NCBI RefSeq assembly: GCF_011365745.1
Contig: NZ_JAAOBY010000001.1
Coordinates: 248,001 to 312,000, forward strand
Direction of reading: 5' to 3'
Length of the DNA: 64,000 nucleotides
Origin: Flavobacterium turcicum
GTDB taxonomy: Bacteria; Bacteroidota; Bacteroidia; Flavobacteriales; Flavobacteriaceae
The notes beneath the pieces were generated by a model that did not search any database, was not told the origin of the DNA, and worked only from the letters and a program-made list of their open reading frames with translations. Positions 1 to 64,000 of this stretch are shown in pieces. Made by a program: the position numbers and the translations under genes. Numbering within the stretch: the first letter of the stretch is position 1; the number at the start of each line of letters is the position of its first letter.

Positions 1-950
1 CTACAGTAGCAGGAATTGCTAAAATGTTAGAAGAAAAAGGTGCTATGGCGTATACTGTGATTGTTGCAGCTAATGCTTCTGATCCAGCTCCAATGCAAGT
101 TTATGCTCCTTTCGCAGGTGCTGCAATTGGTGAATATTTTAGAGATTCAGGTCGTCCTGCTTTAATTGTGTATGATGATTTGTCTAAACAAGCGGTTGCT
201 TACCGTGAGGTTTCTCTTTTATTAAGAAGACCACCGGGACGTGAGGCGTATCCTGGAGACGTTTTTTACTTACACAGCCGTTTATTAGAGCGTGCTTGTA
301 AAGTAATTGCTGATGACGGAATTGCTAAAAACATGAATGATTTACCAGATTCATTGAAATCTATCGTAAAAGGTGGTGGTTCATTGACAGCTTTACCAAT
401 CATTGAAACTCAAGCTGGTGACGTTTCTGCATATATCCCAACAAACGTAATTTCGATTACTGATGGTCAAATTTTCTTAGATGGTGATTTGTTTAACTCA
501 GGAGTTCGTCCAGCAATCAACGTAGGTATTTCGGTATCACGTGTTGGAGGTAACGCTCAAATTAAATCAATGAAAAAAGTATCAGGAACTTTAAAACTAG
601 ATCAAGCACAATTCCGTGAATTGGAAGCGTTTGCTAAATTTGGTTCTGATTTGGATGCTGTTACTTTAAACGTAATTGAAAAAGGAAAAAGAAACGTTGA
701 AATCTTGAAACAAGGTTTGAATGATCCTTATACTGTTGAAGATCAAGTAGCAATTATTTATGCAGGTTCTAAAAACTTGTTAAAAAATGTTCCTGTGAAC
801 AAAGTAAGAGAGTTCGAGAAAGATTTCTTAGAATTCCTAAATGCTAAGCACAGACCTACACTTGATGCTTTGAAAGCAGGAAAGTTAACAGACGAAATTA
901 CAGATGTAATCGAAACTGTAGCTAAAGAATTATCAGCAAAATATAACTAA
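1..950 (+). CDS. atpA: ATP synthase F1 subunit alpha, 3' part
   Basis: This is the C-terminal part (about 315 residues) of the F1 alpha subunit, which forms the catalytic hexamer with beta and carries non-catalytic nucleotide sites. The reading frame is open from base 3, so the start and the P-loop lie outside the window. Visible family signatures are [11 protein letters not shown]-like text, the Walker B strand [37 protein letters not shown], and the C-terminal helical domain ending SAKYN. The gamma subunit follows after 70 bases, the usual alpha-gamma order of a bacterial atp operon. Only the 5' truncation is unusual, and it is caused by the window edge. Confidence 0.97.
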
Positions 951-953
951 TTT

Positions 954-1011
954 AGTGAAAAGTGAAAAGTGAATAGTATAATTGTTCACTTTTTACGATT
1001 CACATTTCACT
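954..1011. repeat. iterated-unit inverted repeat between atpA and atpG
   Basis: The left arm (954-974) is made of repeated AGTGAAA units. The right arm (985-1011) reads TTCACTTTTTACGATTCACA and onward, so the two can fold into an imperfect hairpin. It fills the atpA-atpG gap and belongs to the same design as the palindromes at 4991-5057, 29395-29507, 45286-45325 and 52504-52552: short units repeated head to tail, then inverted. Confidence 0.6.
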
Positions 1012-1020
1012 ATACACAAA

Positions 1021-1881
1021 ATGGCAAATTTAAAGGAAATCCGTAATAGAATTACTTCCGTTTCATCGACGATGCAAATTACATCGGCTATGAAAATGGT
1101 TTCTGCAGCAAAGCTAAAGAAAGCACAAGATGCGATCACAGCAATGCGCCCTTATGCCGAAAAATTAACGGAATTATTGCAAAATCTTTCTGCTACTTTA
1201 GAAGGTGATGCCGGTGGTGAGTACACTACACAGCGCGAAGTTAAAAAAGTGTTGTTGGTGGTTATTACTTCTAACAGAGGTTTAGCAGGTGCGTTTAACA
1301 CCAATGCGATCAAAGAAGCAAAAAACCGTGCCGATTATTACACAGGACAACAAGTTGATGTTTTTGCCATTGGTAAAAAAGGAAACGACGTCTTGAGCAA
1401 AACTTTAAACGTTGTTGGTAATCAAAGTACTGTTTTTGATGATTTGACTTTTGATAATGTTGCTAAAATAGCGGATACTTTAATGGAGAAATTCGTTGGT
1501 GGTGAGTATGATAAAATTGAGTTGATTTACAACCAATTTAAAAATGCTGCTACGCAAATTGTTCAAACAGAGCAATTTTTACCGTTAGCATCTTTAAAAG
1601 CCAATGCTGCTGAAGCTGCTGGTGATTATATTTTTGAACCATCAAAAGAAGAAATCGTTTTGACTTTGATTCCTAAATCTTTGAAAACACAATTGTATAA
1701 AGGTATTCGTGACTCTTTTGCCTCAGAGCACGGAGCACGTATGACAGCAATGCACAAAGCAACTGATAATGCAACTGAATTGAGAAATCAATTGAAATTA
1801 ACTTATAACAAAGCGCGTCAAGCTGCAATTACTAACGAAATCTTAGAGATTGTTGGTGGAGCAGAGGCTTTGAAAGGATAA
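1021..1881 (+). CDS. atpG: ATP synthase F1 subunit gamma
   Basis: Central rotor shaft of F1, coupling proton flow to the alpha/beta hexamer. The 286-residue product has the typical N-terminal coiled-coil helix (MANLKEIRNRI, ITSAMKMVSAAKLKKA) and the conserved C-terminal helix (RQAAITNEILEIVGGAEAL). The ATG at 1021 is chosen because MANLKEIR matches the family N-terminus; an in-frame alternative start upstream would add 13 residues encoded by the intergenic hairpin. It is the last atp gene before a terminator at about 1954. Confidence 0.97.
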   Translation: MANLKEIRNRITSVSSTMQITSAMKMVSAAKLKKAQDAITAMRPYAEKLTELLQNLSATLEGDAGGEYTTQREVKKVLLVVITSNRGLAGAFNTNAIKEAKNRADYYTGQQVDVFAIGKKGNDVLSKTLNVVGNQSTVFDDLTFDNVAKIADTLMEKFVGGEYDKIELIYNQFKNAATQIVQTEQFLPLASLKANAAEAAGDYIFEPSKEEIVLTLIPKSLKTQLYKGIRDSFASEHGARMTAMHKATDNATELRNQLKLTYNKARQAAITNEILEIVGGAEALKG

Positions 1882-1953
1882 GAAAAACTTAGTTTTTCAA
1901 ATCTTCAAAATGCGAAGTTTTGAAAGAGTTAACATATTTTGTTTTATAATACA

Positions 1954-1983
1954 AAGAGTCAACTTCGGTTGGCTCTTTTTTTT
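1954..1983 (+). terminator. Rho-independent terminator after atpG
   Basis: AAGAGTCAAC, loop TTCG, GTTGGCTCTT, then a T-run. The 10-bp stem has one G-T pair. It would end the atp operon transcript. Confidence 0.85.
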
Positions 1984-2103
1984 ATACTTTGGTTTGCGAC
2001 AAGTTAAATATCCTCGTTAAGTTCATAAACATAATCGTTTTCCTTGTTTTTTCTTTTTCTATTCCTCTGATTTTTTCTCTAATTTTACATTTTTAAAACG
2101 AAC

Positions 2104-2547
2104 ATGGAATTACACCTTATAGAACTTACTACCAAAGAAGAAATGCTGGCGCAATACGATGTCATGCTACATTTGTACACTAACTTTACTTTCGAAAAAT
2201 ACGATGCGTATCTTACGGATATGATTCCGCACAACTACAAGCAAATTGCTGTTTTTGAAGGTACTGTTTGTGTTGGACTTTCAGGTTTGTGGTCTGGAAC
2301 CAAACTTTGGTCAGGCAAGTACCTCGAAATTGATAATTTTATCGTTCACCCTGATCACCGTAAAAAAGGAATTGGTAAAATAATGACAGATTATGTAGAT
2401 GCGAAAGCCAAAGAACTTGGTTGTACGATGATTGTACTAGATGCTTTTACAGGAAACTTCAATGCACATCGTTTTTATTATAACCAAGGATACGCGCCCA
2501 AAGGTTTTCATTTCTTAAAAATTATCAACGAAGACGGTTTATCTTAA
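2104..2547 (+). CDS. GNAT family N-acetyltransferase
   Basis: A 147-residue single-domain GCN5-related acetyltransferase. The acetyl-CoA pyrophosphate-binding motif is visible as VHPDHRKKGIGKIMTDYV around residues 81-98, followed by the strand CTMIVLDAF and the C-terminal AHRFYYNQGYAPKGFHFL segment typical of the fold. The acceptor substrate cannot be told from sequence. It stands alone between the atp terminator and the flippase gene, with about 125 bases downstream and no obvious operon partner. Confidence 0.85.
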   Translation: MELHLIELTTKEEMLAQYDVMLHLYTNFTFEKYDAYLTDMIPHNYKQIAVFEGTVCVGLSGLWSGTKLWSGKYLEIDNFIVHPDHRKKGIGKIMTDYVDAKAKELGCTMIVLDAFTGNFNAHRFYYNQGYAPKGFHFLKIINEDGLS

Positions 2548-2671
2548 GAATGCTACACTTTCTAGAAAACAGTTTTCACAAATCAAGTAGGATATCTGCT
2601 TCACCAATGGTTAAAGTCACCACACAATTGCCTATTTTTGTTCCTATTGACCTCTGTAAAATAAAATAATT

Positions 2672-4138
2672 TTGGGTTTATATAAAAATCTTTTTAAACA
2701 AACAGCCATTTACGGACTCGCTACGGTTGTTCCGCGAATGTTCAGTTTTATTCTGGTTCCATTATACACTGATTTACTTCCTAAAGCTGAATACGGTAAG
2801 GTTTCTGTCATTTTTGCTTACATGATTTTCTTTAATGTACTTCTCGCGTATGGGTTTGAAACTGCTTTCTTTAGGTTTTACAATAAAGAGAATGATAAAA
2901 AATCTGTTGTTGAAACAGCGTCCGTTTCCCTTTTTTGGTCCTCAATTGTATTTTTGGTCATAGCCTTGCTTTTCCGCAATAAATTGGCCATTTGGTCTGG
3001 TCTTGATGTACAATATATTACATACACCATTTGGATTTTAGTGTTTGATGCTTTGGTGATTGTTCCTTTTTCAAAATTAAGAGTCAACCAGCAACCTATA
3101 AAATATGCTATAATCAAAATAGGAAATGTTGTAGTTAATTTGGTCCTAAACTTATTCTTTTTGAGTTATTTACCAGCAATTGCAAAGTCAAATCCTGATG
3201 GGTTTTTAGGTTCGTTGTACATAGTTGATTTTCAAATAGGTTATATTTTCGTATCCAATATTGTAGCCAGTTTGCTTACTTTTTTAGTATTGTCACCGTC
3301 CTATTTTAAACTAAAATGGCATTTTGATTACCAGCTTTGGAAGCGCATGATGCAATACGGAATGCCCATTATGCTAGCCGGACTCGCATTTGCCATCAAC
3401 GATCAGTTTGACAAAATTTTATTGGGAGAACTATTGCCAGCCAATATTGCCGATGCAGAGGTGGGTGTATACTCAGCCTGTTACAAGCTTGGTTTGTTTA
3501 TGGTTTTGTACCGTACGGCCTACACTTTAGGTATCGAACCTTTCTTTTTTAGCCATGCTGATAGTAAAAATGCACCACAAACTTACGCTACCATAACCAA
3601 ATATTTTGTCATTTTTGGGTCGTTCATTTTACTCTCCGTTATCGTTTTTGCCGATGTTTTCAAGGTGATCATGATTCAGGACGAGTCATATTGGGAAGCC
3701 ATGAAAGTAGTGCCTTTAATTATTTTGGCTAATTTTTTTCTTGGCATTTACACCAACCTTTCTGTATGGTACAAACTCATTGATAAAACCTATGTGGGTG
3801 CTTACATCTCAATCGTAGGAGCCATCATCACGCTAGCGCTCAATTACCTGCTAATCCCAACCATGAGTTATTACGGTTCAGCCATAGCCACCATAGCCGC
3901 TTATGGTAGCATGATGACCATCTCTTATTATTTCGGAAACAAATATTACCCCATACCGTATGACAGCCGTAAAATTTTTATGTATCTCATAATTTCAATC
4001 GGATTTTCAGCGATTTCATTTTACGGATTCCGGGAGAATTATTTCGTAGGAATCCCGTTATTGCTCGTGTTCCTGTATTTTATATACCACAACGAAAAAG
4101 AATTATTAACCCAAATACTAAAACGTAAAGCAAAGTAG
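2672..4138 (+). CDS. polysaccharide biosynthesis flippase (MOP superfamily)
   Basis: A 488-residue integral membrane protein with roughly 12-14 hydrophobic segments and the N-terminal pattern of Wzx/MATE-type lipid-linked oligosaccharide flippases (LFKQTAIYGLATVVPRMFSF, LVPLYTDLLPKAEYGKVS). It probably moves an undecaprenyl-linked glycan across the inner membrane. The start is a TTG at 2672, chosen because MGLYKNLFKQ fits the family and no ATG lies nearby. It heads a run of co-directional genes (dut, nucleotidyltransferase, TPR, DUF4292, EnvC-like). The linked sugar nucleotidyltransferase supports an envelope glycan role; the exact substrate is unknown. Confidence 0.85.
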   Translation: MGLYKNLFKQTAIYGLATVVPRMFSFILVPLYTDLLPKAEYGKVSVIFAYMIFFNVLLAYGFETAFFRFYNKENDKKSVVETASVSLFWSSIVFLVIALLFRNKLAIWSGLDVQYITYTIWILVFDALVIVPFSKLRVNQQPIKYAIIKIGNVVVNLVLNLFFLSYLPAIAKSNPDGFLGSLYIVDFQIGYIFVSNIVASLLTFLVLSPSYFKLKWHFDYQLWKRMMQYGMPIMLAGLAFAINDQFDKILLGELLPANIADAEVGVYSACYKLGLFMVLYRTAYTLGIEPFFFSHADSKNAPQTYATITKYFVIFGSFILLSVIVFADVFKVIMIQDESYWEAMKVVPLIILANFFLGIYTNLSVWYKLIDKTYVGAYISIVGAIITLALNYLLIPTMSYYGSAIATIAAYGSMMTISYYFGNKYYPIPYDSRKIFMYLIISIGFSAISFYGFRENYFVGIPLLLVFLYFIYHNEKELLTQILKRKAK

Positions 4139-4357
4139 TATCAATTTTTTTAGAAGCTTATCGCGCCCTTCGTTTCAAGCTTTTTCCTAAAATTGTTTTT
4201 TTCTATGGGGCAAAAGGAGCTTCTTGCAGTCGCTCTTTTCACCCTCGAAAAAAATACAATTTTATAAAAAAAGGCTTTCCACTTCGGTCACGGCTAAAAA
4301 AGCGCACTTCTTAAAAAAGACTATCTGATCCTAAAAACTAGCTCAAACAAATACATT

Positions 4358-4792
4358 ATGAATATCAACATCATCAACAAATCACAGCACGACTTGCCTA
4401 GCTATGAAACCATCGCCTCGGCAGGAATGGATTTACGAGCCAATATAACCGCCCCAATTACTTTAAAACCTTTAGAACGAACCATCGTAAAAACAGGTCT
4501 TTTTATAGAACTACCTATTGGGTACGAAGCACAAGTAAGACCACGCAGCGGACTAGCTGCAAAAAATGGTGTAACCGTACTTAACGCACCCGGGACTGTA
4601 GATGCGGATTATCGTGGAGAAATTGGAGTAATTTTAGTAAATTTATCCAATGAAGATTTTACCATTCAAAATGGAGAACGCATAGCGCAATTGGTAATAG
4701 CAAAACACGAACGCGCCGAGTGGACTCTAGTTCAGGAACTGACAGAAACTTCAAGAGGTGAAGGTGGTTTTGGTAGTACGGGAGTAAAGTAA
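4358..4792 (+). CDS. dut: dUTP diphosphatase
   Basis: Hydrolyses dUTP to dUMP and pyrophosphate, keeping uracil out of DNA and feeding thymidylate synthesis. At 144 residues it has the usual trimeric dUTPase length. All five motifs are visible: AGMDLRAN (1), [10 protein letters not shown] (2), [16 protein letters not shown] (3, with the catalytic Asp), RIAQLVI (4) and [10 protein letters not shown] (5, the nucleotide-covering tail). It lies between the flippase and nucleotidyltransferase genes, with 219 bases upstream in which I see no gene. Confidence 0.97.
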
Positions 4793-4916
4793 ACAGTCGC
4801 AGTATTCAGTCACAGTAATCAGTAGAAGTTAACAGTTTTAGAAAATTATTAAACGACAAATTTCAAATATAAAGTTTCAAAAATCCGTTTAATCTTTTAA
4901 ATCTGTGGCTCAATAG

Positions 4917-4965
4917 AATAAAAAAAACTTTGCGAGCTTTGCGAAATCCTTCGTGAACTTTGCGG
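4917..4965. repeat. CTTTGCG-type intergenic repeat
   Basis: The dut-nucleotidyltransferase gap holds near-repeats of a short unit (AACTTTGCGAGCTTTGCG ... GAACTTTGCGGTTAAA). It has no coding potential and no partner arm. Related wording (GCGAACCTTGTGGTTAAA) occurs near 49462. It looks like a dispersed low-complexity intergenic element. Confidence 0.4.
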
Positions 4966-4990
4966 TTAAAAAGTAAAATAAATTTAATAA

Positions 4991-5057
4991 TTTAAAGATT
5001 GAATAATTTAAAGATTTATGATAATCATTAAATTTTTCAATCGTTTAATCTTTCAAT
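4991..5057. repeat. iterated-unit inverted repeat (TTTAAAGATT type)
   Basis: The left arm carries two TTTAAAGATT units (4991-5017). The right arm (5031-5057, TTTTTCAATCGTTTAATC then TTTCAAT) is an imperfect inverse. The units match those flanking the four-helix-bundle gene at 54058-54426, but no gene lies between the arms here. It sits just upstream of the nucleotidyltransferase start. Confidence 0.5.
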
Positions 5058-5065
5058 AAATAAAC

Positions 5066-6076
5066 ATGAAAATAATCGTTCCTATGGCGGGTCGTGGATC
5101 ACGCCTTCGCCCACATACATTAACCATTCCTAAACCATTAATTCCTATTGCCGGCAAACCTATTGTACACCGTTTGGTTGAAGACATCGCGGGAGTTTTA
5201 AATCAACAAATTGACGAAGTAGCTTTTATCATTCATGAAAGTTTTGGTCAAAAAGTGGAAGAAGAACTTTTGGCTATAGCCCAAAAACTAGGTGCCAAAG
5301 GAACCATTTATTACCAAAACGAAGCCTTAGGAACCGGTCACGCTATCATGTGTGCCAAAGAATCCTTGAGCGGACCAGCGGTAATTGCTTACGCCGATAC
5401 CCTAATTCGTGCCGATTTTGACTTAGACAAAGAGGCAGATAGCGTAATTTGGGTAAAACAAGTAGACCAACCAGAAGCTTTTGGTGTGGTAAAATTAAAT
5501 GCGAACAATGAAATCGTTGAGTTGGTTGAAAAACCAGCCACTTTTGTTTCAGACTTAGCAGTTATTGGGATTTACTATTTCAAAGATATTGCAGTACTTA
5601 AAAACGAATTACAGTTGGTACTTGACAATAACATCATTCACGGTGGCGAATACCAAATCAATGACGGAATCAAACAAATGATGGCCAAAGGCATGAAATT
5701 TGTCCCTGGCAAAGTGGAGGAGTGGATGGATTGCGGTAACAAAAACGTGACTGTAGAAACCAATTCTAGAATGTTAGGATTTTTACATAATGATGGTGAA
5801 TCCTTAGTTGATGAAAGTGCAAAACTAGAAAACGCAACTATTATACCGCCTTGCTATATTGGTAAAAACGTAGTGTTGATTAATGCTACTGTTGGTCCAA
5901 ATGTTTCCCTTGGTGACGGTTGCCATGTGGTAAATAGTACAGTAAAAAACAGTTTGGTACAAACGCATTCGCATATCAAAAATGCCGTTTTAGACAATGC
6001 CATGATTGGTAATCACGCTAGTTTTGATGGTAATTTCACTAGCATCAGCATAGGTGATTATTCTGTTTTAGAGTAA
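5066..6076 (+). CDS. sugar-phosphate nucleotidyltransferase with left-handed beta-helix tail
   Basis: A 336-residue enzyme of the GlmU/RmlA type that transfers an NMP to a sugar 1-phosphate. The N-terminal Rossmann-like domain has the signature PMAGRGSRLRPHTLTIPKPLIPIAGKP (residues 5-31) and the downstream GTGHAIMCAKESL and YADTLIRADFDLD segments. The C-terminal ~100 residues show hexapeptide-repeat periodicity (YIGKNVVLINATVGPNVSLG), a left-handed beta-helix. Nucleotide and sugar specificity cannot be assigned. Linkage to the flippase suggests envelope glycan precursor synthesis. Confidence 0.88.
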   Translation: MKIIVPMAGRGSRLRPHTLTIPKPLIPIAGKPIVHRLVEDIAGVLNQQIDEVAFIIHESFGQKVEEELLAIAQKLGAKGTIYYQNEALGTGHAIMCAKESLSGPAVIAYADTLIRADFDLDKEADSVIWVKQVDQPEAFGVVKLNANNEIVELVEKPATFVSDLAVIGIYYFKDIAVLKNELQLVLDNNIIHGGEYQINDGIKQMMAKGMKFVPGKVEEWMDCGNKNVTVETNSRMLGFLHNDGESLVDESAKLENATIIPPCYIGKNVVLINATVGPNVSLGDGCHVVNSTVKNSLVQTHSHIKNAVLDNAMIGNHASFDGNFTSISIGDYSVLE

Positions 6077-6169
6077 AATACGGTATCAACTCACTGCTCT
6101 CAATCAGTGAGTTGTTACTTCAAAAAAGGTTCTGATTTTGTATCAATTGTACTAGTATTACGTTTAATT

Positions 6170-7525
6170 ATGAATAGGAAAAACAAATTTTTTGTACTGC
6201 TACTAATTGGATTTTTTGGATTCCAAACAAATTTGTGCGCACAAATTGAACCCGAAGAAATCAAACTGGATACAGATCAGTTTCAGGAACTATTCTACGA
6301 ATCGTTGCTGCAAAAAGGAATCGAAAATCATGACAAAGCAATCATCGCTCTTGAAAAAGCCGATAAAATCAGCCCTAACAACGCTACCGTTTTTTATGAA
6401 TTAGGGAAAAATTATTTAGCATTAAAAAATTATCCCGAAGCCTTTACTTTTTTTGAAAAAGCCAGCACTATCGATCCTAAGAATAAGTGGAATTACATTG
6501 GCATGTACGATGTGAGTTATGAAACCAAAAACTATGCGCAGGGAATCACAGTTTTAAACAAACTAATCCCAATCGATTCGAAGTACAAAGAGGATTTGAC
6601 TTCGCTGTACATGGCTACCAATCAATACGACAAAGCTTTAACTTTGATACAAGAACTCAACGAAACCGTTGGAAAAACAGATAGAAGAGAATTGTACAAA
6701 AGTCAAATTCTATCAGTAGGGAAATATCAAAATTCGGAAATTGCAAACCTCGAGCAACTCATCTCAAAGAATCCAAAGGAAGAATCGAATTACTTGAATT
6801 TGATTTTTTTGTACTCTAAAAATAACGACGAGAAAAAAGCTTTTGAAGTTGTTCAAAAATTAGAAAAAGCCATACCAAATTCAGAGTGGGCGCAGGTGAG
6901 TTTATTCAAAAATTATTTAGATAGTAATGACGCCGCAAAAGCCATCAGTGCCATGAATACTGTATTGGGTAGTAGCAAAATCGACTCAAAAATTAAAGAC
7001 CGTATTTTAAACGAATTTTTAATTTATGTCAATAAAAATCCACAGTACAGCGCTGATTTAGAAAAAGCAGTTTCTTACTTTGATAATGATCCAAACATCA
7101 ATGTAGCTAAAGAAATAGGTTTGTTTTTTCAAAGTAAAAAGCTGTACCAAAAAGCAATTCCCTTTTACGAAAAGGCTCTGAAAACCAATGCTGACAGCGA
7201 TATCGCAACGCATTTGTTGCTCTTGCAAGCACTTACGGAGGTGCAGCAATTTGACCAAATAGATAAAAAAGCAACTGCTTTGGTAGAGAGTTTTCCAACA
7301 CAAGCGACCTTTTATTATTATGTAGGTTTGGCCAACAATCAATTAAAACAATTCAAGAAAGCAAAGGATTATCTCGAAATGGGCATGGATTATGTAGTAG
7401 AACAATTGGATTTAGAAGTGAACTTCAACATCCAATTAGGAGAAGCCTATAACGGTTTGGGGGATTTCAAGAAAAAAGACTTGTATTTTGCCAAAGCCAA
7501 TCAATTAATTAAAGCAAAAAAATAA
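6170..7525 (+). CDS. secreted tetratricopeptide-repeat protein
   Basis: A 451-residue exported protein made of TPR units. The ATG at 6170 is preferred because it begins a clean signal peptide (MNRKNKFFVLLLIGFFGF ... CAQ). Repeats are visible across the whole length, for example EKADKISPNNATVFYELGKN, EKASTIDPKNKWNYIGMYD and EKALKTNADSDIATHLLLL. It ends in a TAATG overlap with the DUF4292 lipoprotein gene, so the two are translationally coupled. TPR arrays bind protein partners; together with the DUF4292 and EnvC-like genes this suggests an envelope-assembly module. Confidence 0.85.
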   Translation: MNRKNKFFVLLLIGFFGFQTNLCAQIEPEEIKLDTDQFQELFYESLLQKGIENHDKAIIALEKADKISPNNATVFYELGKNYLALKNYPEAFTFFEKASTIDPKNKWNYIGMYDVSYETKNYAQGITVLNKLIPIDSKYKEDLTSLYMATNQYDKALTLIQELNETVGKTDRRELYKSQILSVGKYQNSEIANLEQLISKNPKEESNYLNLIFLYSKNNDEKKAFEVVQKLEKAIPNSEWAQVSLFKNYLDSNDAAKAISAMNTVLGSSKIDSKIKDRILNEFLIYVNKNPQYSADLEKAVSYFDNDPNINVAKEIGLFFQSKKLYQKAIPFYEKALKTNADSDIATHLLLLQALTEVQQFDQIDKKATALVESFPTQATFYYYVGLANNQLKQFKKAKDYLEMGMDYVVEQLDLEVNFNIQLGEAYNGLGDFKKKDLYFAKANQLIKAKK

Positions 7526-8322
7526 TGAAAAAATGTGTCCTACTCTTTATACTTTCAGTGTCGTTGTTGTCCTGCAAGTCCAAATCAATGGCGGTTGGAA
7601 CAACTCCTGAAGCTCCTGCAGTTTCCGCAGTTGCTAGCGCTGAAATGTCTGCTAAAAAAATTATTGAGCAGCATTACAACAATAAAATCGATTTTTCTAC
7701 ATTGTACATTAAGTCGAGCGCACGCTACGCAGATGATAAATTGACACAAAACGTAACGGCTGAAATTAAAATACAGAAAGACGAACAAATTTTGGTAAGT
7801 GTTCGTTTTCTTGGCATTACAATGGCCAAAGCCTTAATTACTCCAAAAGCAGTAAGTTATTACGAGAAATTAAATGGAACTTATTTTGAAGGCGATTTTA
7901 GTAGTTTGAGCCAATGGTTAGGTACTGATTTAGATTATGAAAAAGTGCAAAATTTATTATTGGGTAAGGCTATCGATAATTTAAGCAAAGGCAAGTATCA
8001 AGTTAAACTTGAAGAGCAAAATTATCAACTGGTAGATCAAAATAGTGGGAGCACTTCAAAGTCTTATTTTTTAGATGCGTTGCGTTATTTAGTTCAAAAA
8101 CAAGAAGTGGCTCAAGTTGCTGAAGAACGTAACATTAAAGTAGAGTATGGCGCACACCAAGAGTATGCACAAGGAACTTTGCCTACGCAAATTGCAATTC
8201 AAACCCAACAAAAAAAAGGAACTACGGATATAAAATTGGAGTATAACGGAATTTCTTTTAACGAAGAACTTTCTTTTCCTTATAGTGTGCCAAATGGCTA
8301 CAAAAGAATTTTAATTAAGTAA
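7525..8322 (+). CDS. DUF4292 family lipoprotein
   Basis: A 265-residue lipoprotein with signal peptide and lipobox LLSC (Cys about residue 17). The body matches the DUF4292 pattern I recall from Bacteroidetes (IKIQKDEQILVSVRFLGITMAKALITP, YEKLNGTYFEGDF), thought to have a LolA/LolB-like beta-sheet architecture. It overlaps the TPR gene by one base and is followed two bases later by the EnvC-like frame, so the three form an operon. A lipoprotein handling or peptidoglycan-related role is an inference from position only. Confidence 0.85.
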   Translation: MKKCVLLFILSVSLLSCKSKSMAVGTTPEAPAVSAVASAEMSAKKIIEQHYNNKIDFSTLYIKSSARYADDKLTQNVTAEIKIQKDEQILVSVRFLGITMAKALITPKAVSYYEKLNGTYFEGDFSSLSQWLGTDLDYEKVQNLLLGKAIDNLSKGKYQVKLEEQNYQLVDQNSGSTSKSYFLDALRYLVQKQEVAQVAEERNIKVEYGAHQEYAQGTLPTQIAIQTQQKKGTTDIKLEYNGISFNEELSFPYSVPNGYKRILIK

Positions 8323-8345
8323 ATTTGCCAAAACATTTTTTTCAC

Positions 8346-9599
8346 ATGCCAAAATTGATCCTAAGCCTAATTTGTATTTGTATGACTTCCTTACTTTGGA
8401 GTCAAGAGTCACAACAAGAAAAATTAGAACAACGCAAAGAGCAAATTCAAAAAGAAATTCGCGAAAACGAAAAACTTTTACAATCCGTAAAGAAAAAAGA
8501 AAAAACGGTCGTGAACGTTATCGCGATTCAAAGCAATAAAATTAAGCTAAAGGAAAAATTAATTAACACTACCGAAAAGCAAACGAAATTGCTTAAGAAT
8601 GACATGTATATTAATCAAGTACAGATTAATAAATTGAAAAAAGAATTAAAAATTTTAAAAGAAGATTATGCTAAAATGATTGTGAAATCATACAAAAGCA
8701 GGTCTAGTGAGAGTAGAGCGATGTTTTTACTTTCTTCTGAAAATTTCTTGCAAGCCTACAAACGCGCGCAATACATGAAGCAATACACAAGCTACAGAAA
8801 AACGCAAGGAGAAGAAATCAAAACCAAAACAGATAAATTAGCCGATTTCAATCAAAAGTTAGACGTTCAAAAAACGGCCAAACAAAAATTGATTGCCGAG
8901 AATGAAAAGGAACGTTTGTCTCTCGAAAAAGAAAAGCAAGAGCAACTTAAGTTGGTGAATTCTATCAAGAAGGACAAAAACAAGATTGCGCAAGAAATTA
9001 AAAAACGCCAGCAAGAATACAGAACAATTGACAGGCAAATTAATAGGTTGATAAGAGAAGCAATTGCCGAAGCCAACAGAAAAGCAGCACTAGAAAAAGC
9101 AAAAGCAAACCCAAGTGCGCCAGTATCTAAAGCGGCAGTTTCATCATCGAAAATTCAATTAACGCCAGAGGCCAAATTAGTTGCAGATAATTTTAGAGCC
9201 AACAGAGGTCGTTTGCCTTATCCAGTTGAAAAGGGATTTATCTCTCTAGGCTACGGAAACCAAACACACCCGCTTTTTAATACGATTACCATTCACAACA
9301 GTGGTGTTGAAATTACTACCGAAAAAGGAGCCAGTGCTCGTGCGGTTTTTGGAGGTGAGGTAACAAGTGTAATGGTAATTTCGCCAGTGAACAAAGCCGT
9401 TACCATCTTGCATGGTGATTATTTTACGGTGTATCAAAATTTAAGTTCGGTATCAGTAAGTAAAGGTGATAAAGTAAGCATTAAACAAAGCATTGGTAAA
9501 GTAAGAACCAATGGCGATACCGGAAAGACAGTTTTAAAGTTTATGATTTCTCAAAACTCAACGTTGATTAATCCTGAGGGTTGGTTGTCAGGAAGGTAA
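8346..9599 (+). CDS. EnvC-like murein hydrolase activator (coiled coil plus LytM domain)
   Basis: About 417 residues: a signal peptide (MPKLILSLICICMTSLLWSQ), a long charged coiled coil (residues ~20-250, rich in K/E/Q), a low-complexity linker, and a C-terminal M23/LytM domain. The LytM zinc ligands look incomplete: the region reads HGDYFTVYQNL and VLKFMI where active enzymes have an HxH-type strand. That resembles EnvC, which activates amidases rather than cutting peptidoglycan itself. The ATG at 8346 gives a clean signal peptide; an in-frame TTG at 8325 would add seven residues. Confidence 0.85.
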   Translation: MPKLILSLICICMTSLLWSQESQQEKLEQRKEQIQKEIRENEKLLQSVKKKEKTVVNVIAIQSNKIKLKEKLINTTEKQTKLLKNDMYINQVQINKLKKELKILKEDYAKMIVKSYKSRSSESRAMFLLSSENFLQAYKRAQYMKQYTSYRKTQGEEIKTKTDKLADFNQKLDVQKTAKQKLIAENEKERLSLEKEKQEQLKLVNSIKKDKNKIAQEIKKRQQEYRTIDRQINRLIREAIAEANRKAALEKAKANPSAPVSKAAVSSSKIQLTPEAKLVADNFRANRGRLPYPVEKGFISLGYGNQTHPLFNTITIHNSGVEITTEKGASARAVFGGEVTSVMVISPVNKAVTILHGDYFTVYQNLSSVSVSKGDKVSIKQSIGKVRTNGDTGKTVLKFMISQNSTLINPEGWLSGR

Positions 9600-9619
9600 T
9601 TTAAAACTTGCCTTACAAT

Positions 9620-9662
9620 AAAAAAGCACTATCGTTTCAAAAGAAATGATAGTGCTTTTTTG
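9620..9662. terminator. bidirectional terminator
   Basis: A-run, GCACTATCGTTTC, loop AAAA, GAAATGATAGTGC, T-run. The near-perfect stem has A- and T-runs on both sides, so it can serve the EnvC-like gene (plus) and the convergent lipoprotein gene at 9703 (minus). Confidence 0.9.
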
Positions 9663-9702
9663 GTTTTTAAAGGTGATTTTTCAATCAGTAATACACTCCA
9701 AT

Positions 9703-10710
9703 TTATTGGTACTGAATGTAAATTGGCTTTGGTGTAAGTTGAACCAATTGTTCTGGCGTATACATGCTCCACTTGTTCCACTTGTCATTTTTGTAAAATA
9801 ATTTGAAACCTGTAAACTGGACTGGCTCTCTATAAATGTAACGTAAGTAAGTTGATTTTTTTAGAATTTGACTTCCAAAACCATCCATGTGCATCACGAT
9901 TTGTACTTCGGGAACTTTTTTAATGTTTTGGTAATTGGTAACCATTCCTTGTGTAAAACGGTGTACTACTAAAACCTTTGGCGGAAGCTTTTTCTCGCGT
10001 ACAATTCGAGCCAAAATTGCAATTGCATCGTTAATATCTGAGGCGTCAAGTGTACCGATTTTTTTGCCAGGCACGTGACCTCCTTTCATCGAAAATTCAG
10101 GATCAATACCCAAATGTACATTGGGTTTGGCCAAATACGATTCTAGTTGCGTTACTTCTTCTTTTACGGTACTATGGCCAATTTGCACATCTAAAAACAC
10201 CAATGCTTTAATAGGTTTTGCCCAAGCTAGCAAGGTGTCAATTTGTTTAAACGGCATGCGCATGTTGTACCTATTTGCTTTTCCGGGTTGGCTTTGCGCC
10301 GAAACTGCAATATAATGCAGTGCAGGAATTGCTTGAACTGTTGAATCAGCAGCTTGCCATTTGGCTACTTCTGATTGTAGTTTTTGAAGCATTTCGTCTT
10401 TGGGATATTCGCCTAATACACCCATTCTTTTAGAGTATAAATTACCATAAAATGCAATGATGCGTTGGTATGGCAAAACAGCACCCACTAACGGATACGG
10501 ACTTTCTGCAGGCCATCTTCCGGTGGTGTCTTGGTTGCTTAAAGCGAGCATGCGCTGCTTGTAATCTATTGTATCAAGTTGTGGTTTTTGACTTTGAATT
10601 TCTTTTGTAATAGGAGCAGTGGCTGTTTTTTTTGCAGCCTTTTCATTTTGACAAGAAAAAAATAGTAGAGAAAGTGCTAAAGCAAAAAATAGATTTAATA
10701 TGGGTTTCAT
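9703..10710 (-). CDS. lipoprotein of unknown function (335 aa)
   Basis: I do not recognise a specific family. The N-terminus is a lipoprotein signal (FALALSLLFFSC, Cys about residue 20) followed by a Lys/Thr-rich linker. The body has strand-helix alternation suggestive of a TIM barrel (IIAFYGNLYSKRMGVLG, ALVFLDVQIGHS, NVHLGIDPEFSM, PKVLVVHRF, VQIVMHMDGFG), with acidic and His residues at strand ends, as in glycoside-hydrolase-like barrels. A surface enzyme acting on glycans is possible but unproven. It is monocistronic and divergent from the TonB receptor gene. Confidence 0.75.
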   Translation of the reverse strand: MKPILNLFFALALSLLFFSCQNEKAAKKTATAPITKEIQSQKPQLDTIDYKQRMLALSNQDTTGRWPAESPYPLVGAVLPYQRIIAFYGNLYSKRMGVLGEYPKDEMLQKLQSEVAKWQAADSTVQAIPALHYIAVSAQSQPGKANRYNMRMPFKQIDTLLAWAKPIKALVFLDVQIGHSTVKEEVTQLESYLAKPNVHLGIDPEFSMKGGHVPGKKIGTLDASDINDAIAILARIVREKKLPPKVLVVHRFTQGMVTNYQNIKKVPEVQIVMHMDGFGSQILKKSTYLRYIYREPVQFTGFKLFYKNDKWNKWSMYTPEQLVQLTPKPIYIQYQ

Positions 10711-10899
10711 TGTTGAGGAATTACTGCATCAAAAAGTTGCTAATTATGACAGCAAGGTATTTAATATTGTCTGAAGAATTTTTTAAAAGTGTTACATAAT
10801 TTACGGTTTTTGATGGTATGAAATCGTGTTTTGCTTTGGTGCAAAACGGAAGAAAAGAGTATCTTTAAGCACCAATTTAAACCCCTAAATAGTAGTCCC

Positions 10900-12963
10900 T
10901 TGTTAAAAAAAATAATTCTTTGTTTCCTTTTAGTTCAGGGCGTCTGCTTAACTTTTGCGCAAGCGAAAAAAGACACCATCTCTTTGCCAGAAGTAGTTTT
11001 GAAAGGCGCACCGATACAAAAAAGCGTTCAAAAAACCGCTGCGGCTGTGGCAATACTAACTGCTGCTGATATCAATAAAAGCGATGGTTTGATTTTAACC
11101 CCCGTTTTAAATACAATTCCGGGCGTGAATATGCAGCAAGGTGCGTTGAACACCAACCGAATTATGGTACGTGGTATTGGTGCACGCGCACAATTTGGCA
11201 CTACCAAAATCAAAGCTTATTTTGACGGGATTCCGCTAACTACCGGCGAAGGAGAAACTACAATTGACGATTTAAATTTAAACGCAATTGAAAAAATAGA
11301 AATCACAAAAGGACCCAATGCCACGAGTTTTGGATCGGGTTTGGGCGGTGTTATCCAACTGTTTTCAAAAGAGACGCCTGCGGGAGAGAATTTTGCAAAA
11401 GCGGCTACCACTTTAGGAAGTTTTGGTTTGCTATACCAGCAATATACTGCCGGGTTTGCTAATGCAAAAAGCAATTTGTACAGCAGTTATGCCAATGTAC
11501 AGCAGGACGGATTTAGAGCGAACAGTGACTACAACCGGAAAACATTCAACTTGCACGGCAAGCAGCAATTGGGCATGAAAGGGAAATTGTCTTTTCTGGG
11601 AACTTTTACACGATTGAAAGCGTTTATTCCGAGTTCGATTAACGAAAATGATTTTACAAACAATCCCGAGAAAGCCGCTCCTACTTGGGCTGCCGCAAAA
11701 GGATTTGAATCTTATGATAAAGTACTTTTAGGAATTGCACATCAACATCAATTTACAAATAAATGGTCGTTGCAAACGAGTGTTTTTGGTAGTTTCAAAG
11801 AGGCTTACGAACCACGCCCTTTTGATATTTTAGAAGATAACACCAATACAGTAGGGTTGCGAGCACATGCCAACTTCAAAGACCAACTTTTATCAGTACC
11901 CATGGAACTGAGTTTTGGAACTGAATTGCTCAAGGAAAAATATAACAATACTTTGTATCGTAATTTGTATCAATCGCAACCAGGTCAAGGAAGTGTGCAA
12001 GGAGAAGCTTTTAGTACCGTAAATCAAAATAGAAATTACAGCACTTTTTTTGTTCAAATGGAGTTGCAACTAAATTCAAAACTACAATTAGAAACGGGTT
12101 TGGCTTTCAATGAAACTTCCTATTCATTAGAAAACGAAACAAATCAAGGTGATCCGTATTCCTTTGGCGCTGTGTGGTCACCACGAGTTGGATTGTCATA
12201 TCAAGTAAGCCAAGGAAAACATTTGTACACAGCAATTAGCAACGGTTTTTCGGTGCCATCGGTTTCAGAAACCTTAACTCCTCAAGGTCAAATTAACAAC
12301 AGTTTGAAACCAGAATTGGGTTGGAATTATGAAGTAGGTTTTAAAGGAAATTGGTTGGGTCAAAAGTTATACACCGAAGTAGCTTTGTATACTACTCAAA
12401 TCAAAAATTTGTTAGTCGCACGTCGCACTGCTGAAGATCAATTTGTAGGTATCAATGCGGGTAGCAGCTCACATTCAGGTCTCGAGTTTGTGTTGAGATA
12501 TACTGTTTTAAATAGCGGAAAAGTACAAATTAAAACCCAAGCTTCGGGAACTTTGAATAATTTTAAGTTCAACGAGTTTGCAGATGGTGATGCTGATTAT
12601 TCTGGAAATCAACTCACGGGCGCACCGCAATCGCAATTTAATTTCGGAATTGATGTTCAAACAAAAATGGGAATAAGCTGGAACACTGCTTTGCAAACCG
12701 TTGGTAAAATCCCTATGAACGATAGCAACACCAAATACAGTGATCGTTATACGCTGTTAGATAGTAAACTGACTTATTTATTTACCTTGTTTAATTGTTT
12801 GAAAACAGAGGTAAATGCTGGAGTGAACAATGCTTTAAATCAAAAATATGCTGCTAATATTTTGCCTAATGCGGTAGGATTTGGTACTGCTGCGCCTCGT
12901 TATTTTTATCCTGGAAATCCGATTAATTATTACGGAGGTTTTTCGGTAGTTTATTACTTTTAA
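10900..12963 (+). CDS. TonB-dependent outer-membrane receptor
   Basis: Roughly 687 residues: signal peptide (LLKKIILCFLLVQGVCLTFAQ), plug domain (residues ~30-160 with ILTPVLNTIPGVNMQQGA, IMVRGIGARAQFG, IEKIEITKGPNATSFGSGLGGVI) and a 22-strand barrel ending in an aromatic C-terminus (YYGGFSVVYYF). No ATG precedes the signal peptide; TTG at 10900 is chosen because the hydrophobic leader starts immediately after it, and TTG at 10831 is the alternative. It is convergent with a cytochrome c/PQQ dehydrogenase pair, which hints at PQQ or a siderophore as substrate, but the ligand cannot be read from sequence. Confidence 0.88.
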   Translation: MLKKIILCFLLVQGVCLTFAQAKKDTISLPEVVLKGAPIQKSVQKTAAAVAILTAADINKSDGLILTPVLNTIPGVNMQQGALNTNRIMVRGIGARAQFGTTKIKAYFDGIPLTTGEGETTIDDLNLNAIEKIEITKGPNATSFGSGLGGVIQLFSKETPAGENFAKAATTLGSFGLLYQQYTAGFANAKSNLYSSYANVQQDGFRANSDYNRKTFNLHGKQQLGMKGKLSFLGTFTRLKAFIPSSINENDFTNNPEKAAPTWAAAKGFESYDKVLLGIAHQHQFTNKWSLQTSVFGSFKEAYEPRPFDILEDNTNTVGLRAHANFKDQLLSVPMELSFGTELLKEKYNNTLYRNLYQSQPGQGSVQGEAFSTVNQNRNYSTFFVQMELQLNSKLQLETGLAFNETSYSLENETNQGDPYSFGAVWSPRVGLSYQVSQGKHLYTAISNGFSVPSVSETLTPQGQINNSLKPELGWNYEVGFKGNWLGQKLYTEVALYTTQIKNLLVARRTAEDQFVGINAGSSSHSGLEFVLRYTVLNSGKVQIKTQASGTLNNFKFNEFADGDADYSGNQLTGAPQSQFNFGIDVQTKMGISWNTALQTVGKIPMNDSNTKYSDRYTLLDSKLTYLFTLFNCLKTEVNAGVNNALNQKYAANILPNAVGFGTAAPRYFYPGNPINYYGGFSVVYYF

Positions 12964-12984
12964 AAATGAATTTCTAAAAAAACT

Positions 12985-13425
12985 TTATTTTTTAATTGCT
13001 GCAACCTCTGTTACAGTCACAACTTTGGTTTGTTTGTTGCTCCACGAAGTCATTATGTAATTCATTACATCAGCTACTTCTTGATCACTGAGTCCCATGG
13101 CAGGCATGTTACCATTGTACCATTTACCATTAACTATCATCATTCCATTTTTTCCGTATTTTACTGCTGCGATACTTGCTTTTCGTTTATTTTTTAACCA
13201 GCTAGATCCATCCAAAGGCGGAAAATTAGTGCCATCTCCTTTGCCTGCAGCGCCATGACATTGTATGCAAAAATCGGCATATATTTCTTTACCCGGATTT
13301 TGAGTAGTTACAAAGTTATTTTTTTTATCAATGCGGCTGTATGCAGCTGTTTCGATAGAGTTCTTTGAAGCAATACTTCCTAGCAATGCCATACCCAATC
13401 CCAAAATTAGTTTTGTGTTGATCAT
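12985..13425 (-). CDS. monohaem c-type cytochrome
   Basis: A 146-residue exported cytochrome. The haem attachment site is CIQCH (around residue 54), and the distal Met ligand is probably in GNMPAMG. Downstream come the C-terminal helix (LSDQEVADVMNYIMTSW) typical of class I cytochromes c. The gene starts three bases after the sugar dehydrogenase stop, so the two are co-transcribed, and the cytochrome is the likely electron acceptor for that enzyme in the periplasm. Confidence 0.9.
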   Translation of the reverse strand: MINTKLILGLGMALLGSIASKNSIETAAYSRIDKKNNFVTTQNPGKEIYADFCIQCHGAAGKGDGTNFPPLDGSSWLKNKRKASIAAVKYGKNGMMIVNGKWYNGNMPAMGLSDQEVADVMNYIMTSWSNKQTKVVTVTEVAAIKK

Positions 13426-13428
13426 GAT

Positions 13429-14553
13429 TTAGTTAGGTATAATTTTTACAATTCCTTTTCCTTCTACACCCATGTAAATGTAGCCGTCGGGACCTTGCGC
13501 TACATTGCGTACACGACCGACTCCGGTGGCAATTTTTTGACGACCTACAATTTCATCTCCTTTTAATTGAACCAATTCAAGGTATTGAAATTTTAATGAT
13601 CCTACTAACAAATGGCCTTTCCAATCTGGATATTTATCGCTGGTTACAAATGTCATTCCGCTTGGCGCGATAGAAGGCAACCAGTAATAAATTGGTTTTT
13701 CAATTCCTGGTTTTTCGTTTTGTGTACTAATTGTAGTGCCATCATAATCGATACCGTAGGTCACGACTGGCCAACCGTAATTCACTCCTTTTTGAATGAT
13801 ATTGATTTCGTCGCCACCTTGAGGTCCGTGTTCGGTTTCCCAAATGGCGCCGGTAACTGGATTTTTTGCCATTCCTTGTGGGTTGCGATTTCCGTAAGTG
13901 TAAATAGCTTCTTTAGCTCCTGATTTACCCACAAAAGGATTGTCTTTTGGAATACTTCCATCATCATTTAGTCGGTAAATTTTTCCACCATCGCGGGTAA
14001 TATCTTGTGGATTGACAAAGTGTTCCCCACGTTCACCCACTGAGAAAAATAAATAACCATCATTATCAAAAACAATTCGGGAACCAAAATGCTGTCCTTT
14101 GGTTGTATTTGGAGTTGCTTTGTACAACGATTCAATTTGGGTTAAACCGCCGTCAACTAATTTAGCGCGAATCAATTTGGTATTTCCTCCCGTGCCTTCA
14201 CCTTCTTCGGAAGCAAAAGTCATGTAAATCCAACCGTTTTTCGCGTAGTCAGGATGTAGAGCGATATCCAACAAACCACCTTGTCCACGAGTATAAACTT
14301 TTGGAACATTTTTAACGGCTGTTTTTTGTCCGTTTTTTATATGAAACAAAGTCCCATTTTTTTCTGTAACCAATAGCGCTCCGTCTGGCAACCAAGTCAT
14401 TCCCCACGGAATCGCAATGTCCGATGCAACGGTTTCTAAGGTGTAATTTTTAACTTCGTCTTTGATAACTACATCATTTGGTTTGGTTTGTGCCTCACAA
14501 TTTAGTGCGAGCATGGAGAATATAGAAAGGGAAACAAGGGTTATTTTTTTCAT
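13429..14553 (-). CDS. PQQ-dependent sugar dehydrogenase (soluble GDH / Yli family)
   Basis: A 374-residue periplasmic six-bladed beta-propeller of the glucose/sorbosone dehydrogenase family. Visible signatures are IPWGMTWLPDGALLVTEKNG, GQGGLLDIALHPDY, GQHFGSRIVFDNDGYLFFS, YGNRNPQGMAKNP, ETEHGPQGGDEINI and GVNYGWP. The ATG at 14553 is chosen because it opens a signal peptide (MKKITLVSLSIFSMLALNC); an upstream in-frame start would add 15 residues with no signal character. It probably oxidises an aldose using PQQ and passes electrons to the adjacent cytochrome. Sugar specificity is unknown, and I see no PQQ biosynthesis genes here. Confidence 0.88.
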   Translation of the reverse strand: MKKITLVSLSIFSMLALNCEAQTKPNDVVIKDEVKNYTLETVASDIAIPWGMTWLPDGALLVTEKNGTLFHIKNGQKTAVKNVPKVYTRGQGGLLDIALHPDYAKNGWIYMTFASEEGEGTGGNTKLIRAKLVDGGLTQIESLYKATPNTTKGQHFGSRIVFDNDGYLFFSVGERGEHFVNPQDITRDGGKIYRLNDDGSIPKDNPFVGKSGAKEAIYTYGNRNPQGMAKNPVTGAIWETEHGPQGGDEINIIQKGVNYGWPVVTYGIDYDGTTISTQNEKPGIEKPIYYWLPSIAPSGMTFVTSDKYPDWKGHLLVGSLKFQYLELVQLKGDEIVGRQKIATGVGRVRNVAQGPDGYIYMGVEGKGIVKIIPN

Positions 14554-14703
14554 GATGGAAGTTTTAACAAAATTGTCTTTAAAGGTACTAAATGCCAAAT
14601 AAAAATTGATGATTGGATTTAATTTTTACTTCGAATTAACACAATCAGTTCGTTGCGTTTAATTAGTGTTTTTTGTAAAAAGAAAAATCTAAAGTTTCCT
14701 CAT

Positions 14704-14730
14704 AAAAAAACCACCTTTTGAGTAGGTGGT
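14704..14730 (-). terminator. terminator of the GH3 gene
   Basis: ACCACCT, loop, AGGTGGT (14710-14730), with an A-run on the plus-strand left side that reads as a T-run on the minus strand. It lies just downstream of the GH3 stop. Confidence 0.8.
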
Positions 14731-14746
14731 TTTGAGAGATTGTGTT

Positions 14747-17077
14747 TTATTTTTTGACACTGTATTTGGCTGTTCGGGCATCTTTGATGGGACCTTTCCA
14801 ATTTAGTCCGAAACCAAAATCATAGACATTTCCAACGTTGTCTTGGTACGGAATCATATCGTGGGGTACATCTTCGAGTTGTTTTTCAACGGTAGACATG
14901 TTGGCGGGCATTTGCAAAGGTAACAAGCCAGACGGTTCTGCTTTACCAGAAACAATATCTAACAAAGCTTCTACTTGTACGCCAAAATCTCCCAGTATTG
15001 CATCTACATTTTTTTCGAAATCACTAAAAACCATCGGATTTGAAATGGATACAGCTACTAAAACAGGTTTGTCTTTCATGGCTTTTTTTGTATCTAAAAT
15101 GGTATTTAAATCAGGATATGAATTGGATTTACTCGTTTTATTCACATACGAACGGTTGTTGATAGTAGGATCAATCACAGGATCACCGGCAGCAATACTT
15201 TGCACTCTTGCATCAACGGCGGTGTAGTCACTCAATTGCAAACTAATGGGTACATATCCGTTTCCGCCAGCTTCTCTATCCGTTCGACTGTAGCCGTTGC
15301 TGATCGGACTTTTGATAAAAACCATTGCAAAGTCAGCTTTGTCTGGATCATCGGTTACAGTGTAGTATCTTTTAATCAATTCTAAATTAACTGGATATTC
15401 TATTTTTTCTGGCGAAGGTTGTCCAAAAAAGTTAATTCCCGCAGGTGTGGTGCGCTTTGGTACATAAACCGTTTTTCCTTTGGCAATTGGTAGCGTTTTG
15501 TTTTGATTTTTAAGCAAAACTACTGATTTTAATTGCGCATCGTAACCCGCTTTCATAAACTCGGGCTTTCCAACAATAGATTTGGTTTCGTTCGGGTCTA
15601 AATAGGCATTTTCGAACAATCCTACTCTAAAAATATTCAAAAGCAATCTAACCGCTGATTGCTCAAAACGCTTGCGCATAAAGGATTCGCCTTGCTCTTT
15701 TACACCCATTTGGTAGGCTTCAAGAACAGGTTTGATGTCGTTATTTCCTCCAAATTGATCCACGCCAGCCATCAGCACTTTATAATGTCTTTCGGCTACG
15801 GTTAAGGATTCAACTCCCCAAGATTTTCCAGCAAACACATCTGGTTTCGCACCTTCATCAGCAGTAATGAGCCAATCGGTACAAACTACGCCATCGTAGC
15901 TGTATTTATCTCGCAACAAATCAGTGATGATGTATTTGCTAAACCCGTTCCCTACGTTCTCGCCATATTTTTTATCTTGACCAAATGAGATGGTGTAGTA
16001 CGGCATCACCGCTGATGCTTTTTTAGTAGAACCGTTTAGTTGAAAAGCGCCTTCGGTAAATGGTTTTAAGTGTGTTTCGAAATTGTTTCCAGGATAAACT
16101 GCAAATTTACCGTAGGCAAAATGTCCATCGCGTCCAGCTTCTTCAGGACCGCCGCTTGGCCAATGTTTTACCATAGCATTCACACTTTGATGTCCCCAAC
16201 CGTTGTAGTTGGCAATAGATTTTTTTGGAGTTTGAAAACCGTCTACATAGGCTCTTGCCATGTCGGTGGCTAGTTTTGGGTCTTCGCCAAAAGTACCAAC
16301 AAAGCGATTCCATCTTGGTTCTGTTGCCAAATCAATTTGAGGCGAAAGCGCAGTTGCAATTCCCATGGCGCGGTATTCTTGTGCAGCAATACTACCAAAT
16401 TGTTGTGTAATAGCAGCATCAAAAGTGGCAGCTAGACCTAATTCTTCGGGCCATTGTGAGATAGCACCTCCGGAACCCGCATTGTATTCGGCATCTTTAT
16501 TGGCACCGTTTCTAGGATCGGAACTGTTGTTGGCTGGAATTCCCATCCCGATTCCTTCGACTAAGGTTTGAATATTGTTGTTCCACTTTGCTGCAATTTC
16601 TGGTGACGCTACCGAGGTCATTAAAATATGTCGCAGATTGTCTTTGGTTAAAAAAGCAATTTGCTGATCAGATAAAGCGGAAGGTTTTGCACCACTTTGG
16701 GAAAAAGGTTTTCCGTTATAGGTTCCTGTAAACATGCCTGCTTCTTGCGCTGGAATGGCTTGGTGCCTGCTGTACAACATTAAACCTGCGATTTGTTCTA
16801 CGGTCATTTGCGCGGCTAGGTCTTTAGCTCTTTCGTTTACGGGTTTGCGCCAATCTTCATAGAGATCTAATTTCCCGTTTTTATTCAAGTCTTTAAACGC
16901 AAAACCATCTACTTGAATGATTTTGATACCTGATTGAGGTGAGTAGCCCAAGGTTTGACCACCTTTGTTGGCTACTAGTTTATAGGTATTTTTGTTGGTT
17001 TCGGTCCATTTGGTTTGTGCCTGCAAGCCTACAGCAAGTAGGAGTAAAGAGGGTAGTATTACAATTTTTGATTTCAT
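14747..17077 (-). CDS. glycoside hydrolase family 3 (beta-glucosidase-like)
   Basis: A 776-residue exported enzyme. After the signal peptide (MKSKIVILPSLLLLAVGLQAQ) there is a Ca-binding-like DLNKNGKLDLYEDW stretch, then the GH3 N-terminal TIM barrel (residues ~85-430, with ALSPQIDLATEPRWNRFVGTFGEDP and KHWPSGGP). The nucleophile region is GVVCTDWLITADEG (Asp in the TDW motif), followed by the C-terminal alpha/beta sandwich (KSVVLLKNQNKTLPIAKGK). The likely activity is exo-acting beta-glucoside or beta-glucan hydrolysis in the periplasm or at the surface. A candidate -7 element (CAAATGTA on the plus strand, 17119-17126) lies upstream. Confidence 0.9.
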   Translation of the reverse strand: MKSKIVILPSLLLLAVGLQAQTKWTETNKNTYKLVANKGGQTLGYSPQSGIKIIQVDGFAFKDLNKNGKLDLYEDWRKPVNERAKDLAAQMTVEQIAGLMLYSRHQAIPAQEAGMFTGTYNGKPFSQSGAKPSALSDQQIAFLTKDNLRHILMTSVASPEIAAKWNNNIQTLVEGIGMGIPANNSSDPRNGANKDAEYNAGSGGAISQWPEELGLAATFDAAITQQFGSIAAQEYRAMGIATALSPQIDLATEPRWNRFVGTFGEDPKLATDMARAYVDGFQTPKKSIANYNGWGHQSVNAMVKHWPSGGPEEAGRDGHFAYGKFAVYPGNNFETHLKPFTEGAFQLNGSTKKASAVMPYYTISFGQDKKYGENVGNGFSKYIITDLLRDKYSYDGVVCTDWLITADEGAKPDVFAGKSWGVESLTVAERHYKVLMAGVDQFGGNNDIKPVLEAYQMGVKEQGESFMRKRFEQSAVRLLLNIFRVGLFENAYLDPNETKSIVGKPEFMKAGYDAQLKSVVLLKNQNKTLPIAKGKTVYVPKRTTPAGINFFGQPSPEKIEYPVNLELIKRYYTVTDDPDKADFAMVFIKSPISNGYSRTDREAGGNGYVPISLQLSDYTAVDARVQSIAAGDPVIDPTINNRSYVNKTSKSNSYPDLNTILDTKKAMKDKPVLVAVSISNPMVFSDFEKNVDAILGDFGVQVEALLDIVSGKAEPSGLLPLQMPANMSTVEKQLEDVPHDMIPYQDNVGNVYDFGFGLNWKGPIKDARTAKYSVKK

Positions 17078-17285
17078 ACGGGTTTATTTTCAGGTAAATA
17101 GCTTTAATTGAAGAATATCAAATGTAACAAAAAATAGTATGTGTTGTATAGACACAATGAAACTATTTTTATTTTTGAAATCAAAGTAATCAGGATTAGC
17201 TACTAGAAAACTATTTTTTGTTTAACTTTGCTGAATAAAATTTAAACAAAACAAAATAATTATTCTTTGCATAAGCTGAAAATAA

Positions 17286-17699
17286 ATGGAAGATAAAAAA
17301 CCAGATAATGTTGTTTATACTGCCGAGGCGGGATACAATGCCAATATTTTGCCCTACGCAACAGGTGTTGGTGCACCAGTTATTCGTGTTGATGATGTAG
17401 TTTCTTGGAAAAGCAGAGGAATTGACAATGTGAATAAAGAATTGGGAAATAAGTTCAATGAACTCAAATTACAATACGAAAAATTGATGCAAGAATACGA
17501 GTGGAACGAACTCGTGTACAGTGCCAAATTTTCGTTTGAGCCAGTTATTGGAGAGATTTATCATTTGTATCGCGATGCGCAAGGCGTTCATTTTTTATCC
17601 TTGATTGGCCCACACGAGTGGAATAAAGAACACATCGGTACTTTTAAACTCAACAGCGATAAAAAGTGGATGCATCTCGATGGCTATTCCAACTTTTAA
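17286..17699 (+). CDS. DUF2452 family protein
   Basis: A 137-residue soluble protein without signal peptide or membrane segment. The sequence (EDKKPDNVVYTAEAGYNANI, PYATGVGAPVI, YSAKFSFEPVIGEIYHLYRD, GPHEW) matches the DUF2452 family as I remember it. Function is unknown. It is monocistronic with its own terminator. Confidence 0.8.
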   Translation: MEDKKPDNVVYTAEAGYNANILPYATGVGAPVIRVDDVVSWKSRGIDNVNKELGNKFNELKLQYEKLMQEYEWNELVYSAKFSFEPVIGEIYHLYRDAQGVHFLSLIGPHEWNKEHIGTFKLNSDKKWMHLDGYSNF

Positions 17700-17741
17700 C
17701 AATTGCTTTAACTTTTCAAAAAGAAATATTTTTACAAGAAG

Positions 17742-17776
17742 AAAGGGACCGCTCACAATGAACGGTCCCTTTTTTG
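17742..17776 (+). terminator. terminator after the DUF2452 gene
   Basis: AAAGGGACCG, loop, CGGTCCCTTT, then T-run: a strong GC-rich 10-bp stem. Confidence 0.9.
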
Positions 17777-17831
17777 GATGATCTGGTTTTGTAGTAAGGT
17801 TGAGTGAAATTAGTTTTTAATTATAATTTTT

Positions 17832-17950
17832 CGTCAGTTCGAGTTTTTTTCGGTAGAAAAAAGTATCGAGAACAAGAAAAATTTTATTGAGAACGGTTCT
17901 CGATACATTTTTTGTTTCGTTTTACTACACAAAAAATACTCGAACTGACG
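17832..17950. repeat. nested REP-like palindrome (CGTCAGTTCGAG type)
   Basis: Outer arms CGTCAGTTCGAG (17832-17843) and CTCGAACTGACG (17939-17950) are perfect 12-bp inverses. Inner arms TATCGAGAAC (17864-17873) and GTTCTCGATA (17896-17905) are also perfect. The same GTCAGTTCGAG...CGAGAAC pairing recurs singly at 40879-40902. This looks like a paired REP element between convergent genes. It has no coding potential. Confidence 0.7.
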
Positions 17951-17980
17951 TTTTTAATAACTTCATCAATCGCGAACAAC

Positions 17981-20900
17981 TTATTTTTTATCCTCATCTA
18001 AAATAATAGCGGGAACTTTTTGTTGCATCACATAGCTATTAAAAGCTTTCACATCTTTATCCATCAGCTCTTGTAATTTACTTATTTGAGCATCTATTTT
18101 TTGAGCTAAATCTTGGTAAACTACATAGGCATTACGTGTAGGTTTTGACTCTGATGAAGAAATGTTTGACCCCAAACCAGCCATTTTATCATTCAATTGA
18201 ATAGGGTAGGCCAATACATCTTGTGGTGCTTTGGCTTTAGGTTGCATTAAAGTTCCTTCGATAGCGTCTAGACTTTCTAAAGTAGTTTTTGTCATTTTTT
18301 TCATTTCTTCTATCAGCACAGCATCTTTTACGCTACCGATATAAGAATTGATTTGCGATCTAATTTTGCGTAATTTGTTGATCGCTTTATGCGCTTCGTC
18401 CACTTTTTTGTTCACTTTTTGATGCAAATCAAATTGTTCTTGTAAGTCGGCTGCACTTGTATTTACTCTTGGGTCTAATTTAATTTCGAAGGCTGCTTCG
18501 CCAATTACATTTTTTCCTTCTAAAAGTTTAACGGTATAAGTACCAGGAACTACTTTTGCGCCAGCTCCAGAACCAGCCCACATTACATTGGTGCCTTCTA
18601 CTTCGGTCACATTAGGATATCTCATGTTCCACACAAAAGAATTCATACCAGCTTGCGCTGAAATTGTTCCAGGTTGTGCTTTCTTGGTATCAGTATAAAA
18701 CTCTTTTGAAGGTGTCATTTCTTTGCCTTTCAAGTTTTTAGTAGACGAGTAGGTGATAATAGTATCTCCTTTTGGAGTAGCAAATTGCAGTTTTATCTCG
18801 CGTGTAGGTTTCTTTTTAAAATAGTAACGTACAATTACACCATTTGGCGCATTGGTTCCGGTGCTTGTGTCATCACTTTGACCACCTGACATACGGTAGG
18901 CATGACGTGGTTTAAATAAGTGTTTGTCCGCTTTTACTGCTTGGTCTTTGATTTCGTATAATGGAGTAATGTCATCTAAAACCCAGAACGCACGACCGTG
19001 TGTAGCCACTACTAAATCTTTCTCTCTTTTGTGAACACGCAAATCACGAATTGGTGTCAAGGGAAGGTTTAAGTTGAGTTTTTGCCACGAATCGCCATCA
19101 TTGAATGAAACATAAATACCGCGTTCTGTACCAGCATAAAGCAATCCTGCTTTGTTTGGGTCTTCGCGCAGTACTCGACAATATTCGTCATTAGGGATTC
19201 CGTTCGTTATCTTGGTCCATGTTTTTCCGTAATCAGACGTTTTAAATAAATATGGATTGCGATCGCCGTACATGTATTTGTTCGCCGCTACGTAAGCTTT
19301 TCCTTTTTGATGCTCAGAAGTATGAATCATACTAATCAATGAAAAATCAGGTAAAAGCGTTGTTGGTAATGAAATATTATCCCATTTGGCACCATTGTTT
19401 TTCGTGATGTGAATCAAACCATCATCAGATCCTGTCCAGATAACACCTTCTTCAAGAGGCGACTCTGATAAGGTGAAAATAGTAGCATAGGCTTCGGCAC
19501 CGGTTTGGTCTAAAGTAATCGGACCTCCTGTTTCGCCAGTCGTTTTAGGATCATTACGCGACAAGTCAGGACTTATGATTTGAAAAGAATTTCCTTGATC
19601 TTTGGTAACGTGCACTACTTGTGAGGTCACGTACATTTTCTTAGGATTGTGAGGCGAAAAAACAATCGGGTACGTCCATTGAAAACGGTATTTTTTAGCA
19701 TTGGATGGCGCTCCAATATTCGACTCTGGATAAGGAGAGATATCTTTTGACTGTCCTGTTTTTTTGTTGAAAGTACTTAATTGTCCGTCGTATTCACCAC
19801 CAAAAGTAATGTCAGAATTGGTTGGATCAGCTTCAATATAACCAGCTTCGCCACCCGCAACCGGATACCAAGATTCTGTACCGATACCATAACCATTGGT
19901 TCTTGAAGCGATACGAACAGAAGAATTGTCTTGTTGTGCGCCGTAGATATTATACGGAAATTCATTGTCTACCGAAACGTGGTAAAATTGGCTCGTAGGT
20001 ACATCTAGGGCAGTAAAAGTTTCGCCTCCGTTATAGGTAACTTCTCCGCCACCATCATCACCAATGATAAAATTATCAGGGTTGTTTGGGTTAATCCAAA
20101 CATCATGCGTATCACCATGACCTACATTTATTTTTTTGAAACTTTTTCCGCCATCGCTGGTTTTCCAAGCATCAACATTCAAAACAATTAATCCATTTTC
20201 GTTTTTAGGATCGGTTTGTAAATTCATGTAATACCATGGGCGTTGCCACAAATTTTTGTCTTCGTTAATCAATTGCCAGTGTTCACCAGCATCATCAGAG
20301 CGGTACAAACCACCTTTGTTGTTTTCGATTAAAGCATACAAACGGTTTGAGTTTACAGGCGAAACGGCTATTCCTATTTTTCCAAGCAAACCAACAGGCA
20401 TTCCTGGTTTTTCATTTAAAGAAACCCAAGTATCGCCACCATCGGTAGATTTGTAAAGTCCAGAACCTTTTCCGCCAGACGACATCGAGTGTCCGTTGCG
20501 ATAAGCTTCCCATAAGGTAGCATACACAATTCGCGGATTAGAAGGATCAATGCGCACGCACATCGCCCCGGTTTTAGCATCTTTAGAAAGCACTAATTGC
20601 CATGTTTTTCCGCCATCTTTTGATAGGTACACACCACGCTCCGGGTTCGATTGAAAAGGATTTCCCATTGCTGCTGCAAAAACGATGTTGGCATCAGTAG
20701 GATGTACCTCAATATTACCAATAGCATCTGCCTTATCTAGTCCTGCTTTTGCCCAGCTTTTTCCGCCGTTTACAGATTTATAAACGCCATCGCCAAAGGA
20801 AATGTTAGAGCGCATATCGGCCTCGCCCATTCCTACATAAATCACATTAGCATCAGAAGGTGCCACGGTAATAGCACCAACGGAAGACGATTTAAATACA

Positions 20901-21202
20901 CTGTCAGAGATAGGAAACCATTCGTTTCCGCCGTCAATGGTTTTCCAGACACCGCCACCGGTTGCCCCAAAGTAGTAGGTGAGCGGTTGACTGGCGTGAC
21001 CTGCAACTGCCAAGGACCTACCGGCTCTAAACGGCCCGATGTTGCGCCATTTGAGCGCGTTAAAAACACTATCTGTAGCAATGGCTGCCGTGTTTTTGTT
21101 TTTTACATTCTTTTTTTGAGCGAATCCGCTTGGTGCGTTACTCACTAATGCTGCTGCAATGATAAGGCCATGAAAGACTTTTTTACAATGCGTTCGATTC
21201 AT
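17981..21202 (-). CDS. large secreted BNR/Asp-box (sortilin/VPS10-like) beta-propeller protein
   Basis: A 1073-residue exported protein. After the signal peptide (ending SGFAQ) come repeated Asp-box motifs of the S-x-DGG-x-x-W kind (TIDGGNEWFPIS, SVNGGKSWAKAG, SKDGGKTWQLV, STDGGDTWVSL, KTSDYGKTW), giving one or two multi-bladed propellers over residues ~45-720. A C-terminal region follows with an immunoglobulin-like segment and a helical tail (KVNKKVDEAHKAINKLRKI). Such proteins are often labelled glycosyl hydrolase or VPS10-domain, but no catalytic residues are evident. A candidate -7 site (CAAATATA, plus strand 21323-21330) lies about 120 bases upstream. Confidence 0.85.
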   Translation of the reverse strand: MNRTHCKKVFHGLIIAAALVSNAPSGFAQKKNVKNKNTAAIATDSVFNALKWRNIGPFRAGRSLAVAGHASQPLTYYFGATGGGVWKTIDGGNEWFPISDSVFKSSSVGAITVAPSDANVIYVGMGEADMRSNISFGDGVYKSVNGGKSWAKAGLDKADAIGNIEVHPTDANIVFAAAMGNPFQSNPERGVYLSKDGGKTWQLVLSKDAKTGAMCVRIDPSNPRIVYATLWEAYRNGHSMSSGGKGSGLYKSTDGGDTWVSLNEKPGMPVGLLGKIGIAVSPVNSNRLYALIENNKGGLYRSDDAGEHWQLINEDKNLWQRPWYYMNLQTDPKNENGLIVLNVDAWKTSDGGKSFKKINVGHGDTHDVWINPNNPDNFIIGDDGGGEVTYNGGETFTALDVPTSQFYHVSVDNEFPYNIYGAQQDNSSVRIASRTNGYGIGTESWYPVAGGEAGYIEADPTNSDITFGGEYDGQLSTFNKKTGQSKDISPYPESNIGAPSNAKKYRFQWTYPIVFSPHNPKKMYVTSQVVHVTKDQGNSFQIISPDLSRNDPKTTGETGGPITLDQTGAEAYATIFTLSESPLEEGVIWTGSDDGLIHITKNNGAKWDNISLPTTLLPDFSLISMIHTSEHQKGKAYVAANKYMYGDRNPYLFKTSDYGKTWTKITNGIPNDEYCRVLREDPNKAGLLYAGTERGIYVSFNDGDSWQKLNLNLPLTPIRDLRVHKREKDLVVATHGRAFWVLDDITPLYEIKDQAVKADKHLFKPRHAYRMSGGQSDDTSTGTNAPNGVIVRYYFKKKPTREIKLQFATPKGDTIITYSSTKNLKGKEMTPSKEFYTDTKKAQPGTISAQAGMNSFVWNMRYPNVTEVEGTNVMWAGSGAGAKVVPGTYTVKLLEGKNVIGEAAFEIKLDPRVNTSAADLQEQFDLHQKVNKKVDEAHKAINKLRKIRSQINSYIGSVKDAVLIEEMKKMTKTTLESLDAIEGTLMQPKAKAPQDVLAYPIQLNDKMAGLGSNISSSESKPTRNAYVVYQDLAQKIDAQISKLQELMDKDVKAFNSYVMQQKVPAIILDEDKK

Positions 21203-21464
21203 ATGGTTTGGTTTTTAGTTAGTTTATAGTTTTGAAATGAAAACACAATTTAGAACTTTATTTTCAACTGTTGTTACAATTAAAAGCCTTGATCAAAGTG
21301 GTTGTGTATTTTGACTACTGTTCAAATATAGTGAATAATCAAATGGTTTGGTAGTGAACTGTTTGCAGATGAGGTATTTCTGAAATCCCTTTCTTTTTCA
21401 ACTAATTATTGCTCGTAAATTACAGATTATTAACGACTTATTATTGCAATTATTTCTGAAAAAG

Positions 21465-21854
21465 CTACTGTGTAATGCTATCAAAAACCCGTACTTTTTC
21501 CCAAAGGTGTTGGTGTTTTTTTACGAATTCTAAGTGAATGGGATGGTCCTGATATATTTTTTGGTCGGATTCATTGTCAAAAAACAACAATTCCGATACC
21601 TGCCAAGAGGTGTCAACTACTTCGCGTTTTTCAGTAGATGCTAAGGTGCCTATGTGAATTTGTCGCACTGTTGGTATTGATTCTAGCGTTTTTAAGCCTG
21701 CGATGAGTTGTTTTTTGTCTGCTTCAGAATCTGGATTTTTTAACCAAAAGTAAACTTGGTGCAGAACAGATTGCGATGTTGTCTTGGTTTTTAATCCCAT
21801 CAAACTTGCTAAACCAATTGCTGTAGTAGCTCCAATAAATTTTCGTCGTAACAT
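21465..21854 (-). CDS. Dabb (stress-responsive A/B barrel) domain protein
   Basis: A 129-residue protein. The N-terminus (MLRRKFIGATTAIGLASLMG) has a twin-arginine-like pair and hydrophobic stretch, so it may be exported by Tat. The mature part is a single Dabb ferredoxin-like domain (VLHQVYFWLKNP, LKTLESIPTVRQIHIGT, SWQVSELLFFDNESDQKIYQ, HPIHLEFVKKH). Function is unknown. Its upstream gap (21855-22120) holds only the degenerate tRNA-terminator copy listed separately. Confidence 0.85.
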   Translation of the reverse strand: MLRRKFIGATTAIGLASLMGLKTKTTSQSVLHQVYFWLKNPDSEADKKQLIAGLKTLESIPTVRQIHIGTLASTEKREVVDTSWQVSELLFFDNESDQKIYQDHPIHLEFVKKHQHLWEKVRVFDSITQ

Positions 21855-21970
21855 GTTGTTGTAGTTTTAGTACGGGAAAATAAGAAAAATATTGGAATTA
21901 TAAATACAAATTGTTCTGGTTCAAATGATAGTATGAAAATGTAGGCAAATAATTCTGTAAACTGCACTAA

Positions 21971-22010
21971 GAAAAAAAGACGTTTCATTGCTGATAGTCT
22001 ATCTAAAAAG
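21971..22010. repeat. degenerate copy of the tRNA-Asn-linked terminator, possible left island boundary
   Basis: The 40 bases here (core CATTGCTGATAGTCT) resemble the terminator next to tRNA-Asn (26533-26570) and the copy at 25080-25117, matching at roughly four of five positions by eye. No tRNA piece accompanies it. Its position just outside the methyltransferase remnant makes it a candidate far edge of the accessory island. Confidence 0.45.
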
Positions 22011-22120
22011 TTCTTACGTAGTAGCGGATTTATGTTATTAGATAAATGATTTTCCTTTTATGTTTAGTTATGTAATACAAAATCATATTAGGTATAAATT
22101 ATGTGTGGTTGTAAAAGTAA

Positions 22121-23242
22121 TCATTCCGTCACAAAAATATTTTCTGAAAAAGTTAATATTGGTAAGTAATCACTTGCTGTAAAATTATAATGTTCATTGT
22201 ACTCTTTCATCCATTTTTTTACATTCGATTTTAAATTTATAGATTTATCTTCCTTAAAATTTTCTTTTAAAGTGATTTCAAAATAAAAATCTGTTTTGGA
22301 GTTTTCCTTGCCTTTAATTTTAGACTTATGTTTGTGCGCGATACAATCAATTTCTCCGCAAAAACGAGTTAAATGAAAATCTTTTGTTCTACCGCCAGAG
22401 TAAATTACAAGTTGTTTGGCGTTGTGTAAATCGTAAGGAAAATTTACAAAATTATTTTGTTTGTCAGTAGAGTGAAAATAGAAATTACGTGTCTCATGAA
22501 GTTGGGCCAAATCCTTACTTCTTATATAGCCTAACATAACTTGCTCTTTTGGTTTCGGTTCGTCGGCTAAGTAGCTTTGAAATTGCTTTTTATGTTCAAA
22601 TCCGTTTATTTTTTTGCGATATGTTTCAGCTATTTCAGAATCTTCTATTTCTAGTTTTCTATTTTTACTTATTTCTAAAAAATCAGTTTCCATATCTATG
22701 CCTAAATAGCGTCTGTTTGCCAAATTTGCTGCAATACCTGTTGTAGAACTTCCGGCGAATGGGTCTAGAATCCACGCTCCTGGTTTGGTTGAGGCTAAAA
22801 TAATTCGAGTTAAAACTGATAAAGGTTTTTGGGTTGGATGCTTACCGCACGACTTTTCCCATTTGGCAATTGCCGGTAATTTCCAAACATCTTTAATTTG
22901 TTTATCACCGTTGAGTTTTTTCATTAACTCATAGTTGTAGTAGTGTGGTACTTTTTCTGTTTTACGCGCCCAGATTATTAACTCGGCAGAATGCGTAAAG
23001 AAGCGACAAGAAAAATTAGGTGGTGGGTTATTCTTTTCCCATATGATGACATTAAGGATTTTAAAACCTAATTCTTGTAGTAATTGTCCGATAGAGAATA
23101 TATTGTGGTACGTGCCACTTATCCATATAGTGCCGTTATCTTTTAGTTTTTCTCTAACTTGTTTTAACCAATTACGATTGAAATCATTTATAAAATCAAA
23201 TCCTTCCGATTTATCCCAAGTTCCTTTACTTATTGATTTCAA
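22121..23242 (-). pseudogene. DpnA/HinfI-type beta-class adenine methyltransferase lacking its N-terminal DPPY motif
   Basis: About 373 residues resembling DpnA and M.HinfI-type N6-adenine methyltransferases, starting within the region after motif IV. Visible: KGTWDKSEG, TIWISGTYHNIFSIG, KNNPPPNFSCRFFTHSAELI, HPTQKPLSVL, and the SAM-binding motif I DPFAGSSTTG near residue 160. The normal order has DPPY before KGxWDK, yet here the frame upstream reads only CDFIFLKSISKGTWDK, so the catalytic motif and true start are missing. A C-terminal ~170-residue extension (PYDLHNAKQLVIYSGG, FHLTRFCGEIDC, FYFEITLK) may be a DNA-recognition or PUA-like barrel; I cannot identify it. Start coordinate is the first usable codon (TTG). 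Catalysis is unlikely. Confidence 0.75.
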
Positions 23243-23318
23243 AAAAATAAAATCACACTTATTGTGGGTTGTGTAACATTTATAAAATCTATTTCTTTGA
23301 AAAAATTAAATAAATGTT

Positions 23319-23801
23319 ATGGATGCATCTTTTGAACGTTCAGAAAAAACTACTGTAGAATGGCTAACACCGCCAGATTTAGTGAAAAAACTAGGAGAAT
23401 TTGATTTAGACCCTTGTACTCCAATAAATCCGCCTTTTGTTCACGCCAAAACTAACTTTACAGTTATTGATGATGGTTTAACTAAATCTTGGTTTGGAAG
23501 AGTTTATATGAATCCGCCCTATGGAAAAGGGATGGAAGCTTGGATTGAAAAATTAAAAAATCATGGTAACGGAATTGTGTTAATTTTTGCTAGAACTGAA
23601 ACCAAATGTTTTTTTAATCACATTTGGTATAATGCTGATGCCATTCTGTTTGTAAAAGGAAGAATTAAATTTTACAATATTGATGGTGAACAGAAAGGGA
23701 CTCCTGGTGCTCCAAGTGTGTTTATTGCTTACGGAGAAGATAATGCTTTGGCTTTAAAAAAATCTGGTATTGAGGGAAGGTATTTGGATTTAAAATCATG
23801 A
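23319..23801 (+). CDS. phage-type DNA N-6-adenine methyltransferase (PF05869-like)
   Basis: A 160-residue protein of the small Dam-like family common in phages: EWLTPPDLVKKLGEFDLDPC (N-terminal TPP and DPC motifs), VYMNPPYGKGMEAWIEKL (NPPY catalytic motif IV) and the C-terminal GTPGAPSVFIAYG. It appears complete. Its target is unknown; some family members methylate GATC, which would be expected to conflict with the neighbouring DpnI homologue. It is the only plus-strand gene in this cassette, divergent from the methyltransferase remnant and overlapping the small minus-strand gene tail-to-tail by six bases. Confidence 0.85.
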   Translation: MDASFERSEKTTVEWLTPPDLVKKLGEFDLDPCTPINPPFVHAKTNFTVIDDGLTKSWFGRVYMNPPYGKGMEAWIEKLKNHGNGIVLIFARTETKCFFNHIWYNADAILFVKGRIKFYNIDGEQKGTPGAPSVFIAYGEDNALALKKSGIEGRYLDLKS

Positions 23802-23996
23802 AATTTTATACGCTATAAATTCAGCTATATTAAATTCACTATCAAATATCCATTCGTTTTCAATCAAGAGTTTTTTTAATGCTTCATCCTCGTTGGGAAC
23901 ATTCTCGACAATTCCGATTACTTGCATATTTTCAACTTGTTTTCCATTTGGAGCTTCTGTTGATCCTTCTGGTGTAATAAATATATATTTTCCCAT
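23796..23996 (-). CDS. small protein following the DpnI homologue (66 aa)
   Basis: A 66-residue acidic protein (MGKYIFITPEGSTEAPNG, NMQVIGIVENVPNEDEALKK, NEWIFDSEFNIAEFIAYKIS). It begins two bases after the DpnI-like stop, so it is co-transcribed. I recall similar small hypothetical proteins starting YIFITPEG in other bacteria but know no function. It occupies the position of dpnD in the pneumococcal DpnI cassette; homology to DpnD is not evident by eye. Confidence 0.7.
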   Translation of the reverse strand: MGKYIFITPEGSTEAPNGKQVENMQVIGIVENVPNEDEALKKLLIENEWIFDSEFNIAEFIAYKIS

Positions 23997-23998
23997 GA

Positions 23999-24760
23999 TT
24001 ATATTTTTCTGTAATGTCCTCTACCGTTAAATTCTATTAAACCTTTATCTCTTAAAAATTGTAATTGCTGTCGGATTTTATCTTTAATATGGTTGTTGTT
24101 TGGATATTTAATTTTTAATTTATTTTCAAAAGAATAGACATCCTCCAAAGTAAAAGATTCTTTTCGGATTTCTTCAATACAAATCATAATGTCTAAAATC
24201 CATCCTCTTGATTCAAGTTTTTTTGACTTTAAAAAAGCGGTATTTTTTAATTTATTATACACTTGTTCTTGGTCAATAATATTTGAATTTTTAACTATAA
24301 AAATTCTTCCACTTTCTGGAACTTTTGATATATCTATGTTACAACCAATCCACCCAGCTCTTTTTGCGTTTTCAGATAATGGTTTTCTTTTGATGATTAT
24401 TTCTGGTGTAAAAAAATGTTTTGGTATAACCAAAAAATTATTTACTGTGTTTTTGTCATAGGTTAAGAAGAAAAAATTTGGATTAGTGTCGGAAGTAATT
24501 CTTCTAATCATACTGTCGTACGCACCGTCATTAATTATAGAACTGAGTTTGCCGTTTTTACTTTTTAATTCAAATTCTTCTTTACAATTTATACAATGGA
24601 AATCAGCAACAGGCATGTTATTTTCAAAGTCATTCAATGATAGTTCGCCACAGTTTGGGCAATATGAATTTTCTTTAACCCAATTTTCAGTTAAAACTCT
24701 TGCAATCTGTGAATTGCTTTTATATCCCTCCGCTAAAATTAGATTGAAGTTTAGGTTCAT
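23999..24760 (-). CDS. dpnI-like: DpnI-like methyl-directed restriction endonuclease
   Basis: A 253-residue homologue of DpnI (254 aa), which cuts GATC only when the adenine is methylated. Similarity runs end to end. The zinc-site cysteines are C34, C37, C56 and C59; the PD-(D/E)XK residues are D53 (PVADF), E64 and K66 (EEFELKSK), at the same numbers as in DpnI. AGWIGCNID and the C-terminal winged helix (NNHIKDKIRQQLQFLRDKGL, EFNGRGHYRK) are also kept. The ATG at 24760 is chosen because MNLNFNLILAEGYKSNS aligns with the DpnI N-terminus. It overlaps the stop of the Dam-like remnant (TAATG), so translation is probably coupled. Expected role: restriction of Dam-methylated foreign DNA. Confidence 0.93.
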   Translation of the reverse strand: MNLNFNLILAEGYKSNSQIARVLTENWVKENSYCPNCGELSLNDFENNMPVADFHCINCKEEFELKSKNGKLSSIINDGAYDSMIRRITSDTNPNFFFLTYDKNTVNNFLVIPKHFFTPEIIIKRKPLSENAKRAGWIGCNIDISKVPESGRIFIVKNSNIIDQEQVYNKLKNTAFLKSKKLESRGWILDIMICIEEIRKESFTLEDVYSFENKLKIKYPNNNHIKDKIRQQLQFLRDKGLIEFNGRGHYRKI

Positions 24761-24849
24761 TAATGTAGAAAATAGGTTTTTAAATAAAAACTCCAACTAT
24801 TTAACTGGGTTTTACCACCAGTCCATTTTAAAAATGGTTTTGCGTTCAT
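24760..24849 (-). pseudogene. 5' remnant of a Dam/DpnM-type methyltransferase gene, now a leader peptide
   Basis: A 29-codon frame beginning MNAKPFLKWTGGKTQL, which matches the N-terminus of D12-class GATC adenine methyltransferases (PFLKWAGGKxQL, SAM-binding region). After about 16 codons similarity stops (NSWSFYLKTYFLH) and the frame ends TAATG on the DpnI-like start. The rest of the gene is absent from the window. The ancestral start may still drive translation into the nuclease gene. Confidence 0.75.
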
Positions 24850-24902
24850 AAAAATGAGTTTTTGTAAAAATAGAAATTTAAAGTAGGTCTTAGCTGTGGT
24901 TA

Positions 24903-24933
24903 GTCTTTTTGTTTTCAACAAAACTAAAAAGAC
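24903..24933. terminator. hairpin upstream of the DpnI cassette
   Basis: GTCTTTTTGTTTT (24903-24915) pairs with AAAACTAAAAAGAC (24920-24933), one mismatch. It is AT-rich and resembles the terminators that accompany each tRNA 3'-end repeat, so it probably ends transcription arriving from that array. Confidence 0.5.
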
Positions 24934-24940
24934 ATGGATA

Positions 24941-24998
24941 GCTCCTCCGCCGCGGCGGACTCGAACCAAGGTTCGAAAAAGTTTAAACCAAAAAAAAG
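24941..24998. repeat. tRNA 3'-end-like repeat, copy 1
   Basis: On the minus strand it reads CCTTGGTTCGAGTCC (T-arm like) then a CCGCCGCGGCGG-type palindrome and GGAGGAGC, like a tRNA T-arm and acceptor without the rest of the tRNA. It is followed by a GCAA-loop terminator (about 24990-25022). The copy shares its 31-base core (24941-24971) with copies 2 and 3. Confidence 0.75.
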
Positions 24999-25016
24999 CC
25001 TCTACATTGCTGTAAA

Positions 25017-25124
25017 GGCTTTCTAAAAGCTCCTCCGCCGCGGCGGACTCGAACCAAGGCCCGAAAAAGTTTAGACCAAAAAAAAAGACCATCCTTGCTG
25101 ATAGTCTTTTTAAAAAAGCTCCCC
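25017..25124. repeat. tRNA 3'-end-like direct repeat, copy 2 (~108 bp)
   Basis: It contains the T-arm/acceptor-like core (25029-25059), a terminator with GCAA loop (about 25080-25113) and, at its right end, GCTCCCC, matching the first bases of the tRNA-Asn 3' end. It is nearly identical to 26473-26579 (about four differences). The pair flanks the HxlR/secreted-protein module like duplicated attachment sites. Confidence 0.8.
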
Positions 25125-25216
25125 TTATTGACAGAAGCTGCAACTATAATGCGATTATTGAATATGTAACTATCAGAAAAATAAAAAGTTAAACTTCTTG
25201 CAAATCGACAGGGAGT

Positions 25217-25978
25217 TTAAATACCTTCCTGTTTTTCTTCTTTCTTGATTGGAGCTTTATAGGGTCTTTTTATTATTTTCAAGTCCTTAAAGTATCCAAC
25301 TGTAGCTATATCAACATAAAGTCCAACTCCTCCTTTTTTAACTTTACCTAACATTTTATCAACGATAAAAGAAGAGTATTTCATATTGTTAATAAACATT
25401 TCGGCCGTTTCTCCATTTACCTCAATTCTCATTGTTATCCATTCATTTAAAGCAACTGGTGCTGAGCCCTCATACGATCCAGGAGGATAATTTTTTCTAA
25501 GTGTTTCAAATTTTGCATCCGGATAAGAAAAATATTGAACAGCGTGGTTTCTAAACATTTGATTTGAGGCTCTTCCAACTTTAGGTCGCAAATAAATTGA
25601 CTCAAACGCAGAATCGTTTGCAGCAATTCGATAATACAAGCCAATAAAACCGGCAGCTCCTGCAAAAGGGGATGGATCTTGAATTTGACTATACATCTTA
25701 ATCTCTATAGTTCCATTTTCAAAATCATTTAATCCAACTAATTTTGCATAATGTTTTTCATCTACAGTCGCCTCTAATCTATTTGGGTCAAATGGCAAAG
25801 TGGTTAAATCTCTTTCAATTTTAAGCACGGGTTCACCTTGAAACTTAATGATTGATCCTGTCACGTTATGTAATTCAAAAACTTGTTTCCCTAAAGTCAA
25901 TTTTGTTTGAGCAAAAACAGAGGAAACAAAAAAGAACTTAATTAATAAAAAACTGATAATCTGTATGTAATTTTTCAT
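25217..25978 (-). CDS. secreted concanavalin-like (DUF1080-type) protein
   Basis: A 253-residue exported protein with signal peptide ending VFAQ. The middle shows the lectin/glucanase-like jelly-roll pattern (LNDFENGTIEIKMYSQIQ, AAGFIGLYYRIAANDSAFESIYLRP, EWITMRIEVNGETAEMFINN, KKGGVGLYVDIATVGYFKDLKI). A basic/acidic tail follows. No catalytic residues are recognisable. It is divergent from the HxlR regulator gene (85-base gap), so it is probably the regulator's target, and the pair lies between two direct repeats. Confidence 0.75.
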   Translation of the reverse strand: MKNYIQIISFLLIKFFFVSSVFAQTKLTLGKQVFELHNVTGSIIKFQGEPVLKIERDLTTLPFDPNRLEATVDEKHYAKLVGLNDFENGTIEIKMYSQIQDPSPFAGAAGFIGLYYRIAANDSAFESIYLRPKVGRASNQMFRNHAVQYFSYPDAKFETLRKNYPPGSYEGSAPVALNEWITMRIEVNGETAEMFINNMKYSSFIVDKMLGKVKKGGVGLYVDIATVGYFKDLKIIKRPYKAPIKKEEKQEGI

Positions 25979-26063
25979 TTTATATTTTTTTTACAAATCT
26001 ATTTCAAATTTTATACATTCGTAACTAAGTTAGTAAATACAAGTAACCAAAAGGTAACCAGAT

Positions 26064-26411
26064 ATGAGCAGCAAATTCATCGACAACCCATTAAATTGCC
26101 CCGTAACCCGCACAATAAGTATCATAGGAGGTAAATGGAAGCCCATCATACTAAACTGTATTGGAGATAGGACAATTCGATTTGGGAAACTAAACCAAAT
26201 CATACCATCGATTTCAAATAAAGTATTATCTGGTGAATTGAAAGAATTAGAGCAATATGGATTGATTCATAGAATTGAATTCACTGAAATACCGCCAAGA
26301 GTAGAATATTCTTTAACTAACACTGGCAAGTCGTTACTTCCATTATTACACGAACTTGCTAATTGGGGTAGTACTCATACTGCTAAAAAGATCATTAAAG
26401 AATTTACTTGA
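26064..26411 (+). CDS. HxlR-family winged-helix transcriptional regulator
   Basis: A 115-residue regulator with the classic HxlR layout: CPVTRTISIIGGKWKPIIL (residues ~13-31), RFGKLNQIIPSISNKVLSGELKELEQYGLI (recognition helix region) and RVEYSLTNTGKSLLPLL. The N-terminal Cys could be redox-active, as in some family members. It probably controls the divergent secreted protein gene. Confidence 0.9.
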   Translation: MSSKFIDNPLNCPVTRTISIIGGKWKPIILNCIGDRTIRFGKLNQIIPSISNKVLSGELKELEQYGLIHRIEFTEIPPRVEYSLTNTGKSLLPLLHELANWGSTHTAKKIIKEFT

Positions 26412-26472
26412 TTTTTAGAAAGATACAGCCAAAACCCACTGATAACCAAAAAAGCCACTCAATTTCTTGAAT

Positions 26473-26579
26473 GGCTTTCTAAAAGCTCCTCCGCCGCGGC
26501 GGACTCGAACCAAGGCCCGAAAAAGTTTAAACCAAAAAAAAGACCATCATTGCTGATAGTCTTTTTAAAAAAGCTCCCC
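26473..26579. repeat. tRNA 3'-end-like direct repeat, copy 3 (~107 bp)
   Basis: Same structure as copy 2: a tail of a hairpin (GGCTTTCTAAAA), the T-arm/acceptor core (26485-26515), the GCAA-loop terminator (26533-26570), then GCTCCCC, which here is the real 3' end of tRNA-Asn. Another hairpin (about 26448-26480) precedes it. Confidence 0.8.
26533..26570 (-). terminator. tRNA-Asn terminator
   Basis: Minus strand: AAGACTATCA, loop GCAA, TGATGGTCTT, T-run. A 10-bp stem with one G-T pair, directly after the tRNA-Asn 3' end. Copied in the other repeat units. Confidence 0.8.
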
Positions 26580-26647
26580 CTCTTGGGCTCGAACCAAGGA
26601 CCCTCTGATTAACAGTCAGATGCTCTAACCAACTGAGCTAAGGAGGA
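26574..26647 (-). tRNA. tRNA-Asn(GTT)
   Basis: A 74-base cloverleaf on the minus strand: acceptor TCCTCCT pairing with AGGGGGA (one G-T), D-arm TTAGCTCAGTTGGTTAGAGC, anticodon arm CTGACTGTTAATCAG with anticodon GTT, T-arm CTTGGTTCGAGCCCAAG, discriminator G. CCA is not encoded. Three partial 3'-end copies lie downstream. Confidence 0.95.
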
Positions 26648-26784
26648 AACTGTATATTTTAATTTTTTTAAAGAACGTCTTTTTTATTTGCTTTTGAACA
26701 ACTCTGTTTGTTTGTCTAAGCGGTTGCAAAGATAGGCTATCATTTGGTTTCTGCAAATAAATTTCAAACTTTTTTTCATTTTTT

Positions 26785-28128
26785 TTACTTGCCGATGATC
26801 GCTTTGTAAATGTCGTTTCCGTTAGCAAATAGTAAGAGTGTGATAAGTAAAACAAAACCAACCATTTGTGCATTCTCTAGGAATTTATCGCTAGGTTTTT
26901 TGCCTGAAACAATTTCGTACAATAAAAACATCACATGACCTCCATCAAGTGCCGGAATTGGCAAAAGGTTCATTACTCCGAGCATTATTGACAATAAAGC
27001 GGTGATATTCCAGAATACTTCCCAGCTCCAAGTTTTAGGAAAAATATCAAAAATAGCCTTGAATCCGCCTACTTGTTTGTATGCGCCCGTGCTTGGACTA
27101 AAAATCATTTTTAATTGTTTACCATAGCCAACTAGCTGGTCTTTTCCTTTGGTGATTCCTACCGGGATAGATTCGGCAAAACTAAATTGTTGCTTACTTA
27201 CTTTATAGTAGCCTAGTTTTTCTAGCGATTCCATACCCAAACGACCAATTCCAATACCAAGTTTTCCATCAGCCGATATTACAACCGGTAATTTTAATTC
27301 CTTCTCTTCACGAAGTATTGTAGCGGTTACAGTTTTATTTTTGTTGTTTTCAAGAACGGTTTTGGCTTGATCAAAATATTTAGTAGGCGTACCGTTAATA
27401 GCAAGAACAATATCTTTTGGTTGTAAATTGGTGTTTTTTGATCCCTCTGAAATTGCACCAACAACAAATGGCATTCTGATATCTAATAAAACTCCTTTTT
27501 CTACTTTGTCAAGTTGATCTACAAAATCAATAGGAAGCTTTACAGTAGTATCAGCACCATTGCGGTGTAAAACAACTTCTTTTGCGGTAAGCACTTTTAG
27601 GGTTAATTCTTTATCGAATTTTTCGATATTTTCTCCATCCACAGCTTTTATTTGATCTCCGGTGCGGAAACCAATTTTTTGCAGGACCGTATTTTCTACC
27701 AGCATTCCATCCTTCAAGTCTTTGTTAGCAATATAAACGTCGCCGTAAACATACGCCATTCCTATATATATGATGAAAGCCAAAATAAAATTGACCGTTA
27801 CACCACCCAACATGATGATCAAACGTTGCCAAGCTGGTTTCGATCTAAATTCCCAAGGCTGTGGAGGCAAAGCCATTTGTTCTTTGTCCATGCTTTCATC
27901 AATCATCCCGGAGATTTTCACGTAACCACCTAGTGGCAACCACCCGATACCGTATTCGGTTTCGCCAATTTTCTTTTTGATAAGAGAATATTTTACATCA
28001 AAAAACAAATAGAATTTTTCGACTCTGGTTTTAAATAATTTGGCAGGAATGAAATGTCCTAATTCGTGAAGTACAATCAGTAATGATAGACTCAATAAAA
28101 ATTGAGAAAGCTTGATAACTATGTCCAT
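26785..28128 (-). CDS. rseP: RIP metalloprotease RseP (site-2 protease)
   Basis: A 447-residue inner-membrane zinc protease that cleaves membrane-bound substrates such as anti-sigma factors. The HExxH motif is in VLHELGHF (H21, E22, H25) in the first membrane helix. Two PDZ-like domains occupy residues ~130-310 (GFRTGDQIKAVDGENI, NLQPKDIVLAINGTPT). The third zinc ligand is in NLLPIPALDGGHV near residue 395, followed by the last helix. All family landmarks are present. Confidence 0.95.
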   Translation of the reverse strand: MDIVIKLSQFLLSLSLLIVLHELGHFIPAKLFKTRVEKFYLFFDVKYSLIKKKIGETEYGIGWLPLGGYVKISGMIDESMDKEQMALPPQPWEFRSKPAWQRLIIMLGGVTVNFILAFIIYIGMAYVYGDVYIANKDLKDGMLVENTVLQKIGFRTGDQIKAVDGENIEKFDKELTLKVLTAKEVVLHRNGADTTVKLPIDFVDQLDKVEKGVLLDIRMPFVVGAISEGSKNTNLQPKDIVLAINGTPTKYFDQAKTVLENNKNKTVTATILREEKELKLPVVISADGKLGIGIGRLGMESLEKLGYYKVSKQQFSFAESIPVGITKGKDQLVGYGKQLKMIFSPSTGAYKQVGGFKAIFDIFPKTWSWEVFWNITALLSIMLGVMNLLPIPALDGGHVMFLLYEIVSGKKPSDKFLENAQMVGFVLLITLLLFANGNDIYKAIIGK

Positions 28129-28156
28129 TTTAAATTTTTAGTTCTTTTATAACTCA

Positions 28157-28190
28157 CAAAAGTAAGGTTTTCTGTTTGTATATTTTACAA
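28157..28190 (-). promoter_or_regulatory. candidate rseP promoter
   Basis: On the minus strand a TACTTTTG (-7 type TAnnTTTG; plus-strand 28157-28164) with TTG about 23 bases upstream (plus 28188-28190). It is 29 bases before the rseP start. Spacing is at the long end of the Bacteroidetes range. Confidence 0.45.
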
Positions 28191-28320
28191 TATTTATACC
28201 ATCGCTTTTTAAAAGTTTGTTAATTATCAAAAATTCAATTCCTATTTTGGTAATAGAGCCTTAACTTTACTTTTTTGGAAACTTATTAAAGTGTTTCTTT
28301 CATTTTAAATTTAATTCAGC

Positions 28321-29388
28321 ATGACATCAGCATTATTTTCTCCATTAACAATAAAAAGTATCACCTTAAAAAACCGTTTGGCTATTTCACCCATGTGCCA
28401 ATATTCTGCCGTAGATGGCTTTGCAAACGATTGGCATTTGGTACACCTAGGAAGCCGTGCCAGTGGTGGCGCAGCTTTGATTATTCAAGAAGCTACTTCG
28501 GTATCGCCAGAAGGACGCATTTCGCCAGAAGATTTGGGACTTTGGAAAGACGAGCAAATCGAGAAAATGCAGCAAATAAACCGTTTTATTATCAGTCAAA
28601 ATTCAGTTCCTGGCATTCAGTTAGCTCATGCCGGACGTAAAGCTAGTGCTGCTTCGCCATGGAACGGTGGTCGAAAAGTAGCTGTCGAAAAGGGTGGTTG
28701 GAATACCGTCGCGCCAAGTGCAATTCCGTTCTACGATACGGATCCTGCGCCTGTAGCACTTGATTTAAATGGGATTCAAAAAGTGATAACTGATTTCAAG
28801 TCGGCCACAAAAAGAGCGGTTCAAGCGGGTTTTCAGGTGATGGAAATTCATGCTGCTCACGGATATTTAATGCATCAATTTTTATCGCCTTTGTCAAATA
28901 CTCGAACAGATGCATACGGTGGTAGTTTCGAAAATAGAATCCGATTCACACTCGAAATAGTAGCAGCAGTGCAAGCCGAATGGCCGGAGAATTTACCTTT
29001 GTTCGTTCGAATTTCAGCTACTGATTGGGCTGAAGGCGGTTGGAATTTACAAGAGTCGATTGCTTTATCAAAAATATTAAAAGAAAAAGGAGTCGATTTA
29101 ATTGACGCTTCTTCTGGCGGAGCGGTAACGCAGCAGCAAATTCCTGTTGGTCCGAATTACCAAGTTCCTTTTGCGGAAAGCATAAAAAAAGAAGTAGGCA
29201 TTTTAACAGGAGCAGTTGGTTTAATCACCGAAGCAGCTCAAGCGGAAGAAATTGTTTCCTCTGGAAAAGCCGATTTGGTTTTGGTAGCGCGTGAATCATT
29301 GAGAGACCCTAATTTGGGATTGACATTTGCACACGATTTAAATGCAGAAATTGCTTGGCCTAAACAATACGAGCGAGCTAAACTTTAG
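28321..29388 (+). CDS. NADPH dehydrogenase of the old yellow enzyme family (YqjM-like)
   Basis: A 355-residue FMN-dependent ene-reductase. Features of the YqjM/NamA subgroup: LKNRLAISPMCQYSA (with the Cys that tunes FMN), HLVHLGSRASGGAALIIQEATSV, QLAHAGRKA, EIHAAHGYLMHQFLSPLSNTRTDAYGGSFENR (catalytic His pair) and DLVLVARESLRDP. Cytoplasmic. It probably reduces electrophilic alkenes; the natural substrate is unknown. It has its own start region and is followed by an inverted repeat rather than a classical terminator. Confidence 0.92.
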   Translation: MTSALFSPLTIKSITLKNRLAISPMCQYSAVDGFANDWHLVHLGSRASGGAALIIQEATSVSPEGRISPEDLGLWKDEQIEKMQQINRFIISQNSVPGIQLAHAGRKASAASPWNGGRKVAVEKGGWNTVAPSAIPFYDTDPAPVALDLNGIQKVITDFKSATKRAVQAGFQVMEIHAAHGYLMHQFLSPLSNTRTDAYGGSFENRIRFTLEIVAAVQAEWPENLPLFVRISATDWAEGGWNLQESIALSKILKEKGVDLIDASSGGAVTQQQIPVGPNYQVPFAESIKKEVGILTGAVGLITEAAQAEEIVSSGKADLVLVARESLRDPNLGLTFAHDLNAEIAWPKQYERAKL

Positions 29389-29394
29389 GTTTTG

Positions 29395-29507
29395 TAAACA
29401 TATAAGTCACGTAAGTTTTCTTTTTTTTAAACTATTTAGGCATTAGTTAAAATAAAGGCTGTTGCTACCTTTACAAATCTTAAAAACTGATATGACTTAT
29501 ATGTTTA
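29395..29507. repeat. 15-bp perfect inverted repeat around an 83-base spacer
   Basis: TAAACATATAAGTCA (29395-29409) and TGACTTATATGTTTA (29493-29507) are exact inverses. They fill the gap between the OYE and oxidoreductase genes; the spacer has no gene. The AT-rich units suggest one more member of the intergenic palindrome class in this window. Confidence 0.65.
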
Positions 29508-29540
29508 AAATGAACATGTCACAAATTTGAAACTTATTTT

Positions 29541-30581
29541 ATGCAAAAAATAAAAACCGCATTACTCTCCTACGGAATGTCAGGAAAAGTATTTCATGCT
29601 CCATTTATAACCAATCATCTTGGATTTGAATTGCTGGGCTCGTGGGAACGCAGTAAAAAGTTAATTCAATTGGATTTTCCAGCGGTAAAAAGTTATCCTA
29701 CGCTCGAAGCTGTTTTACAAGATGAGGTTGATTTAGTAATCGTCAATACACCTGTTGCAACGCATTACGAGTTTGCCAAACAAGTTTTATTAGCCGGAAA
29801 ACATGCCATTGTCGAGAAAGCTTTTACTACAACAGTTGCGCAAGCACAAGAATTGGCCCAAATTGCTCAAGAAAAAGGGGTGAAATTGGCCGTTTTTCAA
29901 AACCGCCGTTGGGATAGCGATTTCAAAACAGTTCAAAAAATAGTGCAAGAAGGACTTTTGGGCGAAATTGTAGAAGCCGAATTCCATTTTGATCGTTACA
30001 ATCCTCTATTAAGTCCTAAGCAACATAAAGAAACCACTAATGATGGTGCCGGAATTCTAAAAGATTTGGGTCCACACTTAATAGATCAAGCATTGTGTTT
30101 GTTCGGAATGCCAACAGCTGTTTTTGCTGATGTTCGAATTACGCGAGCAAATTCATTGGTTGATGATTGTATTGATATTCTTTTGTATTACAATTCATTT
30201 AGAGTGCGTTTGAAAGCTGGTTTTTTTGTCCGCGAAGCCGTTCAGTCATTTATTGTTCATGGCAAAAAAGGTTCGTTTTTAAAAACTCGTGCCGATGTAC
30301 AAGAAGATAATTTGAAACTTGGCATGCAGCCTAACACAGCAACTTGGGGTACAGAGCCGGAATCGCAACAAGGTTTTTTACACACTGAAGTTGATGGAAT
30401 TTTGAAAAAAGAATTCGTACCCACACAACAAGGTAATTACATGGCGTTTTTTGATGGTGTCTATCATTCAATTACAAACAATACCGTTGAGCTTGTAACG
30501 GGCCAAGATGGTGTCCACGTAATGCAAATTATCGAGGCAGCTTTGCAAAGTAGCGCTGCGCAAAAAGTAATTTCACTTTAA
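29541..30581 (+). CDS. Gfo/Idh/MocA family oxidoreductase
   Basis: A 346-residue NAD(P)-dependent oxidoreductase. The N-terminal Rossmann domain (residues 1-120) shows KTALLSYGMSGKVFHAPFI (dinucleotide binding), DLVIVNTPVATHYEFAKQVL and GKHAIVEKAFTTT, where the EK motif Lys is the family's catalytic lysine. The C-terminal alpha/beta domain contains GAGILKDLGPHLIDQAL (catalytic His region). The sugar or polyol substrate cannot be told. Monocistronic by spacing. Confidence 0.92.
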   Translation: MQKIKTALLSYGMSGKVFHAPFITNHLGFELLGSWERSKKLIQLDFPAVKSYPTLEAVLQDEVDLVIVNTPVATHYEFAKQVLLAGKHAIVEKAFTTTVAQAQELAQIAQEKGVKLAVFQNRRWDSDFKTVQKIVQEGLLGEIVEAEFHFDRYNPLLSPKQHKETTNDGAGILKDLGPHLIDQALCLFGMPTAVFADVRITRANSLVDDCIDILLYYNSFRVRLKAGFFVREAVQSFIVHGKKGSFLKTRADVQEDNLKLGMQPNTATWGTEPESQQGFLHTEVDGILKKEFVPTQQGNYMAFFDGVYHSITNNTVELVTGQDGVHVMQIIEAALQSSAAQKVISL

Positions 30582-30657
30582 AGTAGCCTTCAAAACAATG
30601 GTTTGCTAATAGCTATTTATAAACAATAACGTTGTATTTATTGGTATTAGTGTTGTA

Positions 30658-30689
30658 TTGACACAATCAATAGTTGGATTTTGTAATTT
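30658..30689 (+). promoter_or_regulatory. Bacteroidetes-type promoter of the MFS gene
   Basis: TTG (30658-30660), 21 bases, TAATTTTG (30682-30689), a good match to TTG-N19-21-TAnnTTTG. Transcription would begin near 30697, so the MFS start should lie downstream of that point. Confidence 0.6.
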
Positions 30690-30717
30690 TGCACCTCTAA
30701 TTACTAAATTCATTATT

Positions 30718-31929
30718 TTGATTGTGCTCAACTTTTTAAACAGGTCTCGTACCAAAGCCAAATTCAAAAAATCATATAAAGATGTCAAAATCTCGTATTT
30801 AAACCGCATTCGTTGGGCGGTTTCTATGTTTTATTTTGGCATGGGTTTGTCTTTTGCTACTTGGGCAAGCCGTATTCCAGACATTAAAACCGCTTTACAT
30901 TTAAGTGAAGGTGATTTGGGGAGTATTCTTTTTGCCTTACCTATGGGGCAATTGGTAGTCATGCCGTTCTCAGGCCAATTGGTTACTCGTTTTGGGAGTC
31001 ACAAAGTTTTGGTATTTTCTCTTTTTATGTATGTGCTCAGCTTAACCAATTTGGGTTTGGCTACCGCGGCTTGGCAATTATCGCTTGGTTTGTTTGTGTT
31101 TGGTATCTTCGGAAATCTCTCTAACATTGCTGTAAATACGCAAGGCGTTTATACCGAAGTTTTATTCAAAAAAACCATCATGAGCTCCTTTCATGGTATG
31201 TGGAGTTTTGCCGGTTTTACAGGTGCTTTGGTAGGTTTAGGCATGCTCGCTTTTAAACTATCTCCGTATGCTCATTTTCTTATTGTAGGTGCTTTAGTGC
31301 TTTTATTAATGGTTTTCAATTACAAATTTTTAATCAAAGCCAAAGAAACTGCCAAAGCCGCCAAGAAAAAATTATTCTCAAAACCTGATCCTACCTTGAT
31401 ATGGCTCGGCGTGATTGGTTTTTGCTGTATGGCCAGCGAGGGAGTCATGTTTGACTGGAGCGGAGTCTATTTTAAAGATGTCATAAAAGCACCCGGCGCA
31501 TTAGTAATTTTGGGCTACACCTCGTTTATGATCATGATGGCCAGCGGACGCTTTGTTGGTGATAGTTTGATACATAAATTCGGTCGTAAAAAAGTATTAC
31601 AAATTAGCGGAATCATGATTTCTACCGGGCTTTTTACAGCCGTATTTTTCCCTTTTGTTATTCCTTCAACTATTGCATTCATGTTTGTTGGTTTAGGAGT
31701 TTCAACCATTGTTCCTACTGTTTATAGCGTAGCGGGCAAAACGCCTAATGTAGCGCCAAGTGTCGCTTTAACCACTGTTTCAAGCGTTAGTTTCCTAGGA
31801 TTTTTGATGGGTCCGCCTATTATTGGTTACATCGCTGAGCTGTCAAGTCTGCGTTTTTCTTTCGCTTTTATTGGTGTTTTCGGACTGCTAATTACACTTA
31901 TGGTTTCCAGAATCAAAGCCATTGCATAA
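30718..31929 (+). CDS. MFS transporter (YbjJ/FucP-like), start uncertain
   Basis: About 12 membrane helices. The recognisable family start is in IRWAVSMFYFGMGLSFATWASRIPDIKTALHLSEGDLG, followed by the loop LVTRFGSHKVL and a second half beginning TLIWLGVIGFCCMASEGVMFDWSGVYFKD. This resembles the YbjJ-type subfamily often linked to sugar or nucleoside transport. The start is unclear: TTG 30718 is the first in-frame candidate after the promoter, ATG 30826 would cut into helix 1. An out-of-frame ATG at 30782 begins MSKSRI and then hits a stop; adding one T to the T-run at 30798-30800 would give MSKSRILNRIRWAV in frame. Confidence 0.8.
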   Translation: MIVLNFLNRSRTKAKFKKSYKDVKISYLNRIRWAVSMFYFGMGLSFATWASRIPDIKTALHLSEGDLGSILFALPMGQLVVMPFSGQLVTRFGSHKVLVFSLFMYVLSLTNLGLATAAWQLSLGLFVFGIFGNLSNIAVNTQGVYTEVLFKKTIMSSFHGMWSFAGFTGALVGLGMLAFKLSPYAHFLIVGALVLLLMVFNYKFLIKAKETAKAAKKKLFSKPDPTLIWLGVIGFCCMASEGVMFDWSGVYFKDVIKAPGALVILGYTSFMIMMASGRFVGDSLIHKFGRKKVLQISGIMISTGLFTAVFFPFVIPSTIAFMFVGLGVSTIVPTVYSVAGKTPNVAPSVALTTVSSVSFLGFLMGPPIIGYIAELSSLRFSFAFIGVFGLLITLMVSRIKAIA

Positions 31930-31939
31930 TTTTTTTAGG

Positions 31940-32085
31940 AGCAGTCAGGCTGTTTTCAGTAGCTATCTATTCCCGCTCTTAGCCGTATCTTTTTTATAAA
32001 CGCACTCGAGTAGTGCTAAAACGCCAGAAATACTAGTGTTTATAAAAAAGGATACCTGCTGCGATCGGGGCTATGCTAGTCGTAT
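31940..32085. repeat. REP-like palindromic element, copy A
   Basis: GTCAGGCTGTT leader, then arms CTTTTTTATAAAC (from 31989) and GTTTATAAAAAAG (to 32050) around a ~30-base loop, then GGATACCTGCTGCGATC. The order GTCAGGCTGTT / GCTAT / C-T-run hairpin / A-run GGATnCC matches the element at 41017-41090. No coding potential. With the leader below it accounts for most of the 496-base gap between the MFS and TonB receptor genes; I see no gene in 32086-32290. Confidence 0.6.
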
Positions 32086-32297
32086 TCCTTTTTCTCACAC
32101 GTCTCATTTTTTTTTAAAAAGAAAATACTGCTATTTTTTTCAAAAAAAGGAACAACCAATAAATTTTTTTATTATTTTTAACATAATAATTCGTTCGAAT
32201 AGTTTTTAAGTGCCTGAAATTCAAATACCATTCATCAGCCTTAAGCTTTAAGATTTATACCACTTTTCCAAAATTTATTTTTTAATTCTAACACGAA

Positions 32298-32365
32298 ATA
32301 CCCGCAAAAAAGTGGGTATAAAGCCTGCTTGTTGTTCAACCTTAAGTCATAACTTTTGGTTGAAC
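32298..32365 (+). promoter_or_regulatory. structured leader upstream of the TonB receptor
   Basis: Two hairpins precede the receptor gene: ATACCC (32298-32303) with GGGTAT (32314-32319), and GTTCAACC (32334-32341) with GGTTGAAC (32358-32365), followed by GCATGC. It does not match a riboswitch core I know (no cobalamin or TPP box). It could be an attenuator or sRNA target in the 5' untranslated region. Confidence 0.35.
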
Positions 32366-32425
32366 TTTGGGCATGCTGGTTTAAAAAAATATTTTTTGTT
32401 GATGTAAAAATCTAATGCATTGGAT

Positions 32426-35263
32426 ATGGTAAAACTCGGAATTTGTTTGTGCTTTGGTTTGTTATTTAATAGTGTTTGGTCGCAAAATAATGCTGCTGCT
32501 CGCGGTACAGTTGTAAATGCCAAAACTCAAATTCCTATTGCAGGTGTCGTAGTGAGTATTCAAAACACGGCACAAATGCAAATTACCAATCCTGATGGCA
32601 GCTTTCAAATTCAAGAAATTCCAGCCGGAAAATGGTACCTTTTGGTGCGCAATCAAGGTTATCAAGATGCGTTATTTCCTATTGAACTCGCCGCAAATCA
32701 AATCCTAGATTTAGGTACAATTCCACTTCAAGAAGACCAATCCTTCGAACAACAATCTAGTATTATAGCTTTATCTGAAAGTGATTTTAGTGATGATAAT
32801 TCCAGTTCCGAAAACACGGCGGGTCTGCTACAATCTACCCGAGATGCTTTTTTACAAGCGGCTGCTTTTCATTGGGGACAAGCCCGTTTTCGAACCCGAG
32901 GATTAGATAGTGAACAAGCCATAATGATGATTAATGGCCTTAGCATGAATAAAATAATTGATGGCCGACCGCAGTGGGGCGATTGGGGCGGACTCAATGA
33001 TGCGCTCCGAAATCAAGAGTTTACCATTGGCACCACACCGTCTGATTATACTTTTGGGGCACTTTTGGGTACTCAGGAAATAAATACTCGAGCATCTATT
33101 TATCGGCCAGGAACGCGACTCACTTTTTCAGGAACCAACAGCAATTACAATTGGCGTTCTATGGCTACTCACGCATCAGGCATGAGTTCATCGGGTTGGG
33201 CTTACGTTGTATCGGCTAGTAAAAGATGGGCGCAAGAGGGCTATTTTGAAGGTACTTCGTATGATGCGAATTCTTTTTTCGTGAGTATAGAAAAGAAACT
33301 CAATCAACGTCATTCTCTAAATCTGACCGCTTTTTACACACCCAACACCCGAGCAAAAAATTCACCGAATACGGCTGAGGTCACGCAACTCACCTCCGAA
33401 AATTACAATTCGTATTGGGGTTTCCAAAACGGAAAAAAGCGAAATGCGCGCTTAAAAACGGTCGAAGAACCAATAGTGATGTTGCAACATTTTTTTAAAA
33501 TTAAAGAGCAAATCCAATTGAACACCACTTTAATGTATCAAATGGGAACCATAACCAATAGCAATATCGATTTTCAAAATGCCAACAGTCCGGATCCAGC
33601 TTATTACCGCAAATTACCTAGTTTTTACAGTTCACTTTACGCTCCTGATGACGGGGAGTTATCTGGGGCTTTTACGCCAGATGAAGATAATGCCGCCAAA
33701 AATAAAGCTGCCTTTTTAGCACAACCACAGTTAGATTGGAAGGCATTGTACCTGGCCAATCAAACCGCTGTAGCCGATAGCAATGGCGCCATAACAAGCT
33801 ATGAACCTGCTCAAAGCAAGTATGTACTTTACGATGATGTTGTAGATGATCAGGTGGCAGCAGCAGCAACCAATTTGAATGCGCAACTGTCCGATAATAT
33901 TAGTCTGAACGCTGCTGCTTCCTACAAGAAACTCTTTTCACGCAATTACCAAAAGTTAACAGATTTATTAGGAGGCAAGTTCTACAATGATGTTGATGCT
34001 TTTTACAACGGCGATGAATCACAATCTGATTTAAATAATCCGAACCGTCAAGTTGGGGTAGGAGATATTTATGGCTATAATTTTAACTACACTGCTCAAA
34101 CAATTGATGCCTTTACACAGTTTAAATTCAATTACAACGATGTTGATTTTTATGTAGCGCAGACCTATTCTAATACGGTTTATCAAAGAGAGGGCTTGTA
34201 CAAAAATGGTTTGTATCCCAACAGTTCCTTTGGAAAAAGCGAAACGGTGCATTTTGAGAATTTTGGGTTTAAAGCGGGTTTGATTTACAAAATTTCTGGG
34301 AAGCAACTCCTCAGTTTTCACGCGGCACACTTGAGTAAAGCGCCAGCGTTACGAAATGTATTTTCAAACGCTAGACTCAATAATGTGGTGGTTCCCAATG
34401 TAAAAAGTGAACGCAATAGTAGTTTAGAGTTGAGTTATACCTATCGTTCTCCATTGTTTAAAGCGCGTGCTACGGCGTACCACACCTTACAACGTGACAT
34501 CACCCAAGTATCTTTTTTCTATGCCGAAGGAATTTTTGACGATGGTGCCGGATATGCGAGTACCGATGCTTTTGTGAGTCAGACTTTAACAGGTTTAAAC
34601 AAAAAAAATACAGGTGCCGAGTTGAGTTTAGAGTATCAATGGACGGCAACATTTAAGACTACTTTAGCGGGAGCTTTTGGTTTGCATACGTATGCAAGTA
34701 ATCCGAATGTAACTTTGGTTAATGATGCGCAAGCAGCAACAACCACTGAAAATGCTCAATTTGATTTCGGCAAAGCTGCATTGACCAACTATAAACAATC
34801 GGGGACACCGCAGCGAGCGTACTCCTTTGGTTGCGAGTATCGTGATCCTAAATATTGGTGGTTGGGTAGCACCATAAACTATTTGTCTCATAGTTTTCTG
34901 GATGTATCGCCAATAGCACGGACTGATATTTTTTACAGAAACCCAAGTAGCGGACTTACTTTTCCAGAGGCTACTCCTGAACGTGGCAGAGAGTTGTTGC
35001 AGCAAGAACAACTCGATCCTATTATGCTTTTGAATCTTGTAGGTGGCAAATCATGGATTGTGAAAGGTAAAAATCTGGGAGTCTTTTTTAGTGTGAATAA
35101 TGTGCTGAATCAACGTTTCAAAACAGGCGGATTTGAGCAAGCTCGTAATGCTAATTTTCGAGAGCGAAACCAAGATGTTTCAAGCGGAACACCTTCTTTT
35201 GGACCAAAGTATTTTTATGGTTATGGCCGTACTTATTTTGTCAATTTTTATATCAACTTGTAA
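32426..35263 (+). CDS. TonB-dependent receptor with N-terminal carboxypeptidase-like domain
   Basis: About 945 residues. The ATG at 32426 opens a signal peptide (MVKLGICLCFGLLFNSVWSQ). Residues ~25-100 form a carboxypeptidase-regulatory-like beta sandwich (GTVVNAKTQIPIAGVVVSIQ, PDGSFQIQEIPAGKW). A plug (RTRGLDSEQAIMMINGLSM) and a large barrel with aromatic C-terminus (YGYGRTYFVNFYINL) follow. Paired with a DUF5689 lipoprotein 10 bases downstream, an arrangement I recall from other Flavobacteria; the lipoprotein may act as a surface binding partner. Substrate unknown. Confidence 0.9.
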   Translation: MVKLGICLCFGLLFNSVWSQNNAAARGTVVNAKTQIPIAGVVVSIQNTAQMQITNPDGSFQIQEIPAGKWYLLVRNQGYQDALFPIELAANQILDLGTIPLQEDQSFEQQSSIIALSESDFSDDNSSSENTAGLLQSTRDAFLQAAAFHWGQARFRTRGLDSEQAIMMINGLSMNKIIDGRPQWGDWGGLNDALRNQEFTIGTTPSDYTFGALLGTQEINTRASIYRPGTRLTFSGTNSNYNWRSMATHASGMSSSGWAYVVSASKRWAQEGYFEGTSYDANSFFVSIEKKLNQRHSLNLTAFYTPNTRAKNSPNTAEVTQLTSENYNSYWGFQNGKKRNARLKTVEEPIVMLQHFFKIKEQIQLNTTLMYQMGTITNSNIDFQNANSPDPAYYRKLPSFYSSLYAPDDGELSGAFTPDEDNAAKNKAAFLAQPQLDWKALYLANQTAVADSNGAITSYEPAQSKYVLYDDVVDDQVAAAATNLNAQLSDNISLNAAASYKKLFSRNYQKLTDLLGGKFYNDVDAFYNGDESQSDLNNPNRQVGVGDIYGYNFNYTAQTIDAFTQFKFNYNDVDFYVAQTYSNTVYQREGLYKNGLYPNSSFGKSETVHFENFGFKAGLIYKISGKQLLSFHAAHLSKAPALRNVFSNARLNNVVVPNVKSERNSSLELSYTYRSPLFKARATAYHTLQRDITQVSFFYAEGIFDDGAGYASTDAFVSQTLTGLNKKNTGAELSLEYQWTATFKTTLAGAFGLHTYASNPNVTLVNDAQAATTTENAQFDFGKAALTNYKQSGTPQRAYSFGCEYRDPKYWWLGSTINYLSHSFLDVSPIARTDIFYRNPSSGLTFPEATPERGRELLQQEQLDPIMLLNLVGGKSWIVKGKNLGVFFSVNNVLNQRFKTGGFEQARNANFRERNQDVSSGTPSFGPKYFYGYGRTYFVNFYINL

Positions 35264-35273
35264 TACGATAGTT

Positions 35274-36629
35274 ATGAAAACAATGTTTAAAAATACGATA
35301 GTTGTGATAAGTTTTTTATTGGTTTTTGTGGGATGCGTTCCCGACGAAACGGCAACGCCTGAATTAAAATGTTCACAACCTGATATAGCTGTAACGACAT
35401 CGGTTGCTAAGGTATTAGCTCAAACAACTGCCACCGCAGCCCAATACCAATACGATGATGTGGTTGAGGCCTATGTAGTATCAAGTGATGAAGGAGGGAA
35501 TTTTTTCAAATCGATTTCTTTTCAAACTTTGGCTACAGCCAACACAGCTGCGCAAGGTTTTAGTATTCCTATTGATGTGAGCAACTTGTATATTGAGTAT
35601 CGTGTGGGTACAAAAGTGTATGTTAAACTAAAAGATTTATACACCGATTTGTATTTTGGAGGTTTACGAATTGGTGGTCTCTATGTGAATGCTTTTAATC
35701 AAGGTGGAGTGGGGCGGCTTTCGCAAAATGATTATAAAAAAATAGTAAACGCTTCGTGTACACAGCTTCAGGAGGAGGAGTTGGTACGCAAAATGAGCTT
35801 ACAAGAGGTGTTTAATGATGCCAATTTAAACACACTTATTGAAATCAAAGATGTTCAATTTGCAGAAGAAGCCATTGGGCGTAGTTTTTTTGAAGAAACC
35901 AATAATGTAGGAGGAGCAAGTAATTGGAATATAGTGGATAAAAGTGGCAATCAGTTGTATGTTCGAACGAGCAGTTTTGCCGACTTTGCTGCTCAAAAAA
36001 TACCTGAAGGAAACGGGATTGTTCGAGGGATTTTGACCAAATTTGGAGATGATTACCAACTGCTTCCACGCTCGGCTAAAGATATAGTGATGACTGGTAA
36101 CAGAGCCATTCCTTTTTTTAATCAAGATTTTAAAACTGTTGTAGATCGTTCTGTTATTAGTTTACCAGGCTGGGCCAATATTGTACAAAACGGATCATTA
36201 GCTTGGCGCGGTGGTGTTTCGTCAGGAAACGGATATGCGGAGTTTTACTTTTCAGGCACTCGAGTGTTGAACAATACTGCGTGGTTAATATCGCCAAAAT
36301 TTGATATGGATGTGTACACCAAGGAAATCCTCACTTTTAGAGCGGCACAGCATCATTTGGATGTTGATTCGCCTTTAAATGCGCTGGAGGTTTACGTGTC
36401 AACTGATTTTAATGGGTTGAATGTAACTACTGCCACTTGGACTAAATTAAACCCGAAATTGCCAACTCAAGCAACGCCTTGGAATCAATTCATTGGCAGT
36501 GGCCCAATTGATTTATCTGCTTATCAAGGCAAAATTAACATAGCATTCAAGTTTGTAGGATCAGGTCGGAACTTAGCTCTGGATGGTTCGTTTATGGTGG
36601 ATGATGTACAACTTTATGGAGAAAAATAA
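35274..36629 (+). CDS. DUF5689 domain lipoprotein
   Basis: A 451-residue lipoprotein: signal peptide with lipobox VFVGC (Cys near 19). The N-terminal half has the DUF5689 pattern (VEAYVVSSDEGGNFFKSISFQ, GTKVYVKLKDLYTDLYFGGLRIG). The C-terminal ~160 residues look like a jelly-roll cleaved-adhesin or choice-of-anchor domain (AWRGGVSSGNGYAEFYFSGT, WLISPKFDM, IAFKFVGSG, FMVDDVQLYGEK). The ATG at 35274 is chosen for the signal peptide; a longer in-frame opening overlaps the receptor gene and is implausible. Probably co-transcribed with the receptor. Confidence 0.82.
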   Translation: MKTMFKNTIVVISFLLVFVGCVPDETATPELKCSQPDIAVTTSVAKVLAQTTATAAQYQYDDVVEAYVVSSDEGGNFFKSISFQTLATANTAAQGFSIPIDVSNLYIEYRVGTKVYVKLKDLYTDLYFGGLRIGGLYVNAFNQGGVGRLSQNDYKKIVNASCTQLQEEELVRKMSLQEVFNDANLNTLIEIKDVQFAEEAIGRSFFEETNNVGGASNWNIVDKSGNQLYVRTSSFADFAAQKIPEGNGIVRGILTKFGDDYQLLPRSAKDIVMTGNRAIPFFNQDFKTVVDRSVISLPGWANIVQNGSLAWRGGVSSGNGYAEFYFSGTRVLNNTAWLISPKFDMDVYTKEILTFRAAQHHLDVDSPLNALEVYVSTDFNGLNVTTATWTKLNPKLPTQATPWNQFIGSGPIDLSAYQGKINIAFKFVGSGRNLALDGSFMVDDVQLYGEK

Positions 36630-36688
36630 TTTTAACTTACTCATTCGCTGAAATTAGTATATTTGCCAGCAAACTAAAAAATTACATT

Positions 36689-37147
36689 ATGAAATATACA
36701 GTATTAGCTTTGATTTCGTTCTTATTTGTTTCTTGTTTGTCTGACAACGACAAAGAGCCAACCGATTTTACAGCGCAAAATGAAAAACAAATTACAGATT
36801 ATATCGCTGCAAAAAACCTAACGGCTACTGCAACAGGTACTGGGTTGTATTATGTGGTTACTGAGCAAGGTACGGGAGCACAGCCTACCGCAACATCTAA
36901 TGTGACTGTAGCGTACAAAGGATATTATACCAACGGAAATGTGTTTGATCAAAGTAAACCAGAAGGAATTTCTTTTGGATTGCAGCAAGTAATTAAAGGT
37001 TGGACCGAAGGAATTCCTTTTTTTAAAGAGGGAGGAAGCGGAATTTTATTAATCCCAGCGCACCTAGGTTATGGAAGTTTTGATTATAGTTCTATCCCAG
37101 GAGGCTCTGTTTTAATTTTTGATATTAAAGTTATCAAAGTAAATTAA
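36689..37147 (+). CDS. FKBP-type peptidyl-prolyl isomerase lipoprotein
   Basis: A 152-residue lipoprotein (lipobox FVSC) with one FKBP domain over residues ~50-152: VTVAYKGYYTNGNVFDQSK, GLQQVIKGWTEGIPFFKEGG, LLIPAHLGYG and GGSVLIFDIKV are all standard FKBP landmarks. It catalyses cis-trans proline isomerisation and probably helps fold periplasmic or outer-membrane proteins. It may share a transcript with the TonB receptor/DUF5689 pair (59-base gap). Confidence 0.92.
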   Translation: MKYTVLALISFLFVSCLSDNDKEPTDFTAQNEKQITDYIAAKNLTATATGTGLYYVVTEQGTGAQPTATSNVTVAYKGYYTNGNVFDQSKPEGISFGLQQVIKGWTEGIPFFKEGGSGILLIPAHLGYGSFDYSSIPGGSVLIFDIKVIKVN

Positions 37148-37172
37148 GACTAAACGTTTTTACTCTTCATAA

Positions 37173-37205
37173 AAAAAGGCTGTCATTGATTTGACAGCCT
37201 TTTTT
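37173..37205. terminator. bidirectional terminator
   Basis: AAAAAGGCTGTCA, loop TTGATT, TGACAGCCTTTTT: a perfect 13-bp stem between convergent FKBP and GH97 genes. Confidence 0.92.
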
Positions 37206-37209
37206 ACTA

Positions 37210-39345
<2,136 letters not shown>

Positions 39346-39600
39346 TTAATGTTTCGATTTTCATTTGGCAAAAGCCATTCAACAATGATAAGTCCAATGA
39401 AAACCCCTTAATTACAAAAGTAAGCCCTTTATTTTTTATTTTTAAAATAAATTGCATTTAATGTCCGTAAGCCTGCTTTTGATTTTTTTTTTTAGATTCA
39501 TATTCGAGTTAAAACTTTCCTTTGGCTTGACCGAAGTTACATTCTGTTCAAACGTTCTTTTTTTATAATCAGATAGCTTCGTAAGTCGCTGACAAATCCG

Positions 39601-39608
39601 TAAATTTG
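39601..39608 (+). promoter_or_regulatory. -7 element of the hflX promoter
   Basis: TAAATTTG, an exact TAnnTTTG match 16 bases before the hflX ATG. A convincing -33 TTG at the right distance is not seen, so the assignment is moderate. Confidence 0.45.
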
Positions 39609-39624
39609 TAGCTTATTCAATAAC

Positions 39625-40866
39625 ATGTTAGAAACAGAAGTAATCAATTTCGAAAAAACCGCTTTAGTAGGTATCGTAACTCAAAATCAAAGTGAAGAAA
39701 AGTTAAACGAATACCTAGACGAATTAGAGTTTTTAACCTACACCGCTGGTGGAGAGGTAATCAAACGCTTTTCGCAAAAAATGGAGCGCCCTAATCCCAA
39801 AACGTTTGTTGGTACCGGAAAAATAGAAGAAATACACCTTTTTGTAAAAGAAAATGGAATTTCGACCCTAGTTTTTGATGACGAATTATCGCCGTCACAG
39901 CAAAAAAATATATCCAAGATTATCACCGAATGTAAAATTCTAGACCGTACCCACCTTATTCTAGACATTTTTGCACAACGTGCCGAAACCTCTTATGCCC
40001 GTACCCAAGTTGAACTGGCGCAATGTATTTATATGTTGCCTCGTTTATCAGGACTTTGGACGCACTTAGAGCGCCAAAAAGGAGGAATTGGAATGCGCGG
40101 ACCCGGTGAAACCGAGATTGAAACCGACCGTCGTATTGTACGTGATCGCATCTCGTTACTCAAAGACAAAATCAAAACCATTGACAAACAAATGGGCGTG
40201 CAGCGCAGCAACCGTGGTGCTATGGTTCGTGTGGCGCTAGTTGGGTATACCAATGTTGGTAAATCTACTTTGATGAATGCCGTGGGCAAAAGTGATGTTT
40301 TTGTAGAGAATAAACTCTTTGCAACACTAGACACCACCGTGCGTAAAGTAGTGATCAAAAACCTGCCTTTCCTGCTTTCGGATACCGTAGGATTCATCAG
40401 AAAATTGCCTACGCAGTTGGTTGATTCCTTCAAAAGTACACTTGATGAGGTGCGCGAGGCCGATTTATTGCTGCACGTGGTCGATATTTCGCATCCAGAT
40501 TTTGAAGACCATATCGAGTCGGTAAATCAAACCTTGCAAGACATCAAGGCACATGACAAACCGGTGATCATGGTGTTCAACAAAATTGACGCCTACAAAC
40601 CGCTAGTCATTGACGAAGATGATTTGATGACCGAAAAAACCCCAAGACACTTCACGCTAGAGGAATGGAAAGCCACTTGGATGAGTAGAGTAGGAGAGCA
40701 AAACGCTTTGTTTATATCGGCCACACACAAAGAAAATTTCGAAGAATTTAGAGAACGCGTGTACGAGTCTGTGCGCCAGATACACATAACCCGTTTCCCG
40801 TACAACAAGTTTTTGTATCCAGATTACAATGACGCCATCGAGAAAGACGAGGAAGAAAACGAATAA
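39625..40866 (+). CDS. hflX: ribosome-associated GTPase HflX
   Basis: A 413-residue GTPase that binds and splits stalled or hibernating ribosomes. The N-terminal HflX domain (residues 1-180) contains NPKTFVGTGKIEEI, DDELSPSQQKNI and GPGETEIETDRR. The G domain has G1 GYTNVGKST, G3 DTVGFI, and G4 NKID. An acidic tail ends the protein (KDEEENE). Complete and ordinary. Confidence 0.96.
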   Translation: MLETEVINFEKTALVGIVTQNQSEEKLNEYLDELEFLTYTAGGEVIKRFSQKMERPNPKTFVGTGKIEEIHLFVKENGISTLVFDDELSPSQQKNISKIITECKILDRTHLILDIFAQRAETSYARTQVELAQCIYMLPRLSGLWTHLERQKGGIGMRGPGETEIETDRRIVRDRISLLKDKIKTIDKQMGVQRSNRGAMVRVALVGYTNVGKSTLMNAVGKSDVFVENKLFATLDTTVRKVVIKNLPFLLSDTVGFIRKLPTQLVDSFKSTLDEVREADLLLHVVDISHPDFEDHIESVNQTLQDIKAHDKPVIMVFNKIDAYKPLVIDEDDLMTEKTPRHFTLEEWKATWMSRVGEQNALFISATHKENFEEFRERVYESVRQIHITRFPYNKFLYPDYNDAIEKDEEENE

Positions 40867-40878
40867 TTGCACACCTTT

Positions 40879-40902
40879 GTCAGTTCGAGCGCAGTCGAGA
40901 AC
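40879..40902. repeat. single GTCAGTTCGAG...CGAGAAC REP-like unit
   Basis: TGTCAGTTCGAGCGCAGTCG followed by AGAAC, directly after hflX. It shares both motifs with the nested palindrome at 17832-17950. Confidence 0.55.
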
Positions 40903-41016
40903 GGGCGCAGTTGAGAGCACAATCAAACTAGAATAATGTAATAAACAGAATCCCTTTTGAATTTCAAGAGGGATTTTTTTTGGGCATGCCCCAGCTTTCA
41001 CTATCGTTGCAGCTGC

Positions 41017-41090
41017 GTCAGGCTGTTCGCTATATCTTTTTATACCTTTTAGGCTACTAGCCTAAAAGGTATAAAAAGGATGCCGCTTCC
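41017..41090. repeat. REP-like palindromic element, copy B (21-bp perfect arms)
   Basis: GTCAGGCTGTTCGCTATAT leader, then a perfect 21-bp inverted repeat (arms 41036-41056 and 41058-41078 around a single C), then GGATGCCGC. The arms begin CTTTTTATACC. The stem is far too long and symmetrical to be a typical terminator, and the flanks match copy A at 31940-32085. Together with the unit at 40879 it fills most of the 413-base gap between hflX and the PepSY gene. Confidence 0.7.
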
Positions 41091-41174
41091 ATCCTTCATG
41101 CATTAGGGTAGCATTTTAAAGTGCTATTTACAATAATTAACACTTTTCAGTTGCATAGTTGGGTACGAAATGTC

Positions 41175-41204
41175 TTGTATAAGTTCCTTTTTTCAGTATA
41201 TTTG
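41175..41204 (+). promoter_or_regulatory. Bacteroidetes-type promoter of the PepSY gene
   Basis: TTG (41175-41177), 19 bases, TATATTTG (41197-41204): consensus spacing and an exact -7 match, about 75 bases before the gene. Confidence 0.65.
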
Positions 41205-41279
41205 AAAACAAACGCAGAGCTTTAAAAGCTATATGTATTTTTGAACTTTGGTACTATTTTCAATCTTTTGAACAATTAA

Positions 41280-41864
41280 ATGACCCCATCAAATAAACGA
41301 CAAAATCAAGCAAAGTTGCTTCGGACTTTCAGAGAAATTCACCGCAAAACAGGTGCCTTACTCTTTGTTTTTTTCTTTGTTATTGCATTAAGTGGTTTGT
41401 TTTTGGGTTGGAAAAAACACAGTAACGGATTACTCTTACCACAAACTATTAAAGGAACATCAACCAATTTGAAAGAGTGGTTGCCACTAGATAAGTTGCA
41501 TCAAAAGGCGTGTAATATTGCACACGATTCAATTGATCCTCAACTCTCGCTTGAATTAGATCGAATCGATATTCGTAAAGATAAAGGAATGGTAAAATTT
41601 GTGTTTACCGATAGTTTCTGGGAAGTACAATTGGATGGCGCTACCGGTAATTTGCTACAAGTAGCACGCCGTCGTTCTGATTTTATAGAAACCATTCACG
41701 ACGGGTCGTTTTTAGATCAAATATTTGGCACTTCTGGCGGAGAATTGAAGGTGGTGTATAGCTCGGTTATGGGTTCGGCATTGCTCATTTTTACTGTTAC
41801 CGGATTTTGGCTTTGGTACGGACCAAAGCGCATGCGCAAGCAATCAAAAAATTCGAAGGAATAG
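41280..41864 (+). CDS. PepSY-associated membrane protein
   Basis: A 194-residue inner-membrane protein. Helix 1 (TGALLFVFFFVIALSGLFLGW) follows the HRKTG motif of PepSY_TM proteins. A periplasmic PepSY-like segment (LELDRIDIRKDKGMVKFVFTD, WEVQLDGATGNLLQVARR) precedes helix 2 (VVYSSVMGSALLIFTVTGFWLWY) and a basic tail. Such proteins often accompany siderophore receptors or iron reductases, but no such partner is adjacent here. Confidence 0.85.
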   Translation: MTPSNKRQNQAKLLRTFREIHRKTGALLFVFFFVIALSGLFLGWKKHSNGLLLPQTIKGTSTNLKEWLPLDKLHQKACNIAHDSIDPQLSLELDRIDIRKDKGMVKFVFTDSFWEVQLDGATGNLLQVARRRSDFIETIHDGSFLDQIFGTSGGELKVVYSSVMGSALLIFTVTGFWLWYGPKRMRKQSKNSKE

Positions 41865-42022
41865 CGGGTGACAGTTTCGAAAAGAGATTGTTAGTCACAT
41901 AAAAATGGATAGGAGTATTGTAATTTATTCGTTCATAAATAGTTATCCATTTGGAGGGTATAAATATAGGGATTCATTATTTTTTAAATTTGAACCAAAA
42001 CACAGTTAGACATTACAAATTC

Positions 42023-42625
42023 ATGAAAAAAATTATTTTAGCAGCTTTACTTTTAATCAGTCTCAACTCATTTTCACAAAAAAATGCAGACTACGTTTCC
42101 TTTGTACAACAAATTAAAAAAGACGCCAAAATTGATACCAAAGACCAAACGGTACTTAATATATTAACTGATTTTTACGAACAAATTTTACAGTCGGAAT
42201 CAGGTGAATTACAAGCTAGTATGTCAGATCGAATTCAGAAATTATATGCAGATAAAGATGCTAAAAACCTCCATATTTTGAATTTGTTTTTAGCGTATCA
42301 AGAACATATCAGCCAAACGGCAGTTAATGGAAAAGTACCTGATGCTACTTTTCAGAATAATTTGTTAGACGATTTGCAGACCGAATTGCAAAGCACCTTT
42401 GGCGTTGTGCCCGTTATTATTAAAATTTATAAAGTAGAAGCTTTACAATCGGCTGGTAAGTTCAGTGAATCAAGTGCGTTGTTAGCAAAAAGTTTGCAGG
42501 AGTTTCCTAAGTCTGTTCCATTAAAAGTATATTCATACTTAGATACGAGAAACGAAAGTTTAAAAAAAGAATTATTATCGGAACATGCTTCGCATTGGAT
42601 GGTGCAACAGTTTCAAATAAAATAA
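42023..42625 (+). CDS. exported protein of unknown function (200 aa)
   Basis: I recognise no family. The ATG at 42023 starts a clean signal peptide (MKKIILAALLLISLNSFSQ). The rest is mostly helical, with Gln/Lys-rich amphipathic stretches (YVSFVQQIKKDAKIDTKD, LLDDLQTELQSTFGV, SAGKFSESSALLAKSLQEFP), the last resembling a single TPR-like helix pair. It lies 60 bases upstream of the DUF5694-like gene and may be co-transcribed. Confidence 0.75.
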   Translation: MKKIILAALLLISLNSFSQKNADYVSFVQQIKKDAKIDTKDQTVLNILTDFYEQILQSESGELQASMSDRIQKLYADKDAKNLHILNLFLAYQEHISQTAVNGKVPDATFQNNLLDDLQTELQSTFGVVPVIIKIYKVEALQSAGKFSESSALLAKSLQEFPKSVPLKVYSYLDTRNESLKKELLSEHASHWMVQQFQIK

Positions 42626-42685
42626 AATTAGAAGTCGGTTGCCAAAATAAATAAACGTTTTAACTCAACTCTAAAACAGATTGCT

Positions 42686-43552
42686 ATGAAAAAGTACCTA
42701 TTGATACTCGCCTTGCTTATAAGTTGTGTTTCTTTCGGGCAAGACAATCCCAAAAGAATAAAAGTTATTTTATTAGGGACTTTTCATTTTAATCAAAGTT
42801 TAGAAAGCAGTAGCAAGTTGCATTCAGACTTATTTTCGCAAAAGAGACAAGAGGAGGTTGCTAGTTTAGTAGCAAAACTTGCTAAATACAAGCCTACGAA
42901 GATATTCCTTGAATTTACTCCGAAAAATCAACCTTTTTATGACAGTATTTACAACGATTATTTGCAAGGAAAAGAACCGGAAAAACGAAGTGTAAAAGCT
43001 AATGAAATTTTCCAACTTGGAATGAAAACGGCTAAAATGCTCAATCATAAAAAGGTAATTGGTATGAATTACCAACCTGAAGAATTAGCGGATAGCACCT
43101 ATAAACCTAAGAACAAGGTGGATGAGGCAGTTAGAAAATTATACTTGGAGTTAGGTAAATTTAATGATGAAACCAGAACGAATGCTCAATTTTATGATTT
43201 GAAATACCCATACAAATTTCCTAAGCTAGATTCGCTCCTGCAAAAGGTGCCATTGAATAAGTTTTTGCAACACATTAATTCTGAGAAAAAATTACAGCAA
43301 GCAGAGTATAACGAATGGAACTATTTTTTAAGTATGGGAACCGGTAGTGATATGAGCTCTTTAGAATATGTAAGTTCGTTTTGGTACGGAGCAAACCTTA
43401 GAAATTTCAATAATGTCATGCGGCAAGTAGATTACAAGCAAGATGAATGTTACTTGATTATTTATGGGTCCAATCACATTCCTTTTCTGCAATACTTGTT
43501 TAATGGTAATCCGTTTTTTGAGGTTTTAAATATTCAAAAAGTGCTCAACTAA
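42686..43552 (+). CDS. DUF5694 / TraB-like exported protein
   Basis: A 288-residue exported protein (signal peptide MKKYLLILALLISCVSFGQ; the Cys is not in a good lipobox). The strand IKVILLGTFHFNQS carries a GTFHF motif, and the C-terminal YLIIYGSNHIPFLQYLF carries a matching GxxH motif, the pair that defines TraB/GumN/EreA-like folds. Between them are KPTKIFLEFTPKNQPFY and long helices. Family members may be metal-dependent hydrolases; activity here is untested. Confidence 0.75.
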   Translation: MKKYLLILALLISCVSFGQDNPKRIKVILLGTFHFNQSLESSSKLHSDLFSQKRQEEVASLVAKLAKYKPTKIFLEFTPKNQPFYDSIYNDYLQGKEPEKRSVKANEIFQLGMKTAKMLNHKKVIGMNYQPEELADSTYKPKNKVDEAVRKLYLELGKFNDETRTNAQFYDLKYPYKFPKLDSLLQKVPLNKFLQHINSEKKLQQAEYNEWNYFLSMGTGSDMSSLEYVSSFWYGANLRNFNNVMRQVDYKQDECYLIIYGSNHIPFLQYLFNGNPFFEVLNIQKVLN

Positions 43553-43566
43553 ACAACAAGTAGTAA

Positions 43567-43758
43567 AGCTTTAAACTTGATGCATCTAGCTTTTCCTCTT
43601 CACAAAATTTATTTTCAGTAGGATCATTTGTCGAAAAGGTTTTATTAAAGTTTGAATATGCGAGTTTAGAGGAAGTTGAAAAGGCAAAGATTGATAAAGA
43701 TATAATTCATAAAAAATACATTCTAAAAGGATTTCAGAATGCATTTTTTATGAAATAA
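43567..43758 (+). pseudogene. possible gene remnant without start codon
   Basis: An open stretch of 63 codons (SFKLDASSFSSSQNLFSVGS ... FVEKVLLKFEYASLEEVEK) with protein-like composition but no start codon after the preceding stop. Its last third overlaps the terminator hairpin at 43708-43752. It may be the tail of a decayed gene, or chance. Confidence 0.25.
43708..43752. terminator. long bidirectional terminator hairpin
   Basis: CATAAAAAATACATTCT (43708-43724) pairs with AGAATGCATTTTTTATG (43736-43752), one mismatch. It separates the plus-strand genes from the convergent DUF3078 gene. Confidence 0.75.
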
Positions 43759-43765
43759 TTTAAAA

Positions 43766-44677
43766 TTAAAAACCATAATTAACACCTAAACCAATATTTT
43801 GACGAGTTTGAAATCCTTGAAAGGCATTGTCATCATAAATGGTTTGAAAGGTAAAATTGGTTGATAAGTATTTATTAATAGTCATCACTACATTAACTTG
43901 ATAGTCGATATCAACATTTTTGGGAGTATCTAAATAATTCGAGTATAAATTGGCAATTTGTTCTACTGAGACATTTTTCATCACATTGAATTTGTAATAG
44001 CCATTTACTGCGGCACCAAATTCATAACTAGTACTCTCGCCCTCGGCCACTCCAAAAGAGGTTGTTTTTTCGGCTAATGCTAAAGCTTCTGGAGAAGTAA
44101 AATGTGGATGTACCACAATTAATCTCGAGGTTGCTGGTGCAATGTTAAATTTAAAAGTATTACTTTTTTTCCACATCATACCTGGTCCCAATTGAAAATA
44201 AGCTGGTGAAAAGAAATGAGATATTTTGTTGGTTTGAGTAGCGGGATCAAAACCAGAATCTAATTGTGTTTGGAAATTAAAAAACGCAGAGTAAAACCAA
44301 TATCCAGTAGCTTTTTTACCCACTAAAGAGTTGTACAGCAGGCGGTCATCTGTTTTTTGAGTTTTTGCATTTTTAATTTTAGCAATACCATAACCTACAA
44401 TTACTTTGTTATCCCAATTAAGATCTCCTTTTTTATAATTGAAATCGTAGTTGATTAATAAGTTAGCGGCAATATTACTTTGTCCACCTGCAAGCCAATT
44501 GTTGAATGTGGCTTGGTTTCCAATTAGCGAAAAGGTACCTGATTTTAACCAGCCGTCCGGTTTATCAGCTCCTACTTTTGCGGCAGCAGCCTCTGTTTTT
44601 TTTAAATTTTCTTTCTCGTTTACTTGCGCAAAGCTAATGGCCGAAACGAATAACATACTGAGTATAATTTTTTTCAT
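43766..44677 (-). CDS. DUF3078 family outer-membrane-type protein
   Basis: A 303-residue exported protein (signal peptide MKKIILSMLFVSAISFAQ). DUF3078 signatures: GWLKSGTFSLIGNQATFNNWLAGGQSNIAANLLINYDFNYKKGDLNWDN region and alternating aromatic beta-strands to the C-terminal LGVNYGF, consistent with an outer-membrane beta-barrel. Function unknown. It has a well-placed promoter. Confidence 0.88.
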   Translation of the reverse strand: MKKIILSMLFVSAISFAQVNEKENLKKTEAAAAKVGADKPDGWLKSGTFSLIGNQATFNNWLAGGQSNIAANLLINYDFNYKKGDLNWDNKVIVGYGIAKIKNAKTQKTDDRLLYNSLVGKKATGYWFYSAFFNFQTQLDSGFDPATQTNKISHFFSPAYFQLGPGMMWKKSNTFKFNIAPATSRLIVVHPHFTSPEALALAEKTTSFGVAEGESTSYEFGAAVNGYYKFNVMKNVSVEQIANLYSNYLDTPKNVDIDYQVNVVMTINKYLSTNFTFQTIYDDNAFQGFQTRQNIGLGVNYGF

Positions 44678-44694
44678 GTATTTTATTTTAAATA

Positions 44695-44725
44695 CAAAAT
44701 TACATCTGCAGCGTTATCGTTCAAA
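44695..44725 (-). promoter_or_regulatory. promoter of the DUF3078 gene
   Basis: Minus strand TTTG (plus 44722-44725), 19 bases, TAATTTTG (plus 44695-44702): consensus sequence and spacing, 18 bases before the start codon. Confidence 0.65.
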
Positions 44726-44747
44726 AAAAGTTGTTAAACGGCAAGTT

Positions 44748-45269
44748 TTATCGATTAGAATCTTCTTTTCCTCGTTTGAATAAAGGAACGGCCGAACAAG
44801 CTTCACCATACATAATACTGCGGGCTACTTGTTGTAAATGTTGTACAGCAACCACATAAGCACGGGTTGGTACTGGTTTTTTAGAACATCCTTTCAAGAT
44901 AACGGGTTTGTCTTGATACACAGAATAGTCTATTTTTGGCAATAATTCTTCATAAAGTGAAGCATCAAGATCTTCTAATGTTCCGTTGATTGTTTTTTTT
45001 GCAAAAGGCGCTACCTGCGTAGCCACTAAAATCGATGCCCAAGCCGGAACAATTGCGTCAGTACTGCAATGAATGGCTACATAATGATCTTGGTATTGCG
45101 ACCAATCGTGATTCTTCAGACTTTCTCTGAAATCTTTCTCTCTTAACAAAAATCCTTCAGCAAGCCATAGTGAAATGTCAATTTGCGTACGAATCCCTTT
45201 TGGATAATAATCCTCAAGATCGAAAACTTCGAGTACACTATTGGCTACTTTATTGATTATTTCTTCCAT
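44748..45269 (-). CDS. DUF2480 family protein
   Basis: A 173-residue cytoplasmic protein: IRTQIDISLWLAEGFLLREKDFRESLKNHDW, YVAIHCSTDAIVPAWASILVA, KPVILKGCSKKPVPTRAYV. It matches DUF2480 as known from Bacteroidetes, where it commonly neighbours SUF genes. It is the last gene of the sufS-sufE-sufT group on this strand. Two conserved Cys (in IHCS and KGCS) could bind metal or an Fe-S cluster; that is inference. Confidence 0.85.
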   Translation of the reverse strand: MEEIINKVANSVLEVFDLEDYYPKGIRTQIDISLWLAEGFLLREKDFRESLKNHDWSQYQDHYVAIHCSTDAIVPAWASILVATQVAPFAKKTINGTLEDLDASLYEELLPKIDYSVYQDKPVILKGCSKKPVPTRAYVVAVQHLQQVARSIMYGEACSAVPLFKRGKEDSNR

Positions 45270-45285
45270 TTCGAAAAGTTTAAAA

Positions 45286-45325
45286 GGTTTAAAGTTTAAA
45301 GTTACTCAACCTTAAACTTTAAACC
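45286..45325. repeat. iterated-unit palindrome without cargo
   Basis: GGTTTAAAGTTTAAAGTT (45286-45303) and its inverse (45308-45325) match at 17 of 18 positions around a 4-base loop. It has the same units as the inverted repeats that frame the four-helix-bundle genes at 50842 and 52106, but nothing lies between the arms, so it may be an empty version. Confidence 0.75.
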
Positions 45326-45336
45326 TGAAACAAATT

Positions 45337-45660
45337 TTACAACATTCCCAATTCTAATTTGGCTTCTTCACTCATTAAGTCTTTGCTCCAAGGCGGGTCA
45401 AAAGTAATTTCAACCTCGGCATCTTTTACATGCTCGATAGATTTAATTTTATCTTCTACCTCTTTTGGTAAACTTTCAGCAACGGGACAATTTGGAGAGG
45501 TAAGTGTCATAAGAACTTTTACTTCGTAATCCGTGTTTACCATTACGTCATAAATTAATCCTAATTCGTAAATATCTACAGGAATCTCTGGATCATAGAT
45601 AGTTTTTAATTTTTTTACGATTGCTTCTCCTAATTCGTTAGTGTCTATTTCTTGTGTCAT
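45337..45660 (-). CDS. sufT: SUF-system Fe-S assembly protein (MIP18/DUF59 family, SufT-like)
   Basis: A 107-residue single DUF59 domain: TIYDPEIPVDIYELGLIYDV, LMTLTSPNCPVAESLP (with the reactive Cys) and VEITFDPPWSKDLMSEEAKLELG. It probably helps deliver Fe-S clusters to target enzymes. It lies between sufE and the DUF2480 gene. Confidence 0.92.
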   Translation of the reverse strand: MTQEIDTNELGEAIVKKLKTIYDPEIPVDIYELGLIYDVMVNTDYEVKVLMTLTSPNCPVAESLPKEVEDKIKSIEHVKDAEVEITFDPPWSKDLMSEEAKLELGML

Positions 45661-45784
45661 GTTTCAACAATTTATTTTCTTATTTTTTAGTAGTATCTAA
45701 GTAATATCAGGTTATTTAAGTTTTATTATAAATTTTCAATTTTAACTTATTTGCCCTTATATGTCTTAAATGGTTTAATGAGAT

Positions 45785-46204
45785 TTAGTTCTTTGCATCA
45801 AAAGCCAAAGCATACATTTTGATGTTTTTTATCATTGAAACTAAACCGTTTGCACGAGTTGGTGACAAGTGTTCTTTCAGGCCAATTTCATCAATAAAAT
45901 CCATATCGGCAGAAAGTATATCGGCGGCTTTTTGATTGCTAAAAGCGCGAATCAAAATGGCAATAATTCCTTTGGTTAAAATAGCATCACTATCGGCAGT
46001 GAACACAATTTTATCATCGGCTTGCTCGCCTTGTAACCATACTTTTGATTGACAACCTTTGATGATGTTATCTTCTGTTTTAAATTCTTCTTTGATAAGT
46101 GGTAGCTTTTTCCCCAATTCAATGATGTATTCGTAACGATCCATCCAGTCATCAAACATTGAGAATTCTTCTACTATTTCTTCTTGTATATCTTTTATAG
46201 TCAT
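45785..46204 (-). CDS. sufE: cysteine desulfuration protein SufE
   Basis: A 139-residue sulfur acceptor that takes persulfide from SufS. Landmarks: EEFSMFDDWMDRYEYIIELGKKLP, NIIKGCQSKVWL (catalytic Cys about residue 51), TKGIIAILIRAFSNQ and LKEHLSPTRANGLVSMI. Complete. Confidence 0.95.
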   Translation of the reverse strand: MTIKDIQEEIVEEFSMFDDWMDRYEYIIELGKKLPLIKEEFKTEDNIIKGCQSKVWLQGEQADDKIVFTADSDAILTKGIIAILIRAFSNQKAADILSADMDFIDEIGLKEHLSPTRANGLVSMIKNIKMYALAFDAKN

Positions 46205-46216
46205 GTTTGTTCGTAA

Positions 46217-46651
46217 TTAATTTTTCTCGGCTAAAGCATTGATTCTGTTTACTAATTTTTCAATTTCTTTTGGAGGAGTACCATGGTCAAATGATGTGCT
46301 TTGATAGGTTTTATCTTGATGTATTATTTTCAGATTTGCAATAGCAGCTCCGTCGTGAAATCGTTTTTCAGAAGGTGCTTTTAATGTTTCCACTTTGTCA
46401 AGTTCAATAGTTTGAAACTCCGTTATAAGTTCTTTCCAATCCGCATCAGAAATAGGAGTTGTGGTTGGTTTTTCAGTCTCATTTCTGTCTTTACTTACAC
46501 TCAATTCTTGGTTGACAACGGTAATTTTCTGATAAAAACCCCTAGTATTAGCCGTATACTCGATCACTGTATTTTCTAGATCAGATTGTTTCTTGTTGCT
46601 GCAAGTAGATCCAAGAATCACGGTGGCCACTAAAGCTAGTACTGTTTTCAT
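46217..46651 (-). CDS. small lipoprotein between sufE and sufS
   Basis: A 144-residue lipoprotein of no family I recognise: lipobox LGSTC (Cys about 17), then IEYTANTRGFYQKITVVNQEL, ISDADWKELITEF, HDGAAIANLKIIHQDKTY and FDHGTPPKEIEKLVNRINAL. The FDHG-x-P-P pattern is reminiscent of small Flavobacterial lipoproteins but I know no function. It is 12 bases from sufE and 17 from sufS, inside the operon. Confidence 0.75.
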   Translation of the reverse strand: MKTVLALVATVILGSTCSNKKQSDLENTVIEYTANTRGFYQKITVVNQELSVSKDRNETEKPTTTPISDADWKELITEFQTIELDKVETLKAPSEKRFHDGAAIANLKIIHQDKTYQSTSFDHGTPPKEIEKLVNRINALAEKN

Positions 46652-46668
46652 AAGGTTTTGTTTTATTG

Positions 46669-47883
46669 TTAAGCAAGCATATTTTGAGCTCTTTTTACAG
46701 CGGCAACTAGGCTGTCAATTTCTTCTTTAGTGTTGTAAAACGCAAACGAAGCTCTGATGGTGCCAGGAATCTCAAAGAAATTCATGATCGGTTGTGCGCA
46801 ATGATGTCCTGTGCGCACCGCTATTCCTAATTTGTCAATTATGGTGCCAATATCGTATGGGTGAATTCCTTCTATATTAAATGAAATCACAGACGTTTTT
46901 TCTTTGGCAGTACCGTAAATTTTCAAACCTTCAATGGTTAATAATTGCTGGGTTCCATACTCCAGTAATTCTTTTTCTTGCTGCTGAATGTTGTCAAAAC
47001 CTACTTCGTTCATATAATCAACAGCGGTTCCTAATGCAATTCCTCCAGCAATATTGGGAGTTCCTGCTTCAAACTTATGAGGTAGCTCTGCATAGGTTGT
47101 TTTCTCGAATGATACTTCTTTGATCATTTCGCCACCACCTTGATAAGGCGGTAATTTATTCAACCATTCTTCTTTACCATATAAAATACCGGTTCCTGTT
47201 GGTCCGCACAATTTATGTCCTGAAAAAACATAGAAATCACAATCTAGTTCTTGTACATCAGGTTTTAAATGCGGAACAGCTTGTGCACCATCTATCAAAA
47301 CTGCAGCGCCTACTTCGTGTGCTTTGTCAATCATGTATTTAACAGGATTGATGGTTCCTAGCGCATTCGAAATATGATTCACTGTCACCAACTTAGTTTT
47401 ATCCGACAACAATTTGTCGTATTCGGCCATAATCAACTCGCCATCCGTATTCATAGGAATCACACGTAAAATTGCTCCTGTACGTTCGCACAACATTTGC
47501 CAAGGCACAATATTGCTGTGGTGTTCCAATGCCGAAACTAAAATTTCATCACCCGGTTTTAAAATCGAAGTAAATCCATTGGTTACTGCATTAATTCCAT
47601 GTGTTGTCCCAGAGGTAAAAAGTACTTCGTGAGCAAATTTTGCATTGATGTGATTTTGAATTTTCTTTCGGGATTCTTCGTAAGCATCTGTTGCTAATTG
47701 ACTCAAGGTATGCACGCCACGATGAATGTTAGCGTTGATTTCTTGGTAATATTTCGCTATCGCATCAATCACCACTTGCGGTTTTTGAGTGGTAGCTCCG
47801 TTATCGAAATAGACTAATGGTTTTCCGTTTACTTTTTGAGTAAGTATCGGAAAATCGGCTCTTATTTTTTGAATGTCTAGCAT
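46669..47883 (-). CDS. sufS: cysteine desulfurase SufS
   Basis: A 404-residue PLP enzyme that extracts sulfur from cysteine for Fe-S assembly. Landmarks: VYFDNGATTQKP, NIHRGVHTLSQLATDAYE, SALEHHSNIVPW, LIDGAQAVPH, FSGHKLCGPTGTGILYG (PLP lysine) and RTGHHCAQP (catalytic Cys of the group II desulfurases). First gene of the sufS-lipoprotein-sufE-sufT-DUF2480 set. Confidence 0.96.
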   Translation of the reverse strand: MLDIQKIRADFPILTQKVNGKPLVYFDNGATTQKPQVVIDAIAKYYQEINANIHRGVHTLSQLATDAYEESRKKIQNHINAKFAHEVLFTSGTTHGINAVTNGFTSILKPGDEILVSALEHHSNIVPWQMLCERTGAILRVIPMNTDGELIMAEYDKLLSDKTKLVTVNHISNALGTINPVKYMIDKAHEVGAAVLIDGAQAVPHLKPDVQELDCDFYVFSGHKLCGPTGTGILYGKEEWLNKLPPYQGGGEMIKEVSFEKTTYAELPHKFEAGTPNIAGGIALGTAVDYMNEVGFDNIQQQEKELLEYGTQQLLTIEGLKIYGTAKEKTSVISFNIEGIHPYDIGTIIDKLGIAVRTGHHCAQPIMNFFEIPGTIRASFAFYNTKEEIDSLVAAVKRAQNMLA

Positions 47884-48064
47884 AGTTATCGTAGAAAAAA
47901 TCTAGATACAAAAGTACTGAAATTAAACCGTTTTGAAATTAAGAAACCCAAGTTTTTCATACTTTCTTGTTATGCTTTGATAGCCAAATTATTTGCCAAA
48001 CAGTCGTTTTTTAAACCAACGTAATTCAAATGTTTTTAATAAATTGCAGTCAAAAGAATGGTTT

Positions 48065-49411
48065 ATGAAAAAAATATTTAAAATTGTCGCGGTTGTTCTT
48101 CTAATCGGAATTGTGTATGTGGGTTTTACAACCTATCCAAAACTCGATTTAATTTCTGGTTTTTCAGCCAAAAGTATTGCTTCGGGCCATTTTCTAGATG
48201 GTAGATCACAAGCTATGATTGAAGCTGGTGATAATGATATTGATTTGATCGATTTAGCAACAAATCAAATTGATGAGGCTGGAAAGTTTGCTACTGCTTC
48301 AGTTTATGGATTAAAGGAACGAAAAGCCATTTATCGTGAAGGTTTGGGAGTTACTTTAATTAACGATGATTTTGATGTTTCAAAACCGTATTTGGTTCCC
48401 AAAAGAACAAAATTGAACAATAATTTACCTTTTCCATACGGAAATAACGAACCTAAAGATACCATTTTTGCGAATGTTGATTATACTAAATTGAATGCGG
48501 CTGTAGCCAATGCTTTTGATGTGAAAGGAGAATTGAAAAAAAGGACGCGTTCCCTATTAGTAATTTATAAAGACAAAATCATTGCCGAAAAATACGATAC
48601 GGGATTTTCTAAAAACAGTAGAATTTTAGGCTGGTCGATGACCAAAAGTATCACGAGCGCCGTGTTTGGCGTTTTAGAAAAACAGAGAAAATTTGACATT
48701 GATGCTCCAGCTCCTATTGCAGAATGGGCAAATGACGAACGTAAAAAAATTACAACAAGTGACTTGCTCCACATGAATTCTGGTTTACAATGGGTAGAAG
48801 ATTATGCTTCTATTTGTGATGCTACCAAAATGCTTTTTCAAGCCGAAGATATGACCCGATCGCAACTCGAGAAACCAGCGGAGCGTAAGCCCAACACGCG
48901 ATGGAATTACTCCTCTGGAACAACGAATTTACTGTCGGGGATTTTGCGTAAGCAGTTCAAAACACATCAAGAGTACTTAGATTTTTGGTACACAGATTTA
49001 ATAGATAAAATAGGAATGAATTCGATGGTTATCGAAACTGATATGGCTGGGAATTATGTGGGCTCGTCCTACGGTTGGGCAACTACTCGCGATTGGGCTA
49101 AGTTTGGCTTACTCTATTTGCACAAAGGCAACTGGAACGGGGAGCAAATTTTTAATGAAGGTTGGGCAAAATACACCGCAACACCTACCAATACTTCTGG
49201 AGGTAGATACGGTGGTCAATTTTGGCTTAACGCTGGTGGATATTTCCCTGATGTTCCAAGAGATATGTATTATTGCAGTGGTTTCCAAGGTCAAATGGTA
49301 GCCATTATCCCTTCAATGGATATTGTGATTGTTAGGATGGGTTTAAAAGAGAATTCGGAATTTGATTTTAATGGAATGCTACGCGACATTCTCGGATCAT
49401 TAAAAAAATAA
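48065..49411 (+). CDS. serine hydrolase, beta-lactamase/esterase family
   Basis: A 448-residue protein with N-terminal membrane anchor or signal (MKKIFKIVAVVLLIGIVYVGF) from ATG 48065. The S-x-x-K catalytic motif is in LGWSMTKSITSAVFG, the Tyr motif in NTRWNYSSGTTNLLSG, and the domain ends near CSGFQGQMVAIIPSMDIVIVRMG. This is the class C beta-lactamase/6-aminohexanoate-dimer hydrolase fold; a role in resistance is not implied. It sits in opposite orientation between sufS and sufD, splitting the SUF cluster. Confidence 0.88.
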   Translation: MKKIFKIVAVVLLIGIVYVGFTTYPKLDLISGFSAKSIASGHFLDGRSQAMIEAGDNDIDLIDLATNQIDEAGKFATASVYGLKERKAIYREGLGVTLINDDFDVSKPYLVPKRTKLNNNLPFPYGNNEPKDTIFANVDYTKLNAAVANAFDVKGELKKRTRSLLVIYKDKIIAEKYDTGFSKNSRILGWSMTKSITSAVFGVLEKQRKFDIDAPAPIAEWANDERKKITTSDLLHMNSGLQWVEDYASICDATKMLFQAEDMTRSQLEKPAERKPNTRWNYSSGTTNLLSGILRKQFKTHQEYLDFWYTDLIDKIGMNSMVIETDMAGNYVGSSYGWATTRDWAKFGLLYLHKGNWNGEQIFNEGWAKYTATPTNTSGGRYGGQFWLNAGGYFPDVPRDMYYCSGFQGQMVAIIPSMDIVIVRMGLKENSEFDFNGMLRDILGSLKK

Positions 49412-49420
49412 TTGAAATAG

Positions 49421-49454
49421 AAAGGGCGCAAAGTTGTGAAACTCTGCGCCCTTT
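49421..49454. terminator. bidirectional terminator
   Basis: AAAGGGCGCA (49421-49430) and TGCGCCCTTT (49445-49454), perfect 10-bp arms, between the convergent serine hydrolase and sufD genes. Confidence 0.75.
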
Positions 49455-49480
49455 GTGTATAGCGAACCTTGTGGTTAAAA

Positions 49481-50797
49481 CTACAAATCAAATCCCATTT
49501 TTACGCCAAGTTTGTTGGCAATGATTTTGGTGATGCGTTGTTTTAATTCTGGTATTTTAATGCTTTCGATTACTGCATTAGAGAATGCGTACATCAATAA
49601 AGCTTTGGCTTCTTTAACAGGAATTCCGCGTTGTTGCATATAGAACAATGCTGTTTCGTCTAATTGCCCGATGGTGCAGCCATGAGAACATTTCACATCA
49701 TCAGCAAAAATTTCTAGTTGCGGTTTGGCATTGATGGTAGCCTTATCACTCAATAAAATATTATTGCTTTTTTGAAAAGCATTTGTTTTTTGAGCCTCTT
49801 TTTCTACAAAGATTTTTCCGTTAAATACACCGGTAGATTTATCGGTAAAAATTCCTTTATAATCTTGATGACTTTCACAATTTGGCGTAGCGTGGTGTAC
49901 CAAGGTGTAGTGGTCTACGTGCTGCTTATCGCCAATGATGGTAATACCGTTCAAGTAGCTTACGATATGCTCCCCGAAATGGTAAAAATTAAGATTATTA
50001 CGAGTCATATTTCCTCCAAAACTGAAGGTATTTACAGCAACACTACTTTCTTCTTGCTGTGATACATACGTATTATCAACTAAATTAGCAGCTTCGTTAT
50101 CGTTTTGAATTTTATAAACATCTACAAAGGCTCTTTTTTGTGCAAAAATCTCAGTAACCGAATTGGTTAATACTGCATTTTCGTTTAAGCTTTGGTGACG
50201 CTCTATGATTTGCACTTGCGCGTTCTCGCCCACAACAATCAAGTTACGCGGTTGTACTAGCATTGCCGCTTCATTACCAGTCGATAAATACATGATTTCA
50301 ATCGGTTTGTCTGCCACTTTTCCTTTCGGAATGTTGATGTACGCTCCTTCATTGGCGAAAGCCGTGTTTAATGAAGTCAAAGTTTCTTCTTTGTTGACAA
50401 CTTGATTAAAATACGCGTCAATAACGGTTTTGTATTTTGGTTTTGTCAAGGCAGAAGAAAGTAAACAAACATCAATTCCTTCGTGAGTGGTAGCTGATAA
50501 ATGCGAACTAAAAACGCCATCAATAAATACCACTTTGTAGGTATCAATTTCATGTAAAAAATATTTTTTTACATCAGAATATTGTACTGTATTTTCCTGT
50601 TTTGGAAAAACGGTAAAGTCATTTTTAAGAATTGCGTTAAGCGATGTATATTTCCAAGCTTCCTCTTTTTTAGTTGGGAAACCTTTGGTTTCAAAGTTTT
50701 TTAGGGCAGCGGTACGCAAGTCGTGCAGTTCAGTGTGAACATCAACGCGCTCCTCAAAAGCCATAAAAGACGATATTAATTTTTCTTTTAAATCCAT
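49481..50797 (-). CDS. sufD: Fe-S cluster assembly protein SufD
   Basis: A 438-residue SufB/SufD-family beta-helix protein: KKEEAWKYTSLNAIL near residue 41, central NIPKGKVADKPIEIMYLSTG, DHYTLVHHATPNCESHQDYKGIF and C-terminal DDVKCSHGCTIGQLDETALFYMQQRGIP. It forms the SufBC2D scaffold with SufB and SufC. Confidence 0.95.
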   Translation of the reverse strand: MDLKEKLISSFMAFEERVDVHTELHDLRTAALKNFETKGFPTKKEEAWKYTSLNAILKNDFTVFPKQENTVQYSDVKKYFLHEIDTYKVVFIDGVFSSHLSATTHEGIDVCLLSSALTKPKYKTVIDAYFNQVVNKEETLTSLNTAFANEGAYINIPKGKVADKPIEIMYLSTGNEAAMLVQPRNLIVVGENAQVQIIERHQSLNENAVLTNSVTEIFAQKRAFVDVYKIQNDNEAANLVDNTYVSQQEESSVAVNTFSFGGNMTRNNLNFYHFGEHIVSYLNGITIIGDKQHVDHYTLVHHATPNCESHQDYKGIFTDKSTGVFNGKIFVEKEAQKTNAFQKSNNILLSDKATINAKPQLEIFADDVKCSHGCTIGQLDETALFYMQQRGIPVKEAKALLMYAFSNAVIESIKIPELKQRITKIIANKLGVKMGFDL

Positions 50798-50806
50798 TTT
50801 TATTTT

Positions 50807-51312
50807 GTTTCAGGTTTAAAGTTTAAAGTTTCAGGTTTTGCCTATTGAAACTTATTTCCTTTAAAGTCTTTCTTATTTAAATAGGTAATAAAATTTTTAA
50901 TTTTACCACTTAGGTTTTCATAATCTTTTTTTAGCAGTTCAAATTTGGATTCATTGATATAGCCAAAATCGTAAATTCTATAGAGTTGCGATCTTGTTTC
51001 ACCAGAAGAACCTTTTGCAATGGATAGAAATTGTCTAAATTCAAGATTTCCATCTCTTTCAAACCCTTCAGCTATATTATCCATTACTGAACCTGAAGAA
51101 GATTTAATTTGCTCTTTGAATCTAAAATCTGATTTCAAGTCGGTTTCAATAGTAATTAGATGTATTTCTTTTGCTAAGCGTCTTGCTTCCTGCCAGATTT
51201 CTAAATCTTCAAATCGATTTATGGTAGCCATAGGTTTTGTTTATTCATTTCAAGTTTTTACTTGTTTCAGATTTTTTTTAACTTGAAACTAAGAAAACTT
51301 TAAACTTGAAAC
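50807..51312. repeat. inverted-repeat-framed element carrying four-helix-bundle gene 1
   Basis: GTTTCAGGTTTAAAGTTT (50807-50824) and the inverse of 51295-51312 (GTTTCAAGTTTAAAGTTT) match at 17 of 18 positions. They enclose the gene at 50842-51231 and fill the sufD-sufC gap almost exactly. A further GTTTCAG/AACTTGAAAC pair lies inside the right flank. Confidence 0.7.
50842..51231 (-). CDS. four-helix-bundle protein (S23/IVS family), copy 1
   Basis: A 129-residue helical protein of the family first known from intervening sequences of 23S rRNA genes (S23) and related to the Avd protein of diversity-generating retroelements. Landmarks: [72 protein letters not shown]. About 80% identical by eye to the copy at 52106. 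It interrupts the suf operon between sufD and sufC. Function in the host is unknown. Confidence 0.92.
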   Translation of the reverse strand: MATINRFEDLEIWQEARRLAKEIHLITIETDLKSDFRFKEQIKSSSGSVMDNIAEGFERDGNLEFRQFLSIAKGSSGETRSQLYRIYDFGYINESKFELLKKDYENLSGKIKNFITYLNKKDFKGNKFQ

Positions 51313-51317
51313 AATTT

Positions 51318-52064
51318 TTAATTCTCAGCTTTAATCCAGTCGTACCCTTTTTCTTCTAGCTCGTGCGCTAATTCTTTACCGCCAGATTTTACAATTTTTC
51401 CATTGTACAAAACGTGAACAAAATCAGGAACGATATAATCAAGTAATCTTTGGTAGTGTGTGATCACTACGATAGCATTTTTATCGCTTTTAAGTTTGTT
51501 AACACCATTAGCAACAATTCTCAAAGCATCAATATCTAGTCCAGAATCGGTTTCGTCAAGGATAGCTAATTTTGGTTCTAGCATAGCCATTTGAAAAATT
51601 TCGTTACGCTTTTTCTCTCCACCCGAAAAACCTTCGTTTAAAGAACGTGACAAAAATTTACGGTCAATTTCTAGTAATTCTGATTTTTCACGAATCACTT
51701 TTAGCATTTCGTTGGCAGGCATTTCTTCCTGACCGTTTGCTTTACGTGTTTCGTTGATAGCTGTTCTCATGAAGTTAGTTACCGAAACTCCAGGAATTTC
51801 AACAGGATATTGAAACGAAAGGAAAACACCTTTGTGCGCTCTTTCCTCTGGAGCCAATTCTGAAATGTCTTCGTTATCCAAAAAGATTTCTCCTTCGGTC
51901 ACTTCATAATTTTCGTTTCCTGCAATAACTGCCGAAAGGGTACTTTTTCCAGCACCGTTTGGTCCCATAATCGCGTGAATTTCTCCTGCTTTTACTTCAA
52001 GGTTAATCCCTTTTAATATTTCTTTGTCACCTATTGAGGCGTGTAAATTTTTTATGCTTAACAT
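51318..52064 (-). CDS. sufC: Fe-S cluster assembly ATPase SufC
   Basis: A 248-residue ABC-type ATPase that drives SufBCD. Walker [10 protein letters not shown] (about residue 35-43), signature [20 protein letters not shown], Walker [18 protein letters not shown] and the H-loop [12 protein letters not shown] are all present. Confidence 0.97.
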
Positions 52065-52074
52065 GTTTTTTTTT

Positions 52075-52559
52075 GTTTAAGGTTTAAAGTTTAAAGTTCT
52101 CGTGTTTACTGAAACTTGGTGCCTTTAAAATCTTTCTTGTTTAAATATGATATAAAATTGTTTATTTTTCCACTTAAATTTTCGAAGTCAGTTTTTAAAA
52201 TTTCAAACTTTTCTTCAGTGATGTAATTATAATCAAAAACTCGGTATAATTGAGATCGTGTTTCTCCAGCGGATCCTTTTGCGATGGACAAAAATTGTCT
52301 AAATTCTAAATTTCCGTTTCTTTCAAAACCTTCAGCAATGTTATCCATTATCGAGCCTGAAGATGCTTTTATTTGATCCTTGAATCTGAAATCATTTTTT
52401 AAATCTGATTCTACAGCAATGAGATGAATTTCTTTGGCTAGTCGTCGAGCCTCTTTCCAAATTTCTAAATCCTCAAACCTAGTTATTGTTGCCATTTATT
52501 TTTGTTTAAGGTTTAAAGTTAGTCATAAGTTGCTCAACTTTAAACCTTAAACTTTAAAC
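52075..52559. repeat. inverted-repeat-framed element carrying four-helix-bundle gene 2
   Basis: The left arm 52075-52098 (units GTTTAAGG, TTTAAAG) and the inverse of 52536-52559 match at about 22 of 24 positions. On the right flank a second, perfect palindrome occurs: GTTTAAGGTTTAAAGTT (52504-52520) and its exact inverse (52536-52552). The gene at 52106-52495 lies inside. Confidence 0.7.
52106..52495 (-). CDS. four-helix-bundle protein (S23/IVS family), copy 2
   Basis: A 129-residue paralogue of the gene at 50842 with the same landmarks ([65 protein letters not shown]). Differences are mostly conservative, so both copies seem to be under selection. It lies between sufC and sufB, with 41 and 70 bases of repeat-bearing DNA on either side. 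Confidence 0.92.
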
Positions 52560-52565
52560 TTTTTT

Positions 52566-54014
52566 TTATCCTACCGAACCTTCAAGAGAAATTTCCAATA
52601 ATTTTTGCGCTTCTACTGCAAATTCCATTGGCAACTTATTCAATACATCTTTACTGAAACCGTTTACAATTAATGCAATTGCTTTTTCAGTTGGAATACC
52701 GCGTTGGTTGCAATAAAAAACTTGATCTTCGCCAATTTTACTTGTCGTTGCTTCGTGTTCAATTTTAGCCGTTGGATTTTTACTTTCGATGTACGGAAAT
52801 GTATGCGCTCCGCATTTGTTCCCCATTAATAAAGAGTCGCATTGTGAAAAATTACGAGCATTTTCAGCATTAGGAGAAATACGCACTAAGCCACGGTAAC
52901 TGTTTTGTGATTTACCAGCAGAAATCCCTTTGGAAATAATGGTCGATTTGGTGTTTTTACCAAGGTGAACCATTTTAGTTCCCGTATCGGCTTGTTGGAA
53001 ATTATTTGTTACCGCAATCGAATAAAACTCACCAACTGAATTATCTCCTTTTAAAACCACTGATGGGTATTTCCAAGTTACTGCTGAGCCAGTTTCCACT
53101 TGTGTCCAAGAAATTTTTGCGTTTTTCTCGCAAATTCCTCTTTTAGTCACAAAGTTATACACACCACCTTTTCCTTCTTTGTTTCCAGGATACCAGTTTT
53201 GTACGGTTGAATATTTGATTTCGGCATCGTCAAGAGCAATTAACTCTACAACTGCAGCGTGTAATTGGTTTTCATCACGACTTGGAGCTGTACAACCTTC
53301 AAGGTATGAAACGTAGCTTCCTTCATCAGCAATAAGTAAGGTTCTTTCAAATTGTCCGGTACCAGCTTGATTAATTCGGAAATAAGTAGAAAGTTCCATT
53401 GGGCAACGTACTCCTTTTGGGATATAACAGAAAGATCCGTCAGAGAAAACAGCCGAGTTTAACGCAGCGTAAAAATTGTCTTTTTGCGGCACTACAGTTC
53501 CTAGATATTTGCGAACTAATTCTGGATGTTCTTTGATGGCTTCAGAAATACTCATGAAAATAATTCCTTTTTCGCCTAAAGTTTTCTTGAATGTTGTAGC
53601 TACCGATACCGAGTCAACTACGATATCCATGGCCACATTATTCATCATTTTTTGCTCATCTACAGAGATGCCTAACTTTTTGTACATTTCTAAAAGTTCC
53701 GGATCTACATCATCTAAAGTTTTATTAGGATCAACTGCTTTTGGTGCAGAGTAGTATGATATTGCTTGGAAATCTGGTTTTTCATAACGGACGTTAGCCC
53801 ATTCTGGTTCTGTCATTTGCTCCCAAGCACGAAAAGCCTCAAGGCGCCAATCGGTCATCCATTGTGGTTCTTCTTTTTTAAGTGAAATGGCACGAACAAT
53901 ATCTTCATTTAAACCAATAGGAAAGGTCTCAGCTTCCAGCTCGGTGTAAAATCCGTATTCGTATTCTTTATTTTCGAGTTCGATTTTTAAATCGTCTTCT
54001 GTGTATTTACTCAT
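52566..54014 (-). CDS. sufB: Fe-S cluster assembly protein SufB
   Basis: A 482-residue scaffold protein. Landmarks: [108 protein letters not shown] and [21 protein letters not shown]. Standard length. Confidence 0.97.
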
Positions 54015-54017
54015 TGT

Positions 54018-54464
54018 GATTTAAAGATTTAAAGATTTAAAGATTCAAAATTGAACATTAACCTTTATTATTTGTGTCTAAATATTTAATAAAATTAGAA
54101 AGGTTTTGAGAAATTTCAATTGTTAAATTATAACCTATTTGAATCTCCTCTTGATTGCAAAAACCTAACTCTCTTGCTAATATCAACATATTTCTAACCT
54201 CCGCACAACTGCCTTTGGAGATTTTTAAATATCTTGTAAATTGTCTATTACTATTGTATTCTGAACCTTCGGCAATATTATTTGTAATTGAAACTACAGC
54301 TCTTTTTATTTGGTCTTTAAAACCAAATTCCTTTTCTAAAGATTTATTATTTAATAATTGAAAAACTAATTTGGTCAAGACAACACCTTTTTTATGAACA
54401 TCAAATTCTTCAAATGATTTTGCCATGCTTTCATTAATCTTTTAATTTTTCAATCTTTAAATTA
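54018..54464. repeat. inverted-repeat-framed element carrying four-helix-bundle gene 3
   Basis: The left flank (54018-54053) is three ATTTAAAG units followed by ATTCAAAATTG. The right flank (54441-54464) reads on the other strand TAATTTAAAGATTG and onward, an imperfect inverse. These are TTTAAAGATT units, as at 4991-5057, not the TTTAAAGTTT type of copies 1 and 2. Confidence 0.55.
54058..54426 (-). CDS. four-helix-bundle protein (S23/IVS family), copy 3
   Basis: A 122-residue, more distant member of the same family: FEEFDVHKKGVVLTKLVFQLL, KDQIKRAVVSITNNIAEGSEYNSN, RQFTRYLKISKGSCAEVRNMLILA, ISQNLSNFIKYL. It lies between sufB and the SufA-like gene. Its divergence from copies 1 and 2 and its different flanking repeats suggest a separate arrival rather than local duplication. 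Confidence 0.88.
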   Translation of the reverse strand: MAKSFEEFDVHKKGVVLTKLVFQLLNNKSLEKEFGFKDQIKRAVVSITNNIAEGSEYNSNRQFTRYLKISKGSCAEVRNMLILARELGFCNQEEIQIGYNLTIEISQNLSNFIKYLDTNNKG

Positions 54465-54791
54465 AAGTGAGAAACTCTCGCCACAACCGCAAGTTCTTGT
54501 TGCATTCGGATTGTTGAATACAAAACCTTTTCCGTTTAATCCACCAGAAAACTCTAAAATAGTTCCTGCTAGGTAAAGGAATGATTTTTTCTCAACCGCT
54601 ATAGTTATGTCGTTGTCAATGAATATTTTATCATCGTCTCCTTTGTTTTTGTCAAATTTTAAATCATATGACAATCCAGAGCAGCCGCCGCTTTTTACAC
54701 CTACTCGTACATAATCTGTAGCAGCATTAAAACCATCGTCTTGCATTAAGTCGATAATTTTCTTTTTGGCAGTGTCAGATACCTTTATCAT
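54462..54791 (-). CDS. sufA: HesB/IscA/SufA-family iron-sulfur carrier
   Basis: A 109-residue A-type carrier. The three cluster-ligand cysteines are in GVKSGGCSGLSYDL and the C-terminal RTCGCGESFSL. Other landmarks: VSDTAKKKIIDLM and NGKGFVFNNPNA. First gene of the sufA-B-C-D transcript on this strand. Confidence 0.93.
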   Translation of the reverse strand: MIKVSDTAKKKIIDLMQDDGFNAATDYVRVGVKSGGCSGLSYDLKFDKNKGDDDKIFIDNDITIAVEKKSFLYLAGTILEFSGGLNGKGFVFNNPNATRTCGCGESFSL

Positions 54792-54820
54792 GTTTATATT
54801 GATTTTGTCTAAATTAAACG

Positions 54821-54828
54821 CAAAGATA
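54821..54828 (-). promoter_or_regulatory. -7 element upstream of sufA
   Basis: TATCTTTG on the minus strand, exact TAnnTTTG, 30 bases before the sufA start. No clear -33 TTG. It is the only such match in the gap and may drive the sufA-B-C-D transcript. Confidence 0.45.
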
Positions 54829-54966
54829 GTGTTTAAAATACTTTTTCCATAATTGATAACATTATTATAACTAATGCAAAAATAGAATTTAGTTATTTGC
54901 GCATTTTAATTTTATTATATTACTTTTAACGCTTTATAACTTACAAACAACCCAAAAAAACTATTT

Positions 54967-55926
54967 ATGGAAGAAAATGTACCAAGCAAAATGCACTATC
55001 AACTCGATTTTAAAGGAAAAGGGGAAACTTTTTTCGGTATCGTCATTGTCAATTGGCTCTTAACTATCGTTACTTTAGGACTTTATTATCCGTGGGCTAA
55101 GGCCAAAACGCTACAATTTTTATTCGGTCAAACCACTTTAAATGATGATGCCTTTGCTTTTCATGGAACGGGTAAAGAGATGTTCAAAGGATTTTTAAAA
55201 GCTTTGTTAGTCTTCGTTATTTTGTTTGGAATAATGGGTACACTTACCTACTTAGGTCATCAAGGTATTGGTATTTTGGTTCTTTATCTAGGGATTTTTG
55301 CTATTATGCCATTGGCCATTCACGGATCGTACCGTTACAGAATGTCCCGCACGACATGGAGAGGAATTCGTTTTGGTTACCGAGGTGATCAAGCAGAATT
55401 AGTTAAACTTTTTTTTAAGTGGGTTTTCTTTACCATTATTACTTTGGGTATTTACAGTTCATGGTTTCAAATGAATTTACGCAGGTATGTTATCGGCAAT
55501 ATTCGTTTTGGTGATGCCGAGATGAATTACGATGGTGATGGTGGCGATTATTTATTGATGAATATCAAAGGATATTTTTTAACAATTTTTACTTTCGGAA
55601 TTTACTCCTTCTGGTGGCAAAAAGAAATTTTTGAATACTACGTGAACAATTTGTCTTTGCATAAAGATGATAAACGTATCGAGTTTACATCGACGGCTAG
55701 TGGTGCTGATTTTATTGGCCTAATTGTAATTAATATGTTGCTAATTGTATTTACATTAGGATTGGGTTACTCTTGGGTAGTAACGCGCACCATGAAATTT
55801 ATTTTTGACCACATTCAATTAGACGGTAATATTGATTTGAATACATTACACCAAACCGAAGAAAACTATAAAGATGCTACCGGCGAAGACGTTAGTGACT
55901 TTTTAGATATGGATTTTATCGTTTAA
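54967..55926 (+). CDS. DUF898 (YjgN-like) membrane protein
   Basis: A 319-residue inner-membrane protein with about six to eight helices arranged as repeated units: FFGIVIVNWLLTIVTLGLYYPWAKAK, FFKWVFFTIITLGIYSSW, LLMNIKGYFLTIFTFGIYSFWWQ and DFIGLIVINMLLIVFTLGLGYSW. The TLG-x-Y/F-x-x-W repeat is characteristic of DUF898/YjgN. Function unknown. Followed four bases later by an M48 protease gene, an association I recall from other bacteria. Confidence 0.9.
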   Translation: MEENVPSKMHYQLDFKGKGETFFGIVIVNWLLTIVTLGLYYPWAKAKTLQFLFGQTTLNDDAFAFHGTGKEMFKGFLKALLVFVILFGIMGTLTYLGHQGIGILVLYLGIFAIMPLAIHGSYRYRMSRTTWRGIRFGYRGDQAELVKLFFKWVFFTIITLGIYSSWFQMNLRRYVIGNIRFGDAEMNYDGDGGDYLLMNIKGYFLTIFTFGIYSFWWQKEIFEYYVNNLSLHKDDKRIEFTSTASGADFIGLIVINMLLIVFTLGLGYSWVVTRTMKFIFDHIQLDGNIDLNTLHQTEENYKDATGEDVSDFLDMDFIV

Positions 55927-55929
55927 AAT

Positions 55930-57000
55930 ATGAACCAAGAAGCCGCAGGAATTTATTTTGATGGCAAGTCAGCCGCCCCGCAAGCAGTAACTATTGTTTT
56001 GAACACATTAAATGGTGTTCTTCAGTTTCAAACCGAAACAGCTACAGTAGAGCGCTGGTTGCTGGGTGAACTGAGTTTTGAAAACGTGGGTACAACTCTG
56101 CAATTGCAAAAACAGCAACCGGATGGCATAGCAATTTTAAAAATCACAGACTCTACATTTGCAGCCACTATTTTAAAATTTCGTAAAGAAAACAATCAAG
56201 TAGGTTGGTATGAAAAAATGCTGGCATCGGGCATGAAATTTCATCTTGTTTTGGCACTTGTGATTTTAGGGTTAATTGGCCTGACCTATGTTTACGCCAT
56301 TCCGTGGGTGGGAGAGAAATCAGTAGCGCTAATTCCTGAGAGTTTTGATGATACCATGAGCGGAACGTTTATCAGCGATAATTTGCTGTTCTCAGATGTA
56401 GCTTCGGATAAATCTAAAGTCTTAAACGCTTTCGCAAAAGAGTTACAACTGAACAATAAAAAGAAATTGAAATTCATTTTTGTTGAAGAGGATATTGTAA
56501 ACGCTTTTGCTTTGCCTGATGGTACCATTGTGGTTTATTCCGGCATTGTCAACAAGATGCAAAATTACGATGAGTTAGTTGCGCTTTTAGGTCACGAGGC
56601 AGCCCACGTCAATCACAGGCATTCCATGAAAATGTTATGCCGCAACTTGTCTGGTTATTTGTTTATCTCGGCAATTTTAGGTGATGCCAACGGAATCATG
56701 GCTACAATTGGTGATAACGTAAATAGTTTTCAATCATTGTCGTTTTCTCGTGAGTTTGAACAAGAAGCTGATCGCGAAGGTTTTGCTATTGTTGTCAAAA
56801 ACAAAGTAGATCCTAACGGAATGTTGAATTTATTTAAAAGACTTCAAAACGAAGGTGATACTGTAATCCCAGAATTTTTGAGTTCGCACCCTGTTACAAA
56901 GCAGCGCATTGCAACCACTAGACAATTGGTTAAATCTACTCCGCACCAAGTTGAGGCAAATAGTAAGCTGCAACAGTTATTTCAACAATTAAAAAAATAA
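55930..57000 (+). CDS. M48-family membrane metalloprotease
   Basis: A 356-residue protein: an N-terminal soluble ~95-residue domain, one membrane helix (FHLVLALVILGLIGLTYVYAI), then a zinc protease domain with HEAAH in LVALLGHEAAHVNHRHSMKM and the third ligand in SFSREFEQEADREGFAI. Substrate cleavage probably occurs outside the cytoplasm. Operonic with the DUF898 gene. Confidence 0.92.
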   Translation: MNQEAAGIYFDGKSAAPQAVTIVLNTLNGVLQFQTETATVERWLLGELSFENVGTTLQLQKQQPDGIAILKITDSTFAATILKFRKENNQVGWYEKMLASGMKFHLVLALVILGLIGLTYVYAIPWVGEKSVALIPESFDDTMSGTFISDNLLFSDVASDKSKVLNAFAKELQLNNKKKLKFIFVEEDIVNAFALPDGTIVVYSGIVNKMQNYDELVALLGHEAAHVNHRHSMKMLCRNLSGYLFISAILGDANGIMATIGDNVNSFQSLSFSREFEQEADREGFAIVVKNKVDPNGMLNLFKRLQNEGDTVIPEFLSSHPVTKQRIATTRQLVKSTPHQVEANSKLQQLFQQLKK

Positions 57001-57131
57001 TCTAAAATCAAATTGCATTTAAACCATTGCACATCAGTTGTGTATTGGTTTGGGTGCAATTTGTTTTTACACACTTTTAGTTCGGTATCAATAAATATGC
57101 TTAATTTTAGAGCATACAATTTTGATACATT

Positions 57132-57992
57132 ATGAAACTATATCCAATAGAAACGGGTAATTTTAAATTAGATGGTGGTGCTATGTTTGGCGTAGTTCCT
57201 AAAACCATCTGGAACAAAACCAATCCTGCTGATGCCAATAACCTCATTGACATTGCGGCACGTTGTTTATTAATTGAAGAGGAAAATCGCTTGATTTTGA
57301 TAGACACCGGAATGGGAAACAAACAATCTGAAAAATTCTTCGGATACTATTCTTTATGGGGTTCTCATTCTTTAGATAAATCTTTGGCAAAATACGGTTT
57401 TCACCGCGACGATATCACGGATGTGTTTATGACGCATTTGCATTTTGACCATTGTGGCGGAAGTGTACAATGGAATAAAGACAAAACGGGATACGAACCA
57501 GCCTTTAAAAACGCTAAGTTTTGGACCAACGAAAATCATTGGGAATGGGCTACAAAACCAAACCCGAGGGAGAAAGCTTCGTTCCTATCTGAAAATATTT
57601 TGCCTATGCAAGAAAGCGGTCAATTGCATTTTATAAAAAGACCCGAAGGTGATTTTCTTGAAAAATCTGAATTAGGTTTTGGAATATTCTTTGTAGATGG
57701 ACATACCGAAAAACAGATGATTCCCCACATTCAATACAAAGGTAAAATCATCGTTTTTTGCGCTGATTTATTGGCTACAGCCGGGCATATTCCCATACCT
57801 TACGTTATGGGTTATGATACAAGGCCACTACTTACCATGCCAGAAAAAACTAAATTATTGCACACTGCAGTAGAACAAAACCACTATTTGTTTTTAGAGC
57901 ATGACGCCCACAATGAAATAGTTACTGTAGTACAAACTGAAAAAGGAGTTCGACTACAACAAGTTTATAGTTGTGATGAAATCTTAACGTAG
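57132..57992 (+). CDS. metallo-beta-lactamase-fold hydrolase
   Basis: A 286-residue cytoplasmic MBL-fold enzyme: LILIDTGMGNKQ, DVFMTHLHFDHCGGSVQW (the HxHxDH zinc motif), a distal ligand in FFVDGHTEKQMIPHI and another in FCADLLATAGHIPIP, with LFLEHDAHNE near the end. It is close to the AHL-lactonase/quinolone-degrading group by layout, but the substrate is unknown. Confidence 0.9.
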   Translation: MKLYPIETGNFKLDGGAMFGVVPKTIWNKTNPADANNLIDIAARCLLIEEENRLILIDTGMGNKQSEKFFGYYSLWGSHSLDKSLAKYGFHRDDITDVFMTHLHFDHCGGSVQWNKDKTGYEPAFKNAKFWTNENHWEWATKPNPREKASFLSENILPMQESGQLHFIKRPEGDFLEKSELGFGIFFVDGHTEKQMIPHIQYKGKIIVFCADLLATAGHIPIPYVMGYDTRPLLTMPEKTKLLHTAVEQNHYLFLEHDAHNEIVTVVQTEKGVRLQQVYSCDEILT

Positions 57993-58069
57993 TGTTAATC
58001 CTTTTATTTGTGTAACAAAATCAATTATTTTAGACCAATATTTTATAAAATTTTTAAAAGTAAATATCC

Positions 58070-59698
58070 ATGAATACCATCAAACCTATCTACATTTCTG
58101 CTTTTGCCATGCTTGCTTTAGTAGGATGTGGCGCTGCAAAACAAGTTTCGAGTACTGCGACAGCTAATTTGGCTCCAATTTCTGCACCGTTAAATGTACA
58201 GAAGAAAGCGGCTTTAACAGAAAACGAATTGAAACGTTGGAGTCACCTTGATATTGTAAGCGACACCATTCCTGGAATGAGTATTGATAAAGCTTATGCT
58301 GAATTGTTAAAAGGTAAAAAAGGAGTACCTGTTATTGTAGGTATTGTAGACTCAGGTGTTGATATCGAGCATGAAGATTTAAAATCGGTTTTATGGACCA
58401 ATGCTAAGGAAATTGCAGGAAACGGAATCGACGACGATAAAAATGGTTACGTTGATGATATTCACGGTTGGAATTTCTTGGGTGATATTACCAAAGAAAA
58501 TGTTGAATACGAAAGAATCATTAGAGATAAAACTTTGGTAGACGAAAAAACATTTCAAGAAGCCAAAGCAGTAAATGATAAAAAAGTAGCCGAAGCAGCA
58601 ACAATAAAAGCACGCTCGGAGCAAATGATTAGCACATTAACCACAAGCGATGCTGCAATTGCGAAGCATTTAGGTAAAGCTGTTTATACCGCAGAAGAGG
58701 TAAAAGCAATTACAACTCAAGATGCTGATTTACTAAAAAGCAAAACTACAATGCAACAAATGTTGGGTTATGGTTTACCAGTTGCTGAGTTGAAAGTTGC
58801 CGTACAAAAACAAAAAGATGCTCAAGATGCACTTATTAATGGTGACAACCTGAAAACAGATTATCGTAAAGTGGTTGGCGACAATCCAAACGATATTACT
58901 GATACCAAGTACGGGAACAACAACGTAATGGGTCCAGATAAAAACGAAATTTTGCATGGTACACACGTTGCCGGAATTGTCGCTCAAGTTAGAGGTAACA
59001 ATTTAGGTGGAGATGGAGTAGCAAATAATGTTCAAATTTTAACAGTTCGTGCCGTGCCAGACGGAGATGAGTACGATAAAGATATTGCATTAGGAATTCG
59101 TTATGCGGTAGACAATGGCGCGAAAGTAATCAACGGAAGTTTTGGAAAAAGCTTTTCTCCACACAAACAGTGGGTGTATGACGCTATTAAATATGCAGAG
59201 AAAAAAGACGTTCTTTTTGTACACGCGGCAGGAAACGATGCGAAAGATATTGACTTTGCCGAAAATTTCCCGAACGATTCTGATGATAAAGTAAAAGAGT
59301 TTGCTTCAAACGTAATAACTATCGGGGCATTGAATTATGAATACGGAGAAAAAGTAGTAGCTCGTTTTTCTAACATTGGTAAATTAAATGTAGACGTTTT
59401 TGCACCAGGAGTAAAAATTTATGCAACCACTCCAAATAACGAATACCAATATTTACAAGGAACTTCAATGGCTGCGCCAAACACAGCAGGAGTTGCAGCA
59501 TTGATTCGTTCGTACTATCCAAAATTATCAGCCAAACAAGTAAAACAAATCTTGATGGATTCGGGAGTTGCAATAACTACCGAAGTAATTGTAGGTGGAA
59601 AACCAACAGACAAACGTTCGTTTACAACGCTATCTCAATCAGGTAAAATTGTAAATGCTTACAACGCATTATTGATGGCTGAGAAAATGTCAAAATAA
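58070..59698 (+). CDS. subtilisin-like (S8) serine protease lipoprotein
   Basis: A 542-residue lipoprotein (lipobox ALVGC near residue 20). Catalytic triad: Asp in IVGIVDSGVDIEHEDL, His in LHGTHVAGIVAQ, Ser in LQGTSMAAPNTAGVAALI. A Lys/Ala-rich helical insert lies between the Asp and His regions (residues ~150-280), larger than in plain subtilisins. Probably anchored to the outer membrane and active on the surface or in the periplasm. Confidence 0.93.
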   Translation: MNTIKPIYISAFAMLALVGCGAAKQVSSTATANLAPISAPLNVQKKAALTENELKRWSHLDIVSDTIPGMSIDKAYAELLKGKKGVPVIVGIVDSGVDIEHEDLKSVLWTNAKEIAGNGIDDDKNGYVDDIHGWNFLGDITKENVEYERIIRDKTLVDEKTFQEAKAVNDKKVAEAATIKARSEQMISTLTTSDAAIAKHLGKAVYTAEEVKAITTQDADLLKSKTTMQQMLGYGLPVAELKVAVQKQKDAQDALINGDNLKTDYRKVVGDNPNDITDTKYGNNNVMGPDKNEILHGTHVAGIVAQVRGNNLGGDGVANNVQILTVRAVPDGDEYDKDIALGIRYAVDNGAKVINGSFGKSFSPHKQWVYDAIKYAEKKDVLFVHAAGNDAKDIDFAENFPNDSDDKVKEFASNVITIGALNYEYGEKVVARFSNIGKLNVDVFAPGVKIYATTPNNEYQYLQGTSMAAPNTAGVAALIRSYYPKLSAKQVKQILMDSGVAITTEVIVGGKPTDKRSFTTLSQSGKIVNAYNALLMAEKMSK

Positions 59699-59718
59699 CT
59701 AATAAAAACTTAATTTTA

Positions 59719-59749
59719 TGGAAGGACAAATCGTCCTTCCATTTTTTAT
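59719..59749 (+). terminator. terminator after the S8 protease gene
   Basis: TGGAAGGAC, loop AAATC, GTCCTTCCA, then T-run. A strong 9-bp stem. Confidence 0.88.
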
Positions 59750-59760
59750 TTTAACCACTT

Positions 59761-61629
59761 ATGAAAAAACTATTTTTATGCGCTCTTTTAACTACTGGTT
59801 TTGGTAGTGTTTGGGCACAAAGTAATGCGTATTGGCAGCAACATGCAAACTACAAAATGGAAGTTGCACTCGATGTCGCTACCTATAAGTACAAAGGAGC
59901 GCAAGAGCTGGTGTATACTAACAATTCTTCGGATACGTTAAAAAAAGTGTATTACCATTTATTCAACAACGCTTTTCAGCCAGGAAGCGAAATGGATGCG
60001 CGCATTCAAAACATCAAAGATCCTGATGGCAGAATGGTATCTAAAGTAAAAGTAGGTGACAAAGAAGTAAAAGAAAGTCGCATTAAAAATTTGAAACCTA
60101 ACGAAATTGGTTTTTTACACGTAACTAATTTCAAACAAGATGGTGTTGCCGCTACTGCAAAAGAAGTGGGAACCATACTCGAAGTAACTTTGGCAAAGCC
60201 TATTTTACCGAACTCTAAAACTACTTTCACACTAGATTTTGACGGTCAAGTTCCGGTGCAAATTCGTCGTTCTGGACGCAATAATGCTGAAGGAGTTGAA
60301 TTGTCAATGGCGCAATGGTATCCAAAATTAGCCGAATTTGATTTTGAAGGTTGGCACGCAGATCCATATATCGCAAGAGAATTTCACGGAGTTTGGGGCG
60401 ATTTTGACGTAAAAATTACTATCGATAAAAATTATGTTTTAGGTGGAACAGGTTACTTGCAAAATCCAAATGAAATTGGTCACGGATACCAAGATCAAGG
60501 CGCAGTGGTTACCATTCCTAAAAAAGCTAAAACACTTACATGGCATTTTAAAGCACCAATGGTTCACGACTTTACTTGGGCAGCTGACAAAAACTATATT
60601 CATGATATTGCCAAAGGTCCAAATGGTGTTGACATTCACTTTTTGTACAAAAACAACCCACAATACATTGAAAACTGGAAAAATCTACAGCCGTTGACTG
60701 TAAAATTGATGGAGTTTTACAACAAAACCGTAGGTGAGTATCCGTACAAACAATATTCAGTTATTCAAGGTGGCGATGGCGGAATGGAGTATGCCATGTG
60801 TACTTTGATATTGGGGCAAGGTAAATTTGAAGGATTGTTAGGCGTAACGGCTCACGAAATGGCGCACTCTTGGTTCCAACATGTATTGGCCTCAAACGAG
60901 TCTAAACACGGCTGGATGGATGAAGGTTTTACATCGTTCTTAGAAGATTTGGGAATGAATGAAATAGCAGAGAAAAAAGCACAAAATCCTTTTGCGGGAG
61001 GTTATGCAGGATATTTTTCAATGGTTAATTCAGGAAAAGAATTGCCTCAAGGAACACACGCGGATCGTTTTGATGAGAACAGAGTGTACAGTATTAGTTC
61101 CTACAGCAAAGGAGAACTTTTCTTGACACAATTAGTTTATTTGATTGGGAAAGACAATTTGATGAAAACATTGAAAAAATACTACAGCGATTTCAAATTC
61201 AAGCATCCTGCGCCGAATGATATTAAAAGAACAGCTGAGAGAGTTTCAGGAGCTAACTTAGATTGGTATTTAACAGATTGGACACAAACAACCAACACGA
61301 TTGATTACGGAATTAAAGAAGTAACTGAAAATGCAGGTCAAACAAAGGTGGTTTTAGAAAGAATTGGTAGAATGCCAATGCCAATTGATTTGCTTGTTGA
61401 ATATACAGATGGAACAGTAGAAACTTTTTATGTGCCTTTGCGCATGATGAGTTTTGAAAAAGAAAATCCGTATCCGGCAATTAAAAGAACGGTACTTTCT
61501 GATTGGGCTTGGGCATACCCAACTTACGAGTTGAATGTTCCTAAAGCAAAATCATCTATAAAAAGTATTACGATTGACCCTAGCAGTTTAATGGCTGATA
61601 TTAAAAAAGAGAATAACGTTTTTAAATAA
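59761..61629 (+). CDS. M1-family zinc metallopeptidase (aminopeptidase)
   Basis: A 622-residue exported protein (signal peptide MKKLFLCALLTTGFGSVWAQ). The zinc motif is GVTAHEMAHSWFQH, with the third ligand Glu in GWMDEGFTSF 18 residues later. The exopeptidase substrate motif is QGGDGGMEYAM (equivalent of GAMEN). N-terminal beta domain (residues ~25-230) and C-terminal extension as in bacterial M1 enzymes. Confidence 0.94.
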   Translation: MKKLFLCALLTTGFGSVWAQSNAYWQQHANYKMEVALDVATYKYKGAQELVYTNNSSDTLKKVYYHLFNNAFQPGSEMDARIQNIKDPDGRMVSKVKVGDKEVKESRIKNLKPNEIGFLHVTNFKQDGVAATAKEVGTILEVTLAKPILPNSKTTFTLDFDGQVPVQIRRSGRNNAEGVELSMAQWYPKLAEFDFEGWHADPYIAREFHGVWGDFDVKITIDKNYVLGGTGYLQNPNEIGHGYQDQGAVVTIPKKAKTLTWHFKAPMVHDFTWAADKNYIHDIAKGPNGVDIHFLYKNNPQYIENWKNLQPLTVKLMEFYNKTVGEYPYKQYSVIQGGDGGMEYAMCTLILGQGKFEGLLGVTAHEMAHSWFQHVLASNESKHGWMDEGFTSFLEDLGMNEIAEKKAQNPFAGGYAGYFSMVNSGKELPQGTHADRFDENRVYSISSYSKGELFLTQLVYLIGKDNLMKTLKKYYSDFKFKHPAPNDIKRTAERVSGANLDWYLTDWTQTTNTIDYGIKEVTENAGQTKVVLERIGRMPMPIDLLVEYTDGTVETFYVPLRMMSFEKENPYPAIKRTVLSDWAWAYPTYELNVPKAKSSIKSITIDPSSLMADIKKENNVFK

Positions 61630-61646
61630 TTCTTTTTAATAAAATT

Positions 61647-61704
61647 AATGTCTACTTCTTGATCAACATCTTTAAAGTGTTGTTTAAGAAGTAGACATTT
61701 TTTT
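61647..61704. terminator. long bidirectional terminator hairpin
   Basis: AATGTCTACTTCTT (61647-61660) and AAGAAGTAGACATT (61686-61699), perfect 14-bp arms, then T-run. It ends the M1 gene and the convergent operon at 61717. Confidence 0.85.
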
Positions 61705-61716
61705 ATGTAGTTAAAG

Positions 61717-61860
61717 TTACCAACCAATATATCGAAATTGTCCTTCTCCAAGATCAGCCAAAAGTAATCGTAGAAGATAGATTATTAATATGGTATACCA
61801 AATTACAATTAGAATCAAGGCTATATTTTTATGGAAGTATTTTTTTAAAAAAGAATACAT
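61717..61860 (-). CDS. 47-aa one-helix membrane protein, DltX-like
   Basis: A tiny gene of 47 codons: basic N-terminus (MYSFLKKYFHKN), one membrane helix (IALILIVIWYTILIIYLL) and a short C-terminal tail ending QFRYIGW. It starts two bases after the MBOAT stop, so it is translated from the same transcript. DltX of Gram-positive dlt operons is also a ~50-residue one-helix protein ending in an F-x-Y-x-x-F motif whose Tyr is proposed to carry the acyl group. Here F42, Y44 and W47 fit, with Trp for the last Phe. The homology is inferred from size, topology, tail and context. Confidence 0.72.
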   Translation of the reverse strand: MYSFLKKYFHKNIALILIVIWYTILIIYLLRLLLADLGEGQFRYIGW

Positions 61861-61862
61861 GG

Positions 61863-62963
61863 TTATGAAATTAGAAATAAAATTTTGTAAGTTTCAATTG
61901 CGCTCGCTAGCGATTCATGACTGATAATGATGCCACTACAAGCAAAAAAATGAAGTACAAACAGCCGTCCTAAAAAAGTGCTTACTAAGTTTTTTGGTAT
62001 TTGTTGAAAAAAGGAACCTGCAGAAATGGCTATTGCCTGCAAAATTCCCCAAATCAAGTAACGAATTGAAATTTCATGCCACATTGCAATTACAATCATC
62101 GTAATCCCCACGCCTAGCAGTGGTTTTCTGTAGTATGAACTAATAGGAGTGTAGATATAATCTTTGCAAAAAGACGATAACGACATGTGGTACTTTGTCC
62201 AGAAATCGCGCATGTTTGTTGTTAAAAATGGATAATTAAAATTTTCAGTTATCCGGTAACCCATCAATAAACTAAGACCTATTGCAATATCAGAGTACCC
62301 AGCAAATTGAAAGTAAGCATTTAAAACAAAACGAATAGTTTCTAAGTAATTTTGTAGCCAAATGTCACTTGGATCTAAATTTTTGATATAAAGGTTTGCC
62401 TTAAACGTAAACAAATAATTTCCTAGAATGACAATTTTAGACAAGCCATACAATACGCGTTGTAATCCGTCAGAAAAGTAGTCTTGATTAAAGCGTCTTC
62501 GTTGCCAATCCTTGACAAAATCAGCATAGCGGTTTATTGGACCAACAATAAATACGGGTAGAAAAAGATTATAGCTCAAGTAGAACAATAGGTTTGGGTT
62601 TTTAACTTTATCTTTAAAAAATTCTAAAGTGTAATGAATATTTCGAAACGCGTAATAAGAAATTCCCAAAGGCACAACCCAATTTTGTTCTAAAGCAATA
62701 GTTATTTTTATTGTCAATAGCAATAGCGCCAAAAACAGTAAGCTAATCCCTATTTTGAAGGTTTGTTTTAGTTTTGTATGATGCAGAAGGTAAAAATTTC
62801 CTATCGAAACAAATGTCAATAAAGCAAAAGATAATGGAGACTCATAAAGAATAAATAATCCAGTACAAATAATTTGCGATTGTAAAACATATTTTTTTGG
62901 CAAAATCCATGATAAAATAACCATAGGAATAGCAAAGCAAAACAAATGATAGACTAAGGTCAT
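61863..62963 (-). CDS. MBOAT-family O-acyltransferase, DltB-like
   Basis: A 366-residue inner-membrane protein with about ten helices. MBOAT landmarks: LGISYYAFRNIHYTLEFFKDK, GPINRYADFVKDWQRR, YSDIAIGLSLLMGYRITENFNYPF, TKYHMSLSSFCKDYIYTPIS and the catalytic His in IAMWHEISIRYLIWG. Family members move acyl groups across or onto envelope polymers. It overlaps the upstream SGNH gene by four bases and is followed by the DltX-like gene. Confidence 0.9.
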   Translation of the reverse strand: MTLVYHLFCFAIPMVILSWILPKKYVLQSQIICTGLFILYESPLSFALLTFVSIGNFYLLHHTKLKQTFKIGISLLFLALLLLTIKITIALEQNWVVPLGISYYAFRNIHYTLEFFKDKVKNPNLLFYLSYNLFLPVFIVGPINRYADFVKDWQRRRFNQDYFSDGLQRVLYGLSKIVILGNYLFTFKANLYIKNLDPSDIWLQNYLETIRFVLNAYFQFAGYSDIAIGLSLLMGYRITENFNYPFLTTNMRDFWTKYHMSLSSFCKDYIYTPISSYYRKPLLGVGITMIVIAMWHEISIRYLIWGILQAIAISAGSFFQQIPKNLVSTFLGRLFVLHFFACSGIIISHESLASAIETYKILFLIS

Positions 62964-63868
62964 GGTAATAATTTAAATTGAGTAATTAGCCAATCTTGGT
63001 ATTTTTTTGCGCCTTTGTAATTTAAATGGCCACCATCAACAAAGTCAGAATTATTCAATAGATTAGGATACTTCCAGAAGTCTATTTTATAGGTTCTTTG
63101 GTATTTTTTTAGTACTTCGATCCAAGCTTTTTTTTGAGTAGAACTTAACCAGATTTGTTCTAATTGAGGAGCACGAGGAAGATCTATAAAAATAATTTTT
63201 GTCTTTTTAAGCTGTAACGTTGAACAAGCCTCGTTTAAAATTTTATTTTCATTAAATAATCTAACAGAACGCTTTTTTTGTAATAATTGTTTATAATCTT
63301 CAATGTTAAACTGATCATGGAATAAAGCGTTTTCGGGTGTGATTTTAAAGAAATTTATTGTCTTTTCTGGAGCCAATCCAATTGTATTTTTGACAAAAAA
63401 AAATAAATTATTAATAGCAATTTTTAGATACTTCAAAGTTAACTCAGTTTCTTCACCATCAACCAAGATGTGATTGATCTCAATAAATAGATAATCTGGT
63501 GGATGATTTACTAATTCTTCAAAAAGTTTTAATTTGTTAATTTTTTCATTGTCTAGAGCATTAATTGCTATGGAGCAAATTTTTGGATTTGCTTTTGTTT
63601 GCTTTAATTCAAATTTTTCATCAATTGCGTTTAGGTTATATAAGGCATGACCTATTAAAGATGATCCTAAAAAAACAACTGATGGTCTTGCGGCATTTGA
63701 ACTGTTATTTACTTTTAAAATTTTTCTGACTTTAGTGTTGATATTTTTATATTCGATTTGTTTATTTTTCTTTTCAGTTTGTAAACCAAATACAGAAATT
63801 AATACAAGCACTAAAATGGTACTCACAGTATACAACCAAACTTTTAGCGGTGGACTCGTTTCGTTCAT
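62960..63868 (-). CDS. SGNH-hydrolase-like membrane-anchored protein, DltD-like
   Basis: A 302-residue protein with one N-terminal helix (VWLYTVSTILVLVLISVFGL) and an extracytoplasmic SGNH-type domain: PSVVFLGSSLIGHALYN (the block I Ser), LFIEINHIL and DGGHLNYKGAKKYQDWL (block V Asp-His). This is the layout of DltD and AlgX/AlgJ-type partners of MBOAT proteins. Overlaps: TAATG with the acyl carrier gene upstream, ATGA with the MBOAT gene downstream. Confidence 0.85.
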   Translation of the reverse strand: MNETSPPLKVWLYTVSTILVLVLISVFGLQTEKKNKQIEYKNINTKVRKILKVNNSSNAARPSVVFLGSSLIGHALYNLNAIDEKFELKQTKANPKICSIAINALDNEKINKLKLFEELVNHPPDYLFIEINHILVDGEETELTLKYLKIAINNLFFFVKNTIGLAPEKTINFFKITPENALFHDQFNIEDYKQLLQKKRSVRLFNENKILNEACSTLQLKKTKIIFIDLPRAPQLEQIWLSSTQKKAWIEVLKKYQRTYKIDFWKYPNLLNNSDFVDGGHLNYKGAKKYQDWLITQFKLLP

Positions 63869-64000
63869 TAATTAATTTTTTTTGAAATCATGGTGTGAAT
63901 TGAGCGAATGCTCGTCATTGACATAATCTCTGAAGTTGTAAATTGAATTGAAAAAATTTCTTCGAGTGTTGTTATAAAAATCAAGTTATTCAATGAGTCC
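63868..64000 (-). CDS. acyl carrier protein (DltC-like), 3' part
   Basis: Partial gene running off the window: DSLNNLIFITTLEEIFSIQF ... TTSEIMSMTSIRSIHTMI. DSL at the edge is the phosphopantetheine attachment site of acyl or peptidyl carrier proteins, followed by the usual helices 2-4. It overlaps the next gene by TAATG. It is probably the carrier for the acyl group used by this operon; the ligase should lie just beyond 64000. Confidence 0.82.
   Translation of the reverse strand, partial: DSLNNLIFITTLEEIFSIQFTTSEIMSMTSIRSIHTMISKKIN

Follow-up and report, generated by a model that had tools for sequence, protein, structure and literature searches.

A DpnI cassette in the probable shell of a DpnII-type operon of Flavobacterium turcicum, with relatives that point to repeated exchange

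DpnI and DpnII systems oppose each other: whatever protects a host of one is cut in a host of the other. Crossing between them without self-killing has, to our knowledge, been described in pneumococcus and Neisseria. A locus of Flavobacterium turcicum, in which a DpnI-type nuclease gene stands among pieces of GATC methylase genes, raises the question of whether such a crossing has left its traces here. We analyzed the locus within a 64-kb stretch of the genome (the window) and among 83 DpnI loci, the window's own included. Judged from sequence, it is very probably a DpnI cassette within the shell of a D12 - DpnII nuclease - DpnA operon.

The dpnI (dpnC) homologue at 23999..24760, on the reverse strand, is complete and encodes a predicted methyl-directed restriction endonuclease of 253 residues. 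Both Pfam domains, the Dam-replacing catalytic domain (PF06044, E 4.3e-82) and the C-terminal winged helix (PF17726, E 5.3e-36), are matched at full length, DpnI of PDB entries 4esj and 4kyw aligns along the entire protein (phmmer to 4esj, residues 1-253), and the PADLOC model mREase_II matches with E 3.3e-117. An earlier reading, made from the letters alone and here called the sequence-only reading, had described an intact homologue, and rightly so: D53, E64, K66 and four cysteines, which we take to be the catalytic and zinc residues by DpnI numbering, are all present. L129, R135, W138 and G140, named as methyl-pocket residues of DpnI in a section of PMC4117772, are found as well. The nuclease would destroy incoming Gm6ATC DNA and spare the presumably unmethylated host chromosome. 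Carriage of the cassette by phages or plasmids was rejected, as three phage records match part of DpnI with none covering 80% of it, and the only two matches in plasmid records are both chromosome-sized and from N. gonorrhoeae.

Upstream of dpnI lies what the sequence-only reading took for the opening of a D12 (dam/dpnM-type) methyltransferase gene, about 16 codons, and the scar is there, at 24802..24849 on the reverse strand, with its ATG at 24849 and 15 further codons (MNAKPFLKWTGGKTQL). Downstream lies a DpnA-type (N6_N4_Mtase) remnant, a TTG ORF at 22121..23242 on the same strand that is devoid of the N-terminus and DPPY. Compared with an intact Flavobacteriaceae DpnA of 298 residues, its homology begins at residue 58, beyond DPPY at 39-42, just as had been claimed of its start; it spans about 23236..22553 and is followed by a C-terminal extension (about 22567..22124) common to some relatives. 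Could the scar, only 16 codons long and within a 29-residue ORF for which a Pfam search gave no match, resemble D12 by accident or be a small ORF in its own right, with the DpnA-like gene simply another methyltransferase? A degenerate 24-base pattern for FLKWxGGK has one match in the 64-kb window, at the scar, and none in 100 shuffles; D12 remnants of relatives form a graded series that ends at residue 16 to 293 in the same place; and the DpnA part shares 74% identity with an intact DpnA from residue 58 of the latter. A chance origin of the scar was rejected on the graded series and the pattern search, and this alternative as a whole is highly improbable. The preferred reading, that both methyltransferase ends persist as scars, stands: the D12 start is recognized through the graded series, and the later DpnA part matches PF01555 with E 3.8e-53 over profile positions 16-220. 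Since dpnI lies between the two, both GATC methylases would be broken.

Where dpnI stands here, intact operons have the remainder of D12, a DpnII gene and the beginning of DpnA. The parent order postulated earlier, dpnM-(REase)-dpnA, does occur in Flavobacteriaceae: D12, DpnII nuclease and DpnA genes stand intact in L109, L110 and L112, with Pfam D12, DpnII and N6_N4_Mtase all matched in L109, and L114 has two extra internal ORFs. A D12 remnant precedes dpnI in 32 of the 83 loci (31 by tblastn, the window by its scar) and ends 2-116 nt before it. Remnants retain the N-terminal side of D12, the exception being L077, whose contig begins inside the remnant. DpnA-like sequence follows dpnI in 35/83 loci, matched from residue 6-261 onward; the match starts at residue 14 or later in 33 of them and at residue 6 in L055 and L079, which may carry a complete DpnA gene. 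In many relatives D12 still reaches about residue 285 and DpnA resumes at about residue 15, so that the first exchange probably took out less than is now missing. The replaced interval had been drawn from about 24800 to about 23243; the cassette does occupy the operon interior, but that extent probably exceeds the original swap. The scar of 16 codons seems to be the product of later erosion, and D12 is cut near the window's codon also in F. alvei (L010) and in two Bacteroidetes MAGs (L008, L012).

An assembly or binning artefact that joined unrelated genes has a negligible chance of being the explanation: the assembly is a draft of 23 contigs, but the locus lies on a contig of 915 kb, and related layouts recur in other assemblies, including the isolates F. 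alvei (stub, dpnI, 66-aa gene, Dam) and F. ammonificans (L014, a complete chromosome; stub, dpnI, 66-aa gene, partial Dam).

The sequence-only reading had envisaged one recombination at this site, which the wider comparison does not bear out. When 18 D12 remnants and 19 intact D12 genes are placed in one tree, the two kinds interleave with 8 label changes, at least 6 of them forced by starred branches, and a single remnant clade is rejected (p-AU 3.65e-79). Because remnant and intact genes interleave, the swap appears to have recurred, and repeated exchange between resident operons is supported by sequence. One genome (G175) bears D12 residues 1-176, at 91% identity to the intact counterpart in G121. 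As for the site, a flank gene at 25217-25978 found no match in five same-genus genomes, so rseP was taken as the synteny marker. In three of the five, rseP and tRNA-Asn (26573..26647, reverse strand, in the window) stand together with none of the locus genes within about 12 kb beyond. An intact predecessor had been sought in related strains at the same site; such operons are known in the family, but those three genomes hold none of the genes beside rseP-tRNA-Asn. Given that absence and the similar point of the D12 cut at other loci, the swap was probably not made at the present site, and the locus probably arrived already scarred. A search of the window genome (99.95% complete) found no D12 and no DpnII (PF04556) elsewhere; its sole N6_N4 methylase is the truncated remnant, and its sole PF05869 gene is the intact cassette copy.

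The sequence of events that we propose is as follows. The first swap would have taken out only the D12 end, the nuclease gene and the DpnA start, as the series in relatives suggests; in the window lineage, a later deletion would have left no more than 16 codons of D12 and the later part of DpnA; and the unit, thus scarred, would then have been relocated beside tRNA-Asn. Methylase stubs may serve as homology arms for cassette exchange. We hold this explanation as a whole (a DpnI cassette among the remnants of a GATC restriction-modification operon, repeated swaps, later erosion and relocation) with good confidence. A junction repeat found 5' of many dpnI genes was considered as an integron attachment site and rejected: Rfam assigns it to Flavo-1 (RF01705), and it does not fit what we presume integron core sites to be. 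Flavo-1 is a high-copy repeat: in the window genome at least 98 hits exceed the cut-off (150 of 920 candidates scored).

Why would a stub of D12 be kept at all? In the window, the scar frame continues for 13 codons and a TAA (24760..24801, reverse strand), and this stop shares one base with the dpnI start in TAATG. In 24/32 loci, the stop codon of the remnant frame falls at -6..+3 nt relative to the dpnI start (22/32, without L009 and L030, when the frame must be open all the way from the beginning of D12), as against 3/32 and 9/32 for the other two frames and 411/1632 at pseudo-junctions in 51 loci that have no remnant; these counts are not independent, because the loci are related. As the remnant frame mostly ends a few bases from dpnI, we propose that the D12 stub serves as a translational leader. 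The D12 promoter and start codon would drive dpnI by translational coupling, and the stub would be kept for that reason. Both GATC methylases lose an end to the incoming cassette, which apparently takes over their start signal.

These counts bear also on the alternative that dpnI was acquired beside an already dead methylase operon, with no swap and with stubs that are decaying bystanders. Some remnants are indeed frameshifted or internally deleted (D12 of L030; DpnA of L032 and L037), and invariant positions are changed at 112/1715 in 18 aligned remnants versus 34/1684 in 15 intact D12s. However, L032 alone supplies 61 of the 112, and the 12 long open remnants (L030, L032, L038, L040, L082 and L111 left out) show 22/1231, a level as in intact genes. 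Long remnants, moreover, are cut on the dpnI side, the end of the stub frame meets the dpnI start at a higher rate than in the controls, and intact and remnant D12 genes interleave in the tree. We regard acquisition beside a dead operon as distinctly unlikely.

Conservation of the long remnants raises another alternative, that their truncated D12 is still active or newly employed in binding or regulation, within a modified operon of methylase and DpnI. Most D12 bodies are conserved like intact genes, with dN/dS of 0.04-0.09 among long remnants, which could mean a continued role. The Pfam D12 domain is complete in L022, DPPY is retained in 16/16 long remnants, invariant positions in the 12 long open remnants are changed at near the intact level, and in L020/L041 the synonymous divergence of D12 and dpnI is nearly equal (0.43, 0.45), with a D12 dN/dS of 0.06. 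Against this, the C-terminal ELLITN-type block, which stands at the end of intact D12s, is absent in any frame from all 16 of the longest remnants. In a model of the truncated D12 of L036, confident structure is lacking at residue 274 and beyond; with a mean pLDDT of 64.6 and no intact control, it was set aside as too weak to decide on activity. Low dN/dS can also predate the swap, because the flanks are usually older than dpnI. Identity drops off on either side of dpnI in L017/L018, and D12 synonymous difference exceeds that of dpnI in 9/10 locus pairs, although these pairs overlap in membership and were picked because their dpnI genes differ little, which leans the result toward a younger dpnI. 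The cassette thus appears usually younger than its flanks. We consider a persisting D12 function unlikely and retain the reading of a swap that broke the methylases.

The cassette of the window extends beyond dpnI. A 66-aa protein gene (23796..23996, reverse strand) and a convergent gene for a phage-type N6-adenine methyltransferase (23319..23801, forward strand; PF05869, E 3.2e-11; NPPY intact) are present as had been described. Their place inside the replaced interval also holds, but that account was incomplete: 29 loci, the window included, combine DpnI, the 66-aa protein and Dam, with Dam convergent in all, and by this arrangement both genes are parts of the cassette. Cultured environmental strains that carry it in full include F. 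alvei HR-AY (L010) and F. glaciei DSM 19728 (L011); in F. limicola (L074), dpnI has a frameshift as recorded. Homologues of the 66-aa protein occur in 34/83 loci. It has no Pfam match, and a Foldseek search with its confident model (pLDDT 95.9) against PDB and viral structures found nothing at E <= 0.001. Kinship with DpnD, suggested by eye, was rejected at a profile comparison (hhalign) probability of 1.2%. DpnD (PF14207) does not follow dpnI in the window; its homologues occur in 34/83 loci, PF14207 being confirmed in three of three tested.

A Dam beside DpnI should be suicidal if it methylates GATC, and that a Dam-family methylase repeatedly accompanies DpnI is a contradiction open to direct test. 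The window methylase is 34% identical over 147 columns to M.Phi93DAM, with the NPPY motif in common, and here such an enzyme appears to be kept beside a DpnI gene. M.Phi93DAM, from a lactococcal phage, methylates GATC according to a passage of PMC4190342. No relatives of the Dam gene were confirmed in viral_contigs. The likeliest reading is that the convergent methylase has another target. A self-destruct or switch function is improbable: Dam, normally silent or restrained, either through the 66-aa protein or through transcription of the two genes toward each other, would make Gm6ATC once released, for example by infection, and DpnI would then destroy host and phage DNA alike. If true, evolution would have paired a restriction enzyme with the methylase that creates its target, as a form of abortive infection.

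In Streptococcus pneumoniae, as here, DpnI and the GATC D12-DpnII-DpnA system are alternative occupants of one place, and DpnI has a small partner gene, as it has in the loci with DpnD homologues. Set against the pneumococcal gene order, with flanks common to both cassettes, the order here is methylase-nuclease-methylase, the shell comes from the ends of the two methylase genes, remnants differ in length, and the window type has the 66-aa protein and convergent Dam in place of DpnD. S. anginosus (L060) is similar: its dpnI is preceded by the start of a D12 gene and followed by a remnant of the DpnII C-terminus. The pneumococcal locus is described in a section of PMC3573125. In Neisseria, too, a DpnI homologue, drg (NmeBII or gonococcal Drg), lies in the dam locus, and dam is truncated in some strains. 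Parts of PMC4269198 and PMC516771 report that dam+ and drg+ are mutually exclusive and that gonococcal Drg cut Gm6ATC DNA only. There the dam gene stands beside leuS, whereas here the site is a two-methylase restriction-modification operon, in Bacteroidota and a few other phyla.

The parent operon type corresponds to the MboI/DpnII-type GATC systems of Bacteroidota; the window locus falls outside it, with no complete D12, DpnII nuclease or DPPY-bearing DpnA. P. intermedia has a GATC methylase and an adjacent MboI-like nuclease gene, lost in 17F, and the relevant portion of PMC5608340 mentions no DpnI gene. The earlier statement that no described Bacteroidetes case was known to its author agrees with a literature search, among whose listed papers no Bacteroidota case appeared, but it passed over a close precedent in the Neisseria drg that truncates dam. 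DpnI/DpnII alternation and DpnI within dam are already known; the recurrent form with DpnI in a DpnII operon is new. The loci offer many replicates of a DpnII-to-DpnI crossing, with intermediates, and recurrence of the swap in many related bacteria suggests how bacteria switch between opposite, mutually lethal antiviral defences. GATC depletion in 38/42 genomes with DpnI-like enzymes was called surprising in a passage of PMC4687349, and the present loci have a bearing on this effect: many DpnI loci have a DpnII-type predecessor at the same place.

Two further observations concern the host genome. A terminator-like 38-nt repeat (a reading by eye) lies 3' of the DpnA remnant at 21972..22009 on the reverse strand, with further copies at 25079-25116 and 26534-26571, adjoining tRNA-Asn. 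GATC in the window genome is no more depleted than in a same-genus genome that has neither a DpnI nor a D12 hit (0.67 of expected over 464 kb versus 0.66 over 340 kb), despite the DpnII-type predecessor, and base composition was rejected as a sign of a former GATC system here; elsewhere the ratio is 0.49 in G175 (DpnI), 0.43 in G121 (DpnII operon) and 0.77 in G014 (neither).

A complete dpnI gene (24760..23999, minus strand) lies between the start of a D12 (dam/dpnM-type) GATC methylase gene and a remnant of DpnA, the second methylase of DpnII-type operons, which confirms the sequence-only reading of a DpnI cassette within a broken DpnII-type locus. The D12 scar begins at 24849 on the minus strand with the start codon and 15 further codons, MNAKPFLKWTGGKTQL, and is followed by 13 codons of an unrelated frame that run to TAATG, where dpnI starts. 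A chance origin of this scar is excluded. The encoded DpnI homologue is full-length and aligns with crystallised DpnI from one end to the other. It retains the catalytic residues, the zinc-binding cysteines, and the methyl-binding pocket reported for DpnI (PMC4117772). Downstream on the same strand are a gene for a 66-aa protein (23996..23796) and the DpnA-type ORF (23242..22121), while a phage-type methylase, Dam (PF05869; 23319..23801, plus strand), converges on the 66-aa gene with a six-base overlap. At its C-terminus the DpnA remnant is extended by ~145 residues (about 22567-22124); this extension recurs in loci L013, L016, L041, L055, L058, and L074 and as a fragment in L015, and is absent from the remaining loci with DpnA-like sequence.

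Scanning named genomes with the window DpnI gave 80 loci (L008-L087), a set that favors close relatives because the patterns were derived from the window protein. With the window and the loci of genomes G175 (L111) and G041 (L003), 83 loci were examined; L004-L007 were excluded as weaker or duplicate matches. In a few of the 83 loci (L003, L074, and L082) dpnI itself is broken. A D12 remnant lies upstream of dpnI in 32/83 loci and was graded by the last matched D12 residue. It ends at residue 16-25 in the window, L008, L010, L012, and L057, at 31-48 in L045, L009, L014, L042, and the streptococci L060 and L068, at 69-176 in L028, L067, L040, L032, and G175, and at 247-293 in the other 16 loci, all of which lack the final ELLITN-type block. 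DpnA-like sequence lies downstream of dpnI in 35/83 loci, with the first matched residue ranging from 6 to 261 of 298 and DPPY kept in the best piece in 12; L055 and L079, matched from residue 6, may hold complete genes. In streptococci, the nuclease gene is the last of the operon, and in Streptococcus anginosus (L060) the D12 start lies upstream of dpnI and the end of the DpnII gene downstream. Together with the remnant series, this layout indicates that the cassette occupies the gap from the start of the first gene to the end of the last. L034 carries the 66-aa gene twice, once on each side of dpnI (4732-4926 and 6768-6965), and L064 holds a second, partial dpnI match (5991-6212), located about 4.2 kb further downstream.

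The parent operon was sought in relatives and found intact. A D12 protein search of 397 family genomes gave a match in 21. Of the eight closest loci (L088-L095), three that were extended (L109, L110, and L112) read exactly D12, DpnII nuclease, DpnA, and in L114 two more ORFs lie between nuclease and DpnA. The middle gene of L113 encodes instead a 173-aa PD-(D/E)XK-type protein (PF20472; 5381-5902), and the middle slot therefore accepts different nucleases. Within the short stretches covered for L088, L093, and L095, a DpnII-like gene also adjoins D12, with 32-50% identity in the matched pieces. A class-level search of 395 genomes contributed a further 16 D12 loci from 15 genomes. Across both sets, dpnI adjoins D12 in one of 37 loci, L096 of G175, whose D12 is truncated at about residue 176-179. 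Reverse-transcriptase-like genes, recognized by eye, lie within or near the intact operons of L114 (7226-8617) and L110 (7125-8486).

A phylogenetic tree was built from 37 D12 proteins, 18 of them remnants and 19 intact, with the L032 and L040 remnants filling under half of the columns. The two kinds interleave with eight label changes, of which strongly supported branches require at least six, and a tree test rejected a single clade of remnants. Synonymous difference is greater in D12 than in dpnI in 9/10 pairs with low dpnI divergence (exception, L020/L041), a count that leans in this direction because the pairs were selected on dpnI divergence and overlap in membership. Between L017 and L018, distal D12 is about 84-87% identical and dpnI 94%, with a drop to 77% in late DpnA. 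These patterns are what cassette exchange by recombination in the methylase flanks would leave, the alternative being faster evolution of the flanks. DpnI/DpnII alternation is described in pneumococcus (PMC3573125, PMC4263131), and Neisseria offers a second precedent, the insertion of drg into dam (PMC4269198, PMC516771). Among the open-licence papers listed in literature searches (up to 20 per search), no title or visible abstract describes these Bacteroidota loci, their paired methylase scars, or the DpnI-Dam pairing. The loci are a recurrent new form of the known cassette exchange.

The window locus was first attributed to one local recombination, an interpretation right in kind and probably wrong as to a single event at this site. 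The rseP gene adjoins tRNA-Asn in the window and in 3/5 same-genus genomes, the other two giving distant rseP matches only, and the three same-genus stretches, read to about 12 kb past rseP, contain no genes of the locus. Elsewhere, L008, L012, and L010 have D12 cut a few codons or less from the window's cut point. With these sites empty and near-identical cuts in other genomes, the locus probably reached the F. turcicum genome already scarred. Copies of tRNA-end-like and terminator-like repeats flank or adjoin it, and the tRNA-Asn surroundings are possibly an integration hot spot. Three identical 26-nt copies near tRNA-Asn (24942-24967, 25030-25055, and 26486-26511) resemble, by eye, the 3' portion of tRNA genes; the syntenic place in two of the three same-genus genomes holds two tandem tRNA-Asn genes.

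The frame that continues from the D12 homology stops -6 to +3 bases from the dpnI start in 24/32 loci, among which the long-remnant loci are not independent because many share one junction. The other two frames stop in this range in 3/32 and 9/32, and control pseudo-junctions at the same distances in the 51 remnant-free loci gave 411/1632. Requiring the frame to be open from the D12 start throughout leaves 22/32, with L009 and L030 falling out. This is moderate evidence for translational coupling of dpnI to the D12 start. In 12/20 scanned DpnI loci (L017, L018, L020, L022, L028, L029, L030, L032, L036, L041, L044, and L082), a Flavo-1 element (RF01705) in antisense orientation immediately precedes dpnI, lying between D12 remnant and dpnI in all except L029, which has no remnant. 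It occurs in none of the nine intact-D12 stretches scanned, nor at the window's own dpnI junction; the window has copies at 41012-41113, 4155-4299, and 31965-32076, all on the minus strand. The same genome has at least 106 matches, 98 above cut-off, from 150 of 920 candidates scored, making Flavo-1 a very abundant dispersed repeat. Its function is described as still unclear (PMC9723704).

Downstream of dpnI, the loci fall into two cassette types. A homologue of DpnD (PF14207), the small partner protein of pneumococcal DpnI, follows dpnI in 34/83 loci and the 66-aa protein is present in another 34/83, the two never together. Homologues of the window Dam occur in 29/34 loci with the 66-aa protein and in 0/34 DpnD loci. 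All 29 are convergent (the L014 copy is partial and the L031 copy split), NPPY is retained in 27/27 full-length copies, and dN/dS is 0.03-0.22 among the full-length close pairs listed. The lactococcal M.Phi93DAM, to which the cassette Dam is 34% identical, methylates GATC (PMC4190342); if the cassette Dam shared this target, DpnI would kill the host cell. The DpnI-Dam pairing is the one unexplained, testable pairing here. A changed target of the cassette Dam is its likely, ordinary explanation, followed by tight control of the enzyme. Among the DpnD loci, L020 and L022 carry a 338-aa gene after DpnD, of the RhuM family (PF13310) in L020 and alike by eye in L022, and DNA identity over this stretch is also high in L036 and L041.
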